Of a stretch of 64,000 nucleotides of DNA, positions 1 through 64,000 are shown piece after piece (the first letter of the stretch is position 1; every line of letters starts with the position of its first letter). The notes under the pieces were generated by a model. The model worked only from the letters and a program-made list of their open reading frames with translations. It was not told the origin of the DNA and ran no database searches. A program made the position numbers and the translations under genes. The DNA lies in assembly GCF_018310535.1 (NCBI RefSeq), contig NZ_CP074102.1, positions 3,658,001 through 3,722,000 on the forward strand. Reading direction: 5' to 3'. This DNA is from Streptomyces mirabilis (lineage in GTDB: Bacteria > Actinomycetota > Actinomycetes > Streptomycetales > Streptomycetaceae).

Positions 1-839
1 AGCGGCGGCTGGAGGCGGGCGGCCTCGTCCAGGACGAGGCGGGCGGCGCCGCGGACGGCGGCGGGGCCGCCGGGTACGGCCTTGGCGACCGCGTGCGCGT
101 CGGCGGCGGCGCGGGATTCGCCGATCGCGCTGAGCGCCTCGGCACGCGCGCGCGTGGCGGGCACTTCGCGGGCCCGGGCGCGCAGGGCCTCCTGGGCGGC
201 GTGCCGGTCGCGGCCCGCGAAGAGTGCCTGGGAGAGGGCGAGCGCGGTGCGCCGCTCCTCGGGCGAGAGGTAGCGGTTGCGGCTGGAGAGGGCGAGCCCG
301 TCCTCCTCGCGCACGGTGGGCACGCCGACGATCTCCACGCCGAAGTTCAGGTCGCGCACCATGCGGCGGATCAGGGCGAGCTGCTGGGCGTCCTTCTGCC
401 CGAACAGCGCCGTGTCGGGCCGGGTGAGGTGCAGCAGCTTGGCGACGACGGTGAGCATGCCGTCGAAGTGGCCGGGGCGCACGGCACCCTCCAGGCGCTC
501 GCCCATGGGGCCCGCGGAGAGGCGGACCTGGGGATCGCCGCCGGGGTAGACCTCGTCCACGAAGGGGGCGAACACGGCGTCCGCGCCCGCCTCCTCGGCG
601 ATCTTGAGGTCGGCGTCGAGGGTGCGCGGGTAGCGGTCGAGGTCCTCGCCCGCGCCGAACTGGAGCGGGTTCACGAAGACCGTGACGACGACTTCGCCCT
701 CGGGCCCGGCGATCTCGCGGGCGGCGCGGATCAGCGTGGCGTGGCCCTCGTGCAGGGCGCCCATGGTCATCACGACGGCCCGGCTGCCGCGGTGTACGCG
801 CGCGTGCAGCTCGTCGGCGGTGCGCAGCAGGGTGGTCAT
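1..839 (-). CDS. panC: Pantoate--beta-alanine ligase, partial at left edge
   Basis: Cytosolic enzyme that joins pantoate and beta-alanine using ATP in the last step of pantothenate (vitamin B5) synthesis. About 279 codons are visible from the ATG at 839, and the 3' end lies outside the window. Family motifs are present: MGALHEGH (about residues 26-33, the adenylate-binding HxGH), FVNPLQF (55-61), an FGQKD segment, and the late [15 protein letters not shown] block. The ATG overlaps the TGA of the DUF2520 gene by 4 nt (836-839), so the two are translationally coupled. Pairing of panC with a DUF2520 reductase-like gene is common in actinobacteria. Only the C-terminus is missing, so identification is firm. 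Confidence 0.96.
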
Positions 840-1768
840 CGGTCGCTCCCGTCGTCGGGCAGGGTCGCGCCGTCGGCGAGTACCCCGAGGAGGTCCTCGG
901 CGAGTTCCGGCTTCAGCAGTCCGTGGGCCAGCGCCCGGTCGGCGGTCGCGCGGGCCATCGCGAGATAGCCGGCGACGGTCCCCGGGGCGTGCTTGCGCAG
1001 TTCGGCGACGTGCGCGGCGACCGTGCCGGCGTCCCCGCGCGCGACGGGCCCGGTGAGGGCGGCGTCGCCCGACCTGAGGGCGTTGTCGAGGGCGGCGCCG
1101 AGCAGCGGGCCGAGCATCCGGTCCGGGGCCTCCACGCCGGCGGTGCGCAGCAGTTCCATGGACTCGGCGACCAGGGTCACCAGGTGGTTGGCGCCGAGCG
1201 CGAGGGCCGCGTGGTAGAGCGGGCGGGACTCCTCGGCGATCCACTCGGGCTCGCCGCCCATCTCGATCACCAGGGCCTCGGCGGCCAGGCGCAGCTGTTC
1301 GGGCGCGGTGACTCCGAAGGAGCATCCGGCGAGCCGCTGCACGTCCACGGGGGTGCCGGTGAACGTCATGGCGGGGTGCAGCGCGAGCGGCAGGGCGCCC
1401 GCCCTGAGCGCCGGGTCGAGCACTCGCGCGCCGTACCGCCCGGAGGTGTGCACGAGCAGCTGTCCGGGCCGGATGGCGCCCGTCTCGGCGAGCCCCTCGA
1501 CGAGCCCGGGCAGAGCGTCGTCCGGAACCGTCAGCAGGACCAGGTCGGAGCGCTCCAGGACCTGCGCCGGGGAGAGCAGCGGCACGTCGGGCAGGAGCAG
1601 CGCGGCGCGCCGCCTGGAGGCGTCGGAGACCCCGGACACGGCCACCGGGCGGTGCCCGGCGAGCTGGAGCGCCGCGGCGAGGGCGGGGCCGACCCGGCCC
1701 GCGCCGACAACGCCGACGGTGAGCCGCGCGGGGCGGTCCTTGGGGTCTGGCTGGGGGAATGTACTCAC
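836..1768 (-). CDS. Rossmann-like DUF2520 protein
   Basis: A 310-residue cytosolic protein with an N-terminal NAD(P)-binding Rossmann fold (GVVGAGRVG, residues 19-27) and the all-helical C-terminal DUF2520 domain. It resembles F420-dependent NADP reductase and ketopantoate reductase-like folds. The substrate is unknown. Its place directly upstream of panC with a 4-nt overlap suggests a role in pantothenate metabolism, but that is inference from context only. It starts with GTG at 1768. The 175 bp to the divergent aldolase gene must hold both promoters. Confidence 0.88.
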
Positions 1769-1943
1769 TCGACGGCGGCCTTCCGTTCCAGTCCGCTCGG
1801 GGTACCGGACGATTTCTCGTCATGTTAACGCGATTGGTTCGAGCGTCGTTTTCGTTGTCCACAGGCTGTGGGTTTCCGCAGGTCGCGGGGGGGTGCGGAA
1901 AACGAGGATGCCGAGGCGGGGCCGCGCGCGACATCATCCGGGG

Positions 1944-3161
1944 ATGAGCGATACGGCGGAAGCGACGGCGGGACAGGACCCGATGACGGTGGGACAGGAC
2001 CCGGAGAGTGCGGGCCAGGATCCGGAAGAGGCGGCCGAGCGGCTGCGGGAGCGGCGGAGTGCCGCGCTGCGGGCGGCCCGGCGCGTGCTGTGGCGGCCCA
2101 GCCACCAGCACACGGTCCGGGAGCGGCTGACCTGGCTGAACGAGGGCGCCAAGGGCGTGTACGACCTCGACCGGCCCGTCGACATGTACGGCGGCCAGAT
2201 CGTCGAGACCCTGGAGGAGCGGGTCGCGGGCCTGCTCGGCAAGGAGGCGGCCGCCTTCTTCCCCACCGGCACCATGGCCCAGCAGGTCGGCCTGCGCTGC
2301 TGGGCGGGCCGCACCGGGAACCCGACCGTCGCCCTCCATGCGCTCGGCCACCCCGAGGTCCATGAACGGCACGCGTTCAGCCAGGTCAGCGGCTTGCGCC
2401 CGGTGCGGGTGACCGACGAGCCCCGGCTGCCCACGGCCCAGGAGATACGGGACTTCGAGGAGCCCTTCGGGGCGCTGCTGCTCGAACTGCCGCTCAGGGA
2501 CGCCGGTTTTGTGCTGCCCTCCTGGGAGGAACTCTCCGAGGTCGTGGAAGCCGCCCGGGATCGTGACGCGGTGGTCCACTTCGACGGAGCCCGCCTGTGG
2601 GAGTGCACCTCGCACTTCGGCCGCCCGCTGGACGAGATCGCGGGCCTCGCGGACAGCGTCTACGTGTCGTTCTACAAGTCGCTCGAAGGCTTCGGCGGGG
2701 CGGCTGTCGCGGGCCCGAAGACGCTGATCGACGAGGCGAAGACCTGGCGGCACCGGTACGGCGGCATGATCCTCCAGCAGTTCCCGACGGTGCTCGCCGC
2801 GCTCATCGGCCTGGACCGGGAGCTGCCCCGGCTGCCGGAGTACGTGGCCCACGCGCGCGTGGTCGCCGCCGCCCTGCGCGACGGTTTCACGGAGGCCAAG
2901 GTCCCCTGGGCGCGCGTCCACCCGGAAGAGCCGCACACCCACCAGTTCCAGGTGTGGCTGCCGTACGACCCCGACGTCCTCACGGACGCGGCGCTGCGGC
3001 AGACCGAGGAGACCAAGACCTCGCTCTTCTCTCAGAGCTGGATGCGGGGTGGTCCGGGGCTCGCGCTCACCGAGGTCACGGTGGCGGCGCCCGGTCTGGA
3101 GTGGACGGCGCAGGACGTACGGGCGGCCGTCCGGGAGTTCGTCGAGCGACTGCCCGGCTGA
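1944..3161 (+). CDS. Low-specificity threonine aldolase (PLP, beta-eliminating lyase family)
   Basis: A 405-residue fold-type I PLP enzyme expected to cleave threonine or allo-threonine to glycine and acetaldehyde. The PLP lysine is K245 in [11 protein letters not shown], preceded by HFDGAR (D214 would contact the pyridine nitrogen). [11 protein letters not shown] segment (106-115) forms the phosphate-binding region. The first 30 residues contain three spaced GQDP units and are probably disordered; they are not part of the usual enzyme. ATG at 1944 is chosen because homology begins after it. It is transcribed alone, divergent from panC/DUF2520. Exact substrate preference cannot be read from sequence. 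Confidence 0.85.
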
Positions 3162-3229
3162 CCGCACACGGAGTCCGGCGCCCGGCCGACCCCGCACGGA
3201 CGCCGGCGGTCGACCACCCCGCACGGAGG

Positions 3230-3448
3230 TCAGCGGCCCGGGTGCGGCGGCCGTCCGCGCAGCCACCGGCCCAGGGCCTGGCGTATCCGCCCGTGGGCCG
3301 GGCGGCCCGCCACGACCGCCCGGAACCGCCGGAGGTCGCGCAGCTCGCGGGCGACCTGCCAGTCGTGCGCGCCGGGCGCCGGAGGGGCCGGCTCGCCGTG
3401 CCGGCTGGCCCGGTAGCTGTCGAGCAGGTACTGCTGGGTGATGCTCAT
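3230..3448 (-). CDS. Small basic hypothetical protein
   Basis: A 72-residue Arg/Pro-rich protein starting [14 protein letters not shown]. No recognised domain. It has typical Streptomyces codon bias and lies divergent from the ArsR-type gene, so it may share the operator at 3554-3576. Its start is 106 bp from that palindrome. Function unknown; it could be a regulated small effector or a spurious call. Confidence 0.5.
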
Positions 3449-3553
3449 GGCTCATCGCCTCTCGGGACGGAAACGCGCGACGGAAGGGGGATCCGAAGGC
3501 CCGCGGTTGCCCCGGTCGTCCCAGATTGCGCCCGTCCTCGGTGGCTGTCGCCT

Positions 3554-3576
3554 CGATTGACGGTCGCCGTCAATCG
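3554..3576. promoter_or_regulatory. Perfect inverted repeat, probable ArsR-family operator
   Basis: Arms CGATTGACGG and CCGTCAATCG (10 bp each, perfect) are separated by TCG. It lies 38 bp upstream of the ArsR-type gene start at 3615 and between that gene and the divergent small gene. The left arm includes TTGACG, a possible -35 box. Size and symmetry suit a dimeric winged-helix repressor. Confidence 0.7.
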
Positions 3577-3614
3577 ACGACGGCGTTGTCAGTGGCGGGG
3601 TGCACCATGAGGTC

Positions 3615-4721
3615 ATGAGCGTGCACATCGACGTCACCGGGCTGCGGCAGGAGCGGATCTCCGTCGTGCCGTCGCCCCTGGCCGAGCTCTGCATGGCGCT
3701 GCACGCGCTGTCCGAGCCGGGTCACCACCCCGGGCTGCAGGGCTGGGCGACCGGTGTGACCGCCCGGCTCGACTCGCATCTCGCGGACCGGATGTGCGAG
3801 GCCGACTTCCTGTGGCGGACGACGTTCTCGGACCTGTTCCTGCCGTACGCGGGGATTCCCGGCAGGACCACGCTCCCGGGCGCCACGCTCGCCGAGGAGC
3901 TGGACCTGCTGGACAAGCTGACCGACGAGCAGTTCGTGGACGCCGCCCTGGAGTTCACCTGCGCGCTTCCGTACGCGGCGCCGGGCCGGGACACGCTCTC
4001 CGACCCGGAGTTGCAGCAGCGCGCGCTGGAGCTGGCCGCCGCACGCGGACCCCAGCAGGTGCGGTTCAGCAAGCGGCTGCTGGACGATCCGCCGCAGATC
4101 CGGGCATGGCTGCGGCAGTTCCTGGAGGACTGCGACGAGGCCTTCTTCGCCGAGACCTGGTCCCGGCTGCGCCACCAGCTCGCGGCGGACGCCCGCCACA
4201 AGACGGATCTCCTGCGGCACAAGGGCCTGGCCGAGGCCATGGCCTCGGTGTCACCGGCGGTGACGCTCGACGAGACCGGCCGGACGATCACGGTCGACAA
4301 GCTGGGCCAGGGTCAGACGGCCACCGGGGAGGGCGGGCTCCTCCTCGTGCCGACCAGTCTCGGCTGGCCGCACCTGATGGTGCTGCACCGCTACGGCTGG
4401 CAGCCGGTGCTGCACTACCCGGTCGGTTCCCCGGAGCTCGCGGCCCCGTTCTCGCTGGAGCAGCTGACCCTGCGGATGACCGCCCTGTCCCATCCGGTCC
4501 GGATGCGGATCTGCCGCAGCCTGGCCCGCAGCGCGTTCACCACGGGCGAGCTGGCGCAGGTGAACGGGATGACGGCCCCGGAGATATCCCGGCACCTGGG
4601 CGTGCTGAAGAAGGCGGGCCTGATCACCACGAGGCGCCGCGGGCGGTACGTGCTGCACCAGCTGGACGTCAGCGTCGTGGCCCGGCTGGGCAGCGACTTC
4701 CTTGAGGGCATCCTGCGCTGA
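3615..4721 (+). CDS. ArsR-type winged-helix regulator with DUF5937-like N-terminal region
   Basis: A 368-residue transcription factor. The C-terminal ~90 residues are an ArsR-type winged helix (LSHPVRMRICRSLARSAFTTGELAQ, then the recognition region EISRHLGVLKKAGLITTRR, described here by its parts). The long N-terminal part (about 250 residues) is found in Streptomyces ArsR-like regulators annotated as DUF5937 and probably senses a ligand. No CxC metal site is visible, so metal sensing is not supported. ATG at 3615 is preferred over an upstream GTG at 3600. The palindrome at 3554-3576 suggests autoregulation. Confidence 0.82.
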   Translation: MSVHIDVTGLRQERISVVPSPLAELCMALHALSEPGHHPGLQGWATGVTARLDSHLADRMCEADFLWRTTFSDLFLPYAGIPGRTTLPGATLAEELDLLDKLTDEQFVDAALEFTCALPYAAPGRDTLSDPELQQRALELAAARGPQQVRFSKRLLDDPPQIRAWLRQFLEDCDEAFFAETWSRLRHQLAADARHKTDLLRHKGLAEAMASVSPAVTLDETGRTITVDKLGQGQTATGEGGLLLVPTSLGWPHLMVLHRYGWQPVLHYPVGSPELAAPFSLEQLTLRMTALSHPVRMRICRSLARSAFTTGELAQVNGMTAPEISRHLGVLKKAGLITTRRRGRYVLHQLDVSVVARLGSDFLEGILR

Positions 4722-4793
4722 ACCCTGCGGCCCCACGTCGAGCCCGGCGGCCCGCGTCGAGGTAGGCAGACCTGTGTCCGGCGCTCCGGAAGC

Positions 4794-5426
4794 TCAGTCG
4801 AACCGGATGTGCTTGGCGCCGGTCCACGCCCGCCGCAGCCGCCCCCGCACCACCCCGTCCTTGTTCGGCGTCAGCGTCAGTCCCGCGAGCACGGCGATCC
4901 GGTCGGCCGTCTTGGCGACCGTCGTGTGATCGGTCCACAGGTGCTCCGCGAACTCCGGCTCGCGCAGCCGCTCCAGGCAGTCGTCGAGCTGCCGCACGGC
5001 CCAGCTCTCGTGCCGCAGCGGGGCGTCCTTCCCGGCGACGTACTGAAGGAGGTGTCCGAAGCCGCGCTCGCGCAGCCGCTTCAGTACGGTCTCGCGCTCG
5101 GCGAGGAGCGCGAAGTGCCGTACGTCGTGGCCCAGTTCGGTAAGCCGCCCGACCGTCTCCTCGAAATAGCGGGCGTTGGTGACCGTCATGGGGGCGATGA
5201 CCACGCCGTCGTGTTTGCCGAGGGCGAGGTCGAGCACCTCGACCACACCCTGCCGCCAGGACGCCAAGTCCTGGAAGTCCCCGCGCAGTTCGGGCGGCAG
5301 CATGCGGCGCAGACCGAAGCCGGCGTGTTCCGGGTCGCAGACGACGCTGCCGGGCAGCCGCCGCTGGATCTCGTGTGCGGTCTGTGTCTTGCCGCCCCCG
5401 AAGGGGCCGTTGATCCACAGGAGCAT
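4794..5426 (-). CDS. TmrB-like P-loop ATPase (putative tunicamycin-resistance family)
   Basis: A 210-residue P-loop NTPase beginning MLLWINGPFGGGKTQTAHE, with Walker A GPFGGGKT at residues 7-14. Its length and layout match Bacillus TmrB: WINGxFGxGKTQTA, DPEhaGFgLRrM (about 32-42), and a late DHTTVAKTADRIA segment. TmrB is a nucleotide-binding protein that confers tunicamycin resistance in Bacillus. Whether this homologue does so, or phosphorylates another substrate, is unknown. It is convergent with the ArsR-type gene and followed by the two-component system on the same strand. Confidence 0.75.
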   Translation of the reverse strand: MLLWINGPFGGGKTQTAHEIQRRLPGSVVCDPEHAGFGLRRMLPPELRGDFQDLASWRQGVVEVLDLALGKHDGVVIAPMTVTNARYFEETVGRLTELGHDVRHFALLAERETVLKRLRERGFGHLLQYVAGKDAPLRHESWAVRQLDDCLERLREPEFAEHLWTDHTTVAKTADRIAVLAGLTLTPNKDGVVRGRLRRAWTGAKHIRFD

Positions 5427-5512
5427 GCGCAGACCCTAGTGGGCCCCGGTCACGCCCCGGTCACGCACCCACGGTCGCCCCGTCGGCCCGGATCAGCGGT
5501 GCCCGTCCCGGA

Positions 5513-6184
5513 TCAACGCTGCCCGCCCGCCCGTACGAGCCCCGTCTCGTAGGCGAGGACCACCACCTGCACCCGGTCCCGGAGCCCCAGCTTGGTCAGG
5601 ATGCGCCCCACATGCGTCTTCACGGTGGCCTCGGACAGCACGAGACGGGCCGCGATCTCGCCGTTCGACAGACCCTGTGCGACCAGCACCATCACCTCGC
5701 GCTCACGGTCGGTGAGCCGCTCCAGCTCCTTGTGCTGGGGCTCCTTGCCGACGTGGGGCAGCATCGGCGCGAACCGGTCGAGCAGGCGCCGGGTGGTGGA
5801 GGGCGCGACCACGGCGTCACCGCTGTGCACGGAGCGGATGGCGGTGAGCAGCTCGCCGGGCGGCACGTCCTTGAGCATGAAGCCGGAGGCGCCCGCCTTC
5901 AGCCCGGAGAAGGCGTACTCGTCGAGGTCGAAGGTGGTGAGTATCAGCACCTTCGGCGGGTTGGGATCCGAGCAGATGCGGCGGGTGGTCTCCACACCGT
6001 CCAGCTTCGGCATGCGTACGTCCATCAGCACCACGTCGACCGCGGTCGACCGCAGGACCTGGAGGGCCTCGACGCCGTCGCCCGCCTCGGCCACGACCTC
6101 CATGTCCGGCTGGGCATCGAGCACCATCCGGAAGCCGGTGCGCAGCAGCACCTGGTCGTCGACGAGCATCACGCGGATCGCCAT
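5513..6184 (-). CDS. NarL/LuxR-family response regulator
   Basis: A 223-residue response regulator: receiver domain (about 1-120) with acidic pocket DD at 9-10 and phospho-acceptor D55 in VVLMDVRMPK, then a LuxR-type HTH (LTDREREVMVLVAQGLSNGEI onwards, near 150-170). The ATG at 6184 is preferred because AGGGAAGAG lies 6 nt upstream; an alternative ATG at 6205 would add 7 residues. It is the partner of the kinase gene 69 nt upstream on the same strand. Target genes cannot be named from the sequence. Confidence 0.9.
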   Translation of the reverse strand: MAIRVMLVDDQVLLRTGFRMVLDAQPDMEVVAEAGDGVEALQVLRSTAVDVVLMDVRMPKLDGVETTRRICSDPNPPKVLILTTFDLDEYAFSGLKAGASGFMLKDVPPGELLTAIRSVHSGDAVVAPSTTRRLLDRFAPMLPHVGKEPQHKELERLTDREREVMVLVAQGLSNGEIAARLVLSEATVKTHVGRILTKLGLRDRVQVVVLAYETGLVRAGGQR

Positions 6185-6253
6185 CGGGGTCTCTTCCCTC
6201 TCCATCAACGGTCAAAAAGCTTTAGAACTGGCCAAAAGATGTCGTTACAGGTG

Positions 6254-7459
6254 TCAGTGAGCCGACTTGAGCGGCAGCAGGGCGCTGATGCGGAAGCCTC
6301 CACCGGGGCGCGGCCCCGCGTCCAGAGTGCCGCCGACCATACCGACACGCTCGCGCATCCCGATCAGGCCGTGCCCCTGGCCGTCGGCGCCGCCCTCCTC
6401 GTACAGCTCGTGGGGCGCGCCCTTGCCGTCGTCCTCGACGAGCAGTCCGAGCCCGTCGTCGAAGTAGACCAGGCGCACGCTCGCACCCGCGTTCGGGCCA
6501 CCGTGCTTGCGCGTGTTGGTGAGCGCCTCCTGGACGATCCGGTACGCCGTGAGCTCCACCCCGCTGGGCAGCGGGCGCGGGGTGCCCTCGACCTTGAAGT
6601 CGACGGGCAGGCCCGAGGTGCGGCACTGCTCGATGAGGTCGTCGAGCTGCTCGACGTCGGGCTGCGGCACGTACTCACCGCTCTCCTGGTGCTCGCCGGT
6701 GCGCAGCACGCCGAGCAGGCGGCGCATCTCGGCGAGGGCCTGGCGGCCGGTCCCGGAGATGGTCTCGAGGGCCTTCCTGGCCTGCTCGGGGGCGGCGTCC
6801 ATGACGTACGCGGCACCGTCCGCCTGGACCACCATCACCGAGACGTTGTGCGCGACCACGTCGTGCAGTTCTCGGGCGATCCGGGCGCGCTCGGCGGCGA
6901 CGGCCACCTTGGCCTGCGCCTCGCGCTCCTTCTCCAGGCGGGCGGCGCGCTCCTCCAGCTGGGCGAGGTAGGCGCGGCGGGTGCGGATGGAGTCACCGAG
7001 GACCCAGGCGAGCGCGAACGGAACCGTCTGGAAGATCACTATCAGGACGGCGCCCAGCGGACCCTGGTCCCTCAGGGGCCAGCGGAGCTGCCCGACGGTC
7101 GCCGCGCACAGGCCGCCGATCAGCCCGAGGCGCGAAGCCCAGCGGGCACCGTCCGCGGCGACGGTGTAGATGATCACCAACATCGCGAAGTCCGCGGGCG
7201 CCGGCGGGACGTCCAGGACCACCTGTGCGACACCTACCACTGCGGCCAGGACCAGCATCTTCTCGGGCATCAGGCGGCGCAGCGCGACGACCGCACTCAG
7301 TACGACGGCGATCGGGAGCGCCGCGGCGAGCGACCCTCGCTGGTCGGAGGCGCCGTTGACATTGCTCAGGCTCACGCCGGAGATCCCGAGCAGGACGACG
7401 GCCCAGAAGCTGTCGACCCACGTCGGGTGCCTGCGGAGGAAGTCATAGAGGCGCTGCAC
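6254..7459 (-). CDS. NarL-type sensor histidine kinase
   Basis: A 401-residue membrane kinase. Four to five hydrophobic segments fill the first ~160 residues with no large extracellular loop, so it probably senses a membrane or intramembrane cue. The HisKA_3 dimerisation motif follows (ARIARELHDVVAHNVSVMVV, phospho-His in ELHDVVAHN), then a HATPase_c domain with TNTRKHGG and late GHGLIGMRERV. The start is GTG at 7459. TACGCT ends 7 nt before it (7467-7472), consistent with a leaderless transcript. It forms an operon with the downstream regulator. Confidence 0.9.
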   Translation of the reverse strand: MQRLYDFLRRHPTWVDSFWAVVLLGISGVSLSNVNGASDQRGSLAAALPIAVVLSAVVALRRLMPEKMLVLAAVVGVAQVVLDVPPAPADFAMLVIIYTVAADGARWASRLGLIGGLCAATVGQLRWPLRDQGPLGAVLIVIFQTVPFALAWVLGDSIRTRRAYLAQLEERAARLEKEREAQAKVAVAAERARIARELHDVVAHNVSVMVVQADGAAYVMDAAPEQARKALETISGTGRQALAEMRRLLGVLRTGEHQESGEYVPQPDVEQLDDLIEQCRTSGLPVDFKVEGTPRPLPSGVELTAYRIVQEALTNTRKHGGPNAGASVRLVYFDDGLGLLVEDDGKGAPHELYEEGGADGQGHGLIGMRERVGMVGGTLDAGPRPGGGFRISALLPLKSAH

Positions 7460-7589
7460 GTAACCCAGCGTAGGGAAGCATGCAGTGTGCAGGGGTCAAC
7501 CGGAGGGTCGATCCGCAAGAGGCGCTCGTACTCCCCAAGGTGGATGCTCCCCCGCCCGGGACGGCTAGGGCCTGTCTTCCAGGGGGGCC

Positions 7590-7595
7590 TAGCCT
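7590..7595 (+). promoter_or_regulatory. Candidate -10 box, leaderless start of methyltransferase gene
   Basis: TAGCCT ends 6 nt before the GTG at 7602, so transcription would begin at or next to the start codon. No convincing -35 is seen. It lies within a GGCC/CTAG-rich imperfect inverted repeat around 7564-7592. Confidence 0.45.
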
Positions 7596-7601
7596 GGTGC
7601 A

Positions 7602-8705
7602 GTGAGACGTGTGGTGACAGGTACGTGGCGAGGTTGGCGCGAGGCCACGGAGGAGGCCCTGTACGGGCCCTCCGGCTTCTATCGCGGGCCCGAGGGGCCG
7701 GCCGGGCACTTCCGTACGTCGGTGCACGCGTCCCCACTGTTCGCCGCGGCCGTCGCCCGGCTGCTGTGCCGGGTCGACGAGGCCCTCGGCCGCCCTGCCG
7801 AGCTCGCCTTCGTGGACATGGCGGCGGGCCGCGGTGAGCTGGTGACCGGTGTCCTCGCCGCGCTCCCCGCCGAAGTGGCCTCCCGCGCGCGCGGGTACGC
7901 CGTCGAACGTGCAGACCGCCCCGCCGGTCTCGATCACCGGATCGAGTGGCTCGCCCAGCCCCCGAAGGGGATCACCGGGCTGCTGTTCGCCAACGAGTGG
8001 CTGGACAACGTGCCGGTGGACGTGGCGCAGGTGGACGCGACGGGCGTACCCCGGCTGGTTCTCGTACGGGATGACGACGGGGCCGAGCGCCTGGGTGAGC
8101 CCGTGGCCGGGGTGGCGGCGGAGTGGCTGCGGAGGTGGTGGCCGCTGGCCCCCGAAGAGGCGCCTTTCCCGGGGACGCCCTCCGAGGAGGCGCCCTTCGA
8201 GGGGGCCCGTGCCGAGATCGGCCTCCCCAGGGACACCGCTTGGGCCAGTGCGGTCGCCTCCGTGGACCGGGGTCTCGCCGTCGCCGTCGACTACACGCAC
8301 TTCGCCGCCGCGCGACCGCCTTTCGGGACACTCACCGGCTTCCGCGAGGGCCGGGAGACGGTGCCCGTGCCGGACGGCTCGTGCGACATCACGGCGCATG
8401 TGGCGCTGGACGCGTGCGCGCTGCCCGGAGGACGCGTGGTGACCCAGCGGGCGGCCCTGCGCGCGCTCGGCGTGAGCGGCGCCCGACCGGCGCTCACGCT
8501 CGCCGCCACGGACCCCACCGCCTACGTACGCGCTCTGGCAGGCGCAGGGGAAGCCGCCGAACTCACCGCGACCGGCGGCCTGGGCGACTTCGGCTGGCTG
8601 CTCCAGTCGGTTGGAATTCCAAACCCGATGATCGACGGCCTACTTGCCGACGATCCACTGGCTGACGGCCTACTTGTCGATGTCCCCGACCACGAAGAAC
8701 AGTGA
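7602..8705 (+). CDS. MidA/NDUFAF7-type SAM-dependent methyltransferase
   Basis: A 367-residue protein of the Methyltransf_28 (MidA/NDUFAF7) family. It starts with YGPSGFY and a [15 protein letters not shown] segment (about 37-51), followed by SAM motif [11 protein letters not shown] (about 71-80) and the [10 protein letters not shown] segment (about 130). In mitochondria NDUFAF7 dimethylates an arginine of complex I subunit NDUFS2, the homologue of NuoD. The next gene here is an orphan nuoD, converging with a 36-bp overlap (8670-8705), so a NuoD substrate is a reasonable inference. A Pro/Glu-rich insertion sits near 185-205. The start is GTG and probably leaderless. Confidence 0.78.
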
Positions 8706-9821
8706 CCCCAGGATCGCCACCATGTCCGCGACCAGCGTCCCGGGCAGCAGCTCCACCAGCGCCTGGATGTTGTTGAACGAGGCCGAGCGCAGCTTCAGCC
8801 GGTACGGGGTCTTCTCGCCCTTGCTGACCAGGTAGTAGCCGTTGATCCCGAGGGGGTTCTCGGTCCAGGCGTAGGTGTGTCCCTCGGGCGCCTTCAGGAC
8901 CTTCGGGAGGCGCTGGTTGATCGGCCCGGGCGGAAGGTCCGCGAGCCGGTCGAGACAGGCCTCCGCGAGGTCGAGCGCGTTGTGCGTCTGCCCGAGGAGG
9001 CACTCGAAGCGGGCCAGACAGTCACCCTCCTGGCGGGTGACGACCTTCAGGGTGTCCTGGAGCTCCCCGTAGGCGAGGTACGGCTCGTCCCGGCGCAGGT
9101 CGAAGTCGACACCCGAGGCGCGCGCGATCGGCCCGCTCACTCCGTAGGCGTGCACGGTCTCCGGCGCGAGGGCACCCACGCCCCGCGTACGTCCCCGGAA
9201 GATCTCGTTGCCGAGCACCAGGTCGTCGTACACGCCCATCCGCGAGCGCAGGGCCGCGACGGCGCCGCGCGCGCGGGTGGTCCAGCCGGCCGGAAGGTCC
9301 TCCTTGAGACCGCCGACGCGGTTGAACATGTAGTGCATGCGCCCGCCGGAGATCTCCTCCATGACGTGCTGGAGTTCCTCGCGCTCCGTGAAGGCGTAGA
9401 AGATCGGGGTGATCCCGCCCAGCTCCAAGGGGTACGAGCCCAGGAACATCAAGTGGTTCAGGACCCGGTTGAGCTCCGCGAGGAGTGTGCGCATCCACAC
9501 CGCGCGCTCGGGGACCTCCATGCCGAGCATCCGCTCCACGGCGAGGACCACGCCCAGCTCGTTCGAGAAGGCCGAGAGCCAGTCGTGGCGGTTGGCGAGC
9601 ATGACGATCTGGCGGTAGTCACGGGCCTCGAAGAGCTTCTCCGCGCCGCGGTGCATATACCCGATCACCGGCTCCGCGTGCTGGATCCGCTCACCGTCCA
9701 GGACCAGCTTCAGCCGCAGCACACCGTGCGTGGACGGGTGCTGGGGTCCGATGTTGAGCACCATGTCGGTGCTCTCCGCGGCGCCGCCGATACCGACCAT
9801 GGTCTCCGTCGTAGGAGTCAT
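8670..9821 (-). CDS. nuoD2: Orphan NADH dehydrogenase subunit NuoD (NDH-1 49 kDa-type)
   Basis: A 383-residue homologue of the peripheral-arm subunit that forms the quinone site of complex I. The N-terminal [12 protein letters not shown] motif (25-36) keeps the quinone-facing His (H32). The conserved Arg near cluster N2 is R78 in ANRHDW. The residue matching the quinone-binding Tyr (Tyr87 of Thermus Nqo4, Tyr108 of human NDUFS2) is Trp81. No other nuo genes are nearby, so it is either an alternative subunit for the main nuo operon product or part of a different oxidoreductase. ATG at 9821 gives the normal compact N-terminus. The 3' end overlaps the convergent methyltransferase gene. Confidence 0.9.
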
Positions 9822-9852
9822 GGGGACAGTCTGTCGTACGTACCCTTGCGGC
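9822..9852. promoter_or_regulatory. 31-bp divergent start region with leaderless -10 for the PH-domain gene
   Basis: Only 31 bp separate the starts of nuoD (9821, minus) and the PH-domain gene (9853, plus). TACCCT at 9841-9846 ends 6 nt before the plus-strand ATG, a leaderless arrangement. Each promoter's -35 region must lie at or inside the other gene's start. Confidence 0.45.
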
Positions 9853-10368
9853 ATGGATACGGGGAGCGCGGAGACCGCGGGAAACACCGTGGGAAGCACG
9901 GCGACGGAGCCGGTCTGGACCGGGCTGCCGCCGGGGCTGCTGCGGATGCGCCGGCTGCTGCTGGTGGTGTGGCTGGGACTGCTGACGATCGTCCTTGGGC
10001 TGCTCCTCGCAGTGTTCGCGGGCGCCGTCTGGGCGGCCTTCGCACTGCTGCCGTTGGCCCTGCTGGTGTGGGGCTGGGGAATGCTGGGGCGCAACTGGCG
10101 CTCCTGGCGGTACGCCGAGCGCGCGGACGACCTGCTGATCAGCCGGGGTGTGCTGTTCCGCGAGGAGACCGTGGTGCCGTACGGACGGATGCAGCTGGTC
10201 GAGGTGACCTCCGGGCCCGTGGAGCGGCACTTCGGACTGGCGAGCGTGCAGCTGCACACGGCGGCCGCCGCGACCGACGCGTGCATCCCGGGCCTGGACC
10301 CGGCCGAGGCCGAGCGGCTGCGTGACCGGCTGACCGAGCTGGGCGAGGCCCGATCGGCGGGGCTGTGA
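9853..10368 (+). CDS. Bacterial PH-domain membrane protein (YdbS-like)
   Basis: A 171-residue membrane protein. Two adjacent transmembrane helices (about residues 33-78) are followed by a bPH2 domain containing [21 protein letters not shown], named here by its ends DDLLISRG and TVVPYGR, and the [16 protein letters not shown] segment. It matches Bacillus YdbS, which works with YdbT as an envelope protein of unclear function. It overlaps the next gene by 4 nt (GTGA), as expected for a ydbS-ydbT pair. Confidence 0.83.
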
Positions 10369-11699
10369 GCACGCCGGCGCCCGGCGCGGAGGACGCCATA
10401 CCGGAGGAGAAGCCGCTGATGGAGCGGCGGCTGCACCCCGTGACACCGTTCCGGCGCGCCTGGGCGCCGGTCGCCGTGGTCGCCGGATGGGCCGTGCACG
10501 ACCCCAACCAGGCGCAGGAGCAGCTGACCAGGCTGACGACGACCGCGCTGCTCATCGGGCTCGCCGTCATCGTCCCGGCCGCCGCCCTCTACGGCTTTCT
10601 GAGCTGGTGGTTCACGCACTTCGCGGTGACCGAGACCGAACTGCGCATCCGCACCGGCCTGTTGTTCCGGCGCACCGCGCACATCCGGCTCGACCGGCTG
10701 CAGGCCGTCGACGTCACCCAGCCGCTACTGGCCCGCGTCGCGGGCGTCACCAAGCTCAAACTCGACGTCATAGGAACGGACAAGAAGGACGAACTCGCCT
10801 TCCTCGGCGAGGACGAGGCCCGTGCCCTGCGCGCCGAACTCCTCGCCCGCGCCGCCGGTTTCGCCCCCGAGACGGCTCACGAGGTCGGCGAGGCGCCGGT
10901 GCGGCAGCTGCTGCACGTCCCGGCGGGCTTCCTCGCCGTCTCCCTCGTCCTCACCGGCGCCACCTGGGGTTCCCTGGCCGCCGCGCTCGTCGTACCCCCG
11001 TTCCTGTGGTTCACCACCCACAGCGTGTGGACGGTCCTCGCCACCGGGGTGCCACTGCTCGGCGCCGCGGGCGCGAGCAGCGTGGGGCGGTTCGTCGGCG
11101 AGTACGACTGGACGGTGGGCGAGTCGCCGGACGGGCTGCGCATCGACCACGGCCTCCTCGACCGTACGCACGAGACGGTGCCGCCCGGACGTGTGCAGAC
11201 CGTACGGATCGTCGAACCGCTGCTGTGGCGGCGACGCGGCTGGGTACGCGTGGAACTCGACGTGGCGGGGTCCTCGAACTCCGTCCTCGTGCCCGTCGCT
11301 CCGCGCGAGGTCGCCGAGTCGGTGATCGCGCGGGTGCTGCCAGGGGTGACGGTGCCGTCCGGCCTGTCCCGGCCGCCACGCCGGGCCTGGTGGTGCGCGC
11401 CGCTGTGGTGGCGGGGGTACGGGCTCGCCGTCACCGACACCGTCTTCGCGGCGCGTCACGGGCTGCTGCGCCGCCGCCTCTCGCTCGTACCGCACGCGAA
11501 GGTGCAGAGCGTACGGCTGGCACAGGGGCCCTGGGAGCGCTTCAGGGGCGTCGCCGACGTCCATGTGGACACGGGGGCCAACCAGACGGTGACGGCGCGG
11601 CTGCGGGACGCCTCGGAGGCCGCGGAGCTTCTTCAGGCGCAGGCCGACCGGTCGCGGACGGGTCGGCGCGAGGCCCGGCCGGACCGGTGGATGGCGTGA
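10365..11699 (+). CDS. Bacterial PH-domain membrane protein (YdbT-like)
   Basis: A 444-residue membrane protein with repeated bPH2 domains separated by pairs of transmembrane helices (near 55-85 and 180-240). The three PH copies are recognisable by their [39 protein letters not shown] and [19 protein letters not shown] segments. The GTG start overlaps the stop of the YdbS-like gene. In Bacillus, YdbS/YdbT have been linked to tolerance of envelope-acting compounds; a similar role is only inferred. A hairpin terminator follows at 11789. Confidence 0.83.
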
Positions 11700-11788
11700 G
11701 ACTGCGGGAGACGCGGGAGACGCGGGAGACTGCGTGACTTGACGTGAGCCGATGTGAATCGTGAATCGGGGTGCGGCCCGAGACCGCG

Positions 11789-11818
11789 TGAGGGCAGTGG
11801 CCCGAGCCACTGCCCTCA
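11789..11818. terminator. Bidirectional hairpin between convergent genes
   Basis: A 13-bp perfect stem (TGAGGGCAGTGGC with its complement) around a CCGA loop, between the PH-domain gene and the convergent coiled-coil gene. Confidence 0.8.
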
Positions 11819-11844
11819 TGCGCGTGAGTCACGTACAGGCGGCC

Positions 11845-13320
11845 TCAGGAAGCCGCGGTCCGCAGCTCCGTCAGGTCGATGTGCTCGGTCTCGTCGTGCG
11901 CGGTCAGGTCGATGACCTGGCCGACACCGCGGGACCCCTCGTCGGCGGGCTTGAAACCGGACTCGGCCTCGGCCTTGTGCAGGGCGAGCGCCTCCTGTCC
12001 GACCACGTCCGCGAGGTCCTCGTTCTGCATGGCCTCCATGGCGGCCGAGGACGTCCCCTTCTGCGTACCGAAGAAGTCGAACCCTCCCTCGACCGAGGGG
12101 CGCCGCACGGGCGCGGCCGGGGCGACGGCCACCGCGGTCGGAACGGTGAAGTGCCCGGAGGCACGGGAGGGCTTCGAAGGGTTCACCGGGTGGGCCGCCG
12201 GGGCGGCCGGCTCCGCCTCGATGGACGCCGTGCGTGCGGCGGGGACGGGCAGCGCCGCCGTCTTGGCGTCGGTCAGCGGGCGGTTGCCCTTCGGAGGACC
12301 GTCCGTCGGGGGTTCTCCGTCTTCGGACCCTCCTTTGGCGGGCTCTCCCTTGGCGAGCTCTCCTTCGGCGGACTCGCGCTCGCCGGAGGCGGGGGCATCG
12401 GCATCAGCCTCGGAATCCGAGGCGGCTGCGGTTTCGACCTCGGCTTCGGAGTCGGCCTCAGTGTCGCCTTCGACTTCGGCGCCGGGCTTCGCATCGTCGT
12501 CCGGATCGGTGTGCGGGTCGGTGTCCGCGTCGGAGACGTCGGTCGCCGCATCGCCGGTCGTGATCCGGCTCAGCGCGGCGTCGGCGCGCAGGAAGAGCGA
12601 CGACCCGGCCGGGGAGAAGACCTGGGGAGACACGGGCACGTCCGTCGACTCCTCGGCGGCGTCCTCCGCCTCTACGGTGGTCACGTCTTCGCCGGTGACA
12701 CCGGCCTCGGTGTCCTCACCCGTGCCTTCGCCCGCGCCCTCGTTCATGTCCTCGTCCGTAGCAGCCAGGCCCTCGGGAGCCTCCGGCTCCGCCGAGTCCA
12801 CGGCGTCCACGGATTCCGCGGACTCCACGGTCTCCGTCGCGGCGGGCAGCGCGCGAGCGGGGGCCACCGTCTCTATCTCGAGCAGCCGGCGACCCTCCAG
12901 GGCGCTCGCCCGCTCCGTCTCCGCCGTGGCGTACCGCCGCAGCAGCGCCGCGTGTTCGTTGCGCAGGCCCGCCAGCTCCGCCCGCTTCGCGCGCAGCTTG
13001 TGCTCGAGCTTGGTGCGCAGCTCGCGCGACTCGTCGAGGTCGGTCTCGAGCTCGGCGACGCGCTCCTCGTGACGCCACTCGTCACTCGCACGCGCGCGCG
13101 TGAGGTCCGCGACGCGCTTGCCCGCCGCCGTGTCCCAGCGGCGCATGACGACGCCGCCCACGACGGCGGTCACCGCGGCGGCCGCGGCCAAGGCGCGGAG
13201 CACCGTTGGTTCCGTGAACAGCCACGGCCCCACGGCGCAGACGAGCGAGACGCCTGCGATCGCCGAAGGAGGCAGCAGCCGGTGCAGAGGTGGGGAATGG
13301 CGGTGACGTCCACGTGGCAT
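11845..13320 (-). CDS. Membrane-anchored coiled-coil protein with long acidic low-complexity region
   Basis: A 491-residue protein of unknown function. A basic N-terminus is followed by two hydrophobic helices (about 17-60). A predicted coiled coil with heptad-like E/L/R pattern covers roughly 80-160 (VAELETDLDESRELRTKLEH and following). About 250 residues of Glu/Asp/Ala/Ser/Pro-rich sequence come next, with near-repeats such as EGELAKGEPAKG. A more ordered C-terminus ends with QVIDLTAHDETEHIDLTEL. The layout suggests a scaffold attached to the membrane. It lies between the PH-domain and esterase/MprF-like genes, which are also envelope genes. Confidence 0.75.
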   Translation of the reverse strand: MPRGRHRHSPPLHRLLPPSAIAGVSLVCAVGPWLFTEPTVLRALAAAAAVTAVVGGVVMRRWDTAAGKRVADLTRARASDEWRHEERVAELETDLDESRELRTKLEHKLRAKRAELAGLRNEHAALLRRYATAETERASALEGRRLLEIETVAPARALPAATETVESAESVDAVDSAEPEAPEGLAATDEDMNEGAGEGTGEDTEAGVTGEDVTTVEAEDAAEESTDVPVSPQVFSPAGSSLFLRADAALSRITTGDAATDVSDADTDPHTDPDDDAKPGAEVEGDTEADSEAEVETAAASDSEADADAPASGERESAEGELAKGEPAKGGSEDGEPPTDGPPKGNRPLTDAKTAALPVPAARTASIEAEPAAPAAHPVNPSKPSRASGHFTVPTAVAVAPAAPVRRPSVEGGFDFFGTQKGTSSAAMEAMQNEDLADVVGQEALALHKAEAESGFKPADEGSRGVGQVIDLTAHDETEHIDLTELRTAAS

Positions 13321-13577
13321 GGCCAGAAACTTACCGCGCGTAGGCGAATCTTGGAGCCCCGCCCGGTAAAAACACGGCTACCCCAGGGGCTTCACACCGC
13401 CTCAGCCGCCTATAAGGGCAACTCCTTGTCCCACAAGGGCTCCCGCTTGCCCCGCAATGCGGCTACTTGTTGATCAATTCCCTTGAGTTCGCGCCATTCG
13501 AGAGATTCGAGGGACTCCAGGAATTCCAGGAGGCTCGGCGCGTATCACGAGGGCCCCCACGTATTCGGGGACGCCGG

Positions 13578-14708
13578 TCAGCGGTCGCTCAGCCGCCCGC
13601 TGAGCCACTGAAGCGTCGCCGGGATCTCCCGCCGCCACGTGTTGAAGTTGTGACCGCCGCTGTCGAGGATTATCGACGCGATCTGGGTGCGGTGCTTGGA
13701 CTGCACGAGGCTGATGAACTTGAGGGTCTCCTTGTAGTTGTGCTCGCCCACCTTGCTGCTGGTGACCAGCAGCGATGTGCCGGGGGCGGGCTTGTGCTGC
13801 ATGAACCAGCGCAGGTCCGCGCTGTTGCGCAGCTCCTTGTTCCCGTGGAAGAGGTCGCCCGTCGTGGGGTCGATCGGTGCCTTGTAGTACGGCGACAGAC
13901 CCGCCGCGGCGGCGTACGCCTCGGGGTGGTGCAGCGCCAGCTTCAGCGCGCAGTAGCCGCCCGTGGAGTCGCCGACGATGCCCCAGCTTCCGGGCTTTTT
14001 GCCCACCCTGTAGTGAGCCGACACGGCATCGGGGAGGTCCTTGGCGAAGAACTTCTCGGTCTGCGGACCGCCCGGGATGTCCACGCACTCCGTGTCCCGC
14101 GGGGGCGCGACCGTCGGCCTCATCATGACGAGGATCATCGGCTGCATCTGCCCGTTCTTGGACAACTCGTGGGCCGTCTGCGGATAGTGCAGACCCTTGA
14201 TGAGTGCCGCGGCGGTGCCCGGGTAGCCGGTGAGGATCGTGACCGCCGGGAAAGTGCGGGTGCGGTAACGCGACTGGAAGTACTCGGGGGGAAGGTAGAC
14301 GAACGCGGGCGTGGCGATGTGCGTCATACGGCCGACGATGTCGACCTTCTGGATCTGGCCGCCGATCTGCGGCCGGGTCCCGCCCGCCACGCTCACCGGC
14401 TGGGTGTCGACCACTTGGAGAGGCCCGCCTTCGGAACCGCCCCGGCCGCCGTGGTAGACGACCACGCCCTGGCCGCTCTCCTGACCGAAGAGGTCCGCCC
14501 AGCTCGCGTAGAACCCGAACGCCTGGTTGGCGTACAGACCGATCGAAGCGAAGACCGCCACCTGGGTGACCAGAAGCAGTCCGACCCGTCCGCTGACGGC
14601 CCGCCAGTTGCGTCGCGCCAGCCGCGGCCACCACCACACCGTGCCGACGAACAGCAGCACGGCGAACAGAACCGCCAGCACCAGCACCTTGTTGCTCGTG
14701 AGACCCAT
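13578..14708 (-). CDS. Membrane-anchored esterase (alpha/beta hydrolase, esterase D / antigen 85-like fold)
   Basis: A 376-residue protein with two N-terminal transmembrane helices (about 8-27 and 43-61) and an extracytoplasmic hydrolase domain. The nucleophile is probably S248 in GDSTGG and the catalytic His lies in GGHNFNTW near 356. The YLPPEYF and ILTGYPG segments (138-145, 158-164) match the esterase (PF00756) family that includes mycolyltransferases. Streptomyces make no mycolic acids, so another envelope ester is the likely substrate. ATG at 14708 precedes the first helix. It is divergent from the MprF-like gene. Confidence 0.85.
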   Translation of the reverse strand: MGLTSNKVLVLAVLFAVLLFVGTVWWWPRLARRNWRAVSGRVGLLLVTQVAVFASIGLYANQAFGFYASWADLFGQESGQGVVVYHGGRGGSEGGPLQVVDTQPVSVAGGTRPQIGGQIQKVDIVGRMTHIATPAFVYLPPEYFQSRYRTRTFPAVTILTGYPGTAAALIKGLHYPQTAHELSKNGQMQPMILVMMRPTVAPPRDTECVDIPGGPQTEKFFAKDLPDAVSAHYRVGKKPGSWGIVGDSTGGYCALKLALHHPEAYAAAAGLSPYYKAPIDPTTGDLFHGNKELRNSADLRWFMQHKPAPGTSLLVTSSKVGEHNYKETLKFISLVQSKHRTQIASIILDSGGHNFNTWRREIPATLQWLSGRLSDR

Positions 14709-14931
14709 GAGCTGTCCTGCCTGCGCTTTCCGCCCCGGGCCGCCCCGCTCCTTCGCGGGGCCTTGCCCAGGACTTTCCTTGCCTTTTGAACCGGCTTTCC
14801 GCTGGGGAGTGAACCTGACTCCCCAAGACACCGTCCTAGAGGGCGCAATGTCGCCGGATGCCGGAATGGCGCCGGATTCAAGGTCTCTCGCAGAACTACG
14901 GGATGCGATGTCTGTCAGGATAGATGGGGAA

Positions 14932-16737
14932 ATGTCGAGCGAGGTTCCAGACCGCACGGGCAGGACGCGACGCATACTCCGCGGTCCGCGCCCAGAGGCC
15001 GTTCCCGCCCTCGTCGCCAGGGCCTGCACACTCGTAGGGGTGCTGGACATCGCCGCGGGGGTCTTCCCGCGCTTCCGGCGCAGCCGTATGCACGCCATGG
15101 CCGAGGTGCTGCCGGGCTCGTTCGGCCCCTTCGCCGCGGCGCTGTCGCTCAGCGCGGGCGTACTCCTGCTGCTGCTCGCACACGGGCTGCGGCGCCGCAA
15201 GCGCCGGGCGTGGCGGGCCGCCGTGGTCCTGCTGCCGGCGGGTGCAGTCGCCCAGTTCGCGTACCGCCATTCGATCATCGGCGTCGTCATCTCCGTCGCG
15301 CTGCTCGCGCCGCTGCTGCGCCACCGGAGCGAGTTCGCCGCCCTGCCCGATCCGCGCAGCCGCTGGCGCGCGCTCGCCAACTTCGTCCTCATGGGCGCCG
15401 GTTCCCTCGTCCTCGGACTGGTCATCGTCAGCGCCCACCAGAACCGGATGGTCGGCGACCCGAGCCTGGCCGACCGCATCACGCACGTCCTGTACGGCCT
15501 GGTCGGCTTCGAAGGCCCCGTCGACTACGCCGGGTCCACGTCCTGGACGGTCGCCTTCTCGCTCGGCGCGCTCGGCTGGCTGACCGCCGTCACGACGATC
15601 TACCTGGCCTTCCGGCCCGAGCACCCCGCCGCCCGCCTCACGGAGGACGACGAGACCCGACTGCGGGCCCTGCTGGACAAGCACGGCAGCCGCGACTCGC
15701 TCGGCCACTTCGCGCTCCGCCGCGACAAGGCCGTCGTCTTCTCCCCCAGCGGCAAGGCGGCCGTCGCCTACCGCGTCATCTCCGGCGTGATGCTCGCCAG
15801 CGGTGACCCCATCGGCGACGTCGAGGCCTGGCCCGGCGCCATCGAACGCTTCATGGACGAGGCCAAGGCCCACTCCTGGACCCCCGCCGTCGTGGGCTGC
15901 TCGGAGACGGGCGGCGAGGTGTGGACCCGCGAGACCGGCCTCGACGCCCTCGAACTGGGCGACGAGGCGGTGGTGGACGTCGCGGATTTCTCCCTGTCCG
16001 GACGCGCGATGCGCAACGTGCGTCAAATGGTGAAGCGCATCGAACGGGCTGGCTACGAAACCCGGGTGCGGCGCATCCGTGACCTCAGCGAGGGCGAGCT
16101 GGAGCGGATACGACGTGCGGCCGAGGCCTGGCGCGGCACGGACACCGAGCGCGGCTTCTCCATGGCGCTCGGCCGCATCGGCGACCCGTCCGACGGCGAC
16201 TGCCTGGTCGCCACCGCCCACAAGGCGGACGACGCGCTCGGCCCGTACGGCGACCTGAAGGCCGTCCTGCACTTCGTCCCCTGGGGCGCGGACGGGGTCT
16301 CCCTCGACCTCATGCGCCGCGACCGCTCGGCCGACCCCGGCATGAACGAGCTGCTCATCGTGGCGGCGCTCGAGGCGTCCCCGCGTCTGGACATCAAGCG
16401 GATCTCGCTCAACTTCGCGATGTTCCGCTCGGCGCTGGCACGCGGCGAGAAGATCGGCGCGGGGCCAGTGCTGCGGGCCTGGCGGGGCCTGCTCGTCTTC
16501 CTCTCGCGCTGGTTCCAGATCGAGTCCCTGTACAAGTTCAACGCGAAGTTCCGCCCCCGCTGGGAGCCCCGCTTCGTCGTCTACGGCTCCTCCCGCGACC
16601 TCCCGCGCATCGGCTTCGCCGCCATGCAGGCCGAGGGCTTCGTGAACCTGGCCCTCCCGAGCCTGCTGCGCCGCCGCGCGCGGGCTCCGCGCCCCTGCGC
16701 CCACGGCGTGTCGGAACGCGAGGTCAGGGCGGCGTAG
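14932..16737 (+). CDS. mprF: MprF-like phosphatidylglycerol aminoacyltransferase
   Basis: About 601 residues. Roughly six transmembrane helices lie in the first 250 residues, followed by the cytosolic LPG synthase C-terminal (DUF2156) domain. Characteristic blocks include VVFSPSGKAAVAYRVISG, the RAMRNVRQMVKRIERAGYE helix, a DLMRRD motif and the GMNELLIVAALE and SLNFAMFR segments. The family transfers an amino acid from aminoacyl-tRNA to phosphatidylglycerol, lowering surface charge and sensitivity to cationic peptides. The membrane part is shorter than in Staphylococcus MprF and there is no fused lysyl-tRNA synthetase as in mycobacterial LysX. The start is uncertain: in-frame ATGs exist at 14848, 14908 and 14932. 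Confidence 0.85.
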   Translation: MSSEVPDRTGRTRRILRGPRPEAVPALVARACTLVGVLDIAAGVFPRFRRSRMHAMAEVLPGSFGPFAAALSLSAGVLLLLLAHGLRRRKRRAWRAAVVLLPAGAVAQFAYRHSIIGVVISVALLAPLLRHRSEFAALPDPRSRWRALANFVLMGAGSLVLGLVIVSAHQNRMVGDPSLADRITHVLYGLVGFEGPVDYAGSTSWTVAFSLGALGWLTAVTTIYLAFRPEHPAARLTEDDETRLRALLDKHGSRDSLGHFALRRDKAVVFSPSGKAAVAYRVISGVMLASGDPIGDVEAWPGAIERFMDEAKAHSWTPAVVGCSETGGEVWTRETGLDALELGDEAVVDVADFSLSGRAMRNVRQMVKRIERAGYETRVRRIRDLSEGELERIRRAAEAWRGTDTERGFSMALGRIGDPSDGDCLVATAHKADDALGPYGDLKAVLHFVPWGADGVSLDLMRRDRSADPGMNELLIVAALEASPRLDIKRISLNFAMFRSALARGEKIGAGPVLRAWRGLLVFLSRWFQIESLYKFNAKFRPRWEPRFVVYGSSRDLPRIGFAAMQAEGFVNLALPSLLRRRARAPRPCAHGVSEREVRAA

Positions 16738-16749
16738 CCCCCTTGAACA

Positions 16750-16798
16750 GGCCCGAGCGAGGGCCCCTACCCCAGCCCTGGGGACCCTCGCTCGGGCC
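16750..16798 (+). terminator. Hairpin terminator after the MprF-like gene
   Basis: A 14-bp perfect stem (GGCCCGAGCGAGGG with its complement) with a 21-nt loop, starting 13 nt after the stop codon at 16737. Confidence 0.8.
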
Positions 16799-16837
16799 GC
16801 GGCCTCCCCCGGGGCCCGATATCAACACGTCCACCCT

Positions 16838-16877
16838 TTTCAAGGCGACTGCTCACCTTTCAAGGCGACTGCTCACC
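16838..16877 (+). repeat. 20-bp perfect tandem duplication upstream of folP
   Basis: TTTCAAGGCGACTGCTCACC occurs twice in direct succession in the 321-bp gap between the MprF-like gene and folP. Apart from the terminator, this duplication and the folP -10 box, I see nothing else in that gap. Confidence 0.85.
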
Positions 16878-17046
16878 CGACCGGGACCGCACCCCGAGGG
16901 CGCTTCTCACCCTCCCGAGACCACACCCCGACGGGACTGCCTGGCGCCGACCGAGTCGGGTGGGTGTGCGGGAAACAGGCCGCGAAGCGGCCAAAAGACC
17001 CCCGCCGGAGCGAACCCGCAGACGATTCGGCCCCCCGCCGGAGGCC

Positions 17047-17052
17047 TAGGCT
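17047..17052 (+). promoter_or_regulatory. Candidate -10 box, leaderless folP transcript
   Basis: TAGGCT ends 6 nt before the folP ATG at 17059, which fits a leaderless mRNA. No Shine-Dalgarno sequence precedes the ATG. The -35 region is not recognisable. Confidence 0.5.
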
Positions 17053-17058
17053 GGACGT

Positions 17059-17919
17059 ATGAACTCCGAGCGCCGCCGCGGCCACGTCGCGGGACTGCCG
17101 ACCTGGGACCGCTGCGCGGTCATGGGGGTCGTCAACGTGACCCCCGATTCCTTCTCCGACGGCGGCCGCTGGTTCGACACGACGGCCGCCGTCAAACACG
17201 GCCTCGACCTGGTCACCGAGGGCGCCGACCTGGTGGACGTCGGCGGCGAGTCCACCCGCCCCGGCGCGACCCGCGTCGACGAGGCGGAAGAGCTCAAGCG
17301 CGTCATCCCGGTCGTTCGCGGCCTCGCCTCCGAGGGCGTCACCGTCTCCGTCGACACCATGCGCGCATCCGTCGCCGAGCAGTCGCTCGCCGCGGGCGCC
17401 GCCCTCGTCAACGACGTGAGCGGCGGTCTCGCCGACCCCGCGATGATCCCCGCCGTCGCCGCGGCCGGCGCACCCTTCGTGGTCATGCACTGGCGCGGCT
17501 TCCTCGAGGGCGGCAACGTGAGGGGGACATACGCGGACGTCGTCTCCGAAGTCGCCGACGAGCTGCACGCACGTGTGGAGGCCGTTCTGGCGGGCGGCAT
17601 CGCCCCCGACCGCATCGTCGTCGACCCGGGCCTCGGCTTCTCCAAGGACTCCGAGCACGACCTCTCGCTGCTCGCCCACCTCGACCGGCTGAGCGAACTC
17701 GGCCACCCCCTGCTCGTCGCCGCCTCCCGCAAGCGGTTCCTGGGCCGCGTACTGGCCGGCCCTGAGGGCGCCCCGCCGCCGGCCCGCGAACGGGACGCCG
17801 CCACCGCCGCCGTCTCCGCGCTCGCCGCCCACCAGGGTGCCTGGGCGGTCCGCGTCCACGAGGTACGGGCCACCGCCGACGCCGTACGAGTCGCCCGGGC
17901 CGTAGAGGGAGCCCAGTGA
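17059..17919 (+). CDS. folP: Dihydropteroate synthase
   Basis: A 286-residue TIM-barrel enzyme joining dihydropterin pyrophosphate with p-aminobenzoate to give dihydropteroate; it is the sulfonamide target. Signatures: MGVVNVTPDSFSDGGRW (22-38), DVGGESTRPGA (60-70), NDVSGG, and late ASRKRFLG (about 227-234). Length is standard. It is first in the rightward folate cluster, overlapping the NTF2-like gene by 4 nt (GTGA). No Shine-Dalgarno site is seen; a -10-like box at 17047 suggests a leaderless transcript. Confidence 0.97.
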   Translation: MNSERRRGHVAGLPTWDRCAVMGVVNVTPDSFSDGGRWFDTTAAVKHGLDLVTEGADLVDVGGESTRPGATRVDEAEELKRVIPVVRGLASEGVTVSVDTMRASVAEQSLAAGAALVNDVSGGLADPAMIPAVAAAGAPFVVMHWRGFLEGGNVRGTYADVVSEVADELHARVEAVLAGGIAPDRIVVDPGLGFSKDSEHDLSLLAHLDRLSELGHPLLVAASRKRFLGRVLAGPEGAPPPARERDAATAAVSALAAHQGAWAVRVHEVRATADAVRVARAVEGAQ

Positions 17920-18410
17920 GCGCACCCCGCACCGACATCGAGCAGGTCGAACTCGCCAACACCGCCTTCTACGAGGCACTCGAGCGGGGTGACTTCGAAG
18001 GACTGTCGTCGCTGTGGCTGGCCCCCCTCGACACCGCCGACGACGACATCGAGGGCGACGGCGTGGTGATCTCCTGCGTCCACCCCGGCTGGCCGCTCCT
18101 CAACGGCCGTGGCGAGGTCCTGCGCTCGTACGCGTTGATCATGGCGAACACGGAGTACATCCAGTTCTTCCTCACGGACGTGCACGTCTCCGTCACGGGC
18201 GACACCGCGCTGGTGACCTGCACGGAGAACATCCTCAGCGGCGGCCCCGCCCCCGAGGACAGCGACGAGCTCGGCCCGCTCGTCGGCCAGCTGGTCGTCG
18301 CCACGAACGTGTTCCGCCGCACGGCCGACGGCTGGAAGCTCTGGTCGCACCACGCCTCACCCGTACTCGCCGAATCGGGCGAGGACGAGGACGAGGACAC
18401 CCCTGGCTGA
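17916..18410 (+). CDS. NTF2-like / SnoaL-like fold protein
   Basis: A 164-residue protein predicted to adopt the cone-shaped NTF2 (SnoaL-like) fold: N-terminal helix ANTAFYEALERGDFEGLSSL, then LNGRGEVLRSYALIM and paired strands ending GWKLWSHHASPV. Active-site type residues differ widely in this fold, so no reaction can be assigned. It overlaps folP by 4 nt and is conserved in this position in Streptomyces folate clusters, so a link to folate metabolism is possible but unproven. The last residues are an acidic tail (GEDEDEDTPG). Confidence 0.8.
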   Translation: MSAPRTDIEQVELANTAFYEALERGDFEGLSSLWLAPLDTADDDIEGDGVVISCVHPGWPLLNGRGEVLRSYALIMANTEYIQFFLTDVHVSVTGDTALVTCTENILSGGPAPEDSDELGPLVGQLVVATNVFRRTADGWKLWSHHASPVLAESGEDEDEDTPG

Positions 18411-18701
18411 GGGCGAGAACACCCCCGCTGAGCCCCCGGACACCCCCGGTCGGGTGGGCGGGCGGCCCACGGGCACCAAGGAGTGGTTGGAATCACGAAC
18501 CGCTGGGTAGGGGCGGCTACCAACCCGTGAGCCGCCGTGTTCCCCAGGGGAAACGCCCGATGAAGCCTCATGACCATGATGTGGGCGCGCGTCCCCGCGG
18601 GCGAGCTCTGTCAGTGCCCGCAGGTAGATTCGTTTGAGGCCGGTGCGCCGACCGCACTCGGTGGACATCGGCCGCTACCGACGATTGCAGGAGTGATTCG
18701 C

Positions 18702-19061
18702 GTGGATCGTGTCGCGCTGCGCGGCCTCAAGGCCCGCGGGCACCACGGTGTCTTCCAGAAGGAACGCGAGGAAGGCCAGACCTTCATCGTGGACCTGAGG
18801 CTGGGCCTGGACACCCGACCGGCCGCGGCCGAGGACGACCTGTCGAAGACCGTGCACTACGGCATCGTGGCGGAGGAGGTCGTGGCCGTCGTCGAGGGCG
18901 AGCCCGTCGACCTCATCGAGACCCTCGCCGAGCGCATCGCCCAGACCTGCCTGAAGCACGACGGGGTCCAGGAGGTCGAGGTCTGCGTCCACAAACCGGA
19001 CGCGCCGATCACGGTCCCCTTCGACGACGTGACCGTCACGATCACCCGGAGCCGAGTATGA
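18702..19061 (+). CDS. folB: Dihydroneopterin aldolase
   Basis: A 119-residue FolB-family enzyme converting 7,8-dihydroneopterin to 6-hydroxymethyl-dihydropterin and glycolaldehyde. Seen: the LRGLKARGHHGVFQKEREEG segment, KTVHYGIVAEEV with the conserved Tyr, and the C-terminal VHKPDAPI. GTG at 18702 is chosen because AGGAG lies 8 nt upstream. The 291-bp gap before it is unusually long for this cluster and probably carries a separate promoter (TAGATT at 18625 is one candidate -10) and a GGCGGC hairpin near 18510. I could not match it to a known riboswitch. It overlaps folK by 4 nt. Confidence 0.95.
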   Translation: MDRVALRGLKARGHHGVFQKEREEGQTFIVDLRLGLDTRPAAAEDDLSKTVHYGIVAEEVVAVVEGEPVDLIETLAERIAQTCLKHDGVQEVEVCVHKPDAPITVPFDDVTVTITRSRV

Positions 19062-19669
19062 CCGCCTACTTCACCGAGGGTCAGAGCGACCCGACCGTAC
19101 AGCCGGTGCCCGCCTCCGTGGTCGAGCGGGTGGACGCCGCCGACACGACCCTGCAGAACCCGAAACGGGCGGTGCTCTCCCTCGGCTCGAACCTGGGCAA
19201 CCGCCTGGAGACCCTCCAGGGCGCCATCGACGCCCTGGAGGACACCCCCGGCCTCCGCGTCAAGGCGGTCTCCCCCGTCTACGAGACGGAGCCCTGGGGC
19301 GTCGAACCGGGCAGCCAGCCGACGTACTTCAACGCGGTAGTGGTCCTCAAGACCACCCTCCCGCCGTCCTCGCTCCTGGAGCGGGCACACGCGATCGAGG
19401 AGGCCTTCCACCGCGTACGGGACGAGCGCTGGGGCCCGCGCACGATCGACGTGGACATCGTGGCGTACGCCGATGTCGTCTCCGGCGACCCGGTCCTGAC
19501 CCTCCCTCACCCGCACGCCCACGAACGGGCCTTCGTGCTGGCCCCCTGGCACGACGTGGAGCCCGAGGCCCAGCTGCCCGACCGCGGCCCCGTGGCCCAC
19601 CTGCTCACCGCCGTCACCCGGGAAGGTGTCCTGCCCCGGCCCGACCTGGAACTCCGGCTGCCCGAGTAG
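19058..19669 (+). CDS. folK: 6-hydroxymethyl-dihydropterin pyrophosphokinase
   Basis: A 203-residue HPPK. It transfers pyrophosphate from ATP to 6-hydroxymethyl-dihydropterin, feeding FolP. Signatures: LSLGSNLGNRLETL (about 45-58), VYETEPWG (about 75-82), and RWGPRTIDVDIVAY with the metal-binding Asp pair (about 128-141), then LPHPHAHERAFVLAP. About 40 extra N-terminal residues precede the usual start of homology. ATG overlaps the folB stop (ATGA), indicating coupled translation. Confidence 0.96.
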   Translation: MTAYFTEGQSDPTVQPVPASVVERVDAADTTLQNPKRAVLSLGSNLGNRLETLQGAIDALEDTPGLRVKAVSPVYETEPWGVEPGSQPTYFNAVVVLKTTLPPSSLLERAHAIEEAFHRVRDERWGPRTIDVDIVAYADVVSGDPVLTLPHPHAHERAFVLAPWHDVEPEAQLPDRGPVAHLLTAVTREGVLPRPDLELRLPE

Positions 19670-19725
19670 TCGTTAAGGTCAGGACGACCAAGACGGGCTT
19701 ACAAGAGGGGCAAAGGGACAACAAC

Positions 19726-20214
19726 GTGAAACAGCTGCGCATCAGGACGCTGGCAGCCGTGTTCGTCGTGGCCGGTGTGCTGTCCTGGGCTGGCGCACGC
19801 CTGTGGAGCGCGGTGGGGACCCTCCCGCGGGTCCCGCTGGCCGCCCCCATCGTCCTGGCCCTGATCGCCGTCGTCCTGCTGTCCACGGCGCTCTCGCTGC
19901 GCGCCCGCCTCAAGGCCCAGCGTGAACGCCGCCCCGGCGCCAAGGGCGTCGACCCTCTGATGGCGGCCCGCGCGGTCGTCTTCGGCCAGGCGAGCGCCCT
20001 GGTCGCGGCCCTGGTGTCGGGCATGTACGGCGGTACGGGCGCGTTCCTGCTCGAGTCCCTGGACATCCCCGCCCGTCGCGACCAGGCCATCTACGCCGGT
20101 TTCTCGGTCCTCGCCGGCGTCGCCGTGATAGCGGCCGCCTTCTTCCTGGAGCGCGTCTGCAAGCTCCCGGAGGACGACGACAACGAACACGGGGGCGCGG
20201 CCCCCGTCGCCTGA
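19726..20214 (+). CDS. DUF3180 membrane protein
   Basis: A 162-residue protein with four predicted transmembrane helices (about 8-25, 33-55, 80-105, 118-140). It belongs to DUF3180, which is restricted to actinobacteria and regularly follows folK. The function is unknown; the genomic link to folate synthesis is conserved but unexplained. The GTG start follows a purine-rich site (AGGGGCAAAGGGA). The acidic C-terminal tail is probably cytosolic. It is the last gene of the rightward cluster and converges on folE. Confidence 0.88.
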   Translation: MKQLRIRTLAAVFVVAGVLSWAGARLWSAVGTLPRVPLAAPIVLALIAVVLLSTALSLRARLKAQRERRPGAKGVDPLMAARAVVFGQASALVAALVSGMYGGTGAFLLESLDIPARRDQAIYAGFSVLAGVAVIAAAFFLERVCKLPEDDDNEHGGAAPVA

Positions 20215-20250
20215 CGGACGGGGCGCGCAGCGGACGTACGGGCCGGGGCG

Positions 20251-20856
20251 CTAACGCGCCATGATCAGGCTCATCGCCTCGTTGCGGGTGGCGGGATCGC
20301 GCAGCTGGCCGCGCACGGCCGAGGTGATGGTCTTCGCGCCGGGCTTGCGCACCCCGCGCATCGACATGCACATGTGCTCGCACTCCACGACGACGATCAC
20401 ACCGCGCGGCTCCAGGATCTCCATCAGGGAGTCGGCGATCTGCGTGGTGAGCCGTTCCTGCACCTGTGGCCGCCGGGCGTAGACGTCCACGAGCCGGGCC
20501 AGCTTCGACAGACCCGTGATCTTGCCGTCCATGGACGGGATGTAGCCGACATGGGCCACGCCCACGAACGGCACCAGGTGGTGCTCACAGCTGCTGAGGA
20601 CCTCGATGTCCTTCACGAGCACCATCTCGTCGTGTCCGAGGTCGAAGGTGGTCGTCAGCACGTCCTCGGGCTTCTGCCACAGCCCCGCGAATATCTCCCT
20701 GTACGCCCTGGCGACCCGCCCGGGCGTCTCGCGCAGTCCCTCGCGGTCCGGGTCCTCGCCGACCGCGATGAGAAGCTCCCGTACGGCGTTCTCGGCGCGC
20801 TTCTCGTCGAACTCGCCGATCACACCTTCGCCGTCCAGCGTCACGGGGTCGGTCAT
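20251..20856 (-). CDS. folE: GTP cyclohydrolase I
   Basis: A 201-residue enzyme converting GTP to 7,8-dihydroneopterin triphosphate, the entry step of folate synthesis. Zinc ligands are in [10 protein letters not shown] and [32 protein letters not shown] carries substrate-binding residues (described here by its ends ITGLSKL and RPQVQ). ATG at 20856 gives the usual actinobacterial length. It lies downstream of ftsH on the same strand, but a 17-bp hairpin at 20924-20963 sits between them, so it probably has its own promoter in the ~65 bp before the start. Confidence 0.97.
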
Positions 20857-20923
20857 GTGGTCCTCGTTCCTGTGGATCTTGCGCGTGCCGGTCGACGCGT
20901 CCAAAACGTGCGGTCGTGCGAAA

Positions 20924-20963
20924 ATGCCGCGCCCCCCAGGCTAGAACCTGGGGGGCGCGGCAT
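20924..20963. terminator. Strong 17-bp hairpin between ftsH and folE
   Basis: A perfect 17-bp stem (ATGCCGCGCCCCCCAGG with its complement) and a CTAGAA loop. It starts 36 nt downstream of the ftsH stop and ends 68 nt upstream of the folE start. It should end most ftsH transcripts and can work in both directions. Confidence 0.85.
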
Positions 20964-20998
20964 CCATTCCGGGCCTGGTGGGGCCGCCGGGAGCCGGT

Positions 20999-23026
20999 TC
21001 AGCTCTCGGAGCGGTCCTCCGGAGTCACTTCCTTCGCCGGGACGGACTCCGTCACATTGGCGATGGCCGACGTCGATCCGTTCGCCCCGTTCGTCAGTGA
21101 CAGCTCCTTGGGGGAGAGCACCGGCGGGCGGGTGGACGGGGTGCGCCGGGAGGAGCCGGTCCACGCGGGGCGGGCCGGGCGCTTGTGGATCGGAGCGAAG
21201 ATCTCGGCGATCTGCTCCTTGCTCAGCGTCTCCTTCTCCAGCAGCTGGAGCACCAGCTGGTCGAGGACGTCACGGTTCTCGACCAGGATTTCCCAGGCCT
21301 CGTTGTGCGCGTTCTCGATGAGCTTCTTGACCTCTTCGTCGACGAGCGCGGCGACCTCTTCCGAGTAGTCGCGCGGGTGCGACATCTCCCGGCCCAGGAA
21401 GGGCTCGGTGTTGTCGCCGCCGAACTTGATCGCGCCCAGACGCTCGGTCATGCCGTACTGCGTGACCATCGCGCGGGCCGTTGCGGTGGCCTTCTCGATG
21501 TCGTTCGCAGCGCCCGTGGTGGGGTCGTGGAAGACGAGCTCCTCGGCCGCGCGGCCGCCCAGCATGTAAGCCAGCTGGTCCAGCATCTCGTTGCGCGTCG
21601 TGGAGTACTTGTCCTCGTCCGGCAGGACCATCGTGTAGCCGAGGGCACGGCCACGCGACAGGATCGTGATCTTGTGGACCGGGTCGGAGTTCGGAGACGC
21701 CGCCGCGACCAGGGCGTGGCCGCCCTCGTGGTACGCGGTGATCTTCTTCTCCTTGTCCGACATGATCCGGGTCCGCTTCTGCGGGCCCGCGACCACGCGG
21801 TCGATCGCCTCGTCCAGCATGGAGTTGTCGATCAGCTTCATGTCGCTGCGGGCCGTCAGAAGCGCGGCCTCGTTCAACACGTTGGCGAGATCGGCACCCG
21901 TGAAGCCGGGGGTGCGGCGGGCGACGGCCGAGAGGTCGACGTCCTGCGCGACCGGCTTGCCCTTCTGGTGAACCTTGAGGATCTCCAGACGGCCCTGCAT
22001 GTCCGGGCGGTCGACCGCGATCTGGCGGTCGAAGCGGCCGGGACGCAGCAGCGCCGGGTCGAGGATGTCGGGCCGGTTCGTGGCGGCGATGAGGATCACA
22101 CCGCCCTTCACGTCGAAGCCGTCCATCTCGACGAGCAGCTGGTTCAGCGTCTGCTCGCGCTCGTCGTGACCACCGCCGAGGCCGGCGCCGCGATGGCGGC
22201 CGACCGCGTCGATCTCGTCGACGAAGACGATCGCCGGAGCGTTCGCCTTGGCCTGCTCGAACAGGTCACGGACTCGGGAGGCACCGACACCGACGAACAT
22301 CTCGACGAAGTCGGAACCCGAGATCGAGTAGAAGGGGACGCCTGCCTCGCCCGCGACAGCGCGTGCGAGCAGCGTCTTACCGGTTCCAGGAGGCCCGTAC
22401 AGGAGCACGCCCTTGGGGATCTTCGCCCCGACGGCCTGGAACTTCGCCGGTTCCTGGAGGAACTCCTTGATCTCCTGGAGCTCCTCGACCGCCTCGTCCG
22501 AGCCCGCGACGTCCGAGAACGTCGTCTTCGGGGTGTCCTTGGTGATGAGCTTCGCCTTGGACTTCCCGAAGTTCATGACCCGGGAGCCGCCGCCCTGCAT
22601 CTGGTTCATCAGGAACAGGAAGACGACGACGATGAGGACGAAGGGAAGCAGAGACAGCAGGATGCCGAGGAACGGGTTCTGCTTGGACGGCGAGACCGTG
22701 TAGCCGTCCGGAATCTGCTTGTTCTGGAACTTGTCCTGGAGTGTGTTGGCGAGGTTGACGCCCTGGTCACCGATGTAGCTCGCCTGGATCTTGGAGCTGC
22801 CGGAGACCTTCTGGCCATCCTTGAGCTGCACCTTGATGACCTGCTCGTCACCGGTGGTCAGCTTGGCCTCTTGGACCTTGTTGTCATTGATCGCCTGGAC
22901 GACCTGGCCGGTGTCCACTGTCTTGTAGCCGCCGGACGAGCCGACGACCTGCATCAACACGACCACGGCAAGGACGGCCAGCACGATCCACATGACCGGC
23001 CCACGGAAGTATCGCTTCACGTCCAT
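20999..23026 (-). CDS. ftsH: ATP-dependent zinc metalloprotease FtsH
   Basis: Membrane-bound AAA+ protease that degrades membrane and regulatory proteins. 675 residues from ATG at 23026: transmembrane helices at about 9-28 and 119-140, Walker A GPPGTGKT (211-218), Walker B IVFVDEID (266-273), second region of homology near 316-333, and the zinc site HEGGH (433-437). The C-terminal ~70 residues are basic then Ser/Thr/Pro-rich and probably disordered, longer than in E. coli. An in-frame ATG at 23062 would add 12 residues; neither start has a clear Shine-Dalgarno site. The AT-rich stretch just upstream (23063-23095) likely carries the promoter. Confidence 0.97.
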
Positions 23027-23224
23027 CCATACGGAGCGGTGCCGCCCCGTCCCTCCTGCCATAGTGAGTTTGATAAAGACTTATAAAGACTGTTCTTCGG
23101 ACGGTACCCCAGCATTGTCACCCGAAGCTGCAGGGGACGACTGGCAATCCCGCCCACGCATGCTCCAACGGCGCGAAACCCGCTGGGGTTCCCGATCGTC
23201 TTACGAGGACTGGGACCCGGGGGT

Positions 23225-23785
23225 TCAGCCGCCGTAGACGTGAGGCGCGAGCGTACCGACGAACGGGAGGTTGCGGTACTTCTCCGCGTAGTCGAGGCCG
23301 TAGCCGATCACGAACTCGTTCGGGATGTCGAAGCCGACCCACTCCACGTCGATCGCGACCTTGGCCGCCTCCGGCTTGCGCAGCAACGTGCACACCTTGA
23401 GGGAGGCCGGCTCGCGGGAACCGAGGTTGGAGATGAGCCAGGACAGGGTCAGCCCGGAGTCGATGATGTCCTCGACGATCACGACGTGCTTGCCCTTGAT
23501 GTCGGTGTCGAGGTCCTTGAGGATCCGCACCACACCCGAGGACTGGGTGCCCGCGCCGTACGACGACACCGCCATCCAGTCCATGGTGACGGGGGTGGAC
23601 AGCGCACGCGCGAGGTCCGCCATGACCATGACGGCGCCCTTGAGGACACCGACGATCAGCAGGTCCTTGCCCGCGTACTCCGCGTCGATCTTCGCGGCCA
23701 GCTCAGCCAGCTTGGCGTCGATCTCTTCCTTGGTGATGAGCACCGACTTGAGGTCGGTGCCCATGTCTTTCGCGTCCACCCGCAT
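23225..23785 (-). CDS. hpt: Hypoxanthine phosphoribosyltransferase
   Basis: A 186-residue type I phosphoribosyltransferase for purine salvage, converting hypoxanthine or guanine plus PRPP to IMP or GMP. The PRPP loop is [13 protein letters not shown] (101-113). [20 protein letters not shown] spans the pyrophosphate-binding loop (41-60), and the C-terminal ..[17 protein letters not shown] is the purine-binding region. It sits between tilS and ftsH on the same strand, a conserved actinobacterial order. Start ATG at 23785; an internal ATG at 23764 is also possible. Confidence 0.95.
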
Positions 23786-23895
23786 CACTTTCGGTCGTCC
23801 GGTCCCACTTTTCCTGGGCGGCCACCCGGACCGCCCGTGACCCGAGTGAGGGGTCCCGGAGAGCCGCGTGAGCGGTCCCGATGGAGGGTCCGGTT

Positions 23896-24903
23896 TCAGC
23901 CTTGCCGAATCACCAGTCTGCCACCCTGCCGCTGAGCGACGACTTTGCCCGGGAGATTGATGGCTCCCTGACCGCGCCAGCCGGTGATCAGCCGGTCGAC
24001 TTCTTCGATGTGGCGGGCGAACAGCGAACCGGCCGGGGCGCCCGCCTCGATGGCGGCGCGGCGCAGGATGCGGCGGCGTACGGCGGGCGGCAGGGCGTAG
24101 AGCTTCGCGCACTCCAGGAGGCCCGCCGTGTCGCGTACGGAGGCCTCGGCCTGGCGGGCCCAGGCGTCGAGGGCGTCGGCGTCGTCGCGGGACAGCTGTG
24201 CCGTCCTGGCGAGGGCCTCGACGACTCCCTTGCCGAGCGCCTTCTCCAGGGCGGGCAGGCCCTCGTGGCGCAGCCGGGAGCGGGTGTAGGCCGGGTCGGC
24301 GTTGTGCGGGTCGTCCCAGACGGGCAGCGACTGGACCATGCAGGCCTTGCGGGCGGTCTGCCGGTCCAGGTGCAGGAACGGTCGGCGGTAACGGCCGTCG
24401 GCCCCCGAGACCGCGGCCATGCCGGACAGGGAGCGGATGCCGGAGCCGCGGGCGAGGCCCAGCAGCACCGTCTCGGCCTGGTCGTCACGGGTGTGGCCGA
24501 GCAGGACGGCGGAGGCGCCGTGGCGCGCGGCGGCGGCGTCCAGGGCGGCGTACCGGGCGTCGCGGGCGGCGGCCTCGGGGCCGCCTTCGCGGCCCACGGT
24601 GACGGCGAGGGACTCGACGGGGGTCATGCCGAGCTCGACGAGGCGGGAGACGACGTCGTCGGCGCGCAGATCGGAGCCGGGCTGCAGACCGTGGTCCACG
24701 GTGATGCCACCGGCGCGGATGCCGAGTTTGGGGGCTTCGAAGGCGAGAGCGGAGGCGAGCGCCATGGAGTCGGCGCCGCCGGAGCAGGCGACGAGGACGA
24801 GCGGGGAGGACTCGCCTGGGGGACGGGTGTGGTCGGTGAGGATGTCGTGGAGTACGCGGCGGACCGCCAGGCGTATCGCCGCGACCGCAGGATGGGGACC
24901 CAT
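23896..24903 (-). CDS. tilS: tRNA(Ile)-lysidine synthetase
   Basis: A 335-residue PP-loop ATPase that modifies C34 of the CAU-anticodon tRNA-Ile to lysidine so it reads AUA. The PP-loop is SGGADS at 41-46. Later features are [20 protein letters not shown], which holds the tRNA/ATP contacts (ends GHTRDDQA and ARGSG), and RPFLHLDR. The C-terminal part is short, as in other actinobacterial TilS. It is upstream of hpt with a 110-bp gap on the same strand. Confidence 0.93.
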
Positions 24904-25095
24904 GTCCGGTTCCCTTCATGAAGTTTTCGGGGGGTGAGCCCGAGTCTGGTCACACAGAGTGTGTAGATGGTGACAGAAACGGGCCGTTCCCCGAGCATTG
25001 CACGCCTACCGTTGGCTCACGGTCCCTCGGACGGGTGATTGGAGGGGCGTTCACCTGCCGTCGGCCGAATTCGTTTCACGACCTTGCCGTAGGGT

Positions 25096-26220
25096 TCACG
25101 ACTCCGCCTTGCGGTGCACCCGCGCGACCCAGTCCGCCGGTTTGGCGATCTCCGTCTTGGTCGGGAGGGTGTTCGGGGAAGTCCAGACACGGTTGAAGCC
25201 GTCCATGCCCACCTGGTCGACGACCGTGCGCACGAACCGCTCACCGTCCCTGTACTGCCTCAGTTTGGCGTCCAAACCGAGCAGCTTGCGCAGGGCGAGG
25301 TCCAGCCGCGAGGCCCCCTTGGCCCGGCGCTGCTGGAACTTCTCGCGGATCTCGCCCACGGACGGGACCACGTCCGGGCCCACACCGTCCATCACGAAGT
25401 CCGCGTGGCCCTCCAGGAGGGACATCACGGCGGTGAGGCGGCCGAGGATCTCCCGCTGGGCAGGCGTCTGCACGATCTCGACCAGGGACCGGCCCCCGTC
25501 CTCCTCCTCACCCTCGGGACGGCCTCCCGCGAGCGACTGGGCGGCCTCCCTGATGCGCTCCAGGACCGTCATGGGGTCGACCTCGGTCTCGCCCAAGAAA
25601 GACTGGATTTCGCCCTCCAGGTGGTCGCGCAGCCAGGGCACGGCCGTGAACTGTGTACGGTGCGTCTCCTCGTGCAGACACACCCACAGGCGGAAGTCGT
25701 GGGGCTCCACGTCGAGTTCGCGCTCCACGTGGACGATGTTCGGCGCGACGAGGAGGAGCCTGCCGCCGCCGTTCTCACCCGCCGGGAGTTCCCTGGTCGC
25801 CGGGGCGAAGGTCTCGTACTGCCCGAGGACGCGCGACGACAGGAACGACAGCAGCATGCCCAGCTCCACGCCGGTGACCTTGCCGCCGACGGCGCCGAGG
25901 ACTGCTCCGCCCGGGGTGGTCCCCCGCCGCTCCTGCATCTTGTCCAGCAGGGGTTTCAGGAGCTCCCGGAACCCCGCGACGTTCGCCCGGACCCAGCCCG
26001 GGCGGTCCACCACGAGGATGGGGGTGTCGTGGATGCCCTCCGTGCCCATACGAGTGAAGCCCCGGACGTGCTCCTCCGAGGCTTTCGCATGCCGGCGCAG
26101 CTCCGCGACGACCTCTCGGGCCTCGTCGCGGCTCACCTCGGGGCCAGGCCGCACAAGCCGTGTCGCGGTCGCCACCGCGAGATTCCAGTCGACCATCTCG
26201 GCACCACCGATGCTCGTCAT
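25096..26220 (-). CDS. Zinc-dependent metalloprotease of the DUF2342 (zincin_2) family
   Basis: A 374-residue protein with an HEETH motif at 183-187 inside LWVCLHEETHRTQF, matching the HExxH zincin site. A later GHADFVMDG segment (about 274) may give the third ligand. The family is annotated in actinobacteria as zinc-dependent metalloprotease or coenzyme F420 biosynthesis-associated protein; the substrate is unknown. No signal peptide, so cytosolic. It lies between dacB and tilS on the same strand with gaps of 120 and 192 bp. Confidence 0.85.
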   Translation of the reverse strand: MTSIGGAEMVDWNLAVATATRLVRPGPEVSRDEAREVVAELRRHAKASEEHVRGFTRMGTEGIHDTPILVVDRPGWVRANVAGFRELLKPLLDKMQERRGTTPGGAVLGAVGGKVTGVELGMLLSFLSSRVLGQYETFAPATRELPAGENGGGRLLLVAPNIVHVERELDVEPHDFRLWVCLHEETHRTQFTAVPWLRDHLEGEIQSFLGETEVDPMTVLERIREAAQSLAGGRPEGEEEDGGRSLVEIVQTPAQREILGRLTAVMSLLEGHADFVMDGVGPDVVPSVGEIREKFQQRRAKGASRLDLALRKLLGLDAKLRQYRDGERFVRTVVDQVGMDGFNRVWTSPNTLPTKTEIAKPADWVARVHRKAES

Positions 26221-26340
26221 GCGTCAACCGTACGTGAGCGGGCCCAAGTGCGGTGAGGGGTACGGCGCCGGATGCGCCCGTGCTCCGGGGCGCACGGGGC
26301 TCGTGGTACGGGCGTTGCCCAGGACCCGGCCGGGCCGGTC

Positions 26341-27954
26341 CTAACGGCAGCCGCAGCCCGCCAGTGCCGAGGCCGTGCGGTCCAGGGCCGACTGCGCCGC
26401 CGACGGGTCGGTCGTGTCGGAGGCCAGGAAGGCGAAGGCCAGCAGGCGGCCGTCGGCGTCGACGACCGTGCCCGCCAGGGTGTTCACCCCGGTCAGCGTG
26501 CCGGTCTTGGCGCGTACGAGGCCGGTGCCGGACGAATCGTCGGCGTAGCGGTCGCTGAGGGTGCCCGTGAAGCCCGCGACCGGCAGACCGGTCAGGATGG
26601 GCCGGAGTTCGGGGTGGGCGGGGTCACCGGCCTTGACCAGGAGGGCCGTGAGCAGGTCCGCCGTCAGCCTGTCGTCCCGGTTCAGACCGCTGCCGTCCGT
26701 GAAGTGCGCGCCGGCCAGCGGGAGTCCGAGCTCCTTCAGCTCGGCGTCGATCGCCGCCGCGCCGCCTTCGAAATCGGCCGGTCGGCCGGTGGCGAGGGCG
26801 ACTTGGCGGGCCATGGCCTCCGCGATGTCGTTGTCGCTGTTCGTCAGCATCCGCTCGATGAGGGCGGACAGGGGCGGCGAGGAGACCGAGGCGAGGGACT
26901 GTGAGCGGTTCGTCGCCCTGGAGGGGCCGGGGGTTGCCGTCTTGATGCCCTTGGCCTCCAGCAGCTGCGCGAACTTTCCGGCCGCGTCCGCCGCCGGGTC
27001 CGCGGCGCGGGTGACCGGGCCGCTGGCCGAGTCGTCGGTGCGGGCCTCGTCGACCATCAGGGCGCTGACCGGCGCGAGGTTGGGGTTGGTGCCGATGGGG
27101 TGCAGGGCGGGACCGGTGTAGAGCGAGGTGTCGTACGAGAGCGTCACCTCGGTCAGATGACGGACCTTCAGGGCGGTCGCCGTCTCGTCGGCCAGGGTGC
27201 GCAGGCTCGCCCAGCCCGCCGCCTCCTTGCGGGCGGTCAGCGTGGGGTCGCCACCGCCGACGAGCACGACCTCCTTGGTGCCGGGCTCCAGGACCGCGCG
27301 GGTCTCGATGCGGTGGTCGGCGCCCGCCGCGGAGAGCGCGGCGACCGCGGTGGCGATCTTCGTGGTGGAGGCCGGGGTCTGCGCGTCGTCGGCGCCCTTG
27401 CCGTACAGCCGCTTGCCGGTCGCCACGTCGACGACCACGGCGGTGCGTCGCCCGCCGAGCGCGGGGTCGCCCAGAAGCCGGTCGAGGGTGTTCGTGAGGG
27501 CCTTCTGGGCGGGTGCGGGCACCGAGACGGTGGAGCCGCCGAGACCGATCAGTACGGAGGCGGCGCTGGGCGCGGGCTTCGGCGCCGCGGGGGACGTTTT
27601 GGAACTGCGTCCGTGATCTGCGCCACCCTCCCCTTCTCGCGATGCGGCCCAGTCACGCTCGGCCGTACGCTGACCGGAGGAGTCCCAGGGGCCGACCAAG
27701 GCCACCGCCCCGGCCGCGAGTGCCAGGCCCGCGGTGGCGGCGACGGCTGTGAGCTGCGGGGTCGTGAACTTCACGGAACGCGGCCGCACGGCTTGAGCAG
27801 CCCGCACCACATGCGGTCGCACGGACTGCGCAGCCCTCGTCACACGCGGCTGCACGGCCTGCGCGACCCGCGTCACGTGCGGCTGCACGGTCCGCTTGAT
27901 CCGCACCACATGCGGTCTCGCGGCCCGCCAAGCCCTCAGCTCTGGCACGACCAC
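26341..27954 (-). CDS. dacB: D-alanyl-D-alanine carboxypeptidase / endopeptidase (PBP4, class C PBP)
   Basis: A 537-residue penicillin-binding protein that trims peptidoglycan cross-links outside the membrane. Active-site motifs: SxxK S196-TTK199 in PASTTKIATAV, SxN in TNSDNDIAE, and KTG in RAKTGTLTGV. A single transmembrane helix (about 67-88) follows an unusual cytosolic N-terminus made of four 11-residue repeats rich in Arg (residues 13-56). A Ser/Pro/Gly-rich linker (about 90-135) leads to the domain. The GTG start at 27954 has no clear Shine-Dalgarno site, so the repeat region depends on this start being right. Confidence 0.9.
   Translation of the reverse strand: MVVPELRAWRAARPHVVRIKRTVQPHVTRVAQAVQPRVTRAAQSVRPHVVRAAQAVRPRSVKFTTPQLTAVAATAGLALAAGAVALVGPWDSSGQRTAERDWAASREGEGGADHGRSSKTSPAAPKPAPSAASVLIGLGGSTVSVPAPAQKALTNTLDRLLGDPALGGRRTAVVVDVATGKRLYGKGADDAQTPASTTKIATAVAALSAAGADHRIETRAVLEPGTKEVVLVGGGDPTLTARKEAAGWASLRTLADETATALKVRHLTEVTLSYDTSLYTGPALHPIGTNPNLAPVSALMVDEARTDDSASGPVTRAADPAADAAGKFAQLLEAKGIKTATPGPSRATNRSQSLASVSSPPLSALIERMLTNSDNDIAEAMARQVALATGRPADFEGGAAAIDAELKELGLPLAGAHFTDGSGLNRDDRLTADLLTALLVKAGDPAHPELRPILTGLPVAGFTGTLSDRYADDSSGTGLVRAKTGTLTGVNTLAGTVVDADGRLLAFAFLASDTTDPSAAQSALDRTASALAGCGCR
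27787..27918 (-). repeat. Four 33-bp tandem repeats encoding 11-residue units in DacB
   Basis: Codons 13-56 of dacB encode RPHVVRIKRTV, QPHVTRVAQAV, QPRVTRAAQSV and RPHVVRAAQAV in direct succession. The pattern is [RQ]P[HR]V[VT]R with conserved spacing. Confidence 0.88.
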
Positions 27955-28033
27955 CAGCCCCTTTCGCGATCACACACCTGCGTGAGGGACACTTAATCAC
28001 CAGAACTATGTGTTGATCATGGAGGAGCCACCG

Positions 28034-28525
28034 GTGGAGTTCGACGTCACGATCGAGATTCCGAAGGGTTCGCGGAACAAGTACGAGGTGGACCACGAGA
28101 CCGGTCGGATCCGCTTGGACCGTCGACTCTTCACCTCGACCAGCTACCCGGCCGACTACGGCTTCGTCGAGAACACCCTCGGCGAGGACGGCGACCCGCT
28201 GGACGCGCTGGTCATCCTGGACGAGCCGACCTTCCCGGGCTGCCTCATCCAGTGCCGCGCGATCGGCATGTTCCGTATGACGGACGAGGCCGGCGGCGAC
28301 GACAAGCTGCTGTGCGTCCCGGCGCACGACCCGCGCGTGGAGCACCTGCGGGACATCCACCACGTGTCGGAGTTCGACCGCCTGGAGATCCAGCACTTCT
28401 TCGAGGTCTACAAGGACCTCGAGCCCGGCAAGTCCGTCGAGGGCGCCAACTGGGTCGGCCGCGCGGAGGCGGAGGCCGAGATCGAGCGTTCCTACAAGCG
28501 CTTGAAGGAGCAGGGCGGTCACTGA
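28034..28525 (+). CDS. ppa: Inorganic pyrophosphatase
   Basis: A 163-residue family I pyrophosphatase that hydrolyses PPi to drive biosynthetic reactions. Seen: [17 protein letters not shown], the [12 protein letters not shown] segment, and the metal-binding signature DGDPLDALV (53-61), plus [12 protein letters not shown] at 28034 is selected because GGAGGAG lies 6 nt upstream. Length is normal. It is divergent from dacB. Confidence 0.97.
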
Positions 28526-28643
28526 TCCCTCCTGAGCCCCGCGGGCCGCGTGACCCCTCCTGGGGTGGCGCGGCCCGTTCGCGTATCCGTGCGCATACTG
28601 GGGCGTACGGGAGGTGCACGGTCGGCAACAGCGGGAGTGGTGG

Positions 28644-30284
28644 GTGACGGAGGCGGAGGACCGCAAACCGCAGTCGGACGAGGCGAGGAGTGCTTTCGCA
28701 CAGCCGGACGGCGTGGCACCGGCGGTCGAGGACGAATCGGGGACCACGTCGGAGTTCGCGGTCCCCAAGGGGCTCGTGCCGCCCGAGACGGCCGGCACCG
28801 AGTCCGAGGGGTCGGCGTTCAGCACCCCGCGCACCTACAGCGCGAAGCACGCCCCGCCCGCGTTCACACCGGCGACCGGCGTTCCCGTGGTCAGTCTGAC
28901 CAAGGACGTGCCCTGGCAGGACCGGATGCGCACGATGCTGCGCATGCCGGTGGCCGAGCGTCCGGCACCCGAACTGCTGCACAAGGAGGACGAGGCCGGC
29001 CCGGCCGTCCCCCGCGTGCTCGACCTGACGCTGCGCATCGGCGAGTTGCTGCTCGCGGGCGGTGAGGGCGCCGAGGACGTGGAGACGGCGATGTTCGCCG
29101 TCTGCCGCTCGTTCGGCCTGGACCGCTGCGAGCCGAACGTCACCTTCACGCTGCTGTCGATCTCGCACCAGCCGTCCCTGGTGGACGATCCCGTGACGGC
29201 CTCCCGGACCGTACGCCGCCGGGGCACCGACTACACGCGGCTCGCGGCCGTCTACCGGCTCGTCGACGACCTGAGCGACCCGGAGACCACGTTCTCCCTG
29301 GAGGAGGCCTACCGGCGCCTCGCGGAGATGCGGCGCAACCGGCACCCGTATCCCGGCTGGGTGCTGACCGGCTGCAGCGGGCTGCTGGCGGGTGCGGCCT
29401 CGGTGCTCGTGGGCGGTGACGCGATCGTGTTCGTCGCCGCGGCGCTCGGCGCGATGCTGGGCGACCGGCTGGCCTGGCTCTGCGCGGGGCGCGGGCTCCC
29501 GGAGTTCTACCAGTTCACGGTGGCCGCGATGCCGCCGGCCGCGATAGGCGTCGCACTCCAGCTCGCGCACGTCGACGCGAACTCGTCCGCGGTGATCACC
29601 GGTGGACTGTTCGCGCTGCTGCCCGGGCGAGCGCTCGTCGCGGGCGTCCAGGACGGACTGACCGGCTTCTACATCACCGCGTCCGCGCGCCTCCTGGAGG
29701 TCATGTACCTCTTCGTGGGCATCATCGTCGGCGTCCTCATCGTGCTCTATTTCGGCGTGAAGTTCGGCGCCGCGCTCAATCCGGACCAGGCACTCAGCAT
29801 CTCCGAGCGGCCCCTGGTGCAGATCGCCGCCGCCATGCTGCTGTCGCTGACCTTCGCGGTCCTGCTCCAGCAGGAACGATCCACCGTGCTCGCGGTGACC
29901 CTCAACGGAGGCGTCGCCTGGTCGGTGTACGGGGCGATGCACTACCCGGGCGGTATCTCGCCGGTCGCCTCCACGGCCGTCGCGGCGGGCCTGGTGGGCC
30001 TCTTCGGGCAGCTGCTGTCCCGCTACCGGTTCGCGTCCGCGCTGCCCTACACGACCGCCGCGATAGGGCCCCTGCTCCCAGGGTCGGCCACTTACTTCGG
30101 CCTGCTGTCGATCGCCCAGAGCAACGTCGACAAGGGGCTGGTTTCGCTCTCCAAGGCCGCGGCGCTCGCCATGGCCATCGCCATCGGTGTGAACCTGGGG
30201 TCGGAGATCTCGCGGCTGTTCCTGCGAGTGCCCGGGGGCTCCACCGGGGGACGAAGGGCTGCCAAGCGGACGCGGGGGTTCTGA
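28644..30284 (+). CDS. ThrE-type threonine/serine exporter family protein
   Basis: A 546-residue membrane protein. The N-terminal ~130 residues are hydrophilic and probably disordered. A DUF1212 (ThrE) domain follows with LRIGELLLAGGEGAEDVETA, then about ten transmembrane helices (residues ~240-530) covering the DUF1212/DUF3815 halves in one chain. Corynebacterium ThrE exports threonine and serine; the substrate here is inferred from the family. GTG at 28644 has GGGAG 6 nt upstream. A strong terminator follows at 30378. Confidence 0.85.
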   Translation: MTEAEDRKPQSDEARSAFAQPDGVAPAVEDESGTTSEFAVPKGLVPPETAGTESEGSAFSTPRTYSAKHAPPAFTPATGVPVVSLTKDVPWQDRMRTMLRMPVAERPAPELLHKEDEAGPAVPRVLDLTLRIGELLLAGGEGAEDVETAMFAVCRSFGLDRCEPNVTFTLLSISHQPSLVDDPVTASRTVRRRGTDYTRLAAVYRLVDDLSDPETTFSLEEAYRRLAEMRRNRHPYPGWVLTGCSGLLAGAASVLVGGDAIVFVAAALGAMLGDRLAWLCAGRGLPEFYQFTVAAMPPAAIGVALQLAHVDANSSAVITGGLFALLPGRALVAGVQDGLTGFYITASARLLEVMYLFVGIIVGVLIVLYFGVKFGAALNPDQALSISERPLVQIAAAMLLSLTFAVLLQQERSTVLAVTLNGGVAWSVYGAMHYPGGISPVASTAVAAGLVGLFGQLLSRYRFASALPYTTAAIGPLLPGSATYFGLLSIAQSNVDKGLVSLSKAAALAMAIAIGVNLGSEISRLFLRVPGGSTGGRRAAKRTRGF

Positions 30285-30377
30285 GCGCCGGGTGCCCACG
30301 AACTCGGTGTGTCGTGCCGGGTGGCGACTGCGGGTCGTCGGTGGCTCGTCGCGCCCACGCGGCGGAGCCGCACATGT

Positions 30378-30413
30378 CACAGCCCCGCGCCCCCTTCGGG
30401 GCGCGGGGCTGTG
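30378..30413. terminator. Bidirectional terminator, 16-bp stem
   Basis: A perfect 16-bp stem (CACAGCCCCGCGCCCC with its complement) around a CTTC tetraloop, between the convergent exporter and DedA genes. Confidence 0.9.
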
Positions 30414-30415
30414 GC

Positions 30416-31420
30416 TCAGTTCTGGGGGTAACCCTGGTTGTACGGGTTCGGCTGCGCGCCGTACGGCTGCTGCGGGTAGCCCTGCGGGTGCTGCTGGGGC
30501 GGGTAACCCTGACCCTGGTCGTAGTTCGGGTCGTAGTTCTGACCGTAATTCTGGTCGTAGCCCTGGCCCTGGTAGTAACCCTGGTCCTGATTGCCGTACG
30601 GCTGCTGCTGCGGGTAGCCCTGGGCGTACTGGTCCTGCTGGTGCCGGTCCTGCTGGTACGGGTCCTGCTGGTAGGGGTCCTGGCTCTGCTGCGGCTGGTG
30701 CATGCGCAGCGGGCGCGTCGCGTCGTCCATGACGGGGGCCGTGGGCTGCTGCTGGTAGGCGGCCGGGCCCTGCGGGGCCTCCGGCTCCGGCGGGTTCTTC
30801 TTGGCCTTGGAGCGCGCCCGCAGGAACTCGATGGCGATCGGGATCACCGAGACGAGGACGATCAGGATCAGGATCGCCTCGATGTTGTTCTTGACGAAGT
30901 CGATCTTGCCGAGCCAGGAGCCGAGCAGCGTGACGCCGGCGCCCCACAGGACACCACCGATGATGTTGAAGGTGATGAAGGAGCGGTACTTCATGCCGCT
31001 GACGCCCGCGATGATCGGCGTGAAGGTGCGCACGATGGGCACGAAGCGGGCGAGGACCAGGGACTTGGGCCCGTACTTCTCGAAGAACTCGTGGGCCTTG
31101 ACCACGTTCTCCTGCTTGAAGAGGCGGGAGTTCGGGCGGGTGAAGAGCGAGGGACCGACCTTCTTGCCGAACAGGTAACCCGCCTGGTCGCCGAGGACCG
31201 CGGCGACGCAGATCAGGGCGACGGCCGCCCACAACGGGAAGTCGAGCTGGTTCGACGTGATCAGCAGACCGCAGGTGAACAGCAGCGAGTCACCCGGCAG
31301 GAAGAAGCCGATGAGCAGGCCGGACTCGGCGAAGACGACGAGCAGCAGGCCCCAGATGCCGAAGTTGTCCAGGAGCGTATTCGGATCCAGCCAGCTTGGA
31401 CCAAGGGCAAGCGTGTTCAC
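30416..31420 (-). CDS. DedA/SNARE-associated membrane protein with Gln/Tyr-rich tail
   Basis: A 334-residue DedA-family protein. The membrane part (about residues 1-200) holds the conserved FLPGDSLLF and FARFVP-type motif (LARFVPIVRTFTP) with the GVSGMKYRSF segment. DedA proteins are implicated in lipid-carrier recycling and membrane homeostasis. The last ~120 residues are cytosolic low-complexity sequence dominated by Gln, Tyr, Pro and Gly (units such as QDPYQQ, YDQNYGQ and QGYPQQ), not part of the family core. GTG at 31420 has AGGAG 9 nt upstream. Confidence 0.88.
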   Translation of the reverse strand: MNTLALGPSWLDPNTLLDNFGIWGLLLVVFAESGLLIGFFLPGDSLLFTCGLLITSNQLDFPLWAAVALICVAAVLGDQAGYLFGKKVGPSLFTRPNSRLFKQENVVKAHEFFEKYGPKSLVLARFVPIVRTFTPIIAGVSGMKYRSFITFNIIGGVLWGAGVTLLGSWLGKIDFVKNNIEAILILIVLVSVIPIAIEFLRARSKAKKNPPEPEAPQGPAAYQQQPTAPVMDDATRPLRMHQPQQSQDPYQQDPYQQDRHQQDQYAQGYPQQQPYGNQDQGYYQGQGYDQNYGQNYDPNYDQGQGYPPQQHPQGYPQQPYGAQPNPYNQGYPQN

Positions 31421-31586
31421 GGTTCCGGGCTCCTGAAGGGGGGAGGAAGAGTACGGCGGTCCTGGGACGGCAGTACGGCAGCACATCAGTACTGTCGGCC
31501 AAAGCTATCAACGCACAGTGTCCGTGCCAGGTTCCACCAGTGCCCCCAGGATGCACTGTGTGCCCACTGGGACAAAGCTGTGGACC

Positions 31587-31952
31587 ATGGGCATCGATGA
31601 TTACGGAGGCGGCCAGCGACCCCAGTCGGACATCCTGGTCGTGACGACGAACGACGTACCCGGTTACCGCGTCCAACAGGTCATTGGAGAGGTCTTCGGC
31701 CTCACCGTGCGCTCCCGTCACCTGGGGAGCCAGATCGGCGCGGGTCTGAAGTCGATGATCGGCGGCGAGCTCAAGGGGCTCACCAAGACCCTCGTGGAGA
31801 CCCGCAACCAGGCCATGGAACGACTCGTCGAGCAGGCACGCGCGCGGGGCGCCAACGGTGTCCTGATGTTCCGCTTCGACGTGACGGAGGCCGCGGACGT
31901 GGGCACGGAGGTGTGCGCCTACGGCACCGCGGTGGTCCTGGCCAGGGACTAG
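31587..31952 (+). CDS. YbjQ family (PF01906) protein
   Basis: A 121-residue protein of the UPF0145/YbjQ family, often called heavy-metal-binding domain though metal binding is poorly supported. Seen: LVVTTNDVPGYRVQQVIGEV, GLTVRSRHLGSQIGAGLKSM (each a family block), and the C-terminal ANGVLMFRFDVTE. The family forms pentamers in known structures. ATG at 31587 fits the start of homology; no Shine-Dalgarno site is evident. Divergent from the DedA gene and convergent with the TipA-like gene. Confidence 0.88.
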   Translation: MGIDDYGGGQRPQSDILVVTTNDVPGYRVQQVIGEVFGLTVRSRHLGSQIGAGLKSMIGGELKGLTKTLVETRNQAMERLVEQARARGANGVLMFRFDVTEAADVGTEVCAYGTAVVLARD

Positions 31953-31975
31953 GACACGGCGGCAGGAGCAGAATC

Positions 31976-32013
31976 CGGTAAGGGGCACCCGCAGTGGAGA
32001 GTGCCCCTTACCG
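31976..32013. terminator. Bidirectional hairpin between convergent genes
   Basis: A 13-bp perfect stem (CGGTAAGGGGCAC with its complement) with a 12-nt loop, between the YbjQ and TipA-like genes. Confidence 0.82.
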
Positions 32014-32021
32014 TCTTGCCG

Positions 32022-32789
32022 TCAGGCTCCCTGGGAGTGCCGGGCCGCGTTCGCCTTGATCGCGTCCCTGAGGTGCTCGGCGAGACCCGGGCGCATGGAG
32101 TCGTAGTACGCCTTGAAGCGTTCGTCGGACACGTACATCGCGCCGAGGCAGCCATGGAGCTCGTACGAGCAGTCGTAGAACCACTTGACGATGTGCTGCC
32201 GGTGTTCCTCGGCCATGTCCATGGCCCGCTCGCCGGTCGCGGGTTCGCCCGCTTCCATGAGGGCGTCGTAGCGCTCGCTCCAGGAGGCGACCTCGGCCTG
32301 GACGCGCCGCCAGTCGTCCTTGGTGTAGCGGGCGGCGCGGCGCTGTGACTCGGCGTACTCCGCCGTGCCGCCCCACCGCCGTTCGGCCTCTTCCGCGTGC
32401 TCCTCGGGATCCTTGTCCCCGAAGACCTCGAACTTCTCCTCGGGCGTGAGGTTGATGCCCATCGCGCGTGCCTCCATGGCGTGCTCCACGGCCGCGGCCA
32501 TCTTCTGCAGCTTCTCGATCCGGGCGGTCAGCAGCTCGTGCTGGCGGCGCAGGTGCGCGCGCGGGTCCGCCTCCGGGTCGTCGAGCAGGACCGCGACCTC
32601 GTCGAGCGGGAAGCCCAGCTCCCGGTAGAACAGGATCTGTTGCAGCCGGTCGAGGTCGGCATCGCTGTAACGCCGGTGCCCCGCATGGCTGCGCTCGCTC
32701 GGCACGAGCAGGCCGATCTCGTCGTAGTGGTGCAGGGTGCGCACCGTGACCCCGGCGAAACCGGCGACCTGGCCCACTGAGTAGCCCAC
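32022..32789 (-). CDS. TipA-like MerR regulator with TipAS ligand-binding domain
   Basis: A 255-residue regulator. The N-terminal MerR winged helix reads VGYSVGQVAGFAGVTVRTLH, then HYDEIGLL and the RRYSDADLDRLQ wing (1-60). A coiled-coil linker follows (about 75-105), then a C-terminal TipAS domain (about 120-255) like TipA, which captures thiopeptide antibiotics and activates multidrug genes. A Cys pair is present (FYDCSYELHGCLGAMY). GTG at 32789 has GGAG 5 nt upstream. It is divergent from the ClC-type gene, with about 130 bp between starts, and could control it. Confidence 0.86.
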   Translation of the reverse strand: MGYSVGQVAGFAGVTVRTLHHYDEIGLLVPSERSHAGHRRYSDADLDRLQQILFYRELGFPLDEVAVLLDDPEADPRAHLRRQHELLTARIEKLQKMAAAVEHAMEARAMGINLTPEEKFEVFGDKDPEEHAEEAERRWGGTAEYAESQRRAARYTKDDWRRVQAEVASWSERYDALMEAGEPATGERAMDMAEEHRQHIVKWFYDCSYELHGCLGAMYVSDERFKAYYDSMRPGLAEHLRDAIKANAARHSQGA

Positions 32790-32907
32790 TTCCGCTCCTT
32801 CCTCCGTACGCGTCCCACCATCAGCCCTCACGCCACGTGAGGTGCAAGCCGGAATTCCCGGGGTACCGAAGCGCTCCCTTCGGGATGTTGTGCATCTTTT
32901 GCCCGCT

Positions 32908-32913
32908 TAGGGT
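32908..32913 (+). promoter_or_regulatory. Candidate -10 box, leaderless ClC-type gene
   Basis: TAGGGT ends 6 nt before GTG 32920 and supports that start over GTG 32914. No good -35 hexamer is seen at the usual distance, which would suit activation by a MerR-type protein; that link is inference. Confidence 0.35.
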
Positions 32914-32919
32914 GTGGCC

Positions 32920-34185
32920 GTGAGCACCGATGCGTCCACGGCGACCCCCTTACGGCGTCTGCTGCCGTTGATCGTGCCCTCCGTGGTGGTCGGTGTTGCC
33001 GCGGCGCTCGTCCTGCTGGGCGTCAGCCTGCTCGCCGACCGGTTCGAGGACGTCCTGTGGGAGACCCTTCCGGACGCACTGGGCGTGGGCCGCTACTCCG
33101 TGCTGTGGATGGTCGTGATGCTCACGGCGACCGGCGTCGCCGTGGGTCTCGTGGTGTGGAAGGTGCCGGGGCACGCGGGCCCGGATCCGGCGACCACGGG
33201 CCTGGTCGACGCTCCCCTGCCGCCCCGCGTTCTGCCCGGGCTGCTCGTCGCCACCGTCCTGACGCTGGCGGGCGGGGTGAGCCTGGGCCCCGAGAACCCG
33301 ATCACGGCCGTCAACGTGGCCCTCGCCTACTGGCTCGGCACCCGGGTGGTCCCGGGCTCCGCCGTGGGGCTGTGGGTGGGCCTGGCGGTCGCGGGCACGA
33401 TCGGCGCCCTGTTCGGCACGCCGGTGGCCGCCGCCCTGATCTTCTCCGAGGTGCTGGCCGGGCAGCCGGGGGCCGGCGCCCTCTGGGACCGGCTGCTGCC
33501 ACCGCTGCTCGCGGGCGGCACGGGCGCGCTGACCATGGTGCTGCTGGAGCACCCGAGCTTCGACCTCGCGCTGCCCGCCTACGCGGGCCCCCACTGGGGC
33601 GACCTGCTGAGCGCCCTGGTGATCGCCTCGGCGGCCGCGGCGATCGGGATGACCGCGGTGTGCGCCCTCCCGTACGTCCACGGCGCCTTCTCCCGGCTCG
33701 GACACCCCATGGTGGCGATTCCCGTGGGCGGTCTCGTCCTGGGGCTGCTGGGGGCGCTGGGCGGGCCTCTGACGCTCTTCAAGGGCCTGGACGAGGTGAA
33801 GACCCTCGCCGCGAACCCGGAGGGCTGGTCGGCGGGACGGTTCGCGTTGATGTTCGTGGTGAAGCTGGCCGCGCTGCTGGTAGCCACCTCGTGCGGCTTC
33901 CGGGGCGGCCGGATCTTTCCCTCCGTCTTCGCCGGGGTAGCTCTCGGGCTGTGCGCGCACGCGTTGGTACCGCAGGTGGATCCCACGCTCGCCGTGGTGT
34001 GCGCGGTCCTGGGTGTGCTCCTGGCCGTCACCCGGCAGGGCTGGATCAGTCTGTTCACGGCGGCCGTCCTGGCGGCCCAGCCGGCCGTGCTGCCCCTGCT
34101 GGTGCTGGCCTCGGTACCGGCCTGGCTGATCGTCACCGGACGCCCGCAGATGCAGCTGCGTGGCGACGGGACCCCCATCCGGTGA
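32920..34185 (+). CDS. ClC-family chloride channel/transporter
   Basis: A 421-residue polytopic membrane protein with the ClC fold: GGVSLGPENP (about 108-117) aligns with the GREGP filter motif and keeps the gating Glu, and GFRGGRIFPSVF (about 327-338) aligns with the GxFxP motif. In Escherichia coli, ClC exchangers support glutamate-dependent acid resistance by moving Cl- against H+. Here the next gene in the same direction is glutamate decarboxylase, 112 bp away. Whether it is a channel or an exchanger cannot be told from sequence alone. Confidence 0.85.
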   Translation: MSTDASTATPLRRLLPLIVPSVVVGVAAALVLLGVSLLADRFEDVLWETLPDALGVGRYSVLWMVVMLTATGVAVGLVVWKVPGHAGPDPATTGLVDAPLPPRVLPGLLVATVLTLAGGVSLGPENPITAVNVALAYWLGTRVVPGSAVGLWVGLAVAGTIGALFGTPVAAALIFSEVLAGQPGAGALWDRLLPPLLAGGTGALTMVLLEHPSFDLALPAYAGPHWGDLLSALVIASAAAAIGMTAVCALPYVHGAFSRLGHPMVAIPVGGLVLGLLGALGGPLTLFKGLDEVKTLAANPEGWSAGRFALMFVVKLAALLVATSCGFRGGRIFPSVFAGVALGLCAHALVPQVDPTLAVVCAVLGVLLAVTRQGWISLFTAAVLAAQPAVLPLLVLASVPAWLIVTGRPQMQLRGDGTPIR

Positions 34186-34200
34186 ACCGACACGCCCCCC

Positions 34201-34272
34201 GATCCGATGAACCAGTAGGACCCCCGATCCGCTCAACCAGTAGGACCCTCCGCTCAACCAGTAGGGCCCTCC
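34201..34272 (+). repeat. Degenerate ~25-bp tandem repeats before gadB
   Basis: Three successive units share the core AACCAGTAGG(A/G)CCC, preceded by GATCCGMT or GCTC, with periods of about 25 and 26 bp. They fill most of the gap between the ClC-type gene and gadB. A fourth diverged unit overlaps the end of the ClC gene. Confidence 0.75.
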
Positions 34273-34297
34273 GACCGCCGACTCGATAGGAGATCCC

Positions 34298-35704
34298 ATG
34301 CCGCTCCACCAAGGTCCCGAGAAGCCCGACGAGCGACCGGTGTCCGTCAACCCCTTCTTCGGGGAGGCGAATCCGGTCGGGGGCATGACGGAGGCCCCGC
34401 CCAAGCACCGGCTTCCCGACGGCCCGCTGCCGCCCAACACGGCGTATCAGGTCGTCCACGACGACCTGATGCTGGACGGGAACGCGCGGCTGAATCTCGC
34501 CACCTTCGTCACCACCTGGATGGAACCGCAGGCCGGGGTGCTGATGACCGAGTGCCAGGACAAGAACATGATCGACAAGGACGAGTACCCGCGCACCGCC
34601 GAGCTGGAGCGGCGCTGCGTGGCGATCCTCGCGGATCTGTGGAACGCGCCGGATCCGGCGTCCACCGTCGGCTGTTCGACGACCGGATCGAGCGAGGCGT
34701 GCATGCTCGCCGGCATGGCGCTGAAGCGCCGCTGGATGCGGCGGAACGCGGACCGCTACCCCGGAGCACGCCCCAATCTCGTGATGGGGGTGAACGTCCA
34801 GGTGTGCTGGGAGAAGTTCTGCAACTTCTGGGAGGTCGAGGCACGTCAGGTGCCCATGGAGGGCGACCGGTTCCACCTCGACCCCCAGGCGGCGGCCGAG
34901 CTGTGCGACGAGAACACCATCGGGGTCGTCGGCATCCTCGGCTCCACCTTCGACGGGTCGTACGAGCCGATCGCCGAGCTGTGCGCGGCCCTCGACCAGC
35001 TCCAGGAGCGTACGGGCCTGGACATCCCCGTCCATGTCGACGGCGCGTCCGGCGCGATGATCGCCCCCTTCCTCGACCCGGACCTGGTCTGGGACTTCAG
35101 GTTGCCGCGCGTGTCCTCGATCAACACCTCGGGCCACAAGTACGGGCTGGTCTACCCGGGCGTCGGCTGGGCGCTGTGGCGGACCGAGGCCGAGCTGCCC
35201 GAGGAACTCGTCTTCCGGGTCAACTACTTGGGCGGCAACATGCCGACCTTCGCCCTCAACTTCTCCCGCCCGGGCGCGCAGGTCGTGGCGCAGTACTACA
35301 CGTTCCTACGGCTGGGCCGGGAGGGCTTCCGCGCCGTTCAGCAGACGACCAGAGACCTGGCTCGCGGGCTCGCCGAGCGGATCGAGGCGCTGGAGGACTT
35401 CCGACTCCTCACCCGGGGTGACGAGTTGCCCGTCTTCGCCTTCACCACGGCACCCCATGTGACCGCGTACGACGTCTTCGACGTGTCCCGGCGCATGCGG
35501 GAGAGCGGCTGGCTGGTGCCCGCGTACACCTTCCCGGCCAACCGGGAGGACCTGTCCGTCCTGCGTGTGGTGTGCCGCAACGGCTTCTCGGTGGATCTCG
35601 CCGACCTGTTCATCGAGGACCTGAGCCGGTTGGTGCCCCAACTGCGCAATCTGCCGCATCCGCTGACCCAGGACAAGGAGGCGGCGACCGGCTTCCACCA
35701 CTAG
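34298..35704 (+). CDS. gadB: Glutamate decarboxylase
   Basis: A 468-residue PLP enzyme converting glutamate to GABA with consumption of one proton. The PLP lysine is K281 in NTSGHKYGLVYPG; substrate and cofactor regions include TTGSSEACMLAGM (128-140) and HVDGASGAM. AGGAG lies 5 nt before the ATG. Length matches the family and the C-terminus ends GFHH. The TAG stop (35702-35704) is formed at the junction with the inserted IS630 element, so the protein is intact. No GadC-type antiporter gene is visible in the window. Pairing with a ClC gene suggests acid stress function. Confidence 0.95.
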   Translation: MPLHQGPEKPDERPVSVNPFFGEANPVGGMTEAPPKHRLPDGPLPPNTAYQVVHDDLMLDGNARLNLATFVTTWMEPQAGVLMTECQDKNMIDKDEYPRTAELERRCVAILADLWNAPDPASTVGCSTTGSSEACMLAGMALKRRWMRRNADRYPGARPNLVMGVNVQVCWEKFCNFWEVEARQVPMEGDRFHLDPQAAAELCDENTIGVVGILGSTFDGSYEPIAELCAALDQLQERTGLDIPVHVDGASGAMIAPFLDPDLVWDFRLPRVSSINTSGHKYGLVYPGVGWALWRTEAELPEELVFRVNYLGGNMPTFALNFSRPGAQVVAQYYTFLRLGREGFRAVQQTTRDLARGLAERIEALEDFRLLTRGDELPVFAFTTAPHVTAYDVFDVSRRMRESGWLVPAYTFPANREDLSVLRVVCRNGFSVDLADLFIEDLSRLVPQLRNLPHPLTQDKEAATGFHH

Positions 35705-35730
35705 TGCTGCTCCGCGTTAGTTCGTGGAGG
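35704..35730 (+). repeat. Left terminal inverted repeat of the IS630 element
   Basis: 27 bp, perfectly matched in inverted orientation by 37196-37222. It begins GTGCTGCTCCGCG. Confidence 0.95.
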
Positions 35731-35732
35731 TG

Positions 35733-36803
35733 TCATGCGGCTTTGAGTGGCCTGGCGTCGTAGGTCCAGCGGTAGGGCTTGGCGGTGGTGTTGTGCGCGA
35801 TCACGTAGGCGTCCATTTTGTCGATGAGGTCGTCGCGGCTGGGGAAGTCGCCGTGTCGTAGAACCCGGCGGGTCAGGGCTGAGAAGAAGAGTTCGACCTG
35901 GTTGAGCCAGGAGGCGTGCGGCGGGGTCCAGTGCACGTGCCAGCGGGGGTGGTCGGCCAGCCATGCCTTGGTTGTCCGTGCGATGTGGGAGGCGCCGTTG
36001 TCCAGCACGACGTGGATGGCGTGGCACGGGTTGATGGTCCGCTCGAGCATCCGCAGGAAGTCGATGAAGGTCGCTGCGTTGTTGCGGGCGATGGGCTGCG
36101 TGAGGACCTCGCCGGTGCGCACATTGAGCGCGGCGCTGATCGAGACGGTGCCGTGGCGGATGTACTCAAATTCCTGGCGGGACGGCCGGCCGGGTCCGGC
36201 GGGACGGCCGGGGTGCTTGCGGGAGCGGGCGGCGATGGCGGTCTTCTCGTCGATGGACAGCACCACCGCGTCGTTTGGCGGGTTGAGGTAGAGATTGCAG
36301 ATGTCGGCGGCCCGTTCCCAGAACTGGGGATTGTCGCGGCGGGTGAGCCAGCCGCGGACTTTGTGCGGCTTGAGGTCCAGGCCGGCCAGGATCCGGCCGA
36401 CCTGGGACGGGGAGATAGCGGCGGACGTAGTGTCCGCGACCAGGGTGGCGATGGTCCGGTGCGTCCATGTCGACTCCGGGTGGGTCGGTGCACTGGTCGC
36501 GGAAGCCACCACGGCCAGCCGCACCCGGCTGTCGTAAAGGCGGGGCCGCCCTGGGCGTGGAGCGTCTTTGAGTCCCTCCATCCCGGCGGCGGTGAACCTC
36601 CCTCGCCACTTGCGGACCGTGTTCACGCTGACTCCCAGCGTGCGGGCGATCGCCGCGTTGGACGCTCCCGCAGCGGCAGCGAGCACAATCTTCGCCCGCA
36701 GCACCGCCCGCACTTGCCCGCGCGTGGAGCCGGCAAGGCTTGTCAGCCGCGCTCGTAACGCCTCGTCCAGCACCACCGACACTGCCTGCCTGTTCCCGCC
36801 CAT
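35733..36803 (-). CDS. IS630-family transposase
   Basis: A 356-residue single-frame transposase. An N-terminal helix-turn-helix region (LGVSVNTVRKWRGRF, 56-70) recognises the ends. The DDE catalytic triad is D185 (LSIDEKTAI), D268 (VVLDNGASH) and E304 (NQVELFF). The IS630 hallmark HWTPPHASWLNQVE is present (291-304). It is intact with no frameshift, so the element may be active. Its stop codon lies just inside the left inverted repeat. Confidence 0.95.
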   Translation of the reverse strand: MGGNRQAVSVVLDEALRARLTSLAGSTRGQVRAVLRAKIVLAAAAGASNAAIARTLGVSVNTVRKWRGRFTAAGMEGLKDAPRPGRPRLYDSRVRLAVVASATSAPTHPESTWTHRTIATLVADTTSAAISPSQVGRILAGLDLKPHKVRGWLTRRDNPQFWERAADICNLYLNPPNDAVVLSIDEKTAIAARSRKHPGRPAGPGRPSRQEFEYIRHGTVSISAALNVRTGEVLTQPIARNNAATFIDFLRMLERTINPCHAIHVVLDNGASHIARTTKAWLADHPRWHVHWTPPHASWLNQVELFFSALTRRVLRHGDFPSRDDLIDKMDAYVIAHNTTAKPYRWTYDARPLKAA

Positions 36804-36843
36804 GACTGGTGATCATGGCGCAGCGCGATCGTTGCCGGGCAGG

Positions 36844-37209
36844 ATGGGGACCGTGCCGAAGAACCCGCCCGAGTCCATGCAGCACCACCTCCGCGTCCGC
36901 CTGCGCGACCGCGCGCGGGAACGCTGGCCCCAACTCTCGGGCATCCAGGTCCGTTTTCGGACCGGATTCGCCTACGTGGCAGGCGAAATGCCGGGCATAG
37001 AGGAACCGCTGCCACTGTGCCGTCTGCGCTTCACCGGCGTCCTGCACACCTGGGGCTTTGCCATCTACCTCGCCAGCAGCAGCAAATACCAAGACAACTT
37101 CCTTCCTACCGGCCTGCCATTCGGCTCACCCGAAGAAGCGCTCGACTGTGCATGCGGTCTCTACCTCAACGACCCCACCGCCTGGACCACACCACCCTCC
37201 ACGAACTAA
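36844..37209 (+). CDS. IS630 passenger protein of unknown function
   Basis: A 121-residue protein read divergently from the transposase inside the IS element. It begins MGTVPKNPPESMQHHLRVRL and contains an RFRTGFAYVAGEMPG strand region and a SPEEALDCACGLYLND segment. A GGATGGGG sequence precedes a second possible start, GTG at 36853. No family is recognised. Its stop codon lies within the right inverted repeat. Two convergent ends packed into the inverted repeats suggest the gene is a stable part of the element. Confidence 0.65.
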   Translation: MGTVPKNPPESMQHHLRVRLRDRARERWPQLSGIQVRFRTGFAYVAGEMPGIEEPLPLCRLRFTGVLHTWGFAIYLASSSKYQDNFLPTGLPFGSPEEALDCACGLYLNDPTAWTTPPSTN

Positions 37210-37222
37210 CGCGGAGCAGCAC
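37196..37222 (-). repeat. Right terminal inverted repeat of the IS630 element
   Basis: 27 bp, exact reverse complement of 35704-35730, followed by TA and the original sequence GGACCTG downstream of gadB. Confidence 0.95.
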
Positions 37223-37248
37223 TAGGACCTGTCCGGCGGAGGGCGTGG

Positions 37249-37890
37249 CTACTCCTGGTCGCCGGGGTGCGGGGTTTCCGTCGCGTACGGGTTCTCCTCG
37301 CCGTCCACCAGGACGCCGACGAAGGGCCGGCCCTCCCCGGCGAAGGTGTACGCGCCGCCCCGGATGCGCTCGATCAGGCCCCGGGTCCACTGTGCGCCGG
37401 AGTCGGCGGAGTGGACCCAGAAGTTCATGATCTCGCCGATGTGGCCGAGCTGTCCGGGGCCGTCCTCGGGGGTGTAGTACCCGGTGACGGACCTGCGCCA
37501 CTCCTCGATGGCGCGCACCCGCTCCTGGAGGAGTTCGAGGGTCTCCGCACGGCCGAGGTCGACCATGAAGCCGAGCGCGGCCGAGAGGATGTCCGGTTTC
37601 TGGTCGTACGCGGTAAGCGACCGGCGCAGCAGCGTGAAGTACTCCTCGGTGCCCTGGTCCGTGATCTCGTACTCGGTGCGCGGCGGGCCGCCCGCCGTGG
37701 ACGGGGCGATCTCGTGGGCGAGCAGCAGTCCCTGTTTCGCCATCTGCTTGAGCGCGTGGTAGATCGAGCCGGGCTTGGCGTTGGACCACTCGTGCGCGCC
37801 CCAGTACTCGAGGTCGTTGCGCACCTGGTAGCCGTGGGCCCGCCCGTGCTGGCGGACGGCACCCAGCACCAGGAGACGGATCGCTGACAT
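37249..37890 (-). CDS. PadR-family transcriptional regulator
   Basis: A 213-residue regulator. The N-terminal winged helix starts MSAIRLLVLGAVRQHGRAHG and includes SIYHALKQMAKQGLL and RTEYEITDQG (1-75). A C-terminal helical dimerisation domain follows (about 90-180). ATG at 37890 lies 7 nt after TAACCT (37898-37903), suggesting a leaderless mRNA with the promoter inside the 3' end of the DinB gene. It is 38 bp downstream of DinB on the same strand. Ligand unknown. Confidence 0.85.
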   Translation of the reverse strand: MSAIRLLVLGAVRQHGRAHGYQVRNDLEYWGAHEWSNAKPGSIYHALKQMAKQGLLLAHEIAPSTAGGPPRTEYEITDQGTEEYFTLLRRSLTAYDQKPDILSAALGFMVDLGRAETLELLQERVRAIEEWRRSVTGYYTPEDGPGQLGHIGEIMNFWVHSADSGAQWTRGLIERIRGGAYTFAGEGRPFVGVLVDGEENPYATETPHPGDQE

Positions 37891-37928
37891 GCGGTCCAGG
37901 TTATGGGGGGCAGATGAGGGCGCGGAGG

Positions 37929-38465
37929 TCAACCCTCCTGCGCGCGGGCGACCAGCTCGAAGGCGGTGGCGCCGTCCAGGGACTCGCGGATGATGTCGGC
38001 GTGGCCGGCGTGCCGGGCCGTCTCACGGATCAGGTGGAGCGCCACCCAGCGCATCGAGACCCGTTCCCGGGGGAACCAGGGGGCTTCGGGCAGTGCGAAG
38101 GTCTCGTCGAGGCTGGGCACCGAGCGGATGAACGCCTCCGTCTCGGCGGCCACCTTCTCCCAGTACGCGAGCTGCGACTCGACGGTCTCGTCGCCGACGA
38201 GCGCGAAGCACTCGTGCCAGGTCGACTCGTCCCGCTCGACGGCCGGCGGCTCGCCCTTGGCGCGGGCGATCCAGGCCTGCTCGGTCTCGGCGACGTGCTT
38301 GAGCAGTCCGGCCAGGGACAGTTCGCTCGCGCTCGGCCGGCTCGTGGCCTGTTCCGGCGTCAGCCCGATCAGCGCCCGGCGGATCCCGCCGCGCTCGGCC
38401 TCCAGGAAGGAGAGCAGTGCTCCGCGCTCGTCGCCCGGAGCACCTGCCGAAACGTGAGTAACCAT
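37929..38465 (-). CDS. DinB-superfamily protein (DUF664-like, putative thiol transferase)
   Basis: A 178-residue four-helix-bundle protein. The metal-binding histidines expected for DinB_2/DUF664 are in LLKHVAETEQ (about 54-63) and HLIRETARHAGHADIIRE (about 142-159). In actinobacteria this superfamily includes mycothiol-dependent transferases, so detoxification of an electrophile is plausible; the substrate is unknown. It lies upstream of the PadR gene, which may regulate it. Confidence 0.83.
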   Translation of the reverse strand: MVTHVSAGAPGDERGALLSFLEAERGGIRRALIGLTPEQATSRPSASELSLAGLLKHVAETEQAWIARAKGEPPAVERDESTWHECFALVGDETVESQLAYWEKVAAETEAFIRSVPSLDETFALPEAPWFPRERVSMRWVALHLIRETARHAGHADIIRESLDGATAFELVARAQEG

Positions 38466-38528
38466 GATCGCCGCCTTTCATCGGTCCACCTGCCTGGCAT
38501 CCCCTGCCCGACACCGACGAACGTACGG

Positions 38529-38559
38529 GCCCTTGCGGTCAGCTTCTGTCCGCAAGGGC
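38529..38559 (-). terminator. Hairpin terminator after the aldehyde dehydrogenase gene
   Basis: A 10-bp perfect stem (GCCCTTGCGG with its complement) and an 11-nt loop, 36 nt downstream of the stop at 38596. Confidence 0.7.
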
Positions 38560-38595
38560 TCGATCGCGACGAAGAGTCTCCGAACGGAATGAGCC

Positions 38596-40056
38596 CTAGA
38601 ACGGGAAGAAGCTGCGTCCGTGCTGGACCGAGATCCACTTCTGGGTGGTGAAGGCGTCGACGGTCGTCTCGCCGTTGAGGCGGCCGATGCCGGAGTGCTT
38701 CTCGCCGCCGAAGGGGACCAGCGGCTCGTCGTGGACGGTGCCGTCGTTGACGTGGAACATGCCGGTGTCGATCTGCTTGGCGAAGGCGACACCACGCTCG
38801 ACGTCGGCGGTGTGCACGGCGCCGCTGAGCCCGTACGGGGTGTCGTTGACGATGCGTACGGCCTCCTCCTCACCGTCGAAGGTGACGAGGAGTGCGACCG
38901 GGCCGAAGATCTCCTGCCGGAGGATGGCGGAGTCGGCGGGCAGGTCCGTCAGGACGGTCGGCTCGACGAGGTTGTCGGTGGTGGCGCCGCGCACCAGGGC
39001 CGTGGCGCCCTCGGCGATCGCCTGGTCGACCGCGCCCGTGAGCGAGTCCGCCTGGGAGGAGTTGATGACCGGGCCGATGATCGTCTGGGGGTCGCTCGGG
39101 TCGCCGACCTTCAGCGTCTTCACCTTGGCGACGAACTTCTCGGTGAACTCGTCCGCGATCGAGCGGTCCACGAGAACGCGGTTGGCGGCCATGCAGACCT
39201 GGCCCTGGTGGACGTACCGGCTGAAGACCGCCGCGTCGACGGCGTAGTCGATGTCCGCGTCGTCGAGGACCACCAGGGCGCTGTTGCCGCCGAGCTCCAG
39301 CACCGCGCTCTTGAAGTGCGAGGCGCAGACGGTGGCGACGTGGCGGCCGACCTTGTCGGAGCCGGTGAAGGAGATGACCTTCGGGACGGGGTGCTCGATG
39401 AAGGCGTCGCCGATCTCGGCGATGTCGGTGATGACGACGTTGAGCAGACCGCCGGGCAGGCCCGCGTCCTCGAAGATCTTCGCCACCAGGGAGCCACCGA
39501 CGATCGGGGTGTTCTGGTGCGGCTTGAGGACCACGCCGTTGCCGAGCGCCAGGGCCGGCGCGACGGACTTCAGGGAGAGCAGGAAGGGGAAGTTGAAGGG
39601 GCTGATCACGCCCACGACGCCGACGGGGACGCGGTAGAGGCGGTTCTCCTTGCCGTCGATCGGCGACGGGAGGATCTTGCCCTCGGGACGCAGCGCCAGC
39701 TGGATCGACTCGCGCAGGAACTCCTTGGCGAGGTGGAGCTCGAAGCCCGCCTTGAGGTGGGTGCCGCCGAGCTCGGCGATGATCACCTCGGTGATCTCGG
39801 CCTCGCGCTCCTCGATGATGCGCAGGGCCTTCTCGAAGACGGCGCGACGGGTGTACGGGTTGGTCGCGGCCCATTCCTTCTGGGTGCGCCGAGCGGCGAG
39901 GTAGGCCTCGTCGACCTCGTCGACCGTGGCTATGGTGATCGACGCCAGCTTCTCGCCGTTGTACGGGTTGAAATCGATGATGTCCCAGGAGCCGGTGCCC
40001 TGGCGCCACTCGCCGTCGATGTACTGCTGGGCCAAGTCGGTGAAGTAGGACGACAT
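38596..40056 (-). CDS. NAD(P)-dependent aldehyde dehydrogenase (benzaldehyde/vanillin dehydrogenase-like)
   Basis: A 486-residue ALDH-superfamily enzyme oxidising an aldehyde to an acid. Catalytic residues: C288 in GQVCMAANRV and E254 in VLELGGNSA. The cofactor region includes PFNFPF (153-158) and ISFTGSDKVGRHV (229-240). The overall pattern is close to bacterial vanillin/benzaldehyde dehydrogenases, but substrate choice is not certain. ATG at 40056. A 16-bp palindrome at 40124-40139 lies 68 bp upstream of the start and is a likely control site. It stands alone between terminators. Confidence 0.87.
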   Translation of the reverse strand: MSSYFTDLAQQYIDGEWRQGTGSWDIIDFNPYNGEKLASITIATVDEVDEAYLAARRTQKEWAATNPYTRRAVFEKALRIIEEREAEITEVIIAELGGTHLKAGFELHLAKEFLRESIQLALRPEGKILPSPIDGKENRLYRVPVGVVGVISPFNFPFLLSLKSVAPALALGNGVVLKPHQNTPIVGGSLVAKIFEDAGLPGGLLNVVITDIAEIGDAFIEHPVPKVISFTGSDKVGRHVATVCASHFKSAVLELGGNSALVVLDDADIDYAVDAAVFSRYVHQGQVCMAANRVLVDRSIADEFTEKFVAKVKTLKVGDPSDPQTIIGPVINSSQADSLTGAVDQAIAEGATALVRGATTDNLVEPTVLTDLPADSAILRQEIFGPVALLVTFDGEEEAVRIVNDTPYGLSGAVHTADVERGVAFAKQIDTGMFHVNDGTVHDEPLVPFGGEKHSGIGRLNGETTVDAFTTQKWISVQHGRSFFPF

Positions 40057-40123
40057 GTGCTCCCTCAATCCCCTTGCTGCCGAGGCAGACATCCGAGTCT
40101 GAGTCAGCAGACACATCCGATCA

Positions 40124-40139
40124 ACGTCTGATCAGACGT
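40124..40139. promoter_or_regulatory. 16-bp perfect palindrome upstream of the aldehyde dehydrogenase gene
   Basis: ACGTCTGATCAGACGT is fully self-complementary and sits in the promoter region of the leftward aldehyde dehydrogenase gene. It is a likely operator for an unlinked dimeric regulator. Confidence 0.6.
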
Positions 40140-40244
40140 CATCGTACTTGCGTCCAAAGGGAGTTGGAGAGCACCTCCGAAGAGTCCACGAAGACTCACA
40201 GGCGAACAGACCGTGAAGACTCGCCGGAGGCGGTGGGGAGAAGA

Positions 40245-41108
40245 TCAGGAGAGCTGGAGCAGTCCCCGCAGCAGATCGCGGCTCTCGGAGGGCCCGGGGC
40301 TGTCCTGCTGCAACTGCTTGAGCGCGCCCTCGTACTGGGTGACATCCTCGCGTTTGTCCAGGTAGAGCGCGCTGGTGAGCTGCTCCAGATAGACGACGTC
40401 CGACAGGTCGGACTCGGGGAAGCTCAGGATGGTGAAGGAACCGCTCTCGCCCGAGTGGCCGCCGAAGCTGAACGGCATGACCTGAAGTCGTACGTTGGGA
40501 CGCTCCGACACCTCGATCAGATGCTGGAGTTGCCCCCGCATCACCTCGCGGTCGCCGTACGGGCGGCGCAGCGCGGCCTCGTCGAGGACGATGTGGAACT
40601 CCGGGGCCTTCTCGGAGACGAGGTACTTCTGCCGCTCCAGGCGCAGCGCGACGCGCCGCTCGATGTCGGCGGGCGAGGCGCCCCGCATGCCGCGCGCGAC
40701 GACCGCGTGGGCGTAGGCCTCTGTCTGCAACAGGCCGTGCACGAACTGGACTTCGTACGACCGGATCAGATGGGCCGCACCCTCCAGGCCGACGTAGGTC
40801 GGGAACCAGCTGGGCAGCACGTCCGAGTAACTGTGCCACCAGCCCGCGACGTTGGCCTCCTTGGCGAGGGAGACGAGCGACGTGCGCTCGGCCTCGTCGG
40901 TGATGCCGTACAGCGTCAGCAGGTCCTCGACGTCGCGCGTCTTGAAGCTCACCCGTCCCAACTCCATGCGGCTGATCTTCGATTCGGAGGCACGGATCGA
41001 GTAACCGGCCGCTTCTCTGGTGATTGCGCGCGACTCCCGCAGGCGCCGCAGATGTGACCCCAGCAGCATGCGCCGCACCACCGAGCCGCTCGACTCACCA
41101 GCGCTCAC
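40245..41108 (-). CDS. XRE-family regulator with DUF5753 domain (WhiJ-like)
   Basis: A 287-residue regulator. An N-terminal HTH_31/XRE domain (LGSHLRRLRESRAITREAAG, with recognition region ESKISRMELGR, about 15-70) is followed by a DUF5753 domain (about 90-280, with YEVQFVHGLLQTEAYA). Such proteins (e.g. WhiJ) work with small DUF397 proteins in Streptomyces development and antibiotic control. GTG at 41108 begins VSAGESSGS. The divergent RsbW-like gene and the nearby DUF397 gene complete the usual trio. An unusually A-rich stretch (about 41150-41290) separates it from the ATPase gene. Confidence 0.87.
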   Translation of the reverse strand: MSAGESSGSVVRRMLLGSHLRRLRESRAITREAAGYSIRASESKISRMELGRVSFKTRDVEDLLTLYGITDEAERTSLVSLAKEANVAGWWHSYSDVLPSWFPTYVGLEGAAHLIRSYEVQFVHGLLQTEAYAHAVVARGMRGASPADIERRVALRLERQKYLVSEKAPEFHIVLDEAALRRPYGDREVMRGQLQHLIEVSERPNVRLQVMPFSFGGHSGESGSFTILSFPESDLSDVVYLEQLTSALYLDKREDVTQYEGALKQLQQDSPGPSESRDLLRGLLQLS

Positions 41109-41304
41109 GTTCGTCAGCCTCCCCAACCGTCTTCAAGGGCCGAAGTCTGCCACTAAAACACTTCAAGCAGTACTCGTTCAGTTACAGAAACGGAAAGACT
41201 CCAAAGGGGCCACGCAGGAAAAGATCAGTAGAGGGTCAACAAGAGGGAAGAAGGTGGCAGAAGAAATGACCAAGAAAGGGTGAAGGAAGGTCTAATTCGG
41301 GCGC

Positions 41305-41332
41305 GTGCACGTGCATCTGCCCTTGCATCTGC
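41305..41332 (+). promoter_or_regulatory. 28-nt shared promoter element, copy 1 (upstream of ATPase gene)
   Basis: Contains the direct repeat TGCATCTGC spaced by CCT, preceded by GTGCACG. It matches 42401-42428 in inverted orientation at 27 of 28 positions. It lies about 75 bp upstream of the ATPase start at 41407. Being in both promoters of the locus, it is a candidate site for the XRE regulator. Confidence 0.7.
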
Positions 41333-41406
41333 TGTACGCATTCGGAACCATGGTCCTCGCGCCACCGCTGCATCGCAACGACCGCGAACACCCGGGAGTG
41401 CCTCGC

Positions 41407-41925
41407 ATGGGGACGAATGGATCGACCATGCTCGAGCCCTTACGGCAGGGACTTCCGCCGCTCGACCCCGCGGCCGTGTCCAACGCCGCTTCCTGCGCCC
41501 TGCCGGCGCGCTACGAAGCGGTGCGCGAAGCTCGGCAGTTCACCCGCAGAACGCTGGACCAGTGGGACATCGGCGAGCGCTTCGACGACGTCTGCCTGGT
41601 GGTCTCCGAGCTCGTGACCAACGCGCTGCGGCACGCCCTGCCCTCGGACACACCCCGTTCGGACGACCAAGGCCCTCCCGTCCGGCTGCACTTGATGCGG
41701 TGGACCTCACGTCTGGTGTGCGCGGTGCGCGACCCCAGTCACGACAGCCCGGTCGCGGGCGACTCGGAGGACTTCTCGGCGGAGTCGGGCCGAGGCCTGT
41801 TCCTGGTCGACTCGTTCGCCGACAGCTGGGGCTGGCACCCACTCGCGGGCACGCTCAGCGGCAAGGTCGTATGGGCGCTGTTCCGGCTTCCGCAGCCGGC
41901 CGCCGGCGGGGTTTCGACCGAATAG
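41407..41925 (+). CDS. RsbW-like anti-sigma-type ATP-binding protein (HATPase_c_2)
   Basis: A 172-residue GHKL-fold protein. N box VVSELVTNALRHALP (about 61-75), G1 region VCAVRDPSHDSP (about 100-111) and G2 region GRGLFLVDSFADSWGW (about 123-138) are all present. Such single-domain kinases bind sigma factors or phosphorylate anti-anti-sigma proteins. ATG 41407 is favoured because GGGAG lies 8 nt upstream, and because the earlier ATG (41350) falls at the likely -10 position. It is part of the XRE/DUF397 locus. A terminator follows directly. Confidence 0.83.
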   Translation: MGTNGSTMLEPLRQGLPPLDPAAVSNAASCALPARYEAVREARQFTRRTLDQWDIGERFDDVCLVVSELVTNALRHALPSDTPRSDDQGPPVRLHLMRWTSRLVCAVRDPSHDSPVAGDSEDFSAESGRGLFLVDSFADSWGWHPLAGTLSGKVVWALFRLPQPAAGGVSTE

Positions 41926-41957
41926 AGAACCGCGGCGCTTTTTGGCGCCGCGGTTCT
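41926..41957 (+). terminator. Hairpin terminator after the RsbW-like gene
   Basis: A 13-bp stem (AGAACCGCGGCGC with its complement) around TTTTTG, beginning right after the stop codon. Confidence 0.85.
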
Positions 41958-42049
41958 ACGCGCGTTACTCGCCGCGAGAAGGCAGTAGCGGTCAGTTATT
42001 CCGGTCGCCCCACTCGAATGCGCGTCCAGGCGTGTGGCGCCGACTCACG

Positions 42050-42319
42050 TCAGCCGGCGATCAGGTGGTCGAACTCGCCGTCCTTGATACCCAGGAGCAT
42101 GGCTTCGATCTCGGCGCGGGTGTAGACGAGCGCGGGCCCTTCCGGGAACCGCGAGTTCCGCACCGCCACGTCGCCACCGGGCAGCCTCGCGAACTCCACG
42201 CAGGAGCCCTGCGAGTTGCTGTGCCTGCTCTTCTGCCAGGCCACCCCGGTCAGCTCGGTCGCAGCCATGCCGTTGTACACGTCATCCAGGTCATCCACGT
42301 CGTACACGTCGTGGTCCAC
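42050..42319 (-). CDS. DUF397 protein
   Basis: An 89-residue protein. The DUF397 core runs from GVAWQKSRHSNSQGSCVEFA to AVRNSRFPEGPALVYTRAEI and ends GEFDHLIAG. DUF397 proteins partner with XRE/DUF5753 regulators in actinobacteria. GTG at 42319 is chosen because GGGGAG lies 6 nt upstream. This gives an extra Asp-rich N-terminus (DHDVYDVDDLDDVYNG) before the usual start at M18 (42268). Its promoter carries the second copy of the shared 28-nt element and a TATGAT -10 box. Confidence 0.85.
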   Translation of the reverse strand: MDHDVYDVDDLDDVYNGMAATELTGVAWQKSRHSNSQGSCVEFARLPGGDVAVRNSRFPEGPALVYTRAEIEAMLLGIKDGEFDHLIAG

Positions 42320-42381
42320 AGGTCGCTCCCCGGTCGTGCAGTGGCCGATGTGGCCATTGATGCAGTGGCCAACTGCCCCGG

Positions 42382-42428
42382 ATCATAGCTCTGTTCATGT
42401 GCAGATGCATGGGCAGATGCACGTGCAC
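42382..42428 (-). promoter_or_regulatory. DUF397 promoter with shared 28-nt element, copy 2
   Basis: On the minus strand the 28-nt element (42428-42401) is followed by TATGAT (42387-42382), a near-perfect -10. A 17-bp spacer puts the -35 position inside the distal TGCATCTGC repeat. The predicted start is near 42375, giving a leader of about 56 nt. The element would overlap polymerase binding. Confidence 0.72.
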
Positions 42429-42514
42429 GGGGGGTGGTCCCACGGTTACAGCTTTTACCGCCATTTGACTACGGCGTGTTGACCGCCCGACTACTGTCTG
42501 GTAATCGCCGGGCT

Positions 42515-42790
42515 GCGTCTGATCCAGCGTCTGCCCCGGAGAACGCATGCCATGCGATCCCCAGCCCCCGTGCATGATCTTCCGCGCCATCATCCGTGCA
42601 GGGTCGTCCGGGTCGAATCCCTCATGCATTAAGAAGAGACGCGTACCGGGCCCTTCGAGTTTCAACGTTCACGTAATGGCCCAATCCGGAGGGGTCACCG
42701 GATCGGCGTCGGCCCACCGGACGCACGGCATCCGTTCCGGCTCGTACGCGAGAATCCGCACGTCACCGGTGCCGGCGAGGCGGATCGCCC
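42515..42790 (-). pseudogene. Decayed SRPBCC (AHSA1-type) domain gene
   Basis: On the minus strand one frame reads VRILAYEPERMPCVRWADAD then PVTPPDWAIT, an in-frame TGA (42671-42669), and continues with LEGPGTRLFLMHEGFDPDDP and RMMARKIMHGGWGSH. These are recognisable pieces of the C-terminal half of activator-of-Hsp90-ATPase-like SRPBCC proteins. The N-terminal half is missing, a stop lies upstream near 42830, and the end runs into unrelated sequence. It is non-functional as it stands. Confidence 0.72.
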
Positions 42791-42946
42791 TGCGGAACGG
42801 AGGGCAGGTCTCGGTCCGGGACAGGGTTCATGACTTGCCGCCGCCGGGTTCAGTCTCGGCCTCGGCTTCGGTGTCCATGTGGTCCGGCCAGGGCCAAGAC
42901 GGGCCGAGGTCCCCTCCTACGCATGAAGCGTGTCGGCCGGGTGGGA

Positions 42947-43189
42947 TCAGCGGCCGGTGCCGGAGTACGGCAACAGCGCCAGCTCACGCGCGTTCTTGAT
43001 CGCGCGGGCGAGCATCCGCTGCTGCTGCGCGGTCACCCGGGTGACCCGGCGGCTGCGGATCTTGCCGCGGTCGGAGATGAACTTCCGCAGCAGGTCGGTG
43101 TCCTTGTAGTCGATGTACGTGATCCCGTCGCGGTCCAGCGGGTTGGGGCGGGACTTGGTGGCGGGCTTGCGTTCCGGCTTGCGGGCCAT
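42947..43189 (-). CDS. rpsR: 30S ribosomal protein S18, zinc-independent type paralogue
   Basis: An 80-residue S18: [20 protein letters not shown] and [20 protein letters not shown] followed by ARELALLPY are diagnostic. It has no Cys residues, as expected of a C- (zinc-free) paralogue. It is the last gene of a leftward set with rpmG, rpmE and a broken GTPase gene. These paralogues replace zinc-containing ribosomal proteins when zinc is scarce, usually under Zur control. Confidence 0.95.
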
Positions 43190-43192
43190 GGG

Positions 43193-43793
43193 TCAGACCT
43201 CCAGGAGGGAGTCGAAGGCGGGCGGGAGTCGCTTCCAGGCGGCGGGGCCCGCGGCGTACTCGGCGTCGGTCAACAGGCAGGACTCCAGGAGCAGTTCGAG
43301 CCCCTCGCGGTCGAGCCCCGGCGAGGTGAAGACGAGGTGCTGGCAGCAGTCGCCGTGCTCCGGGTGCCAGTCGAGCGCGGCGGCGGCGCGACGGACGGAC
43401 GGGACCATGTCCCACGCGACGTCCGGGAGCGAAGCGAGCCAGGGGCCCGCCCGCCACGACGACCTCGGCCATGGCCTTGGGCTCGACCGAGTCCCACAGT
43501 TCGACGACGGCGAGGTTCGTCAGGCCCCCATCCGCGAGGCGCCACAGCTCCGGCACCAGATCCTCGCTCAGGGCGCAGCACGCGCAGTCGTTGACGAGCG
43601 GGGTCTCGCCCGCCGACACGATGCCGGTGGCGTCCCGGATCGTACGGACGACCGTGCCCGCCGCGGCCGTCGCCAGGTCGTGGTGGAGGGCGACGCTGCC
43701 GGGAACGTCGGCGAGCAGCCGTGCGACGGCGGCCCGCCGCGCATCCGCGTGCAGGCCGCCGACGATCACGACGGAGAGGTGCGAGGACGGCAT
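43193..43793 (-). pseudogene. COG0523 (CobW-family) GTPase gene, internally deleted and frameshifted
   Basis: The first ~115 codons encode the N-terminal part of a CobW-type protein (VVIVGGLHADARR, the CACC metal motif in NDCACCALSEDL, and ELWDSVEPKAMAEVVVAG). The reading frame is then lost near 43448. The C-terminal end (GPWLASLPDVAWDMVPSVRR to AFDSLLEV) resumes in another frame with no coding sequence between. Homologues are near 380-400 residues, so roughly half the protein, including later GTPase motifs, is gone. In actinobacteria this GTPase accompanies the C- ribosomal protein cluster. Its start overlaps the rpmE stop. Confidence 0.82.
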
Positions 43794-44116
43794 CAGCCGG
43801 CACCGCCGCGCTTGCCGCCCGCCTTGCCGAGCGTCTGGACGCCCGCCTTGCCGAGCGCGTTACCGACCGCTCCGTACCGGCGCTCGAAACGCTCCACCCG
43901 GCCCGCGGTGTCGAGCACCCGCGCGTTGCCCGTGTAGAAGGGGTGGCTCACGTTCGAGATCTCGACGTCCACCACCGGGTAGGTGTGGCCGTCCTCCCAT
44001 TCGATCGTCTTCTCCCCCGCCGCGGCGGCGAGCGTCGAGCGGGTGCGAAAGGCGTGGTTCGCGGCGCGGTCGCGGAAGACGACGGGGCCGTACTCCGGGT
44101 GGGTTCCCTCGCGCAT
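43793..44116 (-). CDS. rpmE2: 50S ribosomal protein L31 type B (zinc-independent)
   Basis: A 107-residue L31 type [40 protein letters not shown] and [21 protein letters not shown]. It lacks the CxxC zinc motif. The C-terminal ~20 residues are a Lys/Gly/Ala extension. Third gene of the zinc-starvation set, between rpmG and the broken GTPase gene. Confidence 0.94.
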
Positions 44117-44121
44117 GACGG

Positions 44122-44286
44122 TCAGCGCTCCTCTCGGAAGTCGACGTGCCGGCCGGCGACCGGGTCGAACTTGCGCAGGGTCATCCGGTCCGGGTCGTTG
44201 CGCCGGTTCTTGCGGGTGACGTACGTGAAGCCGGTCCCGGCCGTGGACCGGAACTTGATGACGGGACGGAGTTCGTTGCGTGCCAT
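44122..44286 (-). CDS. rpmG: 50S ribosomal protein L33, zinc-independent paralogue
   Basis: A 54-residue L33: [20 protein letters not shown], then [20 protein letters not shown]. There are no Cys residues, so this is the C- form. ATG at 44286 begins 64 bp from the divergent rpmB start, and a Zur-like site lies between. First gene of the leftward transcript. Confidence 0.95.
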
Positions 44287-44296
44287 GGCTGATATG

Positions 44297-44320
44297 TTAA
44301 TGAAAATGACTCCCATTTCC
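44297..44320. promoter_or_regulatory. Candidate Zur box between rpmG and rpmB
   Basis: TTAATGAAAATGACTCCCAT carries one good actinobacterial Zur half-site (AATGAAAATGA) and a weaker second half (CATTTCC). Its position in the only promoter gap of the divergent zinc-starvation ribosomal genes supports the assignment. The degenerate half makes it uncertain. Confidence 0.6.
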
Positions 44321-44349
44321 AAGATGTCTCAGAGAGAGGTACGTCACCC

Positions 44350-44577
44350 TTGTCCGCGCATTGCATGCTGACCGGCGCCACGCCGGGCTTCGGCAACTCC
44401 ATCTCCCACTCCCACCGGCGCACGTCCCGCCGCTTCGACCCGAACGTCCAGCGCAAGCGCTACTGGCTGCCGAGCGAGGGCCGTCACATACGGCTGCGGC
44501 TGAGCGCGAAGGGCATCAAGACCGTCGACGCGATCGGCGTCGAGGCGGCCGTGGCCAGGATCCGGCCCGTGGGGTGA
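44350..44577 (+). CDS. rpmB: 50S ribosomal protein L28, zinc-independent paralogue
   Basis: A 75-residue L28: [20 protein letters not shown], then [20 protein letters not shown]. Homology starts exactly at the TTG codon at 44350 and AGAGAGAGGT lies about 9 nt upstream, so TTG is the likely start (an internal ATG at 44365 would lose conserved residues). Only one Cys is present. Followed after 7 bp by rpsN. Confidence 0.93.
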
Positions 44578-44584
44578 GGGTCTG

Positions 44585-44890
44585 ATGGCGAAGAAGAGCA
44601 AGATCGCGAAGAACGAGCGACGCCGGGAGGTCGTCGCCCGGTACGCGGCGCGGCGGGCCGAGCTGAAGGAGATCCTCCGCCGGCCGTCCTCGACCGAGGC
44701 CGAACGGGCCGCCGCGCGGGAGGAACTGCGCCGCCAGCCGCGCGACGCGAGCGCCACCCGCGTCCGCAACCGCGACAGCGTGGACGGCCGCCCCCGCGGC
44801 TACCTGCGCACCTTCGGGCTGTCCCGGGTGAATCTGCGGGAGCAGGCGCATGCGGGATTCCTGCCGGGTGTTCGCAAGTCATCCTGGTAG
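44585..44890 (+). CDS. rpsN: 30S ribosomal protein S14, zinc-independent type
   Basis: A 101-residue long-form S14: [40 protein letters not shown] and [13 protein letters not shown]. It lacks the CxxC...CxxC zinc motif of short S14, as expected of the C- paralogue. Second gene of the rightward zinc-starvation transcript. Confidence 0.95.
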
Positions 44891-44942
44891 CGCGTCGCGC
44901 CCGACGGCGCCGGCGAGGCACTCCCGATGCCTCGCCAACTCC

Positions 44943-45014
44943 CTCGGAACAGTGACTCGACGCCCGCTCGGAACCATGACCCGACGCCCCCTCGGAACCA
45001 TGACCCGACGACTC
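44943..45014 (+). repeat. Three 24-bp tandem repeats downstream of rpsN
   Basis: Units of 24 bp begin CTCGGAACCATGACCCGACG (the first copy is diverged: CTCGGAACAGTGACTCGACG). They occupy the gap between rpsN and the lipoprotein gene. I see no gene or hairpin there. Confidence 0.82.
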
Positions 45015-45131
45015 CCTCAGAAGATTCGTAAGTTCTCCCGATGTCACGCTCAGGGTGTTCGCGAGTGCGGCTGATAGCTTGCTGCGGTCGTTCCGGCGAC
45101 CCCAGCGACACCATCACCCTTGGGGGCTTCA

Positions 45132-45656
45132 GTGACATCGGCGACTTCGGCGACCCTTCCGCGTCGGCGGACCCGGGGCGTGGCCATGGCCTTGGCCGCG
45201 GGTCTGGCGGGCACGCTCGCGCTGACCGGGTGCAGCAGCGACTCGGGGTCCGGCTCCGGGAACGGGTCCGCCAGTCCCAGCGCGTCCCCCTCGGGGACGG
45301 CCGGCACGGGCAGCGGCTCGGGCACTCCGTCGACCGCCACCAGCAAGCTGGAGGGCAGCTGGGTGGCCACGACCGGCGGCAAGGCCGTGGCGCTGGTGAT
45401 CACCGGCAAGCAGGCCGGGCTCTTCACGACGGGCGGCACCGTGTGCACCGGGACCGCCGGTGACGAGGCGGGCATGCAGATGATCCACCTCAAGTGCACG
45501 GACGGGAACAAGGACCGCGCGACGGGCATGGTCGACTCCGTGAACAGCACGACACTGAAGGTCACCTGGTCGGGGAAGCTCGGCAAGGAGTCGTACACGA
45601 AGGCCGAGGGTGGTCAGCTCCCGTCGGGACTGCCGACGGCGAGCCTGGGCTCCTGA
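45132..45656 (+). CDS. Putative lipoprotein of unknown function
   Basis: About 174 residues. A basic N-terminus (PRRRTRG) and hydrophobic stretch end in a lipobox LTGC, so the protein should be lipid-anchored outside the membrane. A Gly/Ser-rich linker follows, then a ~100-residue domain (KLEGSWVATTGGKAVALVIT onwards) with two Cys residues that could pair. The domain looks like a small beta-sandwich or calycin-like fold, but no family is recognised. GTG at 45132 is one of several possible starts. Confidence 0.7.
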   Translation: MTSATSATLPRRRTRGVAMALAAGLAGTLALTGCSSDSGSGSGNGSASPSASPSGTAGTGSGSGTPSTATSKLEGSWVATTGGKAVALVITGKQAGLFTTGGTVCTGTAGDEAGMQMIHLKCTDGNKDRATGMVDSVNSTTLKVTWSGKLGKESYTKAEGGQLPSGLPTASLGS

Positions 45657-45714
45657 CCGGCCCGACCCCTGCCTGACCTGCTCCGACCCGACCCGACCTG
45701 CTCCTGGCAGCGGA

Positions 45715-45739
45715 CCGCGGAATCCCTGGGACTCCGCGG
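45715..45739 (+). terminator. Hairpin after the lipoprotein gene
   Basis: Outer stem CCGCGGA/TCCGCGG and inner stem TCCC/GGGA, each separated by single mismatched bases, 58 nt after the stop. Confidence 0.6.
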
Positions 45740-45906
45740 CCCGTTCGCGTGTCCGTCGCTCATTCCGTCGACGTAGGGCGGCCTTTCGGGCCGCATTCGG
45801 AACATATGCGGCACGGGAGAGGTGCGCGACAGGGGGGCCGCGCAACGCGTGCCCACCGGTCTGCGTGATGATCCATGAGCACCTTCACGAACCCAGGGGG
45901 AAACCC

Positions 45907-46458
45907 ATGCGCGCCCTTCCGATCGCCGTCGTCGCCGCCGCGGCGGCACTCACCTTGACCGCCTGCGACAGCGGCGGCAGCAGCAGCGACAGTGCCGGCG
46001 GCAAGAAGGCCTCGCCCGCCTCCTCCGCCGCCGCCTCCACTGCCTGCAAGATCGACCAGATCGGCATCCAGGTCGGCCCCGCCAACGCCGCCCCGGCCGC
46101 CGGTGACACCGGCAACGTGCCCGTCACCCTCACCAACAAGGGCGCCGAGTGCACCCTCCAGGGCTTCCCCACCGTCAAGGTGCAGGACGGGGGCACGAGT
46201 ACGGACGTGCCCGAGGAGAAGTCCGCGACTCCGCCGAAGCAGACGCTGGCGGCGAGCGGCACCGCCTCCTTCACGATCACCTACGTACGGGGCACGGCGG
46301 GCGACGGGAAGAGCCTCGCCGCGACCACGCTGAAGATCGGTCTGCCCGGTGCCGCCACCACCCAGAGCTTCAAGTGGTCGTACGGCCCCCTCGCGGGCAA
46401 GACCGGCCCGACCGACCCGAACGCCTCCGTGAGCTCGTTCCAGCCCGCGGGCGACTGA
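45907..46458 (+). CDS. DUF4232 lipoprotein
   Basis: A 183-residue secreted lipoprotein: signal peptide with lipobox LTAC (residues ~16-19), Ser/Ala/Lys linker, and a DUF4232 domain with VPVTLTNKGAECTLQGFPTV and SFTITYVRGT. Two Cys residues in the domain probably form a disulfide. The function of DUF4232 is unknown; it is common and multi-copy in Streptomyces. GGGGGA precedes ATG 45907. Confidence 0.88.
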   Translation: MRALPIAVVAAAAALTLTACDSGGSSSDSAGGKKASPASSAAASTACKIDQIGIQVGPANAAPAAGDTGNVPVTLTNKGAECTLQGFPTVKVQDGGTSTDVPEEKSATPPKQTLAASGTASFTITYVRGTAGDGKSLAATTLKIGLPGAATTQSFKWSYGPLAGKTGPTDPNASVSSFQPAGD

Positions 46459-46462
46459 GCAC

Positions 46463-46482
46463 CTCCCGGCGCAAGCCGGGAG
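46463..46482 (+). terminator. Hairpin after the DUF4232 gene
   Basis: An 8-bp stem CTCCCGGC/GCCGGGAG with a GCAA tetraloop, 5 nt after the stop codon. Confidence 0.65.
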
Positions 46483-46540
46483 ACGCCCGGCCGTGCAGCG
46501 GAAGCCGGAAGGCGCACAGCCGACCGGCCGAAGCCGGGCG

Positions 46541-47689
46541 TCAGCGAAGCGGCGGGCGTGCCCTGACCTGGGCGCGGTCCGCCGCCGCGGCCCCTTCCTG
46601 CCACCCGGCCGCGTCGTTGACCCCGCGCAGGCGGGTGGTGACGGTGTCCGGGAACATCCGCTCCATGTGGTCGTTGACCGCCACGTCACGAGCCGCCAGC
46701 ACGGGCAGCAGCTCCCCCGCCGGGGCCGCCGACGCGACCTCTCCCTCGGCCCCGTCGGCGGCGGTCGCCAGCCGGTCGCCGATCCGGTGCGCGTACGCGG
46801 CCAGGAACGACTGCCGGAAGCTCTTCGTACGCTTCCTTCCCCCGGCCCGCTGGGCCGCCTCCGCCTTCGTCATCGCGGCCGTGGCCTGCACGAGCAGCGA
46901 GGTGTAGAGGAGTTCGACGGCCTCCAGGTCGGGTTCGAAGCCGACGACGGTCGAGAATCCGAGCGACTCGTTCCACACGGCGCGACAGCGGTTCGTGTCC
47001 GCCACCGCGTCCAGCAGTACCGCCTTGGCCGTCTCGTACGGCGGCTCGACACCGATGCGGCAGGCGCCGGGCGCGTCCTTGGCGTGCGTACGGGCCGCGA
47101 GCAGCGCCTCGTCGATGCTGTGCCGGGCCATCAGCTCCTGTGCCTTGGCGCTCAGCGCCTCAGCCTCCTCCGGGAATCCGGTCGCCTCGGCCTTGGCGAG
47201 CAGCGCGCGGATACGGGTGAGCATGCGGGAGTCCTGCGGTGCGGCCGGGTGCCGTGTCGTGCCGTGCGACCCCTGCGCGTCGAGGGGCTCGAGGGTGGGG
47301 AGGCGGAGCAGCAGCCGGTACAGCTCCAGCGCGGCGGTCGCGAGCGAGAAGCGGTCGGTGCGCGGGGCGCGGGCGTCGAGCTCTTCGAGTTGCGCCGCCC
47401 AGCGCGGGCCCCGGGGCCGCCGGTCCCGGCCGGCCTCCGCGCGCACCAGCTCCGACACCAGCTGCAGGTGTACGTCGTCCAGTTCGCGCCGCACGATCCG
47501 TACGACGTCGGCGGGCTGCCAGCCGCGACGCCAGGCTGCGGCGACGAACTCCTCGCCCCGGCGGGCGAGTTCGGCGTCGGAGGCGGGGTCGGCGGCGAGC
47601 AGCGAGGCGCCCGCGTCGAGGGCCGCGTCGCTGTCGGCGTAGAGCGCGGCCTCGAAGGCGCGCTCCACGGTGCTGGGCGTACTGCTCAT
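46541..47689 (-). CDS. DUF2786 protein
   Basis: A 382-residue cytosolic protein. The DUF2786 segment (MLTRIRALLAKAEATGFPEE, then AEALSAKAQELMARHSIDEA) lies near 155-195. The preceding region is helical. The C-terminal ~170 residues include KRTKSFRQSFLAAYAHRIGDR. DUF2786 occurs in bacteria and phages with no known function. Convergent with the DUF4232 gene and divergent from the Clp-N/HTH gene; the 126-bp gap contains that gene's operators, so both could respond to the same regulator. Confidence 0.83.
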   Translation of the reverse strand: MSSTPSTVERAFEAALYADSDAALDAGASLLAADPASDAELARRGEEFVAAAWRRGWQPADVVRIVRRELDDVHLQLVSELVRAEAGRDRRPRGPRWAAQLEELDARAPRTDRFSLATAALELYRLLLRLPTLEPLDAQGSHGTTRHPAAPQDSRMLTRIRALLAKAEATGFPEEAEALSAKAQELMARHSIDEALLAARTHAKDAPGACRIGVEPPYETAKAVLLDAVADTNRCRAVWNESLGFSTVVGFEPDLEAVELLYTSLLVQATAAMTKAEAAQRAGGRKRTKSFRQSFLAAYAHRIGDRLATAADGAEGEVASAAPAGELLPVLAARDVAVNDHMERMFPDTVTTRLRGVNDAAGWQEGAAAADRAQVRARPPLR

Positions 47690-47762
47690 GCGTCGATCGT
47701 GTCACGACCGCCGAACCGGACCGTCCACACCCTGTGGACAGGGAAACGTGGACGGGAAGGCG

Positions 47763-47791
47763 GAGGGTGTCAACTCCGGGTTGACACCCTC
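47763..47791. promoter_or_regulatory. Operator 1: 12-bp inverted repeat
   Basis: Arms GAGGGTGTCAAC and GTTGACACCCTC are perfect with a 5-bp centre. It overlaps the -35 box TTGACA (47781-47786) of the next gene. It shares the TGTCAAC/GTTGACA halves with operator 2. Confidence 0.8.
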
Positions 47792-47809
47792 CACCTGTCA
47801 ACCTAAGGT
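47781..47809 (+). promoter_or_regulatory. Near-consensus promoter with leaderless start
   Basis: TTGACA (47781-47786), a 17-bp spacer and TAAGGT (47804-47809). The predicted start is at or next to the ATG at 47816. Both hexamers lie within the two operators. Confidence 0.78.
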
Positions 47810-47814
47810 TGACA
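47796..47814. promoter_or_regulatory. Operator 2: 9-bp palindrome
   Basis: TGTCAACCTAAGGTTGACA: arms TGTCAACCT and AGGTTGACA around one base. It covers the -10 box and ends 1 nt before the ATG. Centres of operators 1 and 2 are 28 bp apart. Confidence 0.8.
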
Positions 47815-47815
47815 C

Positions 47816-48598
47816 ATGACGACGAACCCACCTGTCAAGGCATCCGTACGTCTCGACGACCTCATCGAGGCCATCAAGAAGGCCCACACCGACGCGCTCG
47901 AACAGCTCCAGGACGCGGTGATCGCGGCGGACCACCTCGGCGACGTGGCCGACCACCTGATCGGCCACTTCGTGGACCAGGCCCGGCGTTCGGGCGCGTC
48001 CTGGACGGACATCGGCAAGAGCATGGGGGTCACCCGGCAGGCGGCGCAGAAGCGCTTCGTCCCCAAGGCCGAGTCGGACCTCGACCCCAGCCAGGGCTTC
48101 GGCCGCTACACACCCCGCGCCCGGAACGCGGTCATGGCCGCGCACAACGAGGCGAAGGCCGCGGGCAACGCGGAGGGACTCACCGAGCACCTCGTCCTCG
48201 GCCTCCTCTCCGAGCCCGAGGGGCTCGCCGCGAAGGCGATCACCGCGCAGGGCGTGACCCTGGACGCCGTCCGCGAGGCCGCGACCGCGGCGCTTCCGCC
48301 TGCGGCCGACGAGGTCCCGGAGCTCATCCCGTACGGCCCCGCCGCGAAGAAGGCCCTGGAACTCACCTTCCGCGAGGCCCTCCGCCTCGGCCACAACTAC
48401 ATCGGCACCGAACACATCCTCCTGGCCCTCCTGGAGTACGAGAACGGCAACGGCGTCCTCAGTGGCCTCGGCATCGACAAGACAGCGGCGGAGGACTACC
48501 TCGCGCGCGTGCTGGAGCTCATCACGGTGGCGGGACAGCAGAAGGACCAGCCGGATCAGAAGGACGAGCCGGATCAGAAGGACCAGAAGGACCAGTAG
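47816..48598 (+). CDS. Clp N-terminal domain protein with HTH, probable autoregulator
   Basis: A 260-residue protein. Residues ~10-85 are helical and contain an HTH-like segment SWTDIGKSMGVTRQAAQKRF (62-81). Two Clp-N repeats follow (about 92-240: RYTPRARNAVMAAHNEAKAA, TEHLVLGLLSEP, and LGHNYIGTEHILLALLEYE). No AAA+ domain is present, so it is not a chaperone ATPase. The tail is an Asp/Gln/Lys repeat (PDQKD units). Combining a DNA-binding motif with the Clp-N substrate-recognition fold suggests a stress or protein-damage sensor. The operators at its own start suggest autoregulation. Confidence 0.82.
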   Translation: MTTNPPVKASVRLDDLIEAIKKAHTDALEQLQDAVIAADHLGDVADHLIGHFVDQARRSGASWTDIGKSMGVTRQAAQKRFVPKAESDLDPSQGFGRYTPRARNAVMAAHNEAKAAGNAEGLTEHLVLGLLSEPEGLAAKAITAQGVTLDAVREAATAALPPAADEVPELIPYGPAAKKALELTFREALRLGHNYIGTEHILLALLEYENGNGVLSGLGIDKTAAEDYLARVLELITVAGQQKDQPDQKDEPDQKDQKDQ

Positions 48599-48647
48599 GA
48601 CGCCGCGTCCGCGGCCGTTGTCAGACCCCCCTGCGAGACTCGGAACC

Positions 48648-50339
48648 ATGAGCGACCGGTGGGCTCTCGGGCCGGCCGAGGACGGTGGTGCGGAGGTCGC
48701 CCCCCTCGGCCCCGACGGGCTGCCCGCGGGACCGGTGCACAGGGAGGCGGACCTGGTCGAGGCCGTGCGGGGGCGACCCGACGTGGTCCGGTGGGTCTGG
48801 CGGTCCACGACCGAGGTCTATCCGCGTCTGCTCGCCGCGGGGGTGCGAGTGGAGCGGTGTTACGACATCGAGGCCGCCGAGACGCTGCTGCTCGGCCACG
48901 AGGGCCGGCTCGGCGAACCCCGGTCGGCGGCCGCCGCGCTGGCAAGGCTGCGCGGCGGCCCCGTGCCGCCGGATCCCCCGCAGCGCTCCGCCGAGCCCGG
49001 CTCGCAGTCGTCCCTCTTCGAGCCGCGCCCGGTCCATGCACCGCTGGAAGACCTCCTGGCGGTGTACGCCGATCAGCGCCGCCGGCACGACACGACCGCG
49101 CACCCGGAGCGCATGCACCTGCTGACGACGGCCGAGTCCGCGGGCATGCTGGTGGCGGCCGAGATGAACCGCACCGGGCTGCCGTGGCGCGCGGACGTCC
49201 ACCGCGAGGTGCTGCACGAACTGCTCGGCGAGCGGTACGTGGGCGGCGGCGAGCCCAGACGCCTCGCCGAGCTCACGGACGAGGTGTCGGCCGCCTTCGG
49301 CAGACGCGTCCGCCCCGACCTGCCCGCCGACGTCATCAAGGCCTTCGCCCAGGCCGGGATCAAGATCAAGTCCACCCGGCGGTGGGAGATCGAGACCATC
49401 GGGCATCCTGCCGTGAAGCCGCTGCTCGAGTACAAGAAGCTGTACCGGATCTGGGTGGCGCACGGCTGGTCCTGGCTCCAGGACTGGGTGCGCGACGGAC
49501 GCTTCCGGCCCGAGTACCTGCCCGGCGGGACCGTCACCGGCCGCTGGGTGACCAACGGCGGAGGCGCCCTGCAGATCCCCAAGGTGATCCGGCGTGCCGT
49601 CGTCGCCGACCCGGGCTGGCGGCTCGTGGTGGCCGACGCCGACCAGATGGAGCCGCGGGTGCTGGCCGCGATCTCGCGCGACCCCGGCCTGATGGAAGTC
49701 GCGGGCCGGGAGAGCGACCTGTACCAGTCGGTGTCGGACCGGGCGTTCGCCGGCGACCGGGCACAGGCCAAACTCGCCGTGCTCGGCGCGGTGTACGGGC
49801 AGACGTCCGGCGACGGCCTGAAGAACCTGGCCGCGCTGAGAAGACGCTTCCCCCGGGCCGTCGCCTACGTGGACGACGCGGCGCAGGCCGGCGAGGAGGG
49901 CCGACTCGTACGGACGTGGCTGGGGCGGACAAGTCCCCCGGCGGCCGGCGCGTCCGACGCCGCGTCGGAGGAGGCGGGCCTCCCCCAGGACGAACCCGCC
50001 GAGGCCCTCGGAGACCAGGGCTGGGTTCCGGGCTACGCCTCCTCCAACTCCCGCGCCCGCGGCCGCTTCGCACGCAACTTCGTCGTCCAGGGCAGCGCCG
50101 CCGACTGGGCACTGCTGCTGCTCGCCGCCCTGCGGCGCACCTGCGCGGACCTCGCCGCCGAACTGGTCTTCTTCCAGCACGACGAGGTGATCGTGCACTG
50201 TCCGGCCGAGGAGGCGGACGCGGTCGTGGCCGCGATCCGGGAGGCCGCGGAGCTGGCGGGACGGCTGACGTTCGGCGAGACCCCGGTCCGCTTCCCGTTC
50301 ACGACGGCGGTGGTGGAGTGCTACGCGGACGCGAAGTGA
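48648..50339 (+). CDS. Family A DNA polymerase-like protein (bifunctional 3'-5' exonuclease/DNA polymerase annotation)
   Basis: A 563-residue protein, shorter than Pol I. Polymerase motifs: GRWVTNGGGALQIPK and motif A VVADADQMEPRVLA, fingers-like YGQTSGDG, RFARNFVVQGSAADW, and motif C FFQHDEVIVHCP. The N-terminal ~180 residues occupy the exonuclease position but obvious DxE exonuclease residues are not clear, so proofreading is doubtful. An Ala/Ser/Pro-rich insertion lies near 428-450. It is a widespread extra polymerase in Streptomyces; its role in repair is inferred. ATG at 48648. Confidence 0.85.
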   Translation: MSDRWALGPAEDGGAEVAPLGPDGLPAGPVHREADLVEAVRGRPDVVRWVWRSTTEVYPRLLAAGVRVERCYDIEAAETLLLGHEGRLGEPRSAAAALARLRGGPVPPDPPQRSAEPGSQSSLFEPRPVHAPLEDLLAVYADQRRRHDTTAHPERMHLLTTAESAGMLVAAEMNRTGLPWRADVHREVLHELLGERYVGGGEPRRLAELTDEVSAAFGRRVRPDLPADVIKAFAQAGIKIKSTRRWEIETIGHPAVKPLLEYKKLYRIWVAHGWSWLQDWVRDGRFRPEYLPGGTVTGRWVTNGGGALQIPKVIRRAVVADPGWRLVVADADQMEPRVLAAISRDPGLMEVAGRESDLYQSVSDRAFAGDRAQAKLAVLGAVYGQTSGDGLKNLAALRRRFPRAVAYVDDAAQAGEEGRLVRTWLGRTSPPAAGASDAASEEAGLPQDEPAEALGDQGWVPGYASSNSRARGRFARNFVVQGSAADWALLLLAALRRTCADLAAELVFFQHDEVIVHCPAEEADAVVAAIREAAELAGRLTFGETPVRFPFTTAVVECYADAK

Positions 50340-50358
50340 CCAGGACGGTGGCCCGCTC

Positions 50359-50495
50359 CTCGGCCAGGCGACCCAACTCCTGCGCCAGGTGACCTCCTCG
50401 GCCAGGCGACCCAACTCCTGCGACAGGTGACCTCCTCGGCCAGGCGACCCAACTCCTGCGACAGGTGACCTCCTCGGCCGGGCGACCGGCTCCTC
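50359..50495 (+). repeat. 38-bp tandem repeats, about 3.6 copies
   Basis: Units at 50359-50396, 50397-50434 and 50435-50472 begin CTCGGCCAGGCGACCCAACT and end CAGGTGACCTC; a partial diverged fourth follows. They fill the gap between the polymerase gene and the convergent AfsR-like gene. No hairpin terminator is visible there. Confidence 0.92.
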
Positions 50496-50503
50496 CGGCC
50501 GCC

Positions 50504-53500
50504 CTACTCCTCCTCCAGGAGTTCCTTCAGCGCTCCCACCACCGAGCTGTCCGTCCCGTCCAGCGCCGCGAGCGCCGACTTCCACAGCTCGTACGCCCCT
50601 CCGGCATCCCCCTGCGCGTGCAGCAGCAGCCCCAGCTGATGCCGGGCGAGCCCGCCGGTGTACCGGTCGGCGCGCTGGTCGGCGCGGCACAGCAGCAGAT
50701 CGCACTCGCGCGCGGCCCGCTCGACATGCCCCACCCCGCGCAGCGCGCGCACCAGCCCGAGCCGCGTCTGCGACTCCCCGTGCCAGTCGCCGTGACCGCC
50801 GAGGATGCGCAGGCTCTCCTCGAAGTGCGGTACGGCGGCGGCCGGTTCGCCGAGCGTCAGGTGGGCATAGCCGATGTTGCAGTGCGCGGAGTGCCGGATG
50901 ATCACGTCGTCCATCGCGTCGCCGATCGCCAGGCTGCGCTTGTGGTGCTCGATGGCGGCACGGGCGTCCGTGTGCTCGTACAGATTGCCGAGATGGCTGT
51001 AGGTGATGGCCTCGGTGTGCGGGTCGCCCAGCTCCCGGGAGAGTTCGAGGCTCTGCAGCAGCGCCTCGCTGGACTCGGCGTGGCGGCCCAGCCCCTCGAG
51101 GAGCATGCCGCGGTTGTTCAGACCGCGCCGGATCCACGACAGCACCCCGAGCCGCCGCCAGATCGCCAGCGCCTCGTCGTTCAACGTGAGCGCCTCGCCC
51201 GCGCGGCCGGTCATGAAGTGCAGCCCCGCGAGGTCGCCGAGCGCGTACGCCTGCGCGGCCTCGTCCCCGAGCCGCCGGGCCGCGCCCAGCGCGGCCCGCA
51301 GGAGCACCTCCGACTCCGGGACCCGGCCGCTGCGCTGGAGGTAGGGGTTGAGCAGCCGCACCAGCACGGGAACGTACGCGGATGTGTCCGCGTACCGCTC
51401 CACCAGCGCCACCACGTTCTCCAGTTCCAGGTCGCCCCAGGCGAAGGCGTCCCTGGCGGTGCAGAACGGCGGCGTGGCCGCGGCGTCCACCGTGTGCGCG
51501 GCCGGCTGCGCGACGGTCGGCCGGCTGCGGTCCTCGCGGTCGAGGCCCGGCTCGACGATCGCTTCGAGGGAGCGGGCGGCGACACCGGCGTACCAGCGCA
51601 ACGCCCGCTCGGACACGCAGATGCCCGCGCCCCCGTCTCCGGGTTCCCCTTCCGTCGCGCCCGCGATCTCCCGGGCGAAGTCGCGGACGAGGTCGTGGGG
51701 TGCATAGCGGCCGTACGCCGTCTCCTCCAGGAGCGCGACGTCGACGAGGCGGTCGAGGGCGGCCTCGGCACGGAACTCGGCGATGCCGGAGAGCCGGGCG
51801 AGCAGGGGCGCCCCGTACACGGGGAGGTCGAGTGCGCCGATGCCGCTCAGCACGAGCGCCGCGTCCTGGTCGGCCTCCCGCTCCGAGGCACGCAGCGCGT
51901 CGAGCGCGACGGCCAGGGATCTGCGGACGCTCAGGTCGTCGTACTCCAGATGATGCAACCGTCCTTCGGTGGCGGTCAGTTGACCGGCGAGGACGTCCGG
52001 GGTGAGCGCGCGGCGCGCGGCGAGACGGGCCGCGACCACGCGCAGGGCGAGCGGGAGCCGGCCGGTGAGTTCGACGAGGGGGTGCGCGCCGTCGAGGCCG
52101 TCCACCCGTCCGGACACCGCGCGCAGCAGCGCCGCGCTGTCCTCGACCGAGAGCGGCGCGAGCGGGAAGCGCCGCACGCCGTCCAGCGCGGTGAGCGGCG
52201 AACGGCTCGTCACGATCACCGCGCACCCCGCGCCCGCGGGCAGCAGCGGACGTACCTGCGCGGCGTGCGCGGCGTCGTCGAGCACCATCAGGGTGCGCGT
52301 CGGAGCCAGCATCGAGCGGAGCAACGCGGCGGCGGCGTCCGGGTGTTCGGGGATACGGCGCGGCTCGGCACCGAGGTCGCGCAGCAGCGCGGCGAGCGCC
52401 TGGCCGGGGGTGAGGGGGGTCATTCCGGGCGTGGCCCCGTGCAGGTTGACGTACAGCTGGCCGTCGGGGAAACGTTCCCGCAGGCCGTGTGCCACATGCA
52501 GCGCCAGGGCGCTCTTACCGACTCCGGCCATCCCGCTGATGACGGCGACGGCCGGAGCGGGAGGCCTGGGATGCCGGGCCGTGTCGAGGGCCACGTTCAG
52601 TTCCCGGCGTACATCGGTGCGGCCGGTGAAGTGTCCGGGCGGGGGCGGGAGTTGGGCGGGCCGGGGCGGGGCCGGGGCGGCCCGCTCCGTACGGTCTCCG
52701 TCCTCGCCCGCGTTCCCGTTCCGGTCGCGCGCGGACTCGTCGCTCTCCCCCGCCCGCTCACGCAGGATCTCCAGATGCGCCGCGCGCACCGCGGGCCCGG
52801 GCTCGACACCGAGTTCCTCGACGAGGCGGGTCCGTAGATCGCGGTGGACGGCCAGGGCCTCGGCCTGACGTCCGGTGCGGTGCAGTACGAGCATCAGCAG
52901 CCGGTGGAAGGCCTCGCGCAGGGGGTACTCGGCGACAAGTGCGGACAACTCAGGTGCGAGGGCGGCGAGTCGGGTGGTGCCGGGGGCGCTGGAGGTGTTG
53001 GAGGTGTTGGGGGCACCGGTGGCTTCCGTTGCCTTTGCGTCGACGGAGACCCCGGCGTCCCCGATGTCCCCGAAGACCCAGCCGACCCCGGCACCCTCGG
53101 CTCGCCCGACACCACCGGTACCCTCGCCCGCACCGCCGGTACCGGCACCCCCGGTACCCGGCCCCGCAAGCCGCAGCTCGGCCTCGTACCGCCACTCCAG
53201 GACGAGCAGTCGCGCCTCCTCCAGACGCTGGACGAGCGCGTGTCCGCCGAGTTCGGGCGGGACCCCGCCGAGCGGTGTGCCGCGCCACAGCGCGAGCGCC
53301 GCCAGGGCCTCGCGCAGCGCCCGCTCCCAGTCGCGCCCGGCGTACGCGGCGCGAGCGGCCGTGACGTGGGACTCGAAGACGCGCACGTCCAACTCGCCCT
53401 CGCCGACCCGCAGCAGATATCCGGGCGGCATGGCCCGCAGCCGCTCCGGATCGTCGAGGAGCCGCCGCAGCCGGGTGACGTGGTTCTGCAACGAGGCCTG

Positions 53501-53689
53501 CGCCGACGCGGGCGGCGCCCCGCCCCACAGCGCGTCCTTGAGCGCGTCCACCGAGACGACCCGGCCCGGCTCCAGGAGCAGCGCGACCAGCAGGGCGCGC
53601 ATCTTGCCGCCGCCGATCGAACGGACCTCGCCGTCGGCGTCGTACAACACCGGCGGCCCCAGCAGCCCGAACCGCAGCCCGTACCGCAT
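50504..53689 (-). CDS. AfsR-like SARP regulator (HTH-BTAD-NB-ARC-TPR)
   Basis: A ~1061-residue multidomain activator. An OmpR-type winged helix begins MRYGLRFGLLGPPVLYDADG (1-95, with SAQASLQNHVTRLRRLL). It is followed by a BTAD helical domain (about 100-330, interrupted by a Gly-rich insertion with GTGGAG units), an NB-ARC ATPase with Walker A GMAGVGKSALAL (about 435) and LMVLDDAAHAAQV, and TPR repeats (about 770-1050, e.g. NIGYAHLTLGEPAAAV). Such proteins regulate secondary metabolism. ATG at 53689 begins the domain; an upstream ATG at 53755 would add 22 residues. Confidence 0.88.
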   Translation of the reverse strand: MRYGLRFGLLGPPVLYDADGEVRSIGGGKMRALLVALLLEPGRVVSVDALKDALWGGAPPASAQASLQNHVTRLRRLLDDPERLRAMPPGYLLRVGEGELDVRVFESHVTAARAAYAGRDWERALREALAALALWRGTPLGGVPPELGGHALVQRLEEARLLVLEWRYEAELRLAGPGTGGAGTGGAGEGTGGVGRAEGAGVGWVFGDIGDAGVSVDAKATEATGAPNTSNTSSAPGTTRLAALAPELSALVAEYPLREAFHRLLMLVLHRTGRQAEALAVHRDLRTRLVEELGVEPGPAVRAAHLEILRERAGESDESARDRNGNAGEDGDRTERAAPAPPRPAQLPPPPGHFTGRTDVRRELNVALDTARHPRPPAPAVAVISGMAGVGKSALALHVAHGLRERFPDGQLYVNLHGATPGMTPLTPGQALAALLRDLGAEPRRIPEHPDAAAALLRSMLAPTRTLMVLDDAAHAAQVRPLLPAGAGCAVIVTSRSPLTALDGVRRFPLAPLSVEDSAALLRAVSGRVDGLDGAHPLVELTGRLPLALRVVAARLAARRALTPDVLAGQLTATEGRLHHLEYDDLSVRRSLAVALDALRASEREADQDAALVLSGIGALDLPVYGAPLLARLSGIAEFRAEAALDRLVDVALLEETAYGRYAPHDLVRDFAREIAGATEGEPGDGGAGICVSERALRWYAGVAARSLEAIVEPGLDREDRSRPTVAQPAAHTVDAAATPPFCTARDAFAWGDLELENVVALVERYADTSAYVPVLVRLLNPYLQRSGRVPESEVLLRAALGAARRLGDEAAQAYALGDLAGLHFMTGRAGEALTLNDEALAIWRRLGVLSWIRRGLNNRGMLLEGLGRHAESSEALLQSLELSRELGDPHTEAITYSHLGNLYEHTDARAAIEHHKRSLAIGDAMDDVIIRHSAHCNIGYAHLTLGEPAAAVPHFEESLRILGGHGDWHGESQTRLGLVRALRGVGHVERAARECDLLLCRADQRADRYTGGLARHQLGLLLHAQGDAGGAYELWKSALAALDGTDSSVVGALKELLEEE

Positions 53690-53808
53690 AGCCCGCCCCA
53701 CTGCCTTCCCGTGCGACCGACCCGACCGGTTCAGACCGGTACCGACCACACCCATGGCGACTTCGCGCCTTCTTGCGACGACTTCACGCCGACCGACTTC
53801 CGGTTTCC

Positions 53809-53828
53809 GGGTTTCCGGATGGAAACCC
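53809..53828. promoter_or_regulatory. Palindrome upstream of the AfsR-like gene
   Basis: Arms GGGTTTCC and GGAAACCC around GGAT, 120 bp upstream of the AfsR-like start, with an extra GGTTTCC half-site just before it. The 387-bp gap 53690-54076 otherwise holds only the terminator at 53958. Confidence 0.5.
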
Positions 53829-53957
53829 GTTGGCGACATGTTAGCGATCCGTTGGCGCGGGCTGATGGGATCAGTGCATCGGATCTGGCCCGACGGTGCG
53901 CGCGTACAACGCGTAACTCGGGGGAGTGTCGCCGCCGTGGCCGGATCCGGGGACAGA

Positions 53958-53996
53958 GAGGGCCCCGGTCGTCGGAGGTGAGCGACCGGGGCCCTC
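53958..53996 (-). terminator. Terminator of the glycosyltransferase gene
   Basis: A 14-bp perfect stem (GAGGGCCCCGGTCG with its complement) and an 11-nt loop, 81 nt downstream of the glycosyltransferase stop and before the AfsR-like gene. Confidence 0.82.
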
Positions 53997-54076
53997 GTCC
54001 GCTTTTGCCTTCCCCGCACACGGGCGGAGGCGTGCGACCCGTACACGGGCAGAGGCGTGCGACCGGCCCGCGTTCA

Positions 54077-54973
54077 TCAGATGACGGGCGGGCGTCCCAG
54101 CCGCGTGAGCCGCCACACCGTCCGCCACCGCATCGGCCGCCGCTCGCCTCCCGACTGCCGCAGCCCTTCCGCGAAGCCGCCGAACCAGGCCCGCAGCCCG
54201 CCGAGCGACCGCGTCCGTGCGAGCGTCAGCAGCATCCAGATTCCCAGGTGCACGGGGATGAGCGGGAGAGGCAGCCTGCGACGGGTGAGCCAGACCCGGT
54301 TGCGGGCGGTGACACGGTAGTAGATGGCGTGCCGGGCGGGCGAGGTCTTGGGGTGCTGGAGCAGCAGTTCGGGTTCGTAGAGCACGGTCCACCCGTCGTC
54401 GATGGCCCGCCAGGCCATGTCCGTCTCCTCGTGAGCGAAGAAGAACTCGGCGGGCCAGTCCCCGATCCGGGCGAGCATCGGCATGGACAGCGCGTGTCCG
54501 CCGCCGAGGAACCCGGTGACCGGACCGCCCCGCATCGGGTCCTTGGCCCCGACCCGGGGCACATGCCGGCGTTGGGTCTCCCCGTTCTCGTCGGCGATGC
54601 GGAAGCCGACGATGCCCAGGTGCGGATCGGCGGCGTACAGGTCCCGCACCTTGCGCAGCACATCCGCGTCGACCAGGAGTCCGTCGTCGTCCAGTTCGAC
54701 GACGACGTCCACGTCCGCGAACTCCCTGAGCCGGGCGAGGCCCACGTTGCGCCCGCCCGGGCAGCCGAGGTTCTCGTCGACCTCGATGCCGGTCACCTCA
54801 CCGGGCAGTCCCAGCCGCTCGGCGAACTCGGGCAGGGGACACCCGTTCCCCACGATCACGATCCGCGCGGGCGCGACGTCCTGCTTGGCCACCGAGGTGA
54901 GCAGCGCGTCGACCTCGTCGGGCCGGTTCCCCATGGTCACGACGGCAACGGCGATCCGAGGCCCTTCCGACAC
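54077..54973 (-). CDS. Family 2 glycosyltransferase
   Basis: A 298-residue GT-A fold transferase. N-terminal VAVVTMGNRPDEVDALLTSV, nucleotide-sugar region ENLGCPGGRNVGLA, DxD-like VELDDDGLL (about 93-100), and late HEETDMAWRAIDDGW that matches the [E/D]D..W general base region. A hydrophobic segment near 235-250 may touch the membrane. The sugar and acceptor are unknown. The GTG start at 54973. It stands alone with its own terminator. Confidence 0.87.
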   Translation of the reverse strand: MSEGPRIAVAVVTMGNRPDEVDALLTSVAKQDVAPARIVIVGNGCPLPEFAERLGLPGEVTGIEVDENLGCPGGRNVGLARLREFADVDVVVELDDDGLLVDADVLRKVRDLYAADPHLGIVGFRIADENGETQRRHVPRVGAKDPMRGGPVTGFLGGGHALSMPMLARIGDWPAEFFFAHEETDMAWRAIDDGWTVLYEPELLLQHPKTSPARHAIYYRVTARNRVWLTRRRLPLPLIPVHLGIWMLLTLARTRSLGGLRAWFGGFAEGLRQSGGERRPMRWRTVWRLTRLGRPPVI

Positions 54974-55037
54974 GACACCACTCCATCCCAGGCCGACAAC
55001 TCTGCCCGCGATGCTAGCTGTTAACCCTGGGGCTCCC

Positions 55038-55541
55038 TCAGGTACGCTGCGTTTCCTCGCGCTCTCCGCATTTACTCACGTCGTACGAGGCCTTTTGCGC
55101 CGTACGAAGCTCTTTGCGCCGTACGAACTTCAGTCCCGACCAGTCCTCCCCCAGCGCGGCCACCTTCACGTCGACCACCCCGAGCGGCAGGAAGAGCTCA
55201 CGCAGGGCGTTCTCGGTGATGTCGCTGCGGTGCCCGGCCGCCTTGCGGGGCCAGGCGATCCAGAGCATCGCGTGATCGGCGAGGCCGTCCACCAGCGCCG
55301 GAGCCTCGGCGACCAGTTCCCCCAACGACCGATGGAAGACGACGGCGACATCGGCACCCGCGGCTCCGTCGCCCCCATCGCCCCCATCGCCCCCGGACAC
55401 GACACACCCATCCGGCAGTCCGGGGATCTCCCACCCCTCGGGCCGGTGCACCAGCCGTACCCGCTGCCCGGCCTTGACGCCGATCTTCTTGGCGAGCGGC
55501 GTACCGGAGTACCCGCCGCCGGCCGTACGGGACGTACTCAC
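55038..55541 (-). CDS. DUF3052 protein
   Basis: A 167-residue protein of the DUF3052 family: YSGTPLAKKIGVKAGQRVRL near the N-terminus, LWIAWPRKAAGHRSDITENA, and DVKVAALGEDWSGLKFVRRK near the C-terminus. A GGDGGDGGDG insertion interrupts the middle. The function is unknown. GTG at 55541 gives the normal N-terminus (VSTSRTAGGGYSG). Confidence 0.83.
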   Translation of the reverse strand: MSTSRTAGGGYSGTPLAKKIGVKAGQRVRLVHRPEGWEIPGLPDGCVVSGGDGGDGGDGAAGADVAVVFHRSLGELVAEAPALVDGLADHAMLWIAWPRKAAGHRSDITENALRELFLPLGVVDVKVAALGEDWSGLKFVRRKELRTAQKASYDVSKCGEREETQRT

Positions 55542-55717
55542 ACCCGGCCCCCTTCCCACCCCTGCCTTCCGCGCGGTCAGGGGCGAACCTGCTCGGGAAC
55601 CTACTCGGCGCGGGGGCCACGGCACGGGGTGCGCGCCCGGAGTCTCGTCAACTCTCACCGACTCTTACCGACTCATGTCGGCTCTTACCGGACGCACACC
55701 CGCACACCCGCGCGGCC

Positions 55718-56013
55718 TCAGGCGGCGTACGCGCCCCGCACCTCGAAACGCTCGGCGGACGGCGGGGCGGCCAGCCAGTCCTTCAGGCCCGCCTGGAACT
55801 CACGGAACTCCTGGATCGCGGAAAGCGGATTCTCGATCCCGTCCGCGATCTCCAGTTCCGCGAGGTAGGTGACTCCGTCGGGGAGCCGTTACGAGGCGTG
55901 GCGCACGCCCTGGGCCGCGCGGCCTCGATCGCGGTGAACATCTTCCGCAGCGCCGCTTCGAGCTCGTCGACACACTCGGGCCTCACCGTGGCACGCACCA
56001 TCAGAACAGCCAT
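55718..56013 (-). pseudogene. Frameshifted small dimeric alpha/beta-barrel (ABM-like) protein gene
   Basis: The first ~37 codons from ATG 56013 read MAVLMVRATVRPECVDELEA and ALRKMFTAIEAARP. The frame is then lost by an apparent 1-nt deletion near 55907-55916. The downstream frame resumes with a TAA at 55891-55889 followed by RLPDGVTYLAELEIADGIEN and FREFQAGLKDWLA to the stop at 55718. Two lesions in a ~98-residue coding region show decay. The intact version would resemble antibiotic-biosynthesis-monooxygenase-like proteins. Confidence 0.8.
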
Positions 56014-56148
56014 GTCGTCATCTCCTTCTCGTCCCTGTCACACCTGCCACATCTGTCACACCGCTACCGGGCCACGTGGGTGGCGCCATCTCCCTGACGC
56101 GCCCGGGGGCGGAGGTGTGACGGGGACGAAGAAGGAATCCCCGACCGG

Positions 56149-56904
56149 TCAGGCGTTGGGGTCGAACGAGATGCCCGCCGGCATGGCCTTCGTGAGGTGG
56201 GCGGCGAAGTTGGCGTCCTTGAGGCCGAAGTTGGCGCTGCCGAAGTCGTAGGCGCTCAGCTTGTCGCGCAGACCCGCCGGATAGCCGTTCCAGCCGACCA
56301 GGGCCGGGTACTGCCAGGTGTGGTAGCCGTTCTCCGGCGGCTCGTCGCCCGAGTTCGCGAGCCGGAAGTCATGGGTGCTCAGACCGTCCTTGTGATAGAC
56401 GATCTTGGGGTGGGTGCCGTCCCACAGGACCTGGTCGGCGCTGTAGACGTTGAAGTCGCCGTGCGCGGACGTGGAGACGTACTTGGCCTGGTTGTTCTGC
56501 ACCCAGACCGCCACGTGCTCCCAGTCGTTGCGGTGCCCGCCGATCGTGGCCTGGTCCTTCTCGAAGTAGAGGCCGTAGAGGATCACGCACCAGCCGTTGT
56601 TGCACTTCTCGCGTGAGTAGCCGTTGGTGTTGTCGAGATCCGAGATGTCGTGGCACTCGCCGCTGGGTGAACCCGACGGCTTGAGGCCGCCGTTGATCGT
56701 CCCGTCGGGGCCGATGGCGGGCGTGGGGTAGCAGCCGTCCGTGTCGTAGTCGTACGCCGGTTGCCAGGTCTTCTCCAAGTCGTCCGCGTTGGCGGGCAGG
56801 GCCTTGGGCGGGGCGGCGAGCGCGCTGCTGGGGAAGGCGACGACCAGCGCGACGGCGCTGCCGAGGATGAGAGAGGCCCTGCGTACGCGCGAGCTCTTCT
56901 GCAC
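56149..56904 (-). CDS. Secreted NPP1 / necrosis-inducing-like protein (NLP)
   Basis: A 251-residue secreted protein with a signal peptide (cleavage near 30, SSALA-APPK). The NPP1 heptapeptide region reads GHRNDWE at 123-129; the family consensus is GHRHDWE. The His, Asp and Glu equivalent to the metal ligands are kept and only the second His is changed to Asn. Two Cys pairs are visible (C58/C84, C101/C106). NLPs from oomycetes and some bacteria lyse plant membranes. Whether this one does is unknown. AGGAGG lies 5 nt before the GTG start. Confidence 0.9.
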   Translation of the reverse strand: MQKSSRVRRASLILGSAVALVVAFPSSALAAPPKALPANADDLEKTWQPAYDYDTDGCYPTPAIGPDGTINGGLKPSGSPSGECHDISDLDNTNGYSREKCNNGWCVILYGLYFEKDQATIGGHRNDWEHVAVWVQNNQAKYVSTSAHGDFNVYSADQVLWDGTHPKIVYHKDGLSTHDFRLANSGDEPPENGYHTWQYPALVGWNGYPAGLRDKLSAYDFGSANFGLKDANFAAHLTKAMPAGISFDPNA

Positions 56905-57464
56905 TGCGTCCTCCTGAGGGACCGCGAGGGGGGTGGGGCAAGCGGTTTCATCGGCATGCCCCGATCACCCTCACGTGACTCGTTGAGCGCTCAAGCGGTG
57001 CCGGGTGTCCCGGGGGTGAAAGATCAACCAACAAAGGAGATGGGGGAGTTGACGCCGAGCGGAAGGCGGGGTCTCCTTCCGCAAGGGAACGCGAGAACCG
57101 GCGAAGCGACTGACAACGCGACTGACAACACGACTGGCAAAGCGACTGACGCGCTACCAGCAACGCGCACACCGCCTGAGTCGACGCCTCAACCGACGTC
57201 TAGGGGGAGTCGTTCGGATCGCCTCGGATCAGGCCGCGACGCATGGTGCGGCGCATGGTGCGGCGCGCGCCGCAAGGCGGAGCATTACCCGCGTACTGGC
57301 CGTACTCGGGTGATGCGACAACGCGGCGAGGTGCCCCGCCAGGCGTCGCGGACCAGGGGTGATCCCCCCGGCGGCGCCGCGGCCGTCATCGCGCTGTTCT
57401 GAACCACACCGGAGTGGGCCGGAGAACCGGCCCGCCCGACTCCCCCGCCCTCTCCTTCACCTGC
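56905..57464. other. 560-bp gap with a 12-bp tandem repeat
   Basis: No convincing gene. Four 12-bp units beginning CGACTGACAACG occur in tandem at 57107-57154. The rest is ordinary GC-rich spacer. Confidence 0.6.
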
Positions 57465-57932
57465 TCAACCGCGCGGCCAGGGACGCCCGTCGAGACGCTC
57501 GATGTCACGGTTGAAGCGGCTGAGATAGGCGGCGAACTCGGCCACCTCCTCGGGATCCCAGTCGGTCATGATCTTCTCCAGACCGTCCAGGTTCTCGGCG
57601 CGGTGGGCGTCCAGTCGGCGTCTGCCCTCCGCGGTGATGGCGAACTTGCGGGCGATGCCCCCCTCGGGGTCGGGCATGCGCTCGACGACCCCGGCCCGCA
57701 GCATCGCGGCGGTCTGCCGGTTGAGGGTGGACGCGTCCAGGCCGAAGGCCTCTCTGAGCTCACCGATGGACATCGGGCCTTGCACCTGAATCCGGCTGAG
57801 CAGGACGTACGCGCTGCGGTCCAGCCGCTCCTCACTCACCCCGCGCCCCCGCGGGTTGATCATGTGCATGTGGCGCCCGAGCAGCATGGTCTCGAATTCC
57901 AGCAGGTCAAGTGGCTTGTCCACGCGAGGCAT
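57465..57932 (-). CDS. MarR-family transcriptional regulator
   Basis: A 155-residue regulator with the MarR winged helix: SAYVLLSRIQVQGPMSIGEL, recognition region DASTLNRQTAAMLRAGVVER, and wing GGIARKFAITAEGRRRL. It is divergent from an MFS efflux gene, with palindromes in the 246-bp gap, a standard repressor/pump layout. ATG at 57932. Confidence 0.9.
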   Translation of the reverse strand: MPRVDKPLDLLEFETMLLGRHMHMINPRGRGVSEERLDRSAYVLLSRIQVQGPMSIGELREAFGLDASTLNRQTAAMLRAGVVERMPDPEGGIARKFAITAEGRRRLDAHRAENLDGLEKIMTDWDPEEVAEFAAYLSRFNRDIERLDGRPWPRG

Positions 57933-57996
57933 CCTTCGGCTCCCGGCTCGCTTCCCCTACAGGAAAGCTACCTCCCGCCAGGTATACCACTGCGAT

Positions 57997-58026
57997 GTGC
58001 ATGATGCACTAGACATGTATGATACA
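57997..58026. promoter_or_regulatory. Paired palindromes in the marR-MFS intergenic region
   Basis: GTGCATGATGCAC (57997-58009) and TGTATGATACA (58016-58026) share a TGYATGATRCA pattern with centres 18 bp apart. TATGAT at 58018-58023 inside the second could be the -10 of the MFS gene. A likely MarR operator. Confidence 0.68.
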
Positions 58027-58178
58027 CATCGCATGCAGCATGCAACTCGCGTGCGCCGTGCCCGCGACTCACCGTGATCCGGAGACACAGCAGGCCTGGA
58101 GACGCAGCAGGCCCGGCGATGCAGCAGGCCCGAATGCGCAGCACAGCAACAAGCCCGGAAGAGCAACAGGGAGTACCC

Positions 58179-59642
58179 GTGGACAGTTCCCAGCCCGCAG
58201 CCCGCTCCGGCGGTGTTGTCGGCATCCTCGCCTTCGGCGGCATCGTGGCCGCGATCACCCAGACACTGGTGGTGCCACTGATCGGGGAACTCCCGACCCT
58301 CTTCGACACCACCGCCTCGAACGCCTCCTGGGTCGTCACCGCCACGCTGCTCGCGGCGGCCGTGATCACCCCCGTCGCCGGCCGCCTCGGTGACATGTAC
58401 GGCAAGAAGCGCATGCTTCTGGCCTCCCTGGTCCCGCTCATCCTGGGCTCCGTGGTCTGCGCCCTGTCCTCCTCGGTCGTCCCGATGATCGCCGGACGCG
58501 GTCTGCAGGGCCTCGGCATGGGCGTGGTGCCCCTCGGCATCAGCCTGCTGCGTGACGTCGTACCGGCGGAGAAGCTCGGCTCGTCCATCGCGATGATGAG
58601 CGCGTCCATGGGTGTGGGCGGGGCGCTCGGCCTGCCGTTCTCCGCGGCGATCGCCGAGAACGCCAGCTGGCGCGTGCTGTTCTGGGTCGTCGCCGCGCTG
58701 ACCCTCGCGGTCGCCACGCTGATCTGGTTCTTCGTGCCCGCGGGCCGCGAGAGCACCGCCTCGGGCAGCTTCGACCTGCTCGGCGCGATCGGCCTGGGCA
58801 TCGCGCTGGTCTGCCTGCTTCTCGGCGTCTCCAAGGGTGCGGACTGGGGTTGGGGCAGCGGCACCACGCTCGGCCTGCTCGCCGCCGCGATCGTCCTGCT
58901 GCTGGCCTGGGGCTGGTGGGAGCTGCGCAGCGCCGAGCCGCTGGTCGACCTGCGGGTGACCGCCCGTCCGCAGGTGCTGATGACGAACGCCGCCTCGATC
59001 CTGGTCGGCTTCGCGATGTACTCCCAGTCCCTCGTGATCCCCCAGCTGTTGCAGCTGCCCGAGGAGACCGGCTACGGCCTCGGCGAGTCGATGCTGGCCA
59101 TGGGTCTGTGGATGGCCCCGGCCGGCCTCATGATGATGATCATGTCCCCGATCGGTGCCAAGCTCTCCGCCGCGAAGGGCCCACGCATCACCCTGTCCGT
59201 CGGCGCCCTGATCATCGCCCTCGGCTACGGCCTGTCGCTGCCGCTCATCGGCAACGGCTCCCCCTGGGGCCTGCTCGCGGTGACCATCGTCTGCAACACG
59301 GGCGTCGGTTTCGCCTACGGTGCGATGCCCGCGCTCATCATGGGCGCGGTGCCCCAGTCGGAGACCGCCTCGGCCAACAGCTTCAACACGCTGATGCGTT
59401 CGATCGGCAGCTCCGTCTCGGCCGCCGTGATGGCCGTGGTCCTGGCCCAGATGACCACGAAGTTCGGCCCGGTCTCCCTGCCGTCCGAGAGCGGCTTCCG
59501 TGTCGCCATGCTGATCGGCTCCTGCGTCGGCATCGCCGCCGCGATCGTCGCCTTCCTCATCCCGGTCCGCCCCGCGGCCGCCCGCCCGCAGGCCGAACCC
59601 ACCCAGGACACGGCCCCCGAGACGGTCGAGGCAAAGGCCTGA
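58179..59642 (+). CDS. MFS drug efflux transporter, DHA2 (14-TM) type
   Basis: A 487-residue polytopic protein with about 14 transmembrane helices. Loop 2-3 motif GRLGDMYGKKRM and motif C-like MGVGGALGLPFSA mark the drug:proton antiporter-2 family. Export of a toxic compound by proton antiport is likely, substrate unknown. GTG at 58179 has AGGGAG 5 nt upstream. Upstream 58081-58140 has three GCAGCAGGCC-type units. Control by the divergent MarR protein is likely. Confidence 0.9.
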   Translation: MDSSQPAARSGGVVGILAFGGIVAAITQTLVVPLIGELPTLFDTTASNASWVVTATLLAAAVITPVAGRLGDMYGKKRMLLASLVPLILGSVVCALSSSVVPMIAGRGLQGLGMGVVPLGISLLRDVVPAEKLGSSIAMMSASMGVGGALGLPFSAAIAENASWRVLFWVVAALTLAVATLIWFFVPAGRESTASGSFDLLGAIGLGIALVCLLLGVSKGADWGWGSGTTLGLLAAAIVLLLAWGWWELRSAEPLVDLRVTARPQVLMTNAASILVGFAMYSQSLVIPQLLQLPEETGYGLGESMLAMGLWMAPAGLMMMIMSPIGAKLSAAKGPRITLSVGALIIALGYGLSLPLIGNGSPWGLLAVTIVCNTGVGFAYGAMPALIMGAVPQSETASANSFNTLMRSIGSSVSAAVMAVVLAQMTTKFGPVSLPSESGFRVAMLIGSCVGIAAAIVAFLIPVRPAAARPQAEPTQDTAPETVEAKA

Positions 59643-59754
59643 CCCGACCGGACCCCACGCACCGCGCCCACGCACCCACGTACCTGGGCACCCGCACACC
59701 CGCGCCCCCGGGCGGCAGTCACCCTCACGGAACCAGAGAAACCGCAGGTCAGCG

Positions 59755-60040
59755 ATCCAGCGCACCTTCGGTGCGCGCCGGGGGCGTGGTAAATGCCGTG
59801 GCGCGCGCTGGAGGTGCTTCTGTCTGCCCTGACGTGGGCTGATGCCGGTCCGAGACGCTGGAGGGGTTCGTTCCGGCCGAAACCGATACTTCTGTGATGC
59901 CGGTGAGCTCGCAGGTCAGCGTGGTGCTGGGGGCCGTCCACGGGAACCGTGGAGTGTTGCTGCAAAGCACGTGCGTCAGAATTCCTGATTCACCCTGGCC
60001 CTCCCGGAACGGCATACGACAGGTCCGTCCGCCAGGGAGG
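59755..60040 (+). ncRNA. Candidate IS110 bridge RNA region
   Basis: The non-coding segment before the transposase, where IS110-subgroup elements encode their guide (bridge) RNA. Hairpins CGCACC-TTC-GGTGCG (about 59763-59777) and CCACGG-GAA-CCGTGG (about 59939-59953) are visible. GCAGGTCAGCG at 59911-59921 repeats exactly the sequence at 59744-59754 near the provisional left end. Transcript limits cannot be read. Confidence 0.4.
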
Positions 60041-60050
60041 GAGCAAGGCC

Positions 60051-61295
60051 ATGGACGTGCTGCACGAACGCTGCGTGGGCCTCGACATCAGCAAGAAAGA
60101 CGTCAAGGCGTGCGTCCGCACCCCGAGTACGAAGCGGCGGGGGTCCTTCACGACCGAGACCACGACGTGGGGATCGACGACGAACGCGGTCCTCGCCCTG
60201 CGGGATCATCTGCTCGCCGCACGGGTGACGCTGGTGGTGATCGAGGCGACCTCGGACTACTGGAAGCCGTTCTACTACGTGCTGGCCTGCGAGTTGAACG
60301 TGATCCTCGTCAACGCGCGGCAGGTCAAGAACCTGCCCGGCCGCAAGACGGACGTCTCGGACGCGGCGTGGCTCGCCCAGCTCGGCGCCCACGGCCTGGT
60401 GAGGCCCTCCTTCGTGCCGCCCGAGCCGGTCCGCGAACTACGGGACCTCACCCGCGCCCGGACCACCGCCACCCGTGAACGCAGCCGCGTGGTCCAGCGG
60501 CTGGAAAAGCTGCTGGAGGACACCGGCATCAAACTCTCCGCGGTCGCCTCCGACATCATGGGCGTCTCCGGCCGGGCCATGCTCGAAGCCCTCATCCGCG
60601 GCGAAGGCGACCCGCAGGTCCTCGCGGACCTGGCAAAACGCAAGCTCCGCAACAAAATCCCCGAACTCACCGAGGCCCTGACCGGACGCTTCCGCGAACA
60701 CCACGCGTTCCTGGCCCGCCTGCATCTGGACCACTACGACCAGCTCACCACGATGATCGACCAGCTCACCGGACGCATCGAGGAGGCGATGGCACCCTTT
60801 CGTGGCGCCCTCGACCTGCTCGACACCATCCCCGGGATCAACCGGGCCGTCGCCGAAGTGATCATCGCGGAGACCGGCGGCGACATGAACCGCTTCGCCA
60901 CCGCCAAACACCTCGCGTCCTGGGCCGGGGTCTGCCCCGGCCACCACGAGTCCGCCGGCCGCACCAAAAGCACCAAAGTCCGGCCCGGCAACCCCTACCT
61001 GAAGGGCGCCCTCGGCCTCGCCGCGTTCGGCGCGGTCAGAACCAAAGACACCTATCTGCAGGCCCGTTACAAGCGCCTGACCGCCCGGCGCGGCCCCCTC
61101 AGGGCGCTGGTCGCCGTCGAGCACTCGATCATCACCGCGCTCTGGCACATGCTCACCGACAACGTGCCCTACCAGGAACTCGGCGGCACCTACTTCACCC
61201 AACGCGACCCCGAACGCGCCACCCGCCGCGCGGTCAACCAGCTCAACCAGCTCGGCTACACCGTCACCCTCAACCCGAGGGAGAACCCCGCCTGA
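60051..61295 (+). CDS. IS110-family transposase (DEDD)
   Basis: A 414-residue recombinase. The N-terminal RuvC-like DEDD domain has GLDISKKD (10-17), VVIEATSDYWKPFYY and GRKTDVSDAAWLAQL. After a coiled-coil region (about 150-230), the C-terminal Tnp_IS116/IS110/IS902 domain has IPGINRAVAEVIIAETGG and CPGHHESAGRTKS with the catalytic Ser region. It is intact, with AGGGAGGGAG upstream of ATG 60051, so it may be active. Confidence 0.93.
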   Translation: MDVLHERCVGLDISKKDVKACVRTPSTKRRGSFTTETTTWGSTTNAVLALRDHLLAARVTLVVIEATSDYWKPFYYVLACELNVILVNARQVKNLPGRKTDVSDAAWLAQLGAHGLVRPSFVPPEPVRELRDLTRARTTATRERSRVVQRLEKLLEDTGIKLSAVASDIMGVSGRAMLEALIRGEGDPQVLADLAKRKLRNKIPELTEALTGRFREHHAFLARLHLDHYDQLTTMIDQLTGRIEEAMAPFRGALDLLDTIPGINRAVAEVIIAETGGDMNRFATAKHLASWAGVCPGHHESAGRTKSTKVRPGNPYLKGALGLAAFGAVRTKDTYLQARYKRLTARRGPLRALVAVEHSIITALWHMLTDNVPYQELGGTYFTQRDPERATRRAVNQLNQLGYTVTLNPRENPA

Positions 61296-61376
61296 CCGGC
61301 AGCCCCAGACACCCGGCGGCCCACCGCGACCACCGGGCACTCAGCCCTGCCCACACCCATCGTGACCAGGATCTAT

Positions 61377-62240
61377 TTACGCGTCAGATTCCTGACCTGC
61401 GGTTTTTCGTTTCCCCAGGTCAGGGCCTTGGGACGTCCCCACGCGTTCCGCGCGGCCGACCATTTCCCCCATGGCGCGAGCATCGATGAACAGCACTTCT
61501 CCACGACGGTCGGCCGGACCTCGTACGCCCTGTGACGACGTGTCCGTCGCCAGGAACCAGACACATGTGGGAATCGAAGTACTCCGAAAGAGGCGGTCGG
61601 GCAGCGCGATCATGCAGACGACCAGATCGTCCTCCACCATGGAGGCACGAATCCGGTCCTCCCCCAACTGCCTTGACGACAGGGAGCTGTTCGCCAGTAC
61701 CACACTGGCACTGCCATGGTCGTTCAGCTTGGAAGCGGCGTGCTGCAGCCAGGCGAAGTTGGCGTTCTTCGCCGGTGGGACCCCGTACCGCCCACACGGA
61801 TCGAACTTGTCGCGCGCCCAATCGCCGATGTTGAAGGGCGGGACCGCCACCACGAAGTCCGCCTTGAGCCCGGGCAATCGGTCCTCGGCGAAAGTGTCGG
61901 CCCACCGACGGCCGATACCGATCGAGGCCGTCCCGTGGAGATCCAGATTCATCTTCGCCAGCTGCCAGGTGCGCTGATTGACCTCCTGTCCGTATACCTG
62001 GGGCCCTTGGGCGTGTTCCCGCCCCCCGTGTGCCTCTACGAACCAACGGGCCTGGACCAGCAGTCCACCCGCACCACAGCGCGGGTCGTACACCCGTCCT
62101 TCGCGCGGCTCCAGGATCTCGACCAGGTTCCTTGCCACGCTCCTCGGCGTGCGGAACTCCCCGCCCCGTTTCCCTTCGATCCGCCGCAGCTCACGTTGCC
62201 ACTCCATGAACCGATGCCGTAGCTCCACGACCTCGGACAA
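61377..62240 (-). pseudogene. hsdM: Fragment of type I restriction DNA methylase (HsdM-like)
   Basis: 287 codons from a TTG at 62240. The methylase core is recognisable: GGEFRTPRSVARNLVEILEP (26-45), motif I YDPRCGAGG (51-59), and motif IV region ADFVVAVPPFNIGDW, where the catalytic N/DPPF is VPPF (V133). The HsdM N-terminal domain is missing, with the frame closed just upstream near 62270. The C-terminus ends where the IS110 element begins. No hsdS or hsdR is present. It is probably a non-functional remnant. Confidence 0.75.
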
Positions 62241-62261
62241 ACCGAGTCCATGGACAGCAAA

Positions 62262-62500
62262 CTGCTTGCCGCTGCACTCCGGTCATGCCCGCGGGCACCA
62301 TCCTGAATGAGCCGGGCGTGGACATGCCGACGATCATGGAGATCCTTCGGCACACCCAGATCAGTCGGACCCGCCGGTACGTGAAGGGAAGATCTCGCCT
62401 ATCGAAGGACGCGGTGCGCCGGCCGCGTGGGAAACGTCTTCGTGCCGCAGCGTGAACCCGCGATGGAGACCACAATCGAGACCACGGGCGGCAAGGCGGC
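62262..62500 (+). pseudogene. Tyrosine recombinase (integrase) C-terminal remnant
   Basis: Plus-strand reading gives TILNEPGVDMPTIMEILRHT then QISRTRRYVKGRSRLSKDAV, the C-terminal end of an actinobacterial phage/ICE integrase including the HT and catalytic Tyr (RRYVKG) region. A frameshift near 62420 moves the tail MGNVFVPQREPAMETTIETT to the next frame. The N-terminal ~80% is absent, and the DLRH-like region is scrambled at the junction with the HsdM fragment. It lies beside a tRNA gene, a typical integration site. Confidence 0.78.
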
Positions 62501-62527
62501 ACGTGCACGGCGCCGTCATCGCGTCCG

Positions 62528-62573
62528 AAAAAGCAAAAGCCCCAGGTCACGGCGAGTGAGAATCCTGGGGCTT
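62528..62573 (-). terminator. Intrinsic terminator of tRNA-Thr
   Basis: A 10-bp stem (CCTGGGGCTT/AAGCCCCAGG) followed on the minus strand by TTTTGCTTTTT. One of the few U-tract terminators in the window, just downstream of the tRNA. Confidence 0.88.
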
Positions 62574-62579
62574 CCACAG

Positions 62580-62653
62580 AGCCGCCTTCGGGATTCGAAC
62601 CCGAGACCTACGCATTACGAGTGCGTTGCTCTGGCCATCTGAGCTAAGGCGGC
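62580..62653 (-). tRNA. tRNA-Thr (anticodon CGT)
   Basis: Cloverleaf on the minus strand: acceptor GCCGCCT/AGGCGGC, D-arm with AGCTCAGATGGCCAGAGCA, anticodon loop CTCGTAA (CGT, read as CGU), T-arm with GGTTCGAATCC, discriminator T at 62580. CCA is not encoded. It reads ACG codons. Confidence 0.95.
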
Positions 62654-62720
62654 GCGCTGTCCGCACTATGGTGCGATCAGCAACGTCGGTAAGTCTACAC
62701 AGTTTCCGGGGGTGCTCCGT

Positions 62721-62753
62721 ACACGCCCCGGGAGGGCCGGCTCCGGGGCGTGT
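62721..62753 (-). terminator. Hairpin terminator of the TAP-type peptidase gene
   Basis: An 11-bp perfect stem (ACACGCCCCGG with its complement) and 11-nt loop, 8 nt past the stop at 62761. Confidence 0.8.
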
Positions 62754-62760
62754 GGGAGGG

Positions 62761-64000
62761 CTATGAGCAGCGCTTTCCCTTCGCGGGAGGGGTGCCCTGG
62801 AGGAGGTAGCGGTCGATCGTGGAGTCGATGCAGACGCTGCCGCGGCCGTACGCGGTGTGGCCGTCGCCGACGTAGGTGAGGAGGACTCCGGAGGAGAGCT
62901 GGGAGGCGAGGGACTTGGCCCAGGCGTAGGGGGTGGCCGGGTCCCGGGTGGTGCCGACCACGAGGATCGGGCCCGCGCCCTTCGCCTCGATGCGGTGCGG
63001 CTCGCCGGTGGGCTTCACGGGCCAGTACGCGCAGTTGAGGGAGGCCCAGGCCAGGCCGTCACCGAAGACGGGGGACGCCTTCTCGAAGACGGGAAGACCC
63101 TTCTCCACCTGGTCGGGTGTGGAGAAGGCGGCCGGGAGGTCGAGGCAGTTCACGGCCGCGTTGGCGAACATCAGGTTCGCGTACTTGCCGTCGGCGTCGC
63201 GCTCGTAATAGCTGTCGGAGAGGGCGAGCAGGCCCGCGCCGTCCTTGTCCTTCATCGCCGCGGTGAGCGCCTCGCGCAGCTGCGGCCACGCCGCCTGGTC
63301 GTACATCGCCGCGATCACGCCCGTCGTCGCGAGCGCCTCGCCGAGCTTTCGGCCGCCCGCGTCGCCGGTCGGGATCGGCTTCGCGTCGAGCTTCTTGAAG
63401 AAGGCGCTGAGGTTCTTGCCGACCTGGTCCGGGCTCGTGCCCGGACCACCCAGCGGGCAGTCGCTGTGGCGCACGCAGTCCTTCGCGAAGGACTGGAACG
63501 CCGTCTCGAAGCCCGCCGTCTGGTCCTGGTTGAGTTTGCGTGCGGACAGGGACGGGTCCATCGCGCCGTCCAGGACCATGCGGCCCACCCGGTCCGGGAA
63601 CAGGCCCGCGTACGTCGCCCCGAGGAACGTCCCGTACGACGCCCCCACGTAGTTCAGCTTCTGGTCGCCCAGGACCGCGCGCAGGATGTCCATGTCCCGG
63701 GCCGCTTCGACCGTGGACACGTGCCGCAGCAGGTTCGGCGAGCGCCGGCCGCAGCCCTCGGCGAACTTCTTGTACGCGTCGACCAGTTCACCCGTCTCCT
63801 TCTTGTCGTCGGGGGTGACGTCCGTCTCCGTGTACGTGTCCATCTGATGGCCGGTGAGGCACTCGACGGGCTCGCTGCGAGCCACCCCGCGCGGGTCGAC
63901 CGCGACCATGTCGTAGCGGGCACGGACCTCAGCCGGGTAGCCGATCCCCGCGTACGACTGGAGGTAGCCCACCGCCGAGCCGCCCGGGCCGCCCGGGTTG
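62761..64000 (-). CDS. Secreted alpha/beta hydrolase, tripeptidyl aminopeptidase (TAP/SlpD-E) type, partial at right edge
   Basis: At least 413 codons, N-terminus beyond the window. Oxyanion region NPGGPGGSAVG at the edge, MVAVDPRGVARSEPV, nucleophile in VGASYGTFLGATYA, Asp in GTTRDPATP, and His in GDGHTAYGRG. The TAP-like C-terminal domain (PF08386) is complete, with several Cys residues typical of an extracellular enzyme. Streptomyces SlpD/SlpE/Tap proteins remove short peptides from N-termini of secreted proteins. The signal peptide is outside the window. Confidence 0.92.
   Translation of the reverse strand, partial: NPGGPGGSAVGYLQSYAGIGYPAEVRARYDMVAVDPRGVARSEPVECLTGHQMDTYTETDVTPDDKKETGELVDAYKKFAEGCGRRSPNLLRHVSTVEAARDMDILRAVLGDQKLNYVGASYGTFLGATYAGLFPDRVGRMVLDGAMDPSLSARKLNQDQTAGFETAFQSFAKDCVRHSDCPLGGPGTSPDQVGKNLSAFFKKLDAKPIPTGDAGGRKLGEALATTGVIAAMYDQAAWPQLREALTAAMKDKDGAGLLALSDSYYERDADGKYANLMFANAAVNCLDLPAAFSTPDQVEKGLPVFEKASPVFGDGLAWASLNCAYWPVKPTGEPHRIEAKGAGPILVVGTTRDPATPYAWAKSLASQLSSGVLLTYVGDGHTAYGRGSVCIDSTIDRYLLQGTPPAKGKRCS

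Follow-up and report, generated by a model that had tools for sequence, protein, structure and literature searches.

Paired arrays of 12-bp repeats as candidate operators of a WhiJ-type regulator at an XRE, ATPase and DUF397 locus of Streptomyces

WhiJ, AbaA and BldB paralogs are regulatory genes greatly multiplied in Streptomyces, and in the literature examined only WhiJ9 has a mapped repeat operator. According to the available part of PMC10294661, this S. venezuelae protein recognizes CGXXCTCAAC, present as three direct repeats between whiJ9 and the divergent gene iosA. Activation of iosA in a bldB mutant requires WhiJ9, which also seems to lower its own expression about 2-fold. The authors propose the same kind of control of abaA paralogs by neighbouring WhiJ proteins. 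For BldB, the same text describes interactions with BldB paralogs and states that DNA binding was not found. Another WhiJ paralog, SCO1979 of S. coelicolor, is said to bind DNA upstream of its own gene (PMC12565409, accessible part).

The locus presented here is located in a 64,000-nucleotide stretch of the Streptomyces mirabilis genome (contig NZ_CP074102.1, positions 3,658,001 to 3,722,000), referred to as the window; all coordinates are those of the window. Its genes are arranged as follows.

38596-40116, minus strand: aldehyde dehydrogenase gene (from the window gene order)
40245..41126, minus strand: XRE regulator of WhiJ type with HTH_31 and DUF5753, drawn from a candidate start codon (Pfam, NCBIfam)
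41407..41925, plus strand: AbaA-type ATPase gene, HATPase_c_2 (Pfam PF13581), with the start chosen by conservation
42050..42319, minus strand: DUF397 (BldB-type) gene (Pfam PF04149)
42947-43189, minus strand: gene for a small S18 ribosomal protein (from the window gene order)

The XRE and ATPase genes are divergent, and the ATPase gene is positioned between XRE and DUF397, the latter converging on it. The XRE protein shows the WhiJ-family domain architecture (HTH_31 at 3.1e-13 and DUF5753 at 1.2e-59 in Pfam), and the genes adjoining it are of the AbaA (PF13581) and BldB (PF04149) types, as is usual for neighbours of this family. It scores 382 bits with the NCBIfam equivalog model TransRegSco1979, above the cut-off of 350. 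Sequence-based search for solved structures of the XRE or DUF397 proteins returned none, and a Foldseek search of the PDB had no match with an E value of 0.001 or lower. A TTA codon is found within the first 12 codons of the ATPase gene (window 41407-41442), and the same is true for 113 of 118 loci. A TTA-bearing ATPase gene should depend on the bldA tRNA.

Gene order, the early TTA in an AbaA-type gene and spread through complex actinomycetes fit the correspondence of this locus to SCO3421/SCO3423/SCO3424 of S. coelicolor, as described in the available part of PMC4255298, where the early TTA of SCO3423 is already recorded and HATPase_c_2-type ATPases are treated as anti-sigma-like. SCO1979, recognized by the same NCBIfam model, is followed by a DUF397 gene (table in PMC10364602, seen in part), unlike the order here. 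Because gene order and the TTA codon point to SCO3421 and not to SCO1979, the label TransRegSco1979 may cover both. SCO3421 is absent from the table of 15 XRE genes followed by DUF397 in the accessible part of PMC10364602, as the order observed here predicts.

The original prediction described a 28-nt element matching at 27 of 28 bases in inverted orientation, one copy before each of the ATPase and DUF397 genes, with a 12-bp period inside each copy, the DUF397-side copy lying over the -35 region of a promoter with a TATGAT -10 box. All of these features were recovered, and the element extends further. The inverted pair comprises 29 nt (41304-41332 and 42401-42429) with 28/29 matching bases (97% complementary). 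Its inverted-repeat score in the 3.2 kb region 40200-43400 is 26, compared with at most 16 in 500 dinucleotide shuffles. Against an expectation of 0.36, the motif TGCATCTGC is present 6 times in the window; the two arms account for four of these occurrences, with a spacing of 12 bp between the copies of each arm. The element is thus longer than 28 nt, since each copy is composed of three 12-bp units in tandem, at 41306-41341 and at 42427-42392. Units and associated promoter motifs are listed below.

41306..41317, plus strand: ATPase-side unit 1 (TGCACGTGCATC), conserved in the 80 named loci
41318..41329, plus strand: ATPase-side unit 2 (TGCCCTTGCATC), conserved in the 80 named loci
41330..41341, plus strand: ATPase-side unit 3, degenerate, TGC....CGCA, with the CGCA tail at 1.4-2.0 bits
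41349..41354, plus strand: CATGGT, candidate weak -10 box of the ATPase promoter, proposed by analogy with TATGAT on the DUF397 side
42416..42427, minus strand: DUF397-side unit 1 (TGCACGTGCATC), first-unit consensus TGCACGTGCATc
42404..42415, minus strand: DUF397-side unit 2 (TGCCCATGCATC); middle units vary from 1 to 4 in number
42392..42403, minus strand: DUF397-side last unit (TGCACATGAACA), last-unit consensus tGCAc.TGAAca
42382..42387, minus strand: TATGAT, -10 box of the DUF397 promoter, found in 117/118 loci

Read in the direction of the gene, the ATPase-side array is TGCACGTGCATC TGCCCTTGCATC TGCTGTACGCAT and lies between the divergent XRE and ATPase genes. The DUF397-side array, TGCACGTGCATC TGCCCATGCATC TGCACATGAACA, is followed immediately by GAGC and TATGAT. 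The unit approximates TGCACGTGCATC, with a consensus of about TGC[AC]C[GA]TGCATC. Each unit contains a dyad, TGC-N4-GCA, successive units are two bases apart, and the palindrome TGCACGTGCA opens the array. The DUF397 promoter has no -35 hexamer, and its place is occupied by the array. On the ATPase side, the distance from the core start to CATG(GT) is 43 nt in 103 and 44 nt in 5 of 118 loci, while in 10 the motif was not found.

Occurrence of the element elsewhere in the genome bears directly on its function, and a widely scattered repeat would speak against an operator. This reading was rejected: an exact doubled 9-mer TGCATCTGCN3TGCATCTGC is present at only three places in the 9.6 Mb genome. 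Two belong to this locus; the third (C1:1976079) falls within an open frame and has no GTGCAC. When up to 3 mismatches were allowed, 33 matches were obtained in this genome and 91 with the reversed control pattern, so there is no excess. Among 18 loci with XRE and DUF397 genes, an element shared by the regions upstream of both was found only here (score 26, as opposed to 8-12 in the others and at most 14 in 306 cross-locus pairs). These 18 derive from 22 DUF397 matches and 20 scanned stretches, from which L128 and L130, having no XRE match, were left out; they do not include the DUF397 match at C1:4485125, and L117 and L127 contain partial XRE matches only. Paired inverted elements are therefore not the rule among the XRE-DUF397 loci compared in this genome, and the proposal that they explain how these common loci keep their pairs specific is not supported in the form given. 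Judging from gene order, the pair is likely to be confined to this locus because the DUF397 gene, which in this family of bacteria stands apart from XRE, would need a copy of its own. A scan for periodicity in 20 loci gave a value of only 0.75 for this locus itself and equally high ones for several others, and so did not discriminate between them.

Relatives of one paralogous locus of the genome, L123, differ in their upstream DNA. In 30 such loci (L164-L193), the divergent promoter region of the paralog XRE gene has other conserved dyads, CTTGGCAAG and CACTCTGAAAATTGCAGAGTG, which are candidates for the operator of another WhiJ paralog. Little is conserved among 27 relatives of L124, many of which are 54-63% alike.

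Conservation of the arrays was followed across Streptomyces. All 295 of 295 genomes contain a match to the XRE protein at E 1e-60 or better, paralogs included, and the best 80 loci of the longer list, hereafter the named loci, were aligned. Both arrays are present in 80/80. On each of the two sides, the 16-mer GTGCACGTGCATCTGC is exact in 68/80 and has one mismatch in 12/80. Scored over the fixed letters of TGCATCTGCN3TGCATCTGC, 18 in number, the ATPase side is free of mismatches in 64 loci and has 1 in 11 and 4-5 in 5, the last being loci with a one-base insertion; on the DUF397 side the same letters show 0 mismatches in 33, 1 in 25, 2 in 16 and 3 in 6. Information content in the columns of unit 1 is 1.6-2.0 bits (ATPase side) and 1.4-2.0 bits (DUF397 side). 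It drops to 0.5-1.1 bits in the least conserved columns within and beside the arrays, some of them in the DUF397-side middle units, and some columns just outside the arrays are also fairly constant (1.4-1.7 bits). The 15-mer TGCACGTGCATCTGC is present with one mismatch in 392/392 Streptomyces genomes, a count that proves nothing alone because the reversed control matches most genomes too.

Constancy of this kind could also arise if the sequence were translated or acted as RNA, as a GTG at 41305 opens a frame that continues into the ATPase gene without a stop (41305-41925). The coding form was rejected, since the distance between the element and the ATPase start changes out of frame among the 80 loci (101 in 47, 102 in 12, 100 in 10, 115 in 4, others in 7). 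The DUF397-side copy, moreover, is in no recognisable gene, and we consider a translated or RNA role hardly credible.

The number of units in the DUF397-side array is variable. Among the 80 named loci it is 3 in 70, 4 in 5, 5 in 2 and 6 in 3, where the counts round six loci that are one or two bases off. In 118 loci, which may include duplicate genomes, TATGAT is separated from the array start by 41 nt in 95, 53 in 7, 65 in 5 and 77 in 3, which places 110/118 on a 41+12n grid. Seven loci are off this grid (42 in 5, 40 in 1, 43 in 1), and the single locus in which TATGAT was not found, L228, is a piece that ends before the site, which is visible in the pattern-first search. The first and last units are constant while middle units are added and drift, and the array ends at a fixed place before TATGAT whatever the number of units. 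Whole-unit steps combined with a fixed promoter end fit an operator read by a multimeric protein. Slippage of 12-bp repeats would also give whole steps, but it would not keep the distance from the last unit to the -10 box.

The same observations weigh on the idea that an unusual sigma factor, under the control of the ATPase, recognizes the array in the manner of a -35 element. This idea draws on the HATPase_c_2 type of the ATPase, anti-sigma-like according to the accessible part of PMC4255298, and on the replacement of the -35 box by the array. However, one -35 site at a fixed distance would be expected for a sigma factor, and arrays that range from 3 to 6 units by increments of 12 bp are more in keeping with a DNA-binding protein that acts as a multimer; we regard the sigma-factor explanation as very improbable.

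Outside Streptomyces, the array was searched for from two directions. A pattern-first search in 81 genomes of the family, 15 of them Streptomyces, matched 36 (15/15 Streptomyces and 21/66 others), compared with 7 matches for the reversed control. The pattern was located at 26 places in other genera; of the 19 inspected, 15 carry XRE, ATPase and DUF397 genes, two of them showing only ATPase and DUF397 within the piece, and four (L249, L250, L260, L263) are without genes of the locus. The XRE protein is present at E 1e-85 or better in 78/81 family genomes. In the XRE-first scan, performed on the 15 best-matching loci of other genera, a site of at least 21 bits was detected in 15/15 (reversed null at most 3.8). 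It is placed between XRE and ATPase in 14 and, in L295, which has another gene order, before DUF397. Within 250 bp before DUF397, a site of at least 4.7 bits occurs in 13/14 of these loci, the piece of L283 being too short to be counted; no DUF397-side site was found in L296 within the 146 bp present.

Two further features were noted in these family loci. In 8/15 (L282, L284, L286, L287, L288, L289, L293, L294) the gap between XRE and ATPase contains two array sites, 39 bp apart and in the same direction. In L290 and L291, from two genomes of one genus, the frame of the XRE ortholog has one TAA stop.

In other families of the class, the XRE protein was found at 1e-60 in 39/148 genomes. Scanning of 19 loci with XRE orthologs revealed 8 with strong sites of 23.8-45.4 bits (null at most -3.4) and 7 with only weak ones of 1.9-9.2 bits, a class near the chance level of 5.8-8.3 bits measured inside the XRE genes of L234, L237 and L238. 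Four of the 19 (L230, L236, L246, L247) have no matrix match that counts, and among them L236 and L247 have TGCACGTGCA upstream of XRE despite this. Five of the eight strong loci come from one family (three genera) and the rest from three more families. In L234, L237, L238, L241 and L242, which represent another family, DUF397 is directly behind XRE, and a single strong site, aligning gap-free with the Streptomyces site, is positioned between XRE and ATPase. L239 has two sites, one close to ATPase and the other to DUF397. Gene order thus changes between loci while the array remains associated with the XRE ortholog and its partners.

Binding of the array by the XRE protein is predicted from such comparisons, which leaves room for binding by another regulator (a global developmental protein, for example), with the adjacency of XRE being incidental. 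The generic look of the TGCACGTGCA palindrome at the array start and the existence of XRE orthologs outside the family without a site are in line with this. A global regulator would, however, have other targets, and the doubled element is specific to one locus in the genome and stays with the XRE ortholog when gene order changes. We therefore consider another regulator improbable. In the XRE protein, orthologs share an almost invariant sequence at the recognition helix, RASESKISRMELGRV. Six aligned paralogs, whose loci are without the paired element, have a different one. The helix alone does not predict the site, because L230 and L246, where no site was found, have a helix identical to that of site-bearing orthologs.

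Taken with the conservation of the arrays at both promoters and their association with the XRE ortholog, the WhiJ9 precedent leads us to read the XRE protein as the binder of the 12-bp arrays and the controller of ATPase and DUF397. That the arrays are operators of the neighbouring WhiJ-type XRE, through which both genes are co-controlled with either sign, is in our opinion very probable. Of the original prediction, this central part is well supported by comparison, and its wider claim about specificity is not supported in the form given. The XRE protein would bind the 12-bp units with their TGC-N4-GCA dyads side by side, presumably cooperatively along the array, and the ATPase and DUF397 genes would be switched together as one unit. 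Some observations count against this proposal. Full XRE dimers would have little room next to each other on repeats of 12 bp, and the position of the candidate XRE start, about 180 bp from the array, makes autoregulation uncertain. In addition, abaA7 and abaA10 of S. venezuelae, which may or may not correspond to the ATPase gene studied here, respond least to the loss of BldB (PMC10294661, available part).

With regard to the sign of control, activation by bound XRE is preferred because the good -10 box of the DUF397 promoter is not accompanied by a -35 box, and the array ends a short, constant distance upstream. We give activation a little short of an even chance overall. The DUF397 protein, as a member of the BldB family, would probably restrain XRE, and a negative feedback loop would result; the role of an antagonist is suggested by analogy with the BldB and WhiJ literature.

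SigmaE studies provide additional information on this promoter region, and they bear on the locus only if its identity with SCO3421/SCO3423/SCO3424 holds. In the accessible part of PMC6767563, sco3424 is listed with the site GGGAAC...CGTC and a value of 164, which presumably gives its distance upstream in bases, and SCO3423 is among ethanol-specific sigmaE sites in that of PMC10771440. A pattern GGAAC-N17-CGTC, in agreement with the published sco3424 site, was observed 53-54 nt before the DUF397-side array in 29/80 named loci (for example L047, L055, L071 and L103). Many printed loci also have a AAAGCTGTAA(C/T)C-like block between this pattern and the array. The sigmaE-type pattern was not found before the array in L031-L037, the named loci nearest to the window.

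The same operator and the same XRE protein could also work with the opposite sign, as a variant of the preferred explanation. As a repressor, bound XRE would keep RNA polymerase from the ATPase promoter and from the -35 region of DUF397 until released by DUF397 or a ligand. The array does cover the -35 place, the sigmaE-type sequence would put it in a roadblock position after that start, and a model in the available part of PMC6262351 has WhiJ repress until its DUF397 partner releases it. Against this, the TATGAT promoter has no -35 box to block, the sigmaE-type pattern is frequent by chance (in a looser form, 65/80 loci have it somewhere in the 320 bp searched), and WhiJ9, apart from its apparent self-repression, is required for activating its divergent target (PMC10294661, available part). 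Repression is a possibility that we take seriously and would tend to bet against.

Returning to operator binding by the XRE protein in general, its elements can be combined into an expandable cooperative switch. In this model, WhiJ would polymerise on the 12-bp dyads, with the number of units setting a threshold for each species. The bound array would turn on the TATGAT promoter of the antagonist DUF397 and block a sigmaE read-through promoter, and the locus would weigh envelope stress against a signal sensed by the PLD-like DUF5753. We offer this model as a speculation and consider it unlikely in its complete form.

The alignments point to a real, locus-specific and widely kept candidate operator pair of a known regulator family in an arrangement that is new. 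A candidate operator at base level is thus proposed for a WhiJ-type protein present across several actinomycete families, and three gene types are joined in one proposed control circuit. The published proposal that WhiJ controls the neighbouring abaA becomes directly testable with short DNA pieces. In the literature searched, which covers few subscription journals and no preprints and in which printed sequence can be broken up, the 15-mer TGCACGTGCATCTGC appears in no paper.

Among systems with tandem operators, the restriction-modification C proteins C.Esp1396I and C.AhdI first activate and then repress; they are small single-domain proteins and have no DUF397 or ATPase partner. The met boxes of MetJ are similar in being short head-to-tail dyads of variable number that are bound cooperatively, and differ in their 8-bp units and in the ribbon-helix-helix fold of the protein. 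The XRE-DUF397 candidates for type II toxin-antitoxin systems (Scr1-Scr2 and others) comprise the same protein families as this locus. In those pairs DUF397 follows XRE, whereas here the ATPase gene stands between them, the two being adjacent in the five loci of another family. DUF397 proteins of 14 such pairs showed no clear toxicity upon overexpression, according to the accessible part of PMC10364602.

The closest likeness is to WhiJ9 and iosA. Both loci have a WhiJ-family XRE, three direct repeats between the regulator and a divergent target (here three 12-bp units between XRE and ATPase) and a BldB-type DUF397 gene. Clusters of three CTCAAC words were searched for in 199 genomes, and 30 loci were inspected. 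Five of them have a 10-bp period, and 4/5 of these (L138, L150, L152, L156) are beside a WhiJ-type gene, compared with 1/25 of the others (L143). The form CG..CTCAAC was found in three loci, all among these four, and the repeats in the four are likely to be WhiJ9-type operators in other species. Such sites, as in L150, L152 and L156 of three other genomes, have a period of 10 bp, in contrast to 12 bp here, and the CGXXCTCAAC repeat is replaced at this locus by dyad units of variable number. The WhiJ9 operator, finally, is one array far upstream of the target start, whereas the locus described here has two, one of them at the -35 place of the DUF397 promoter.
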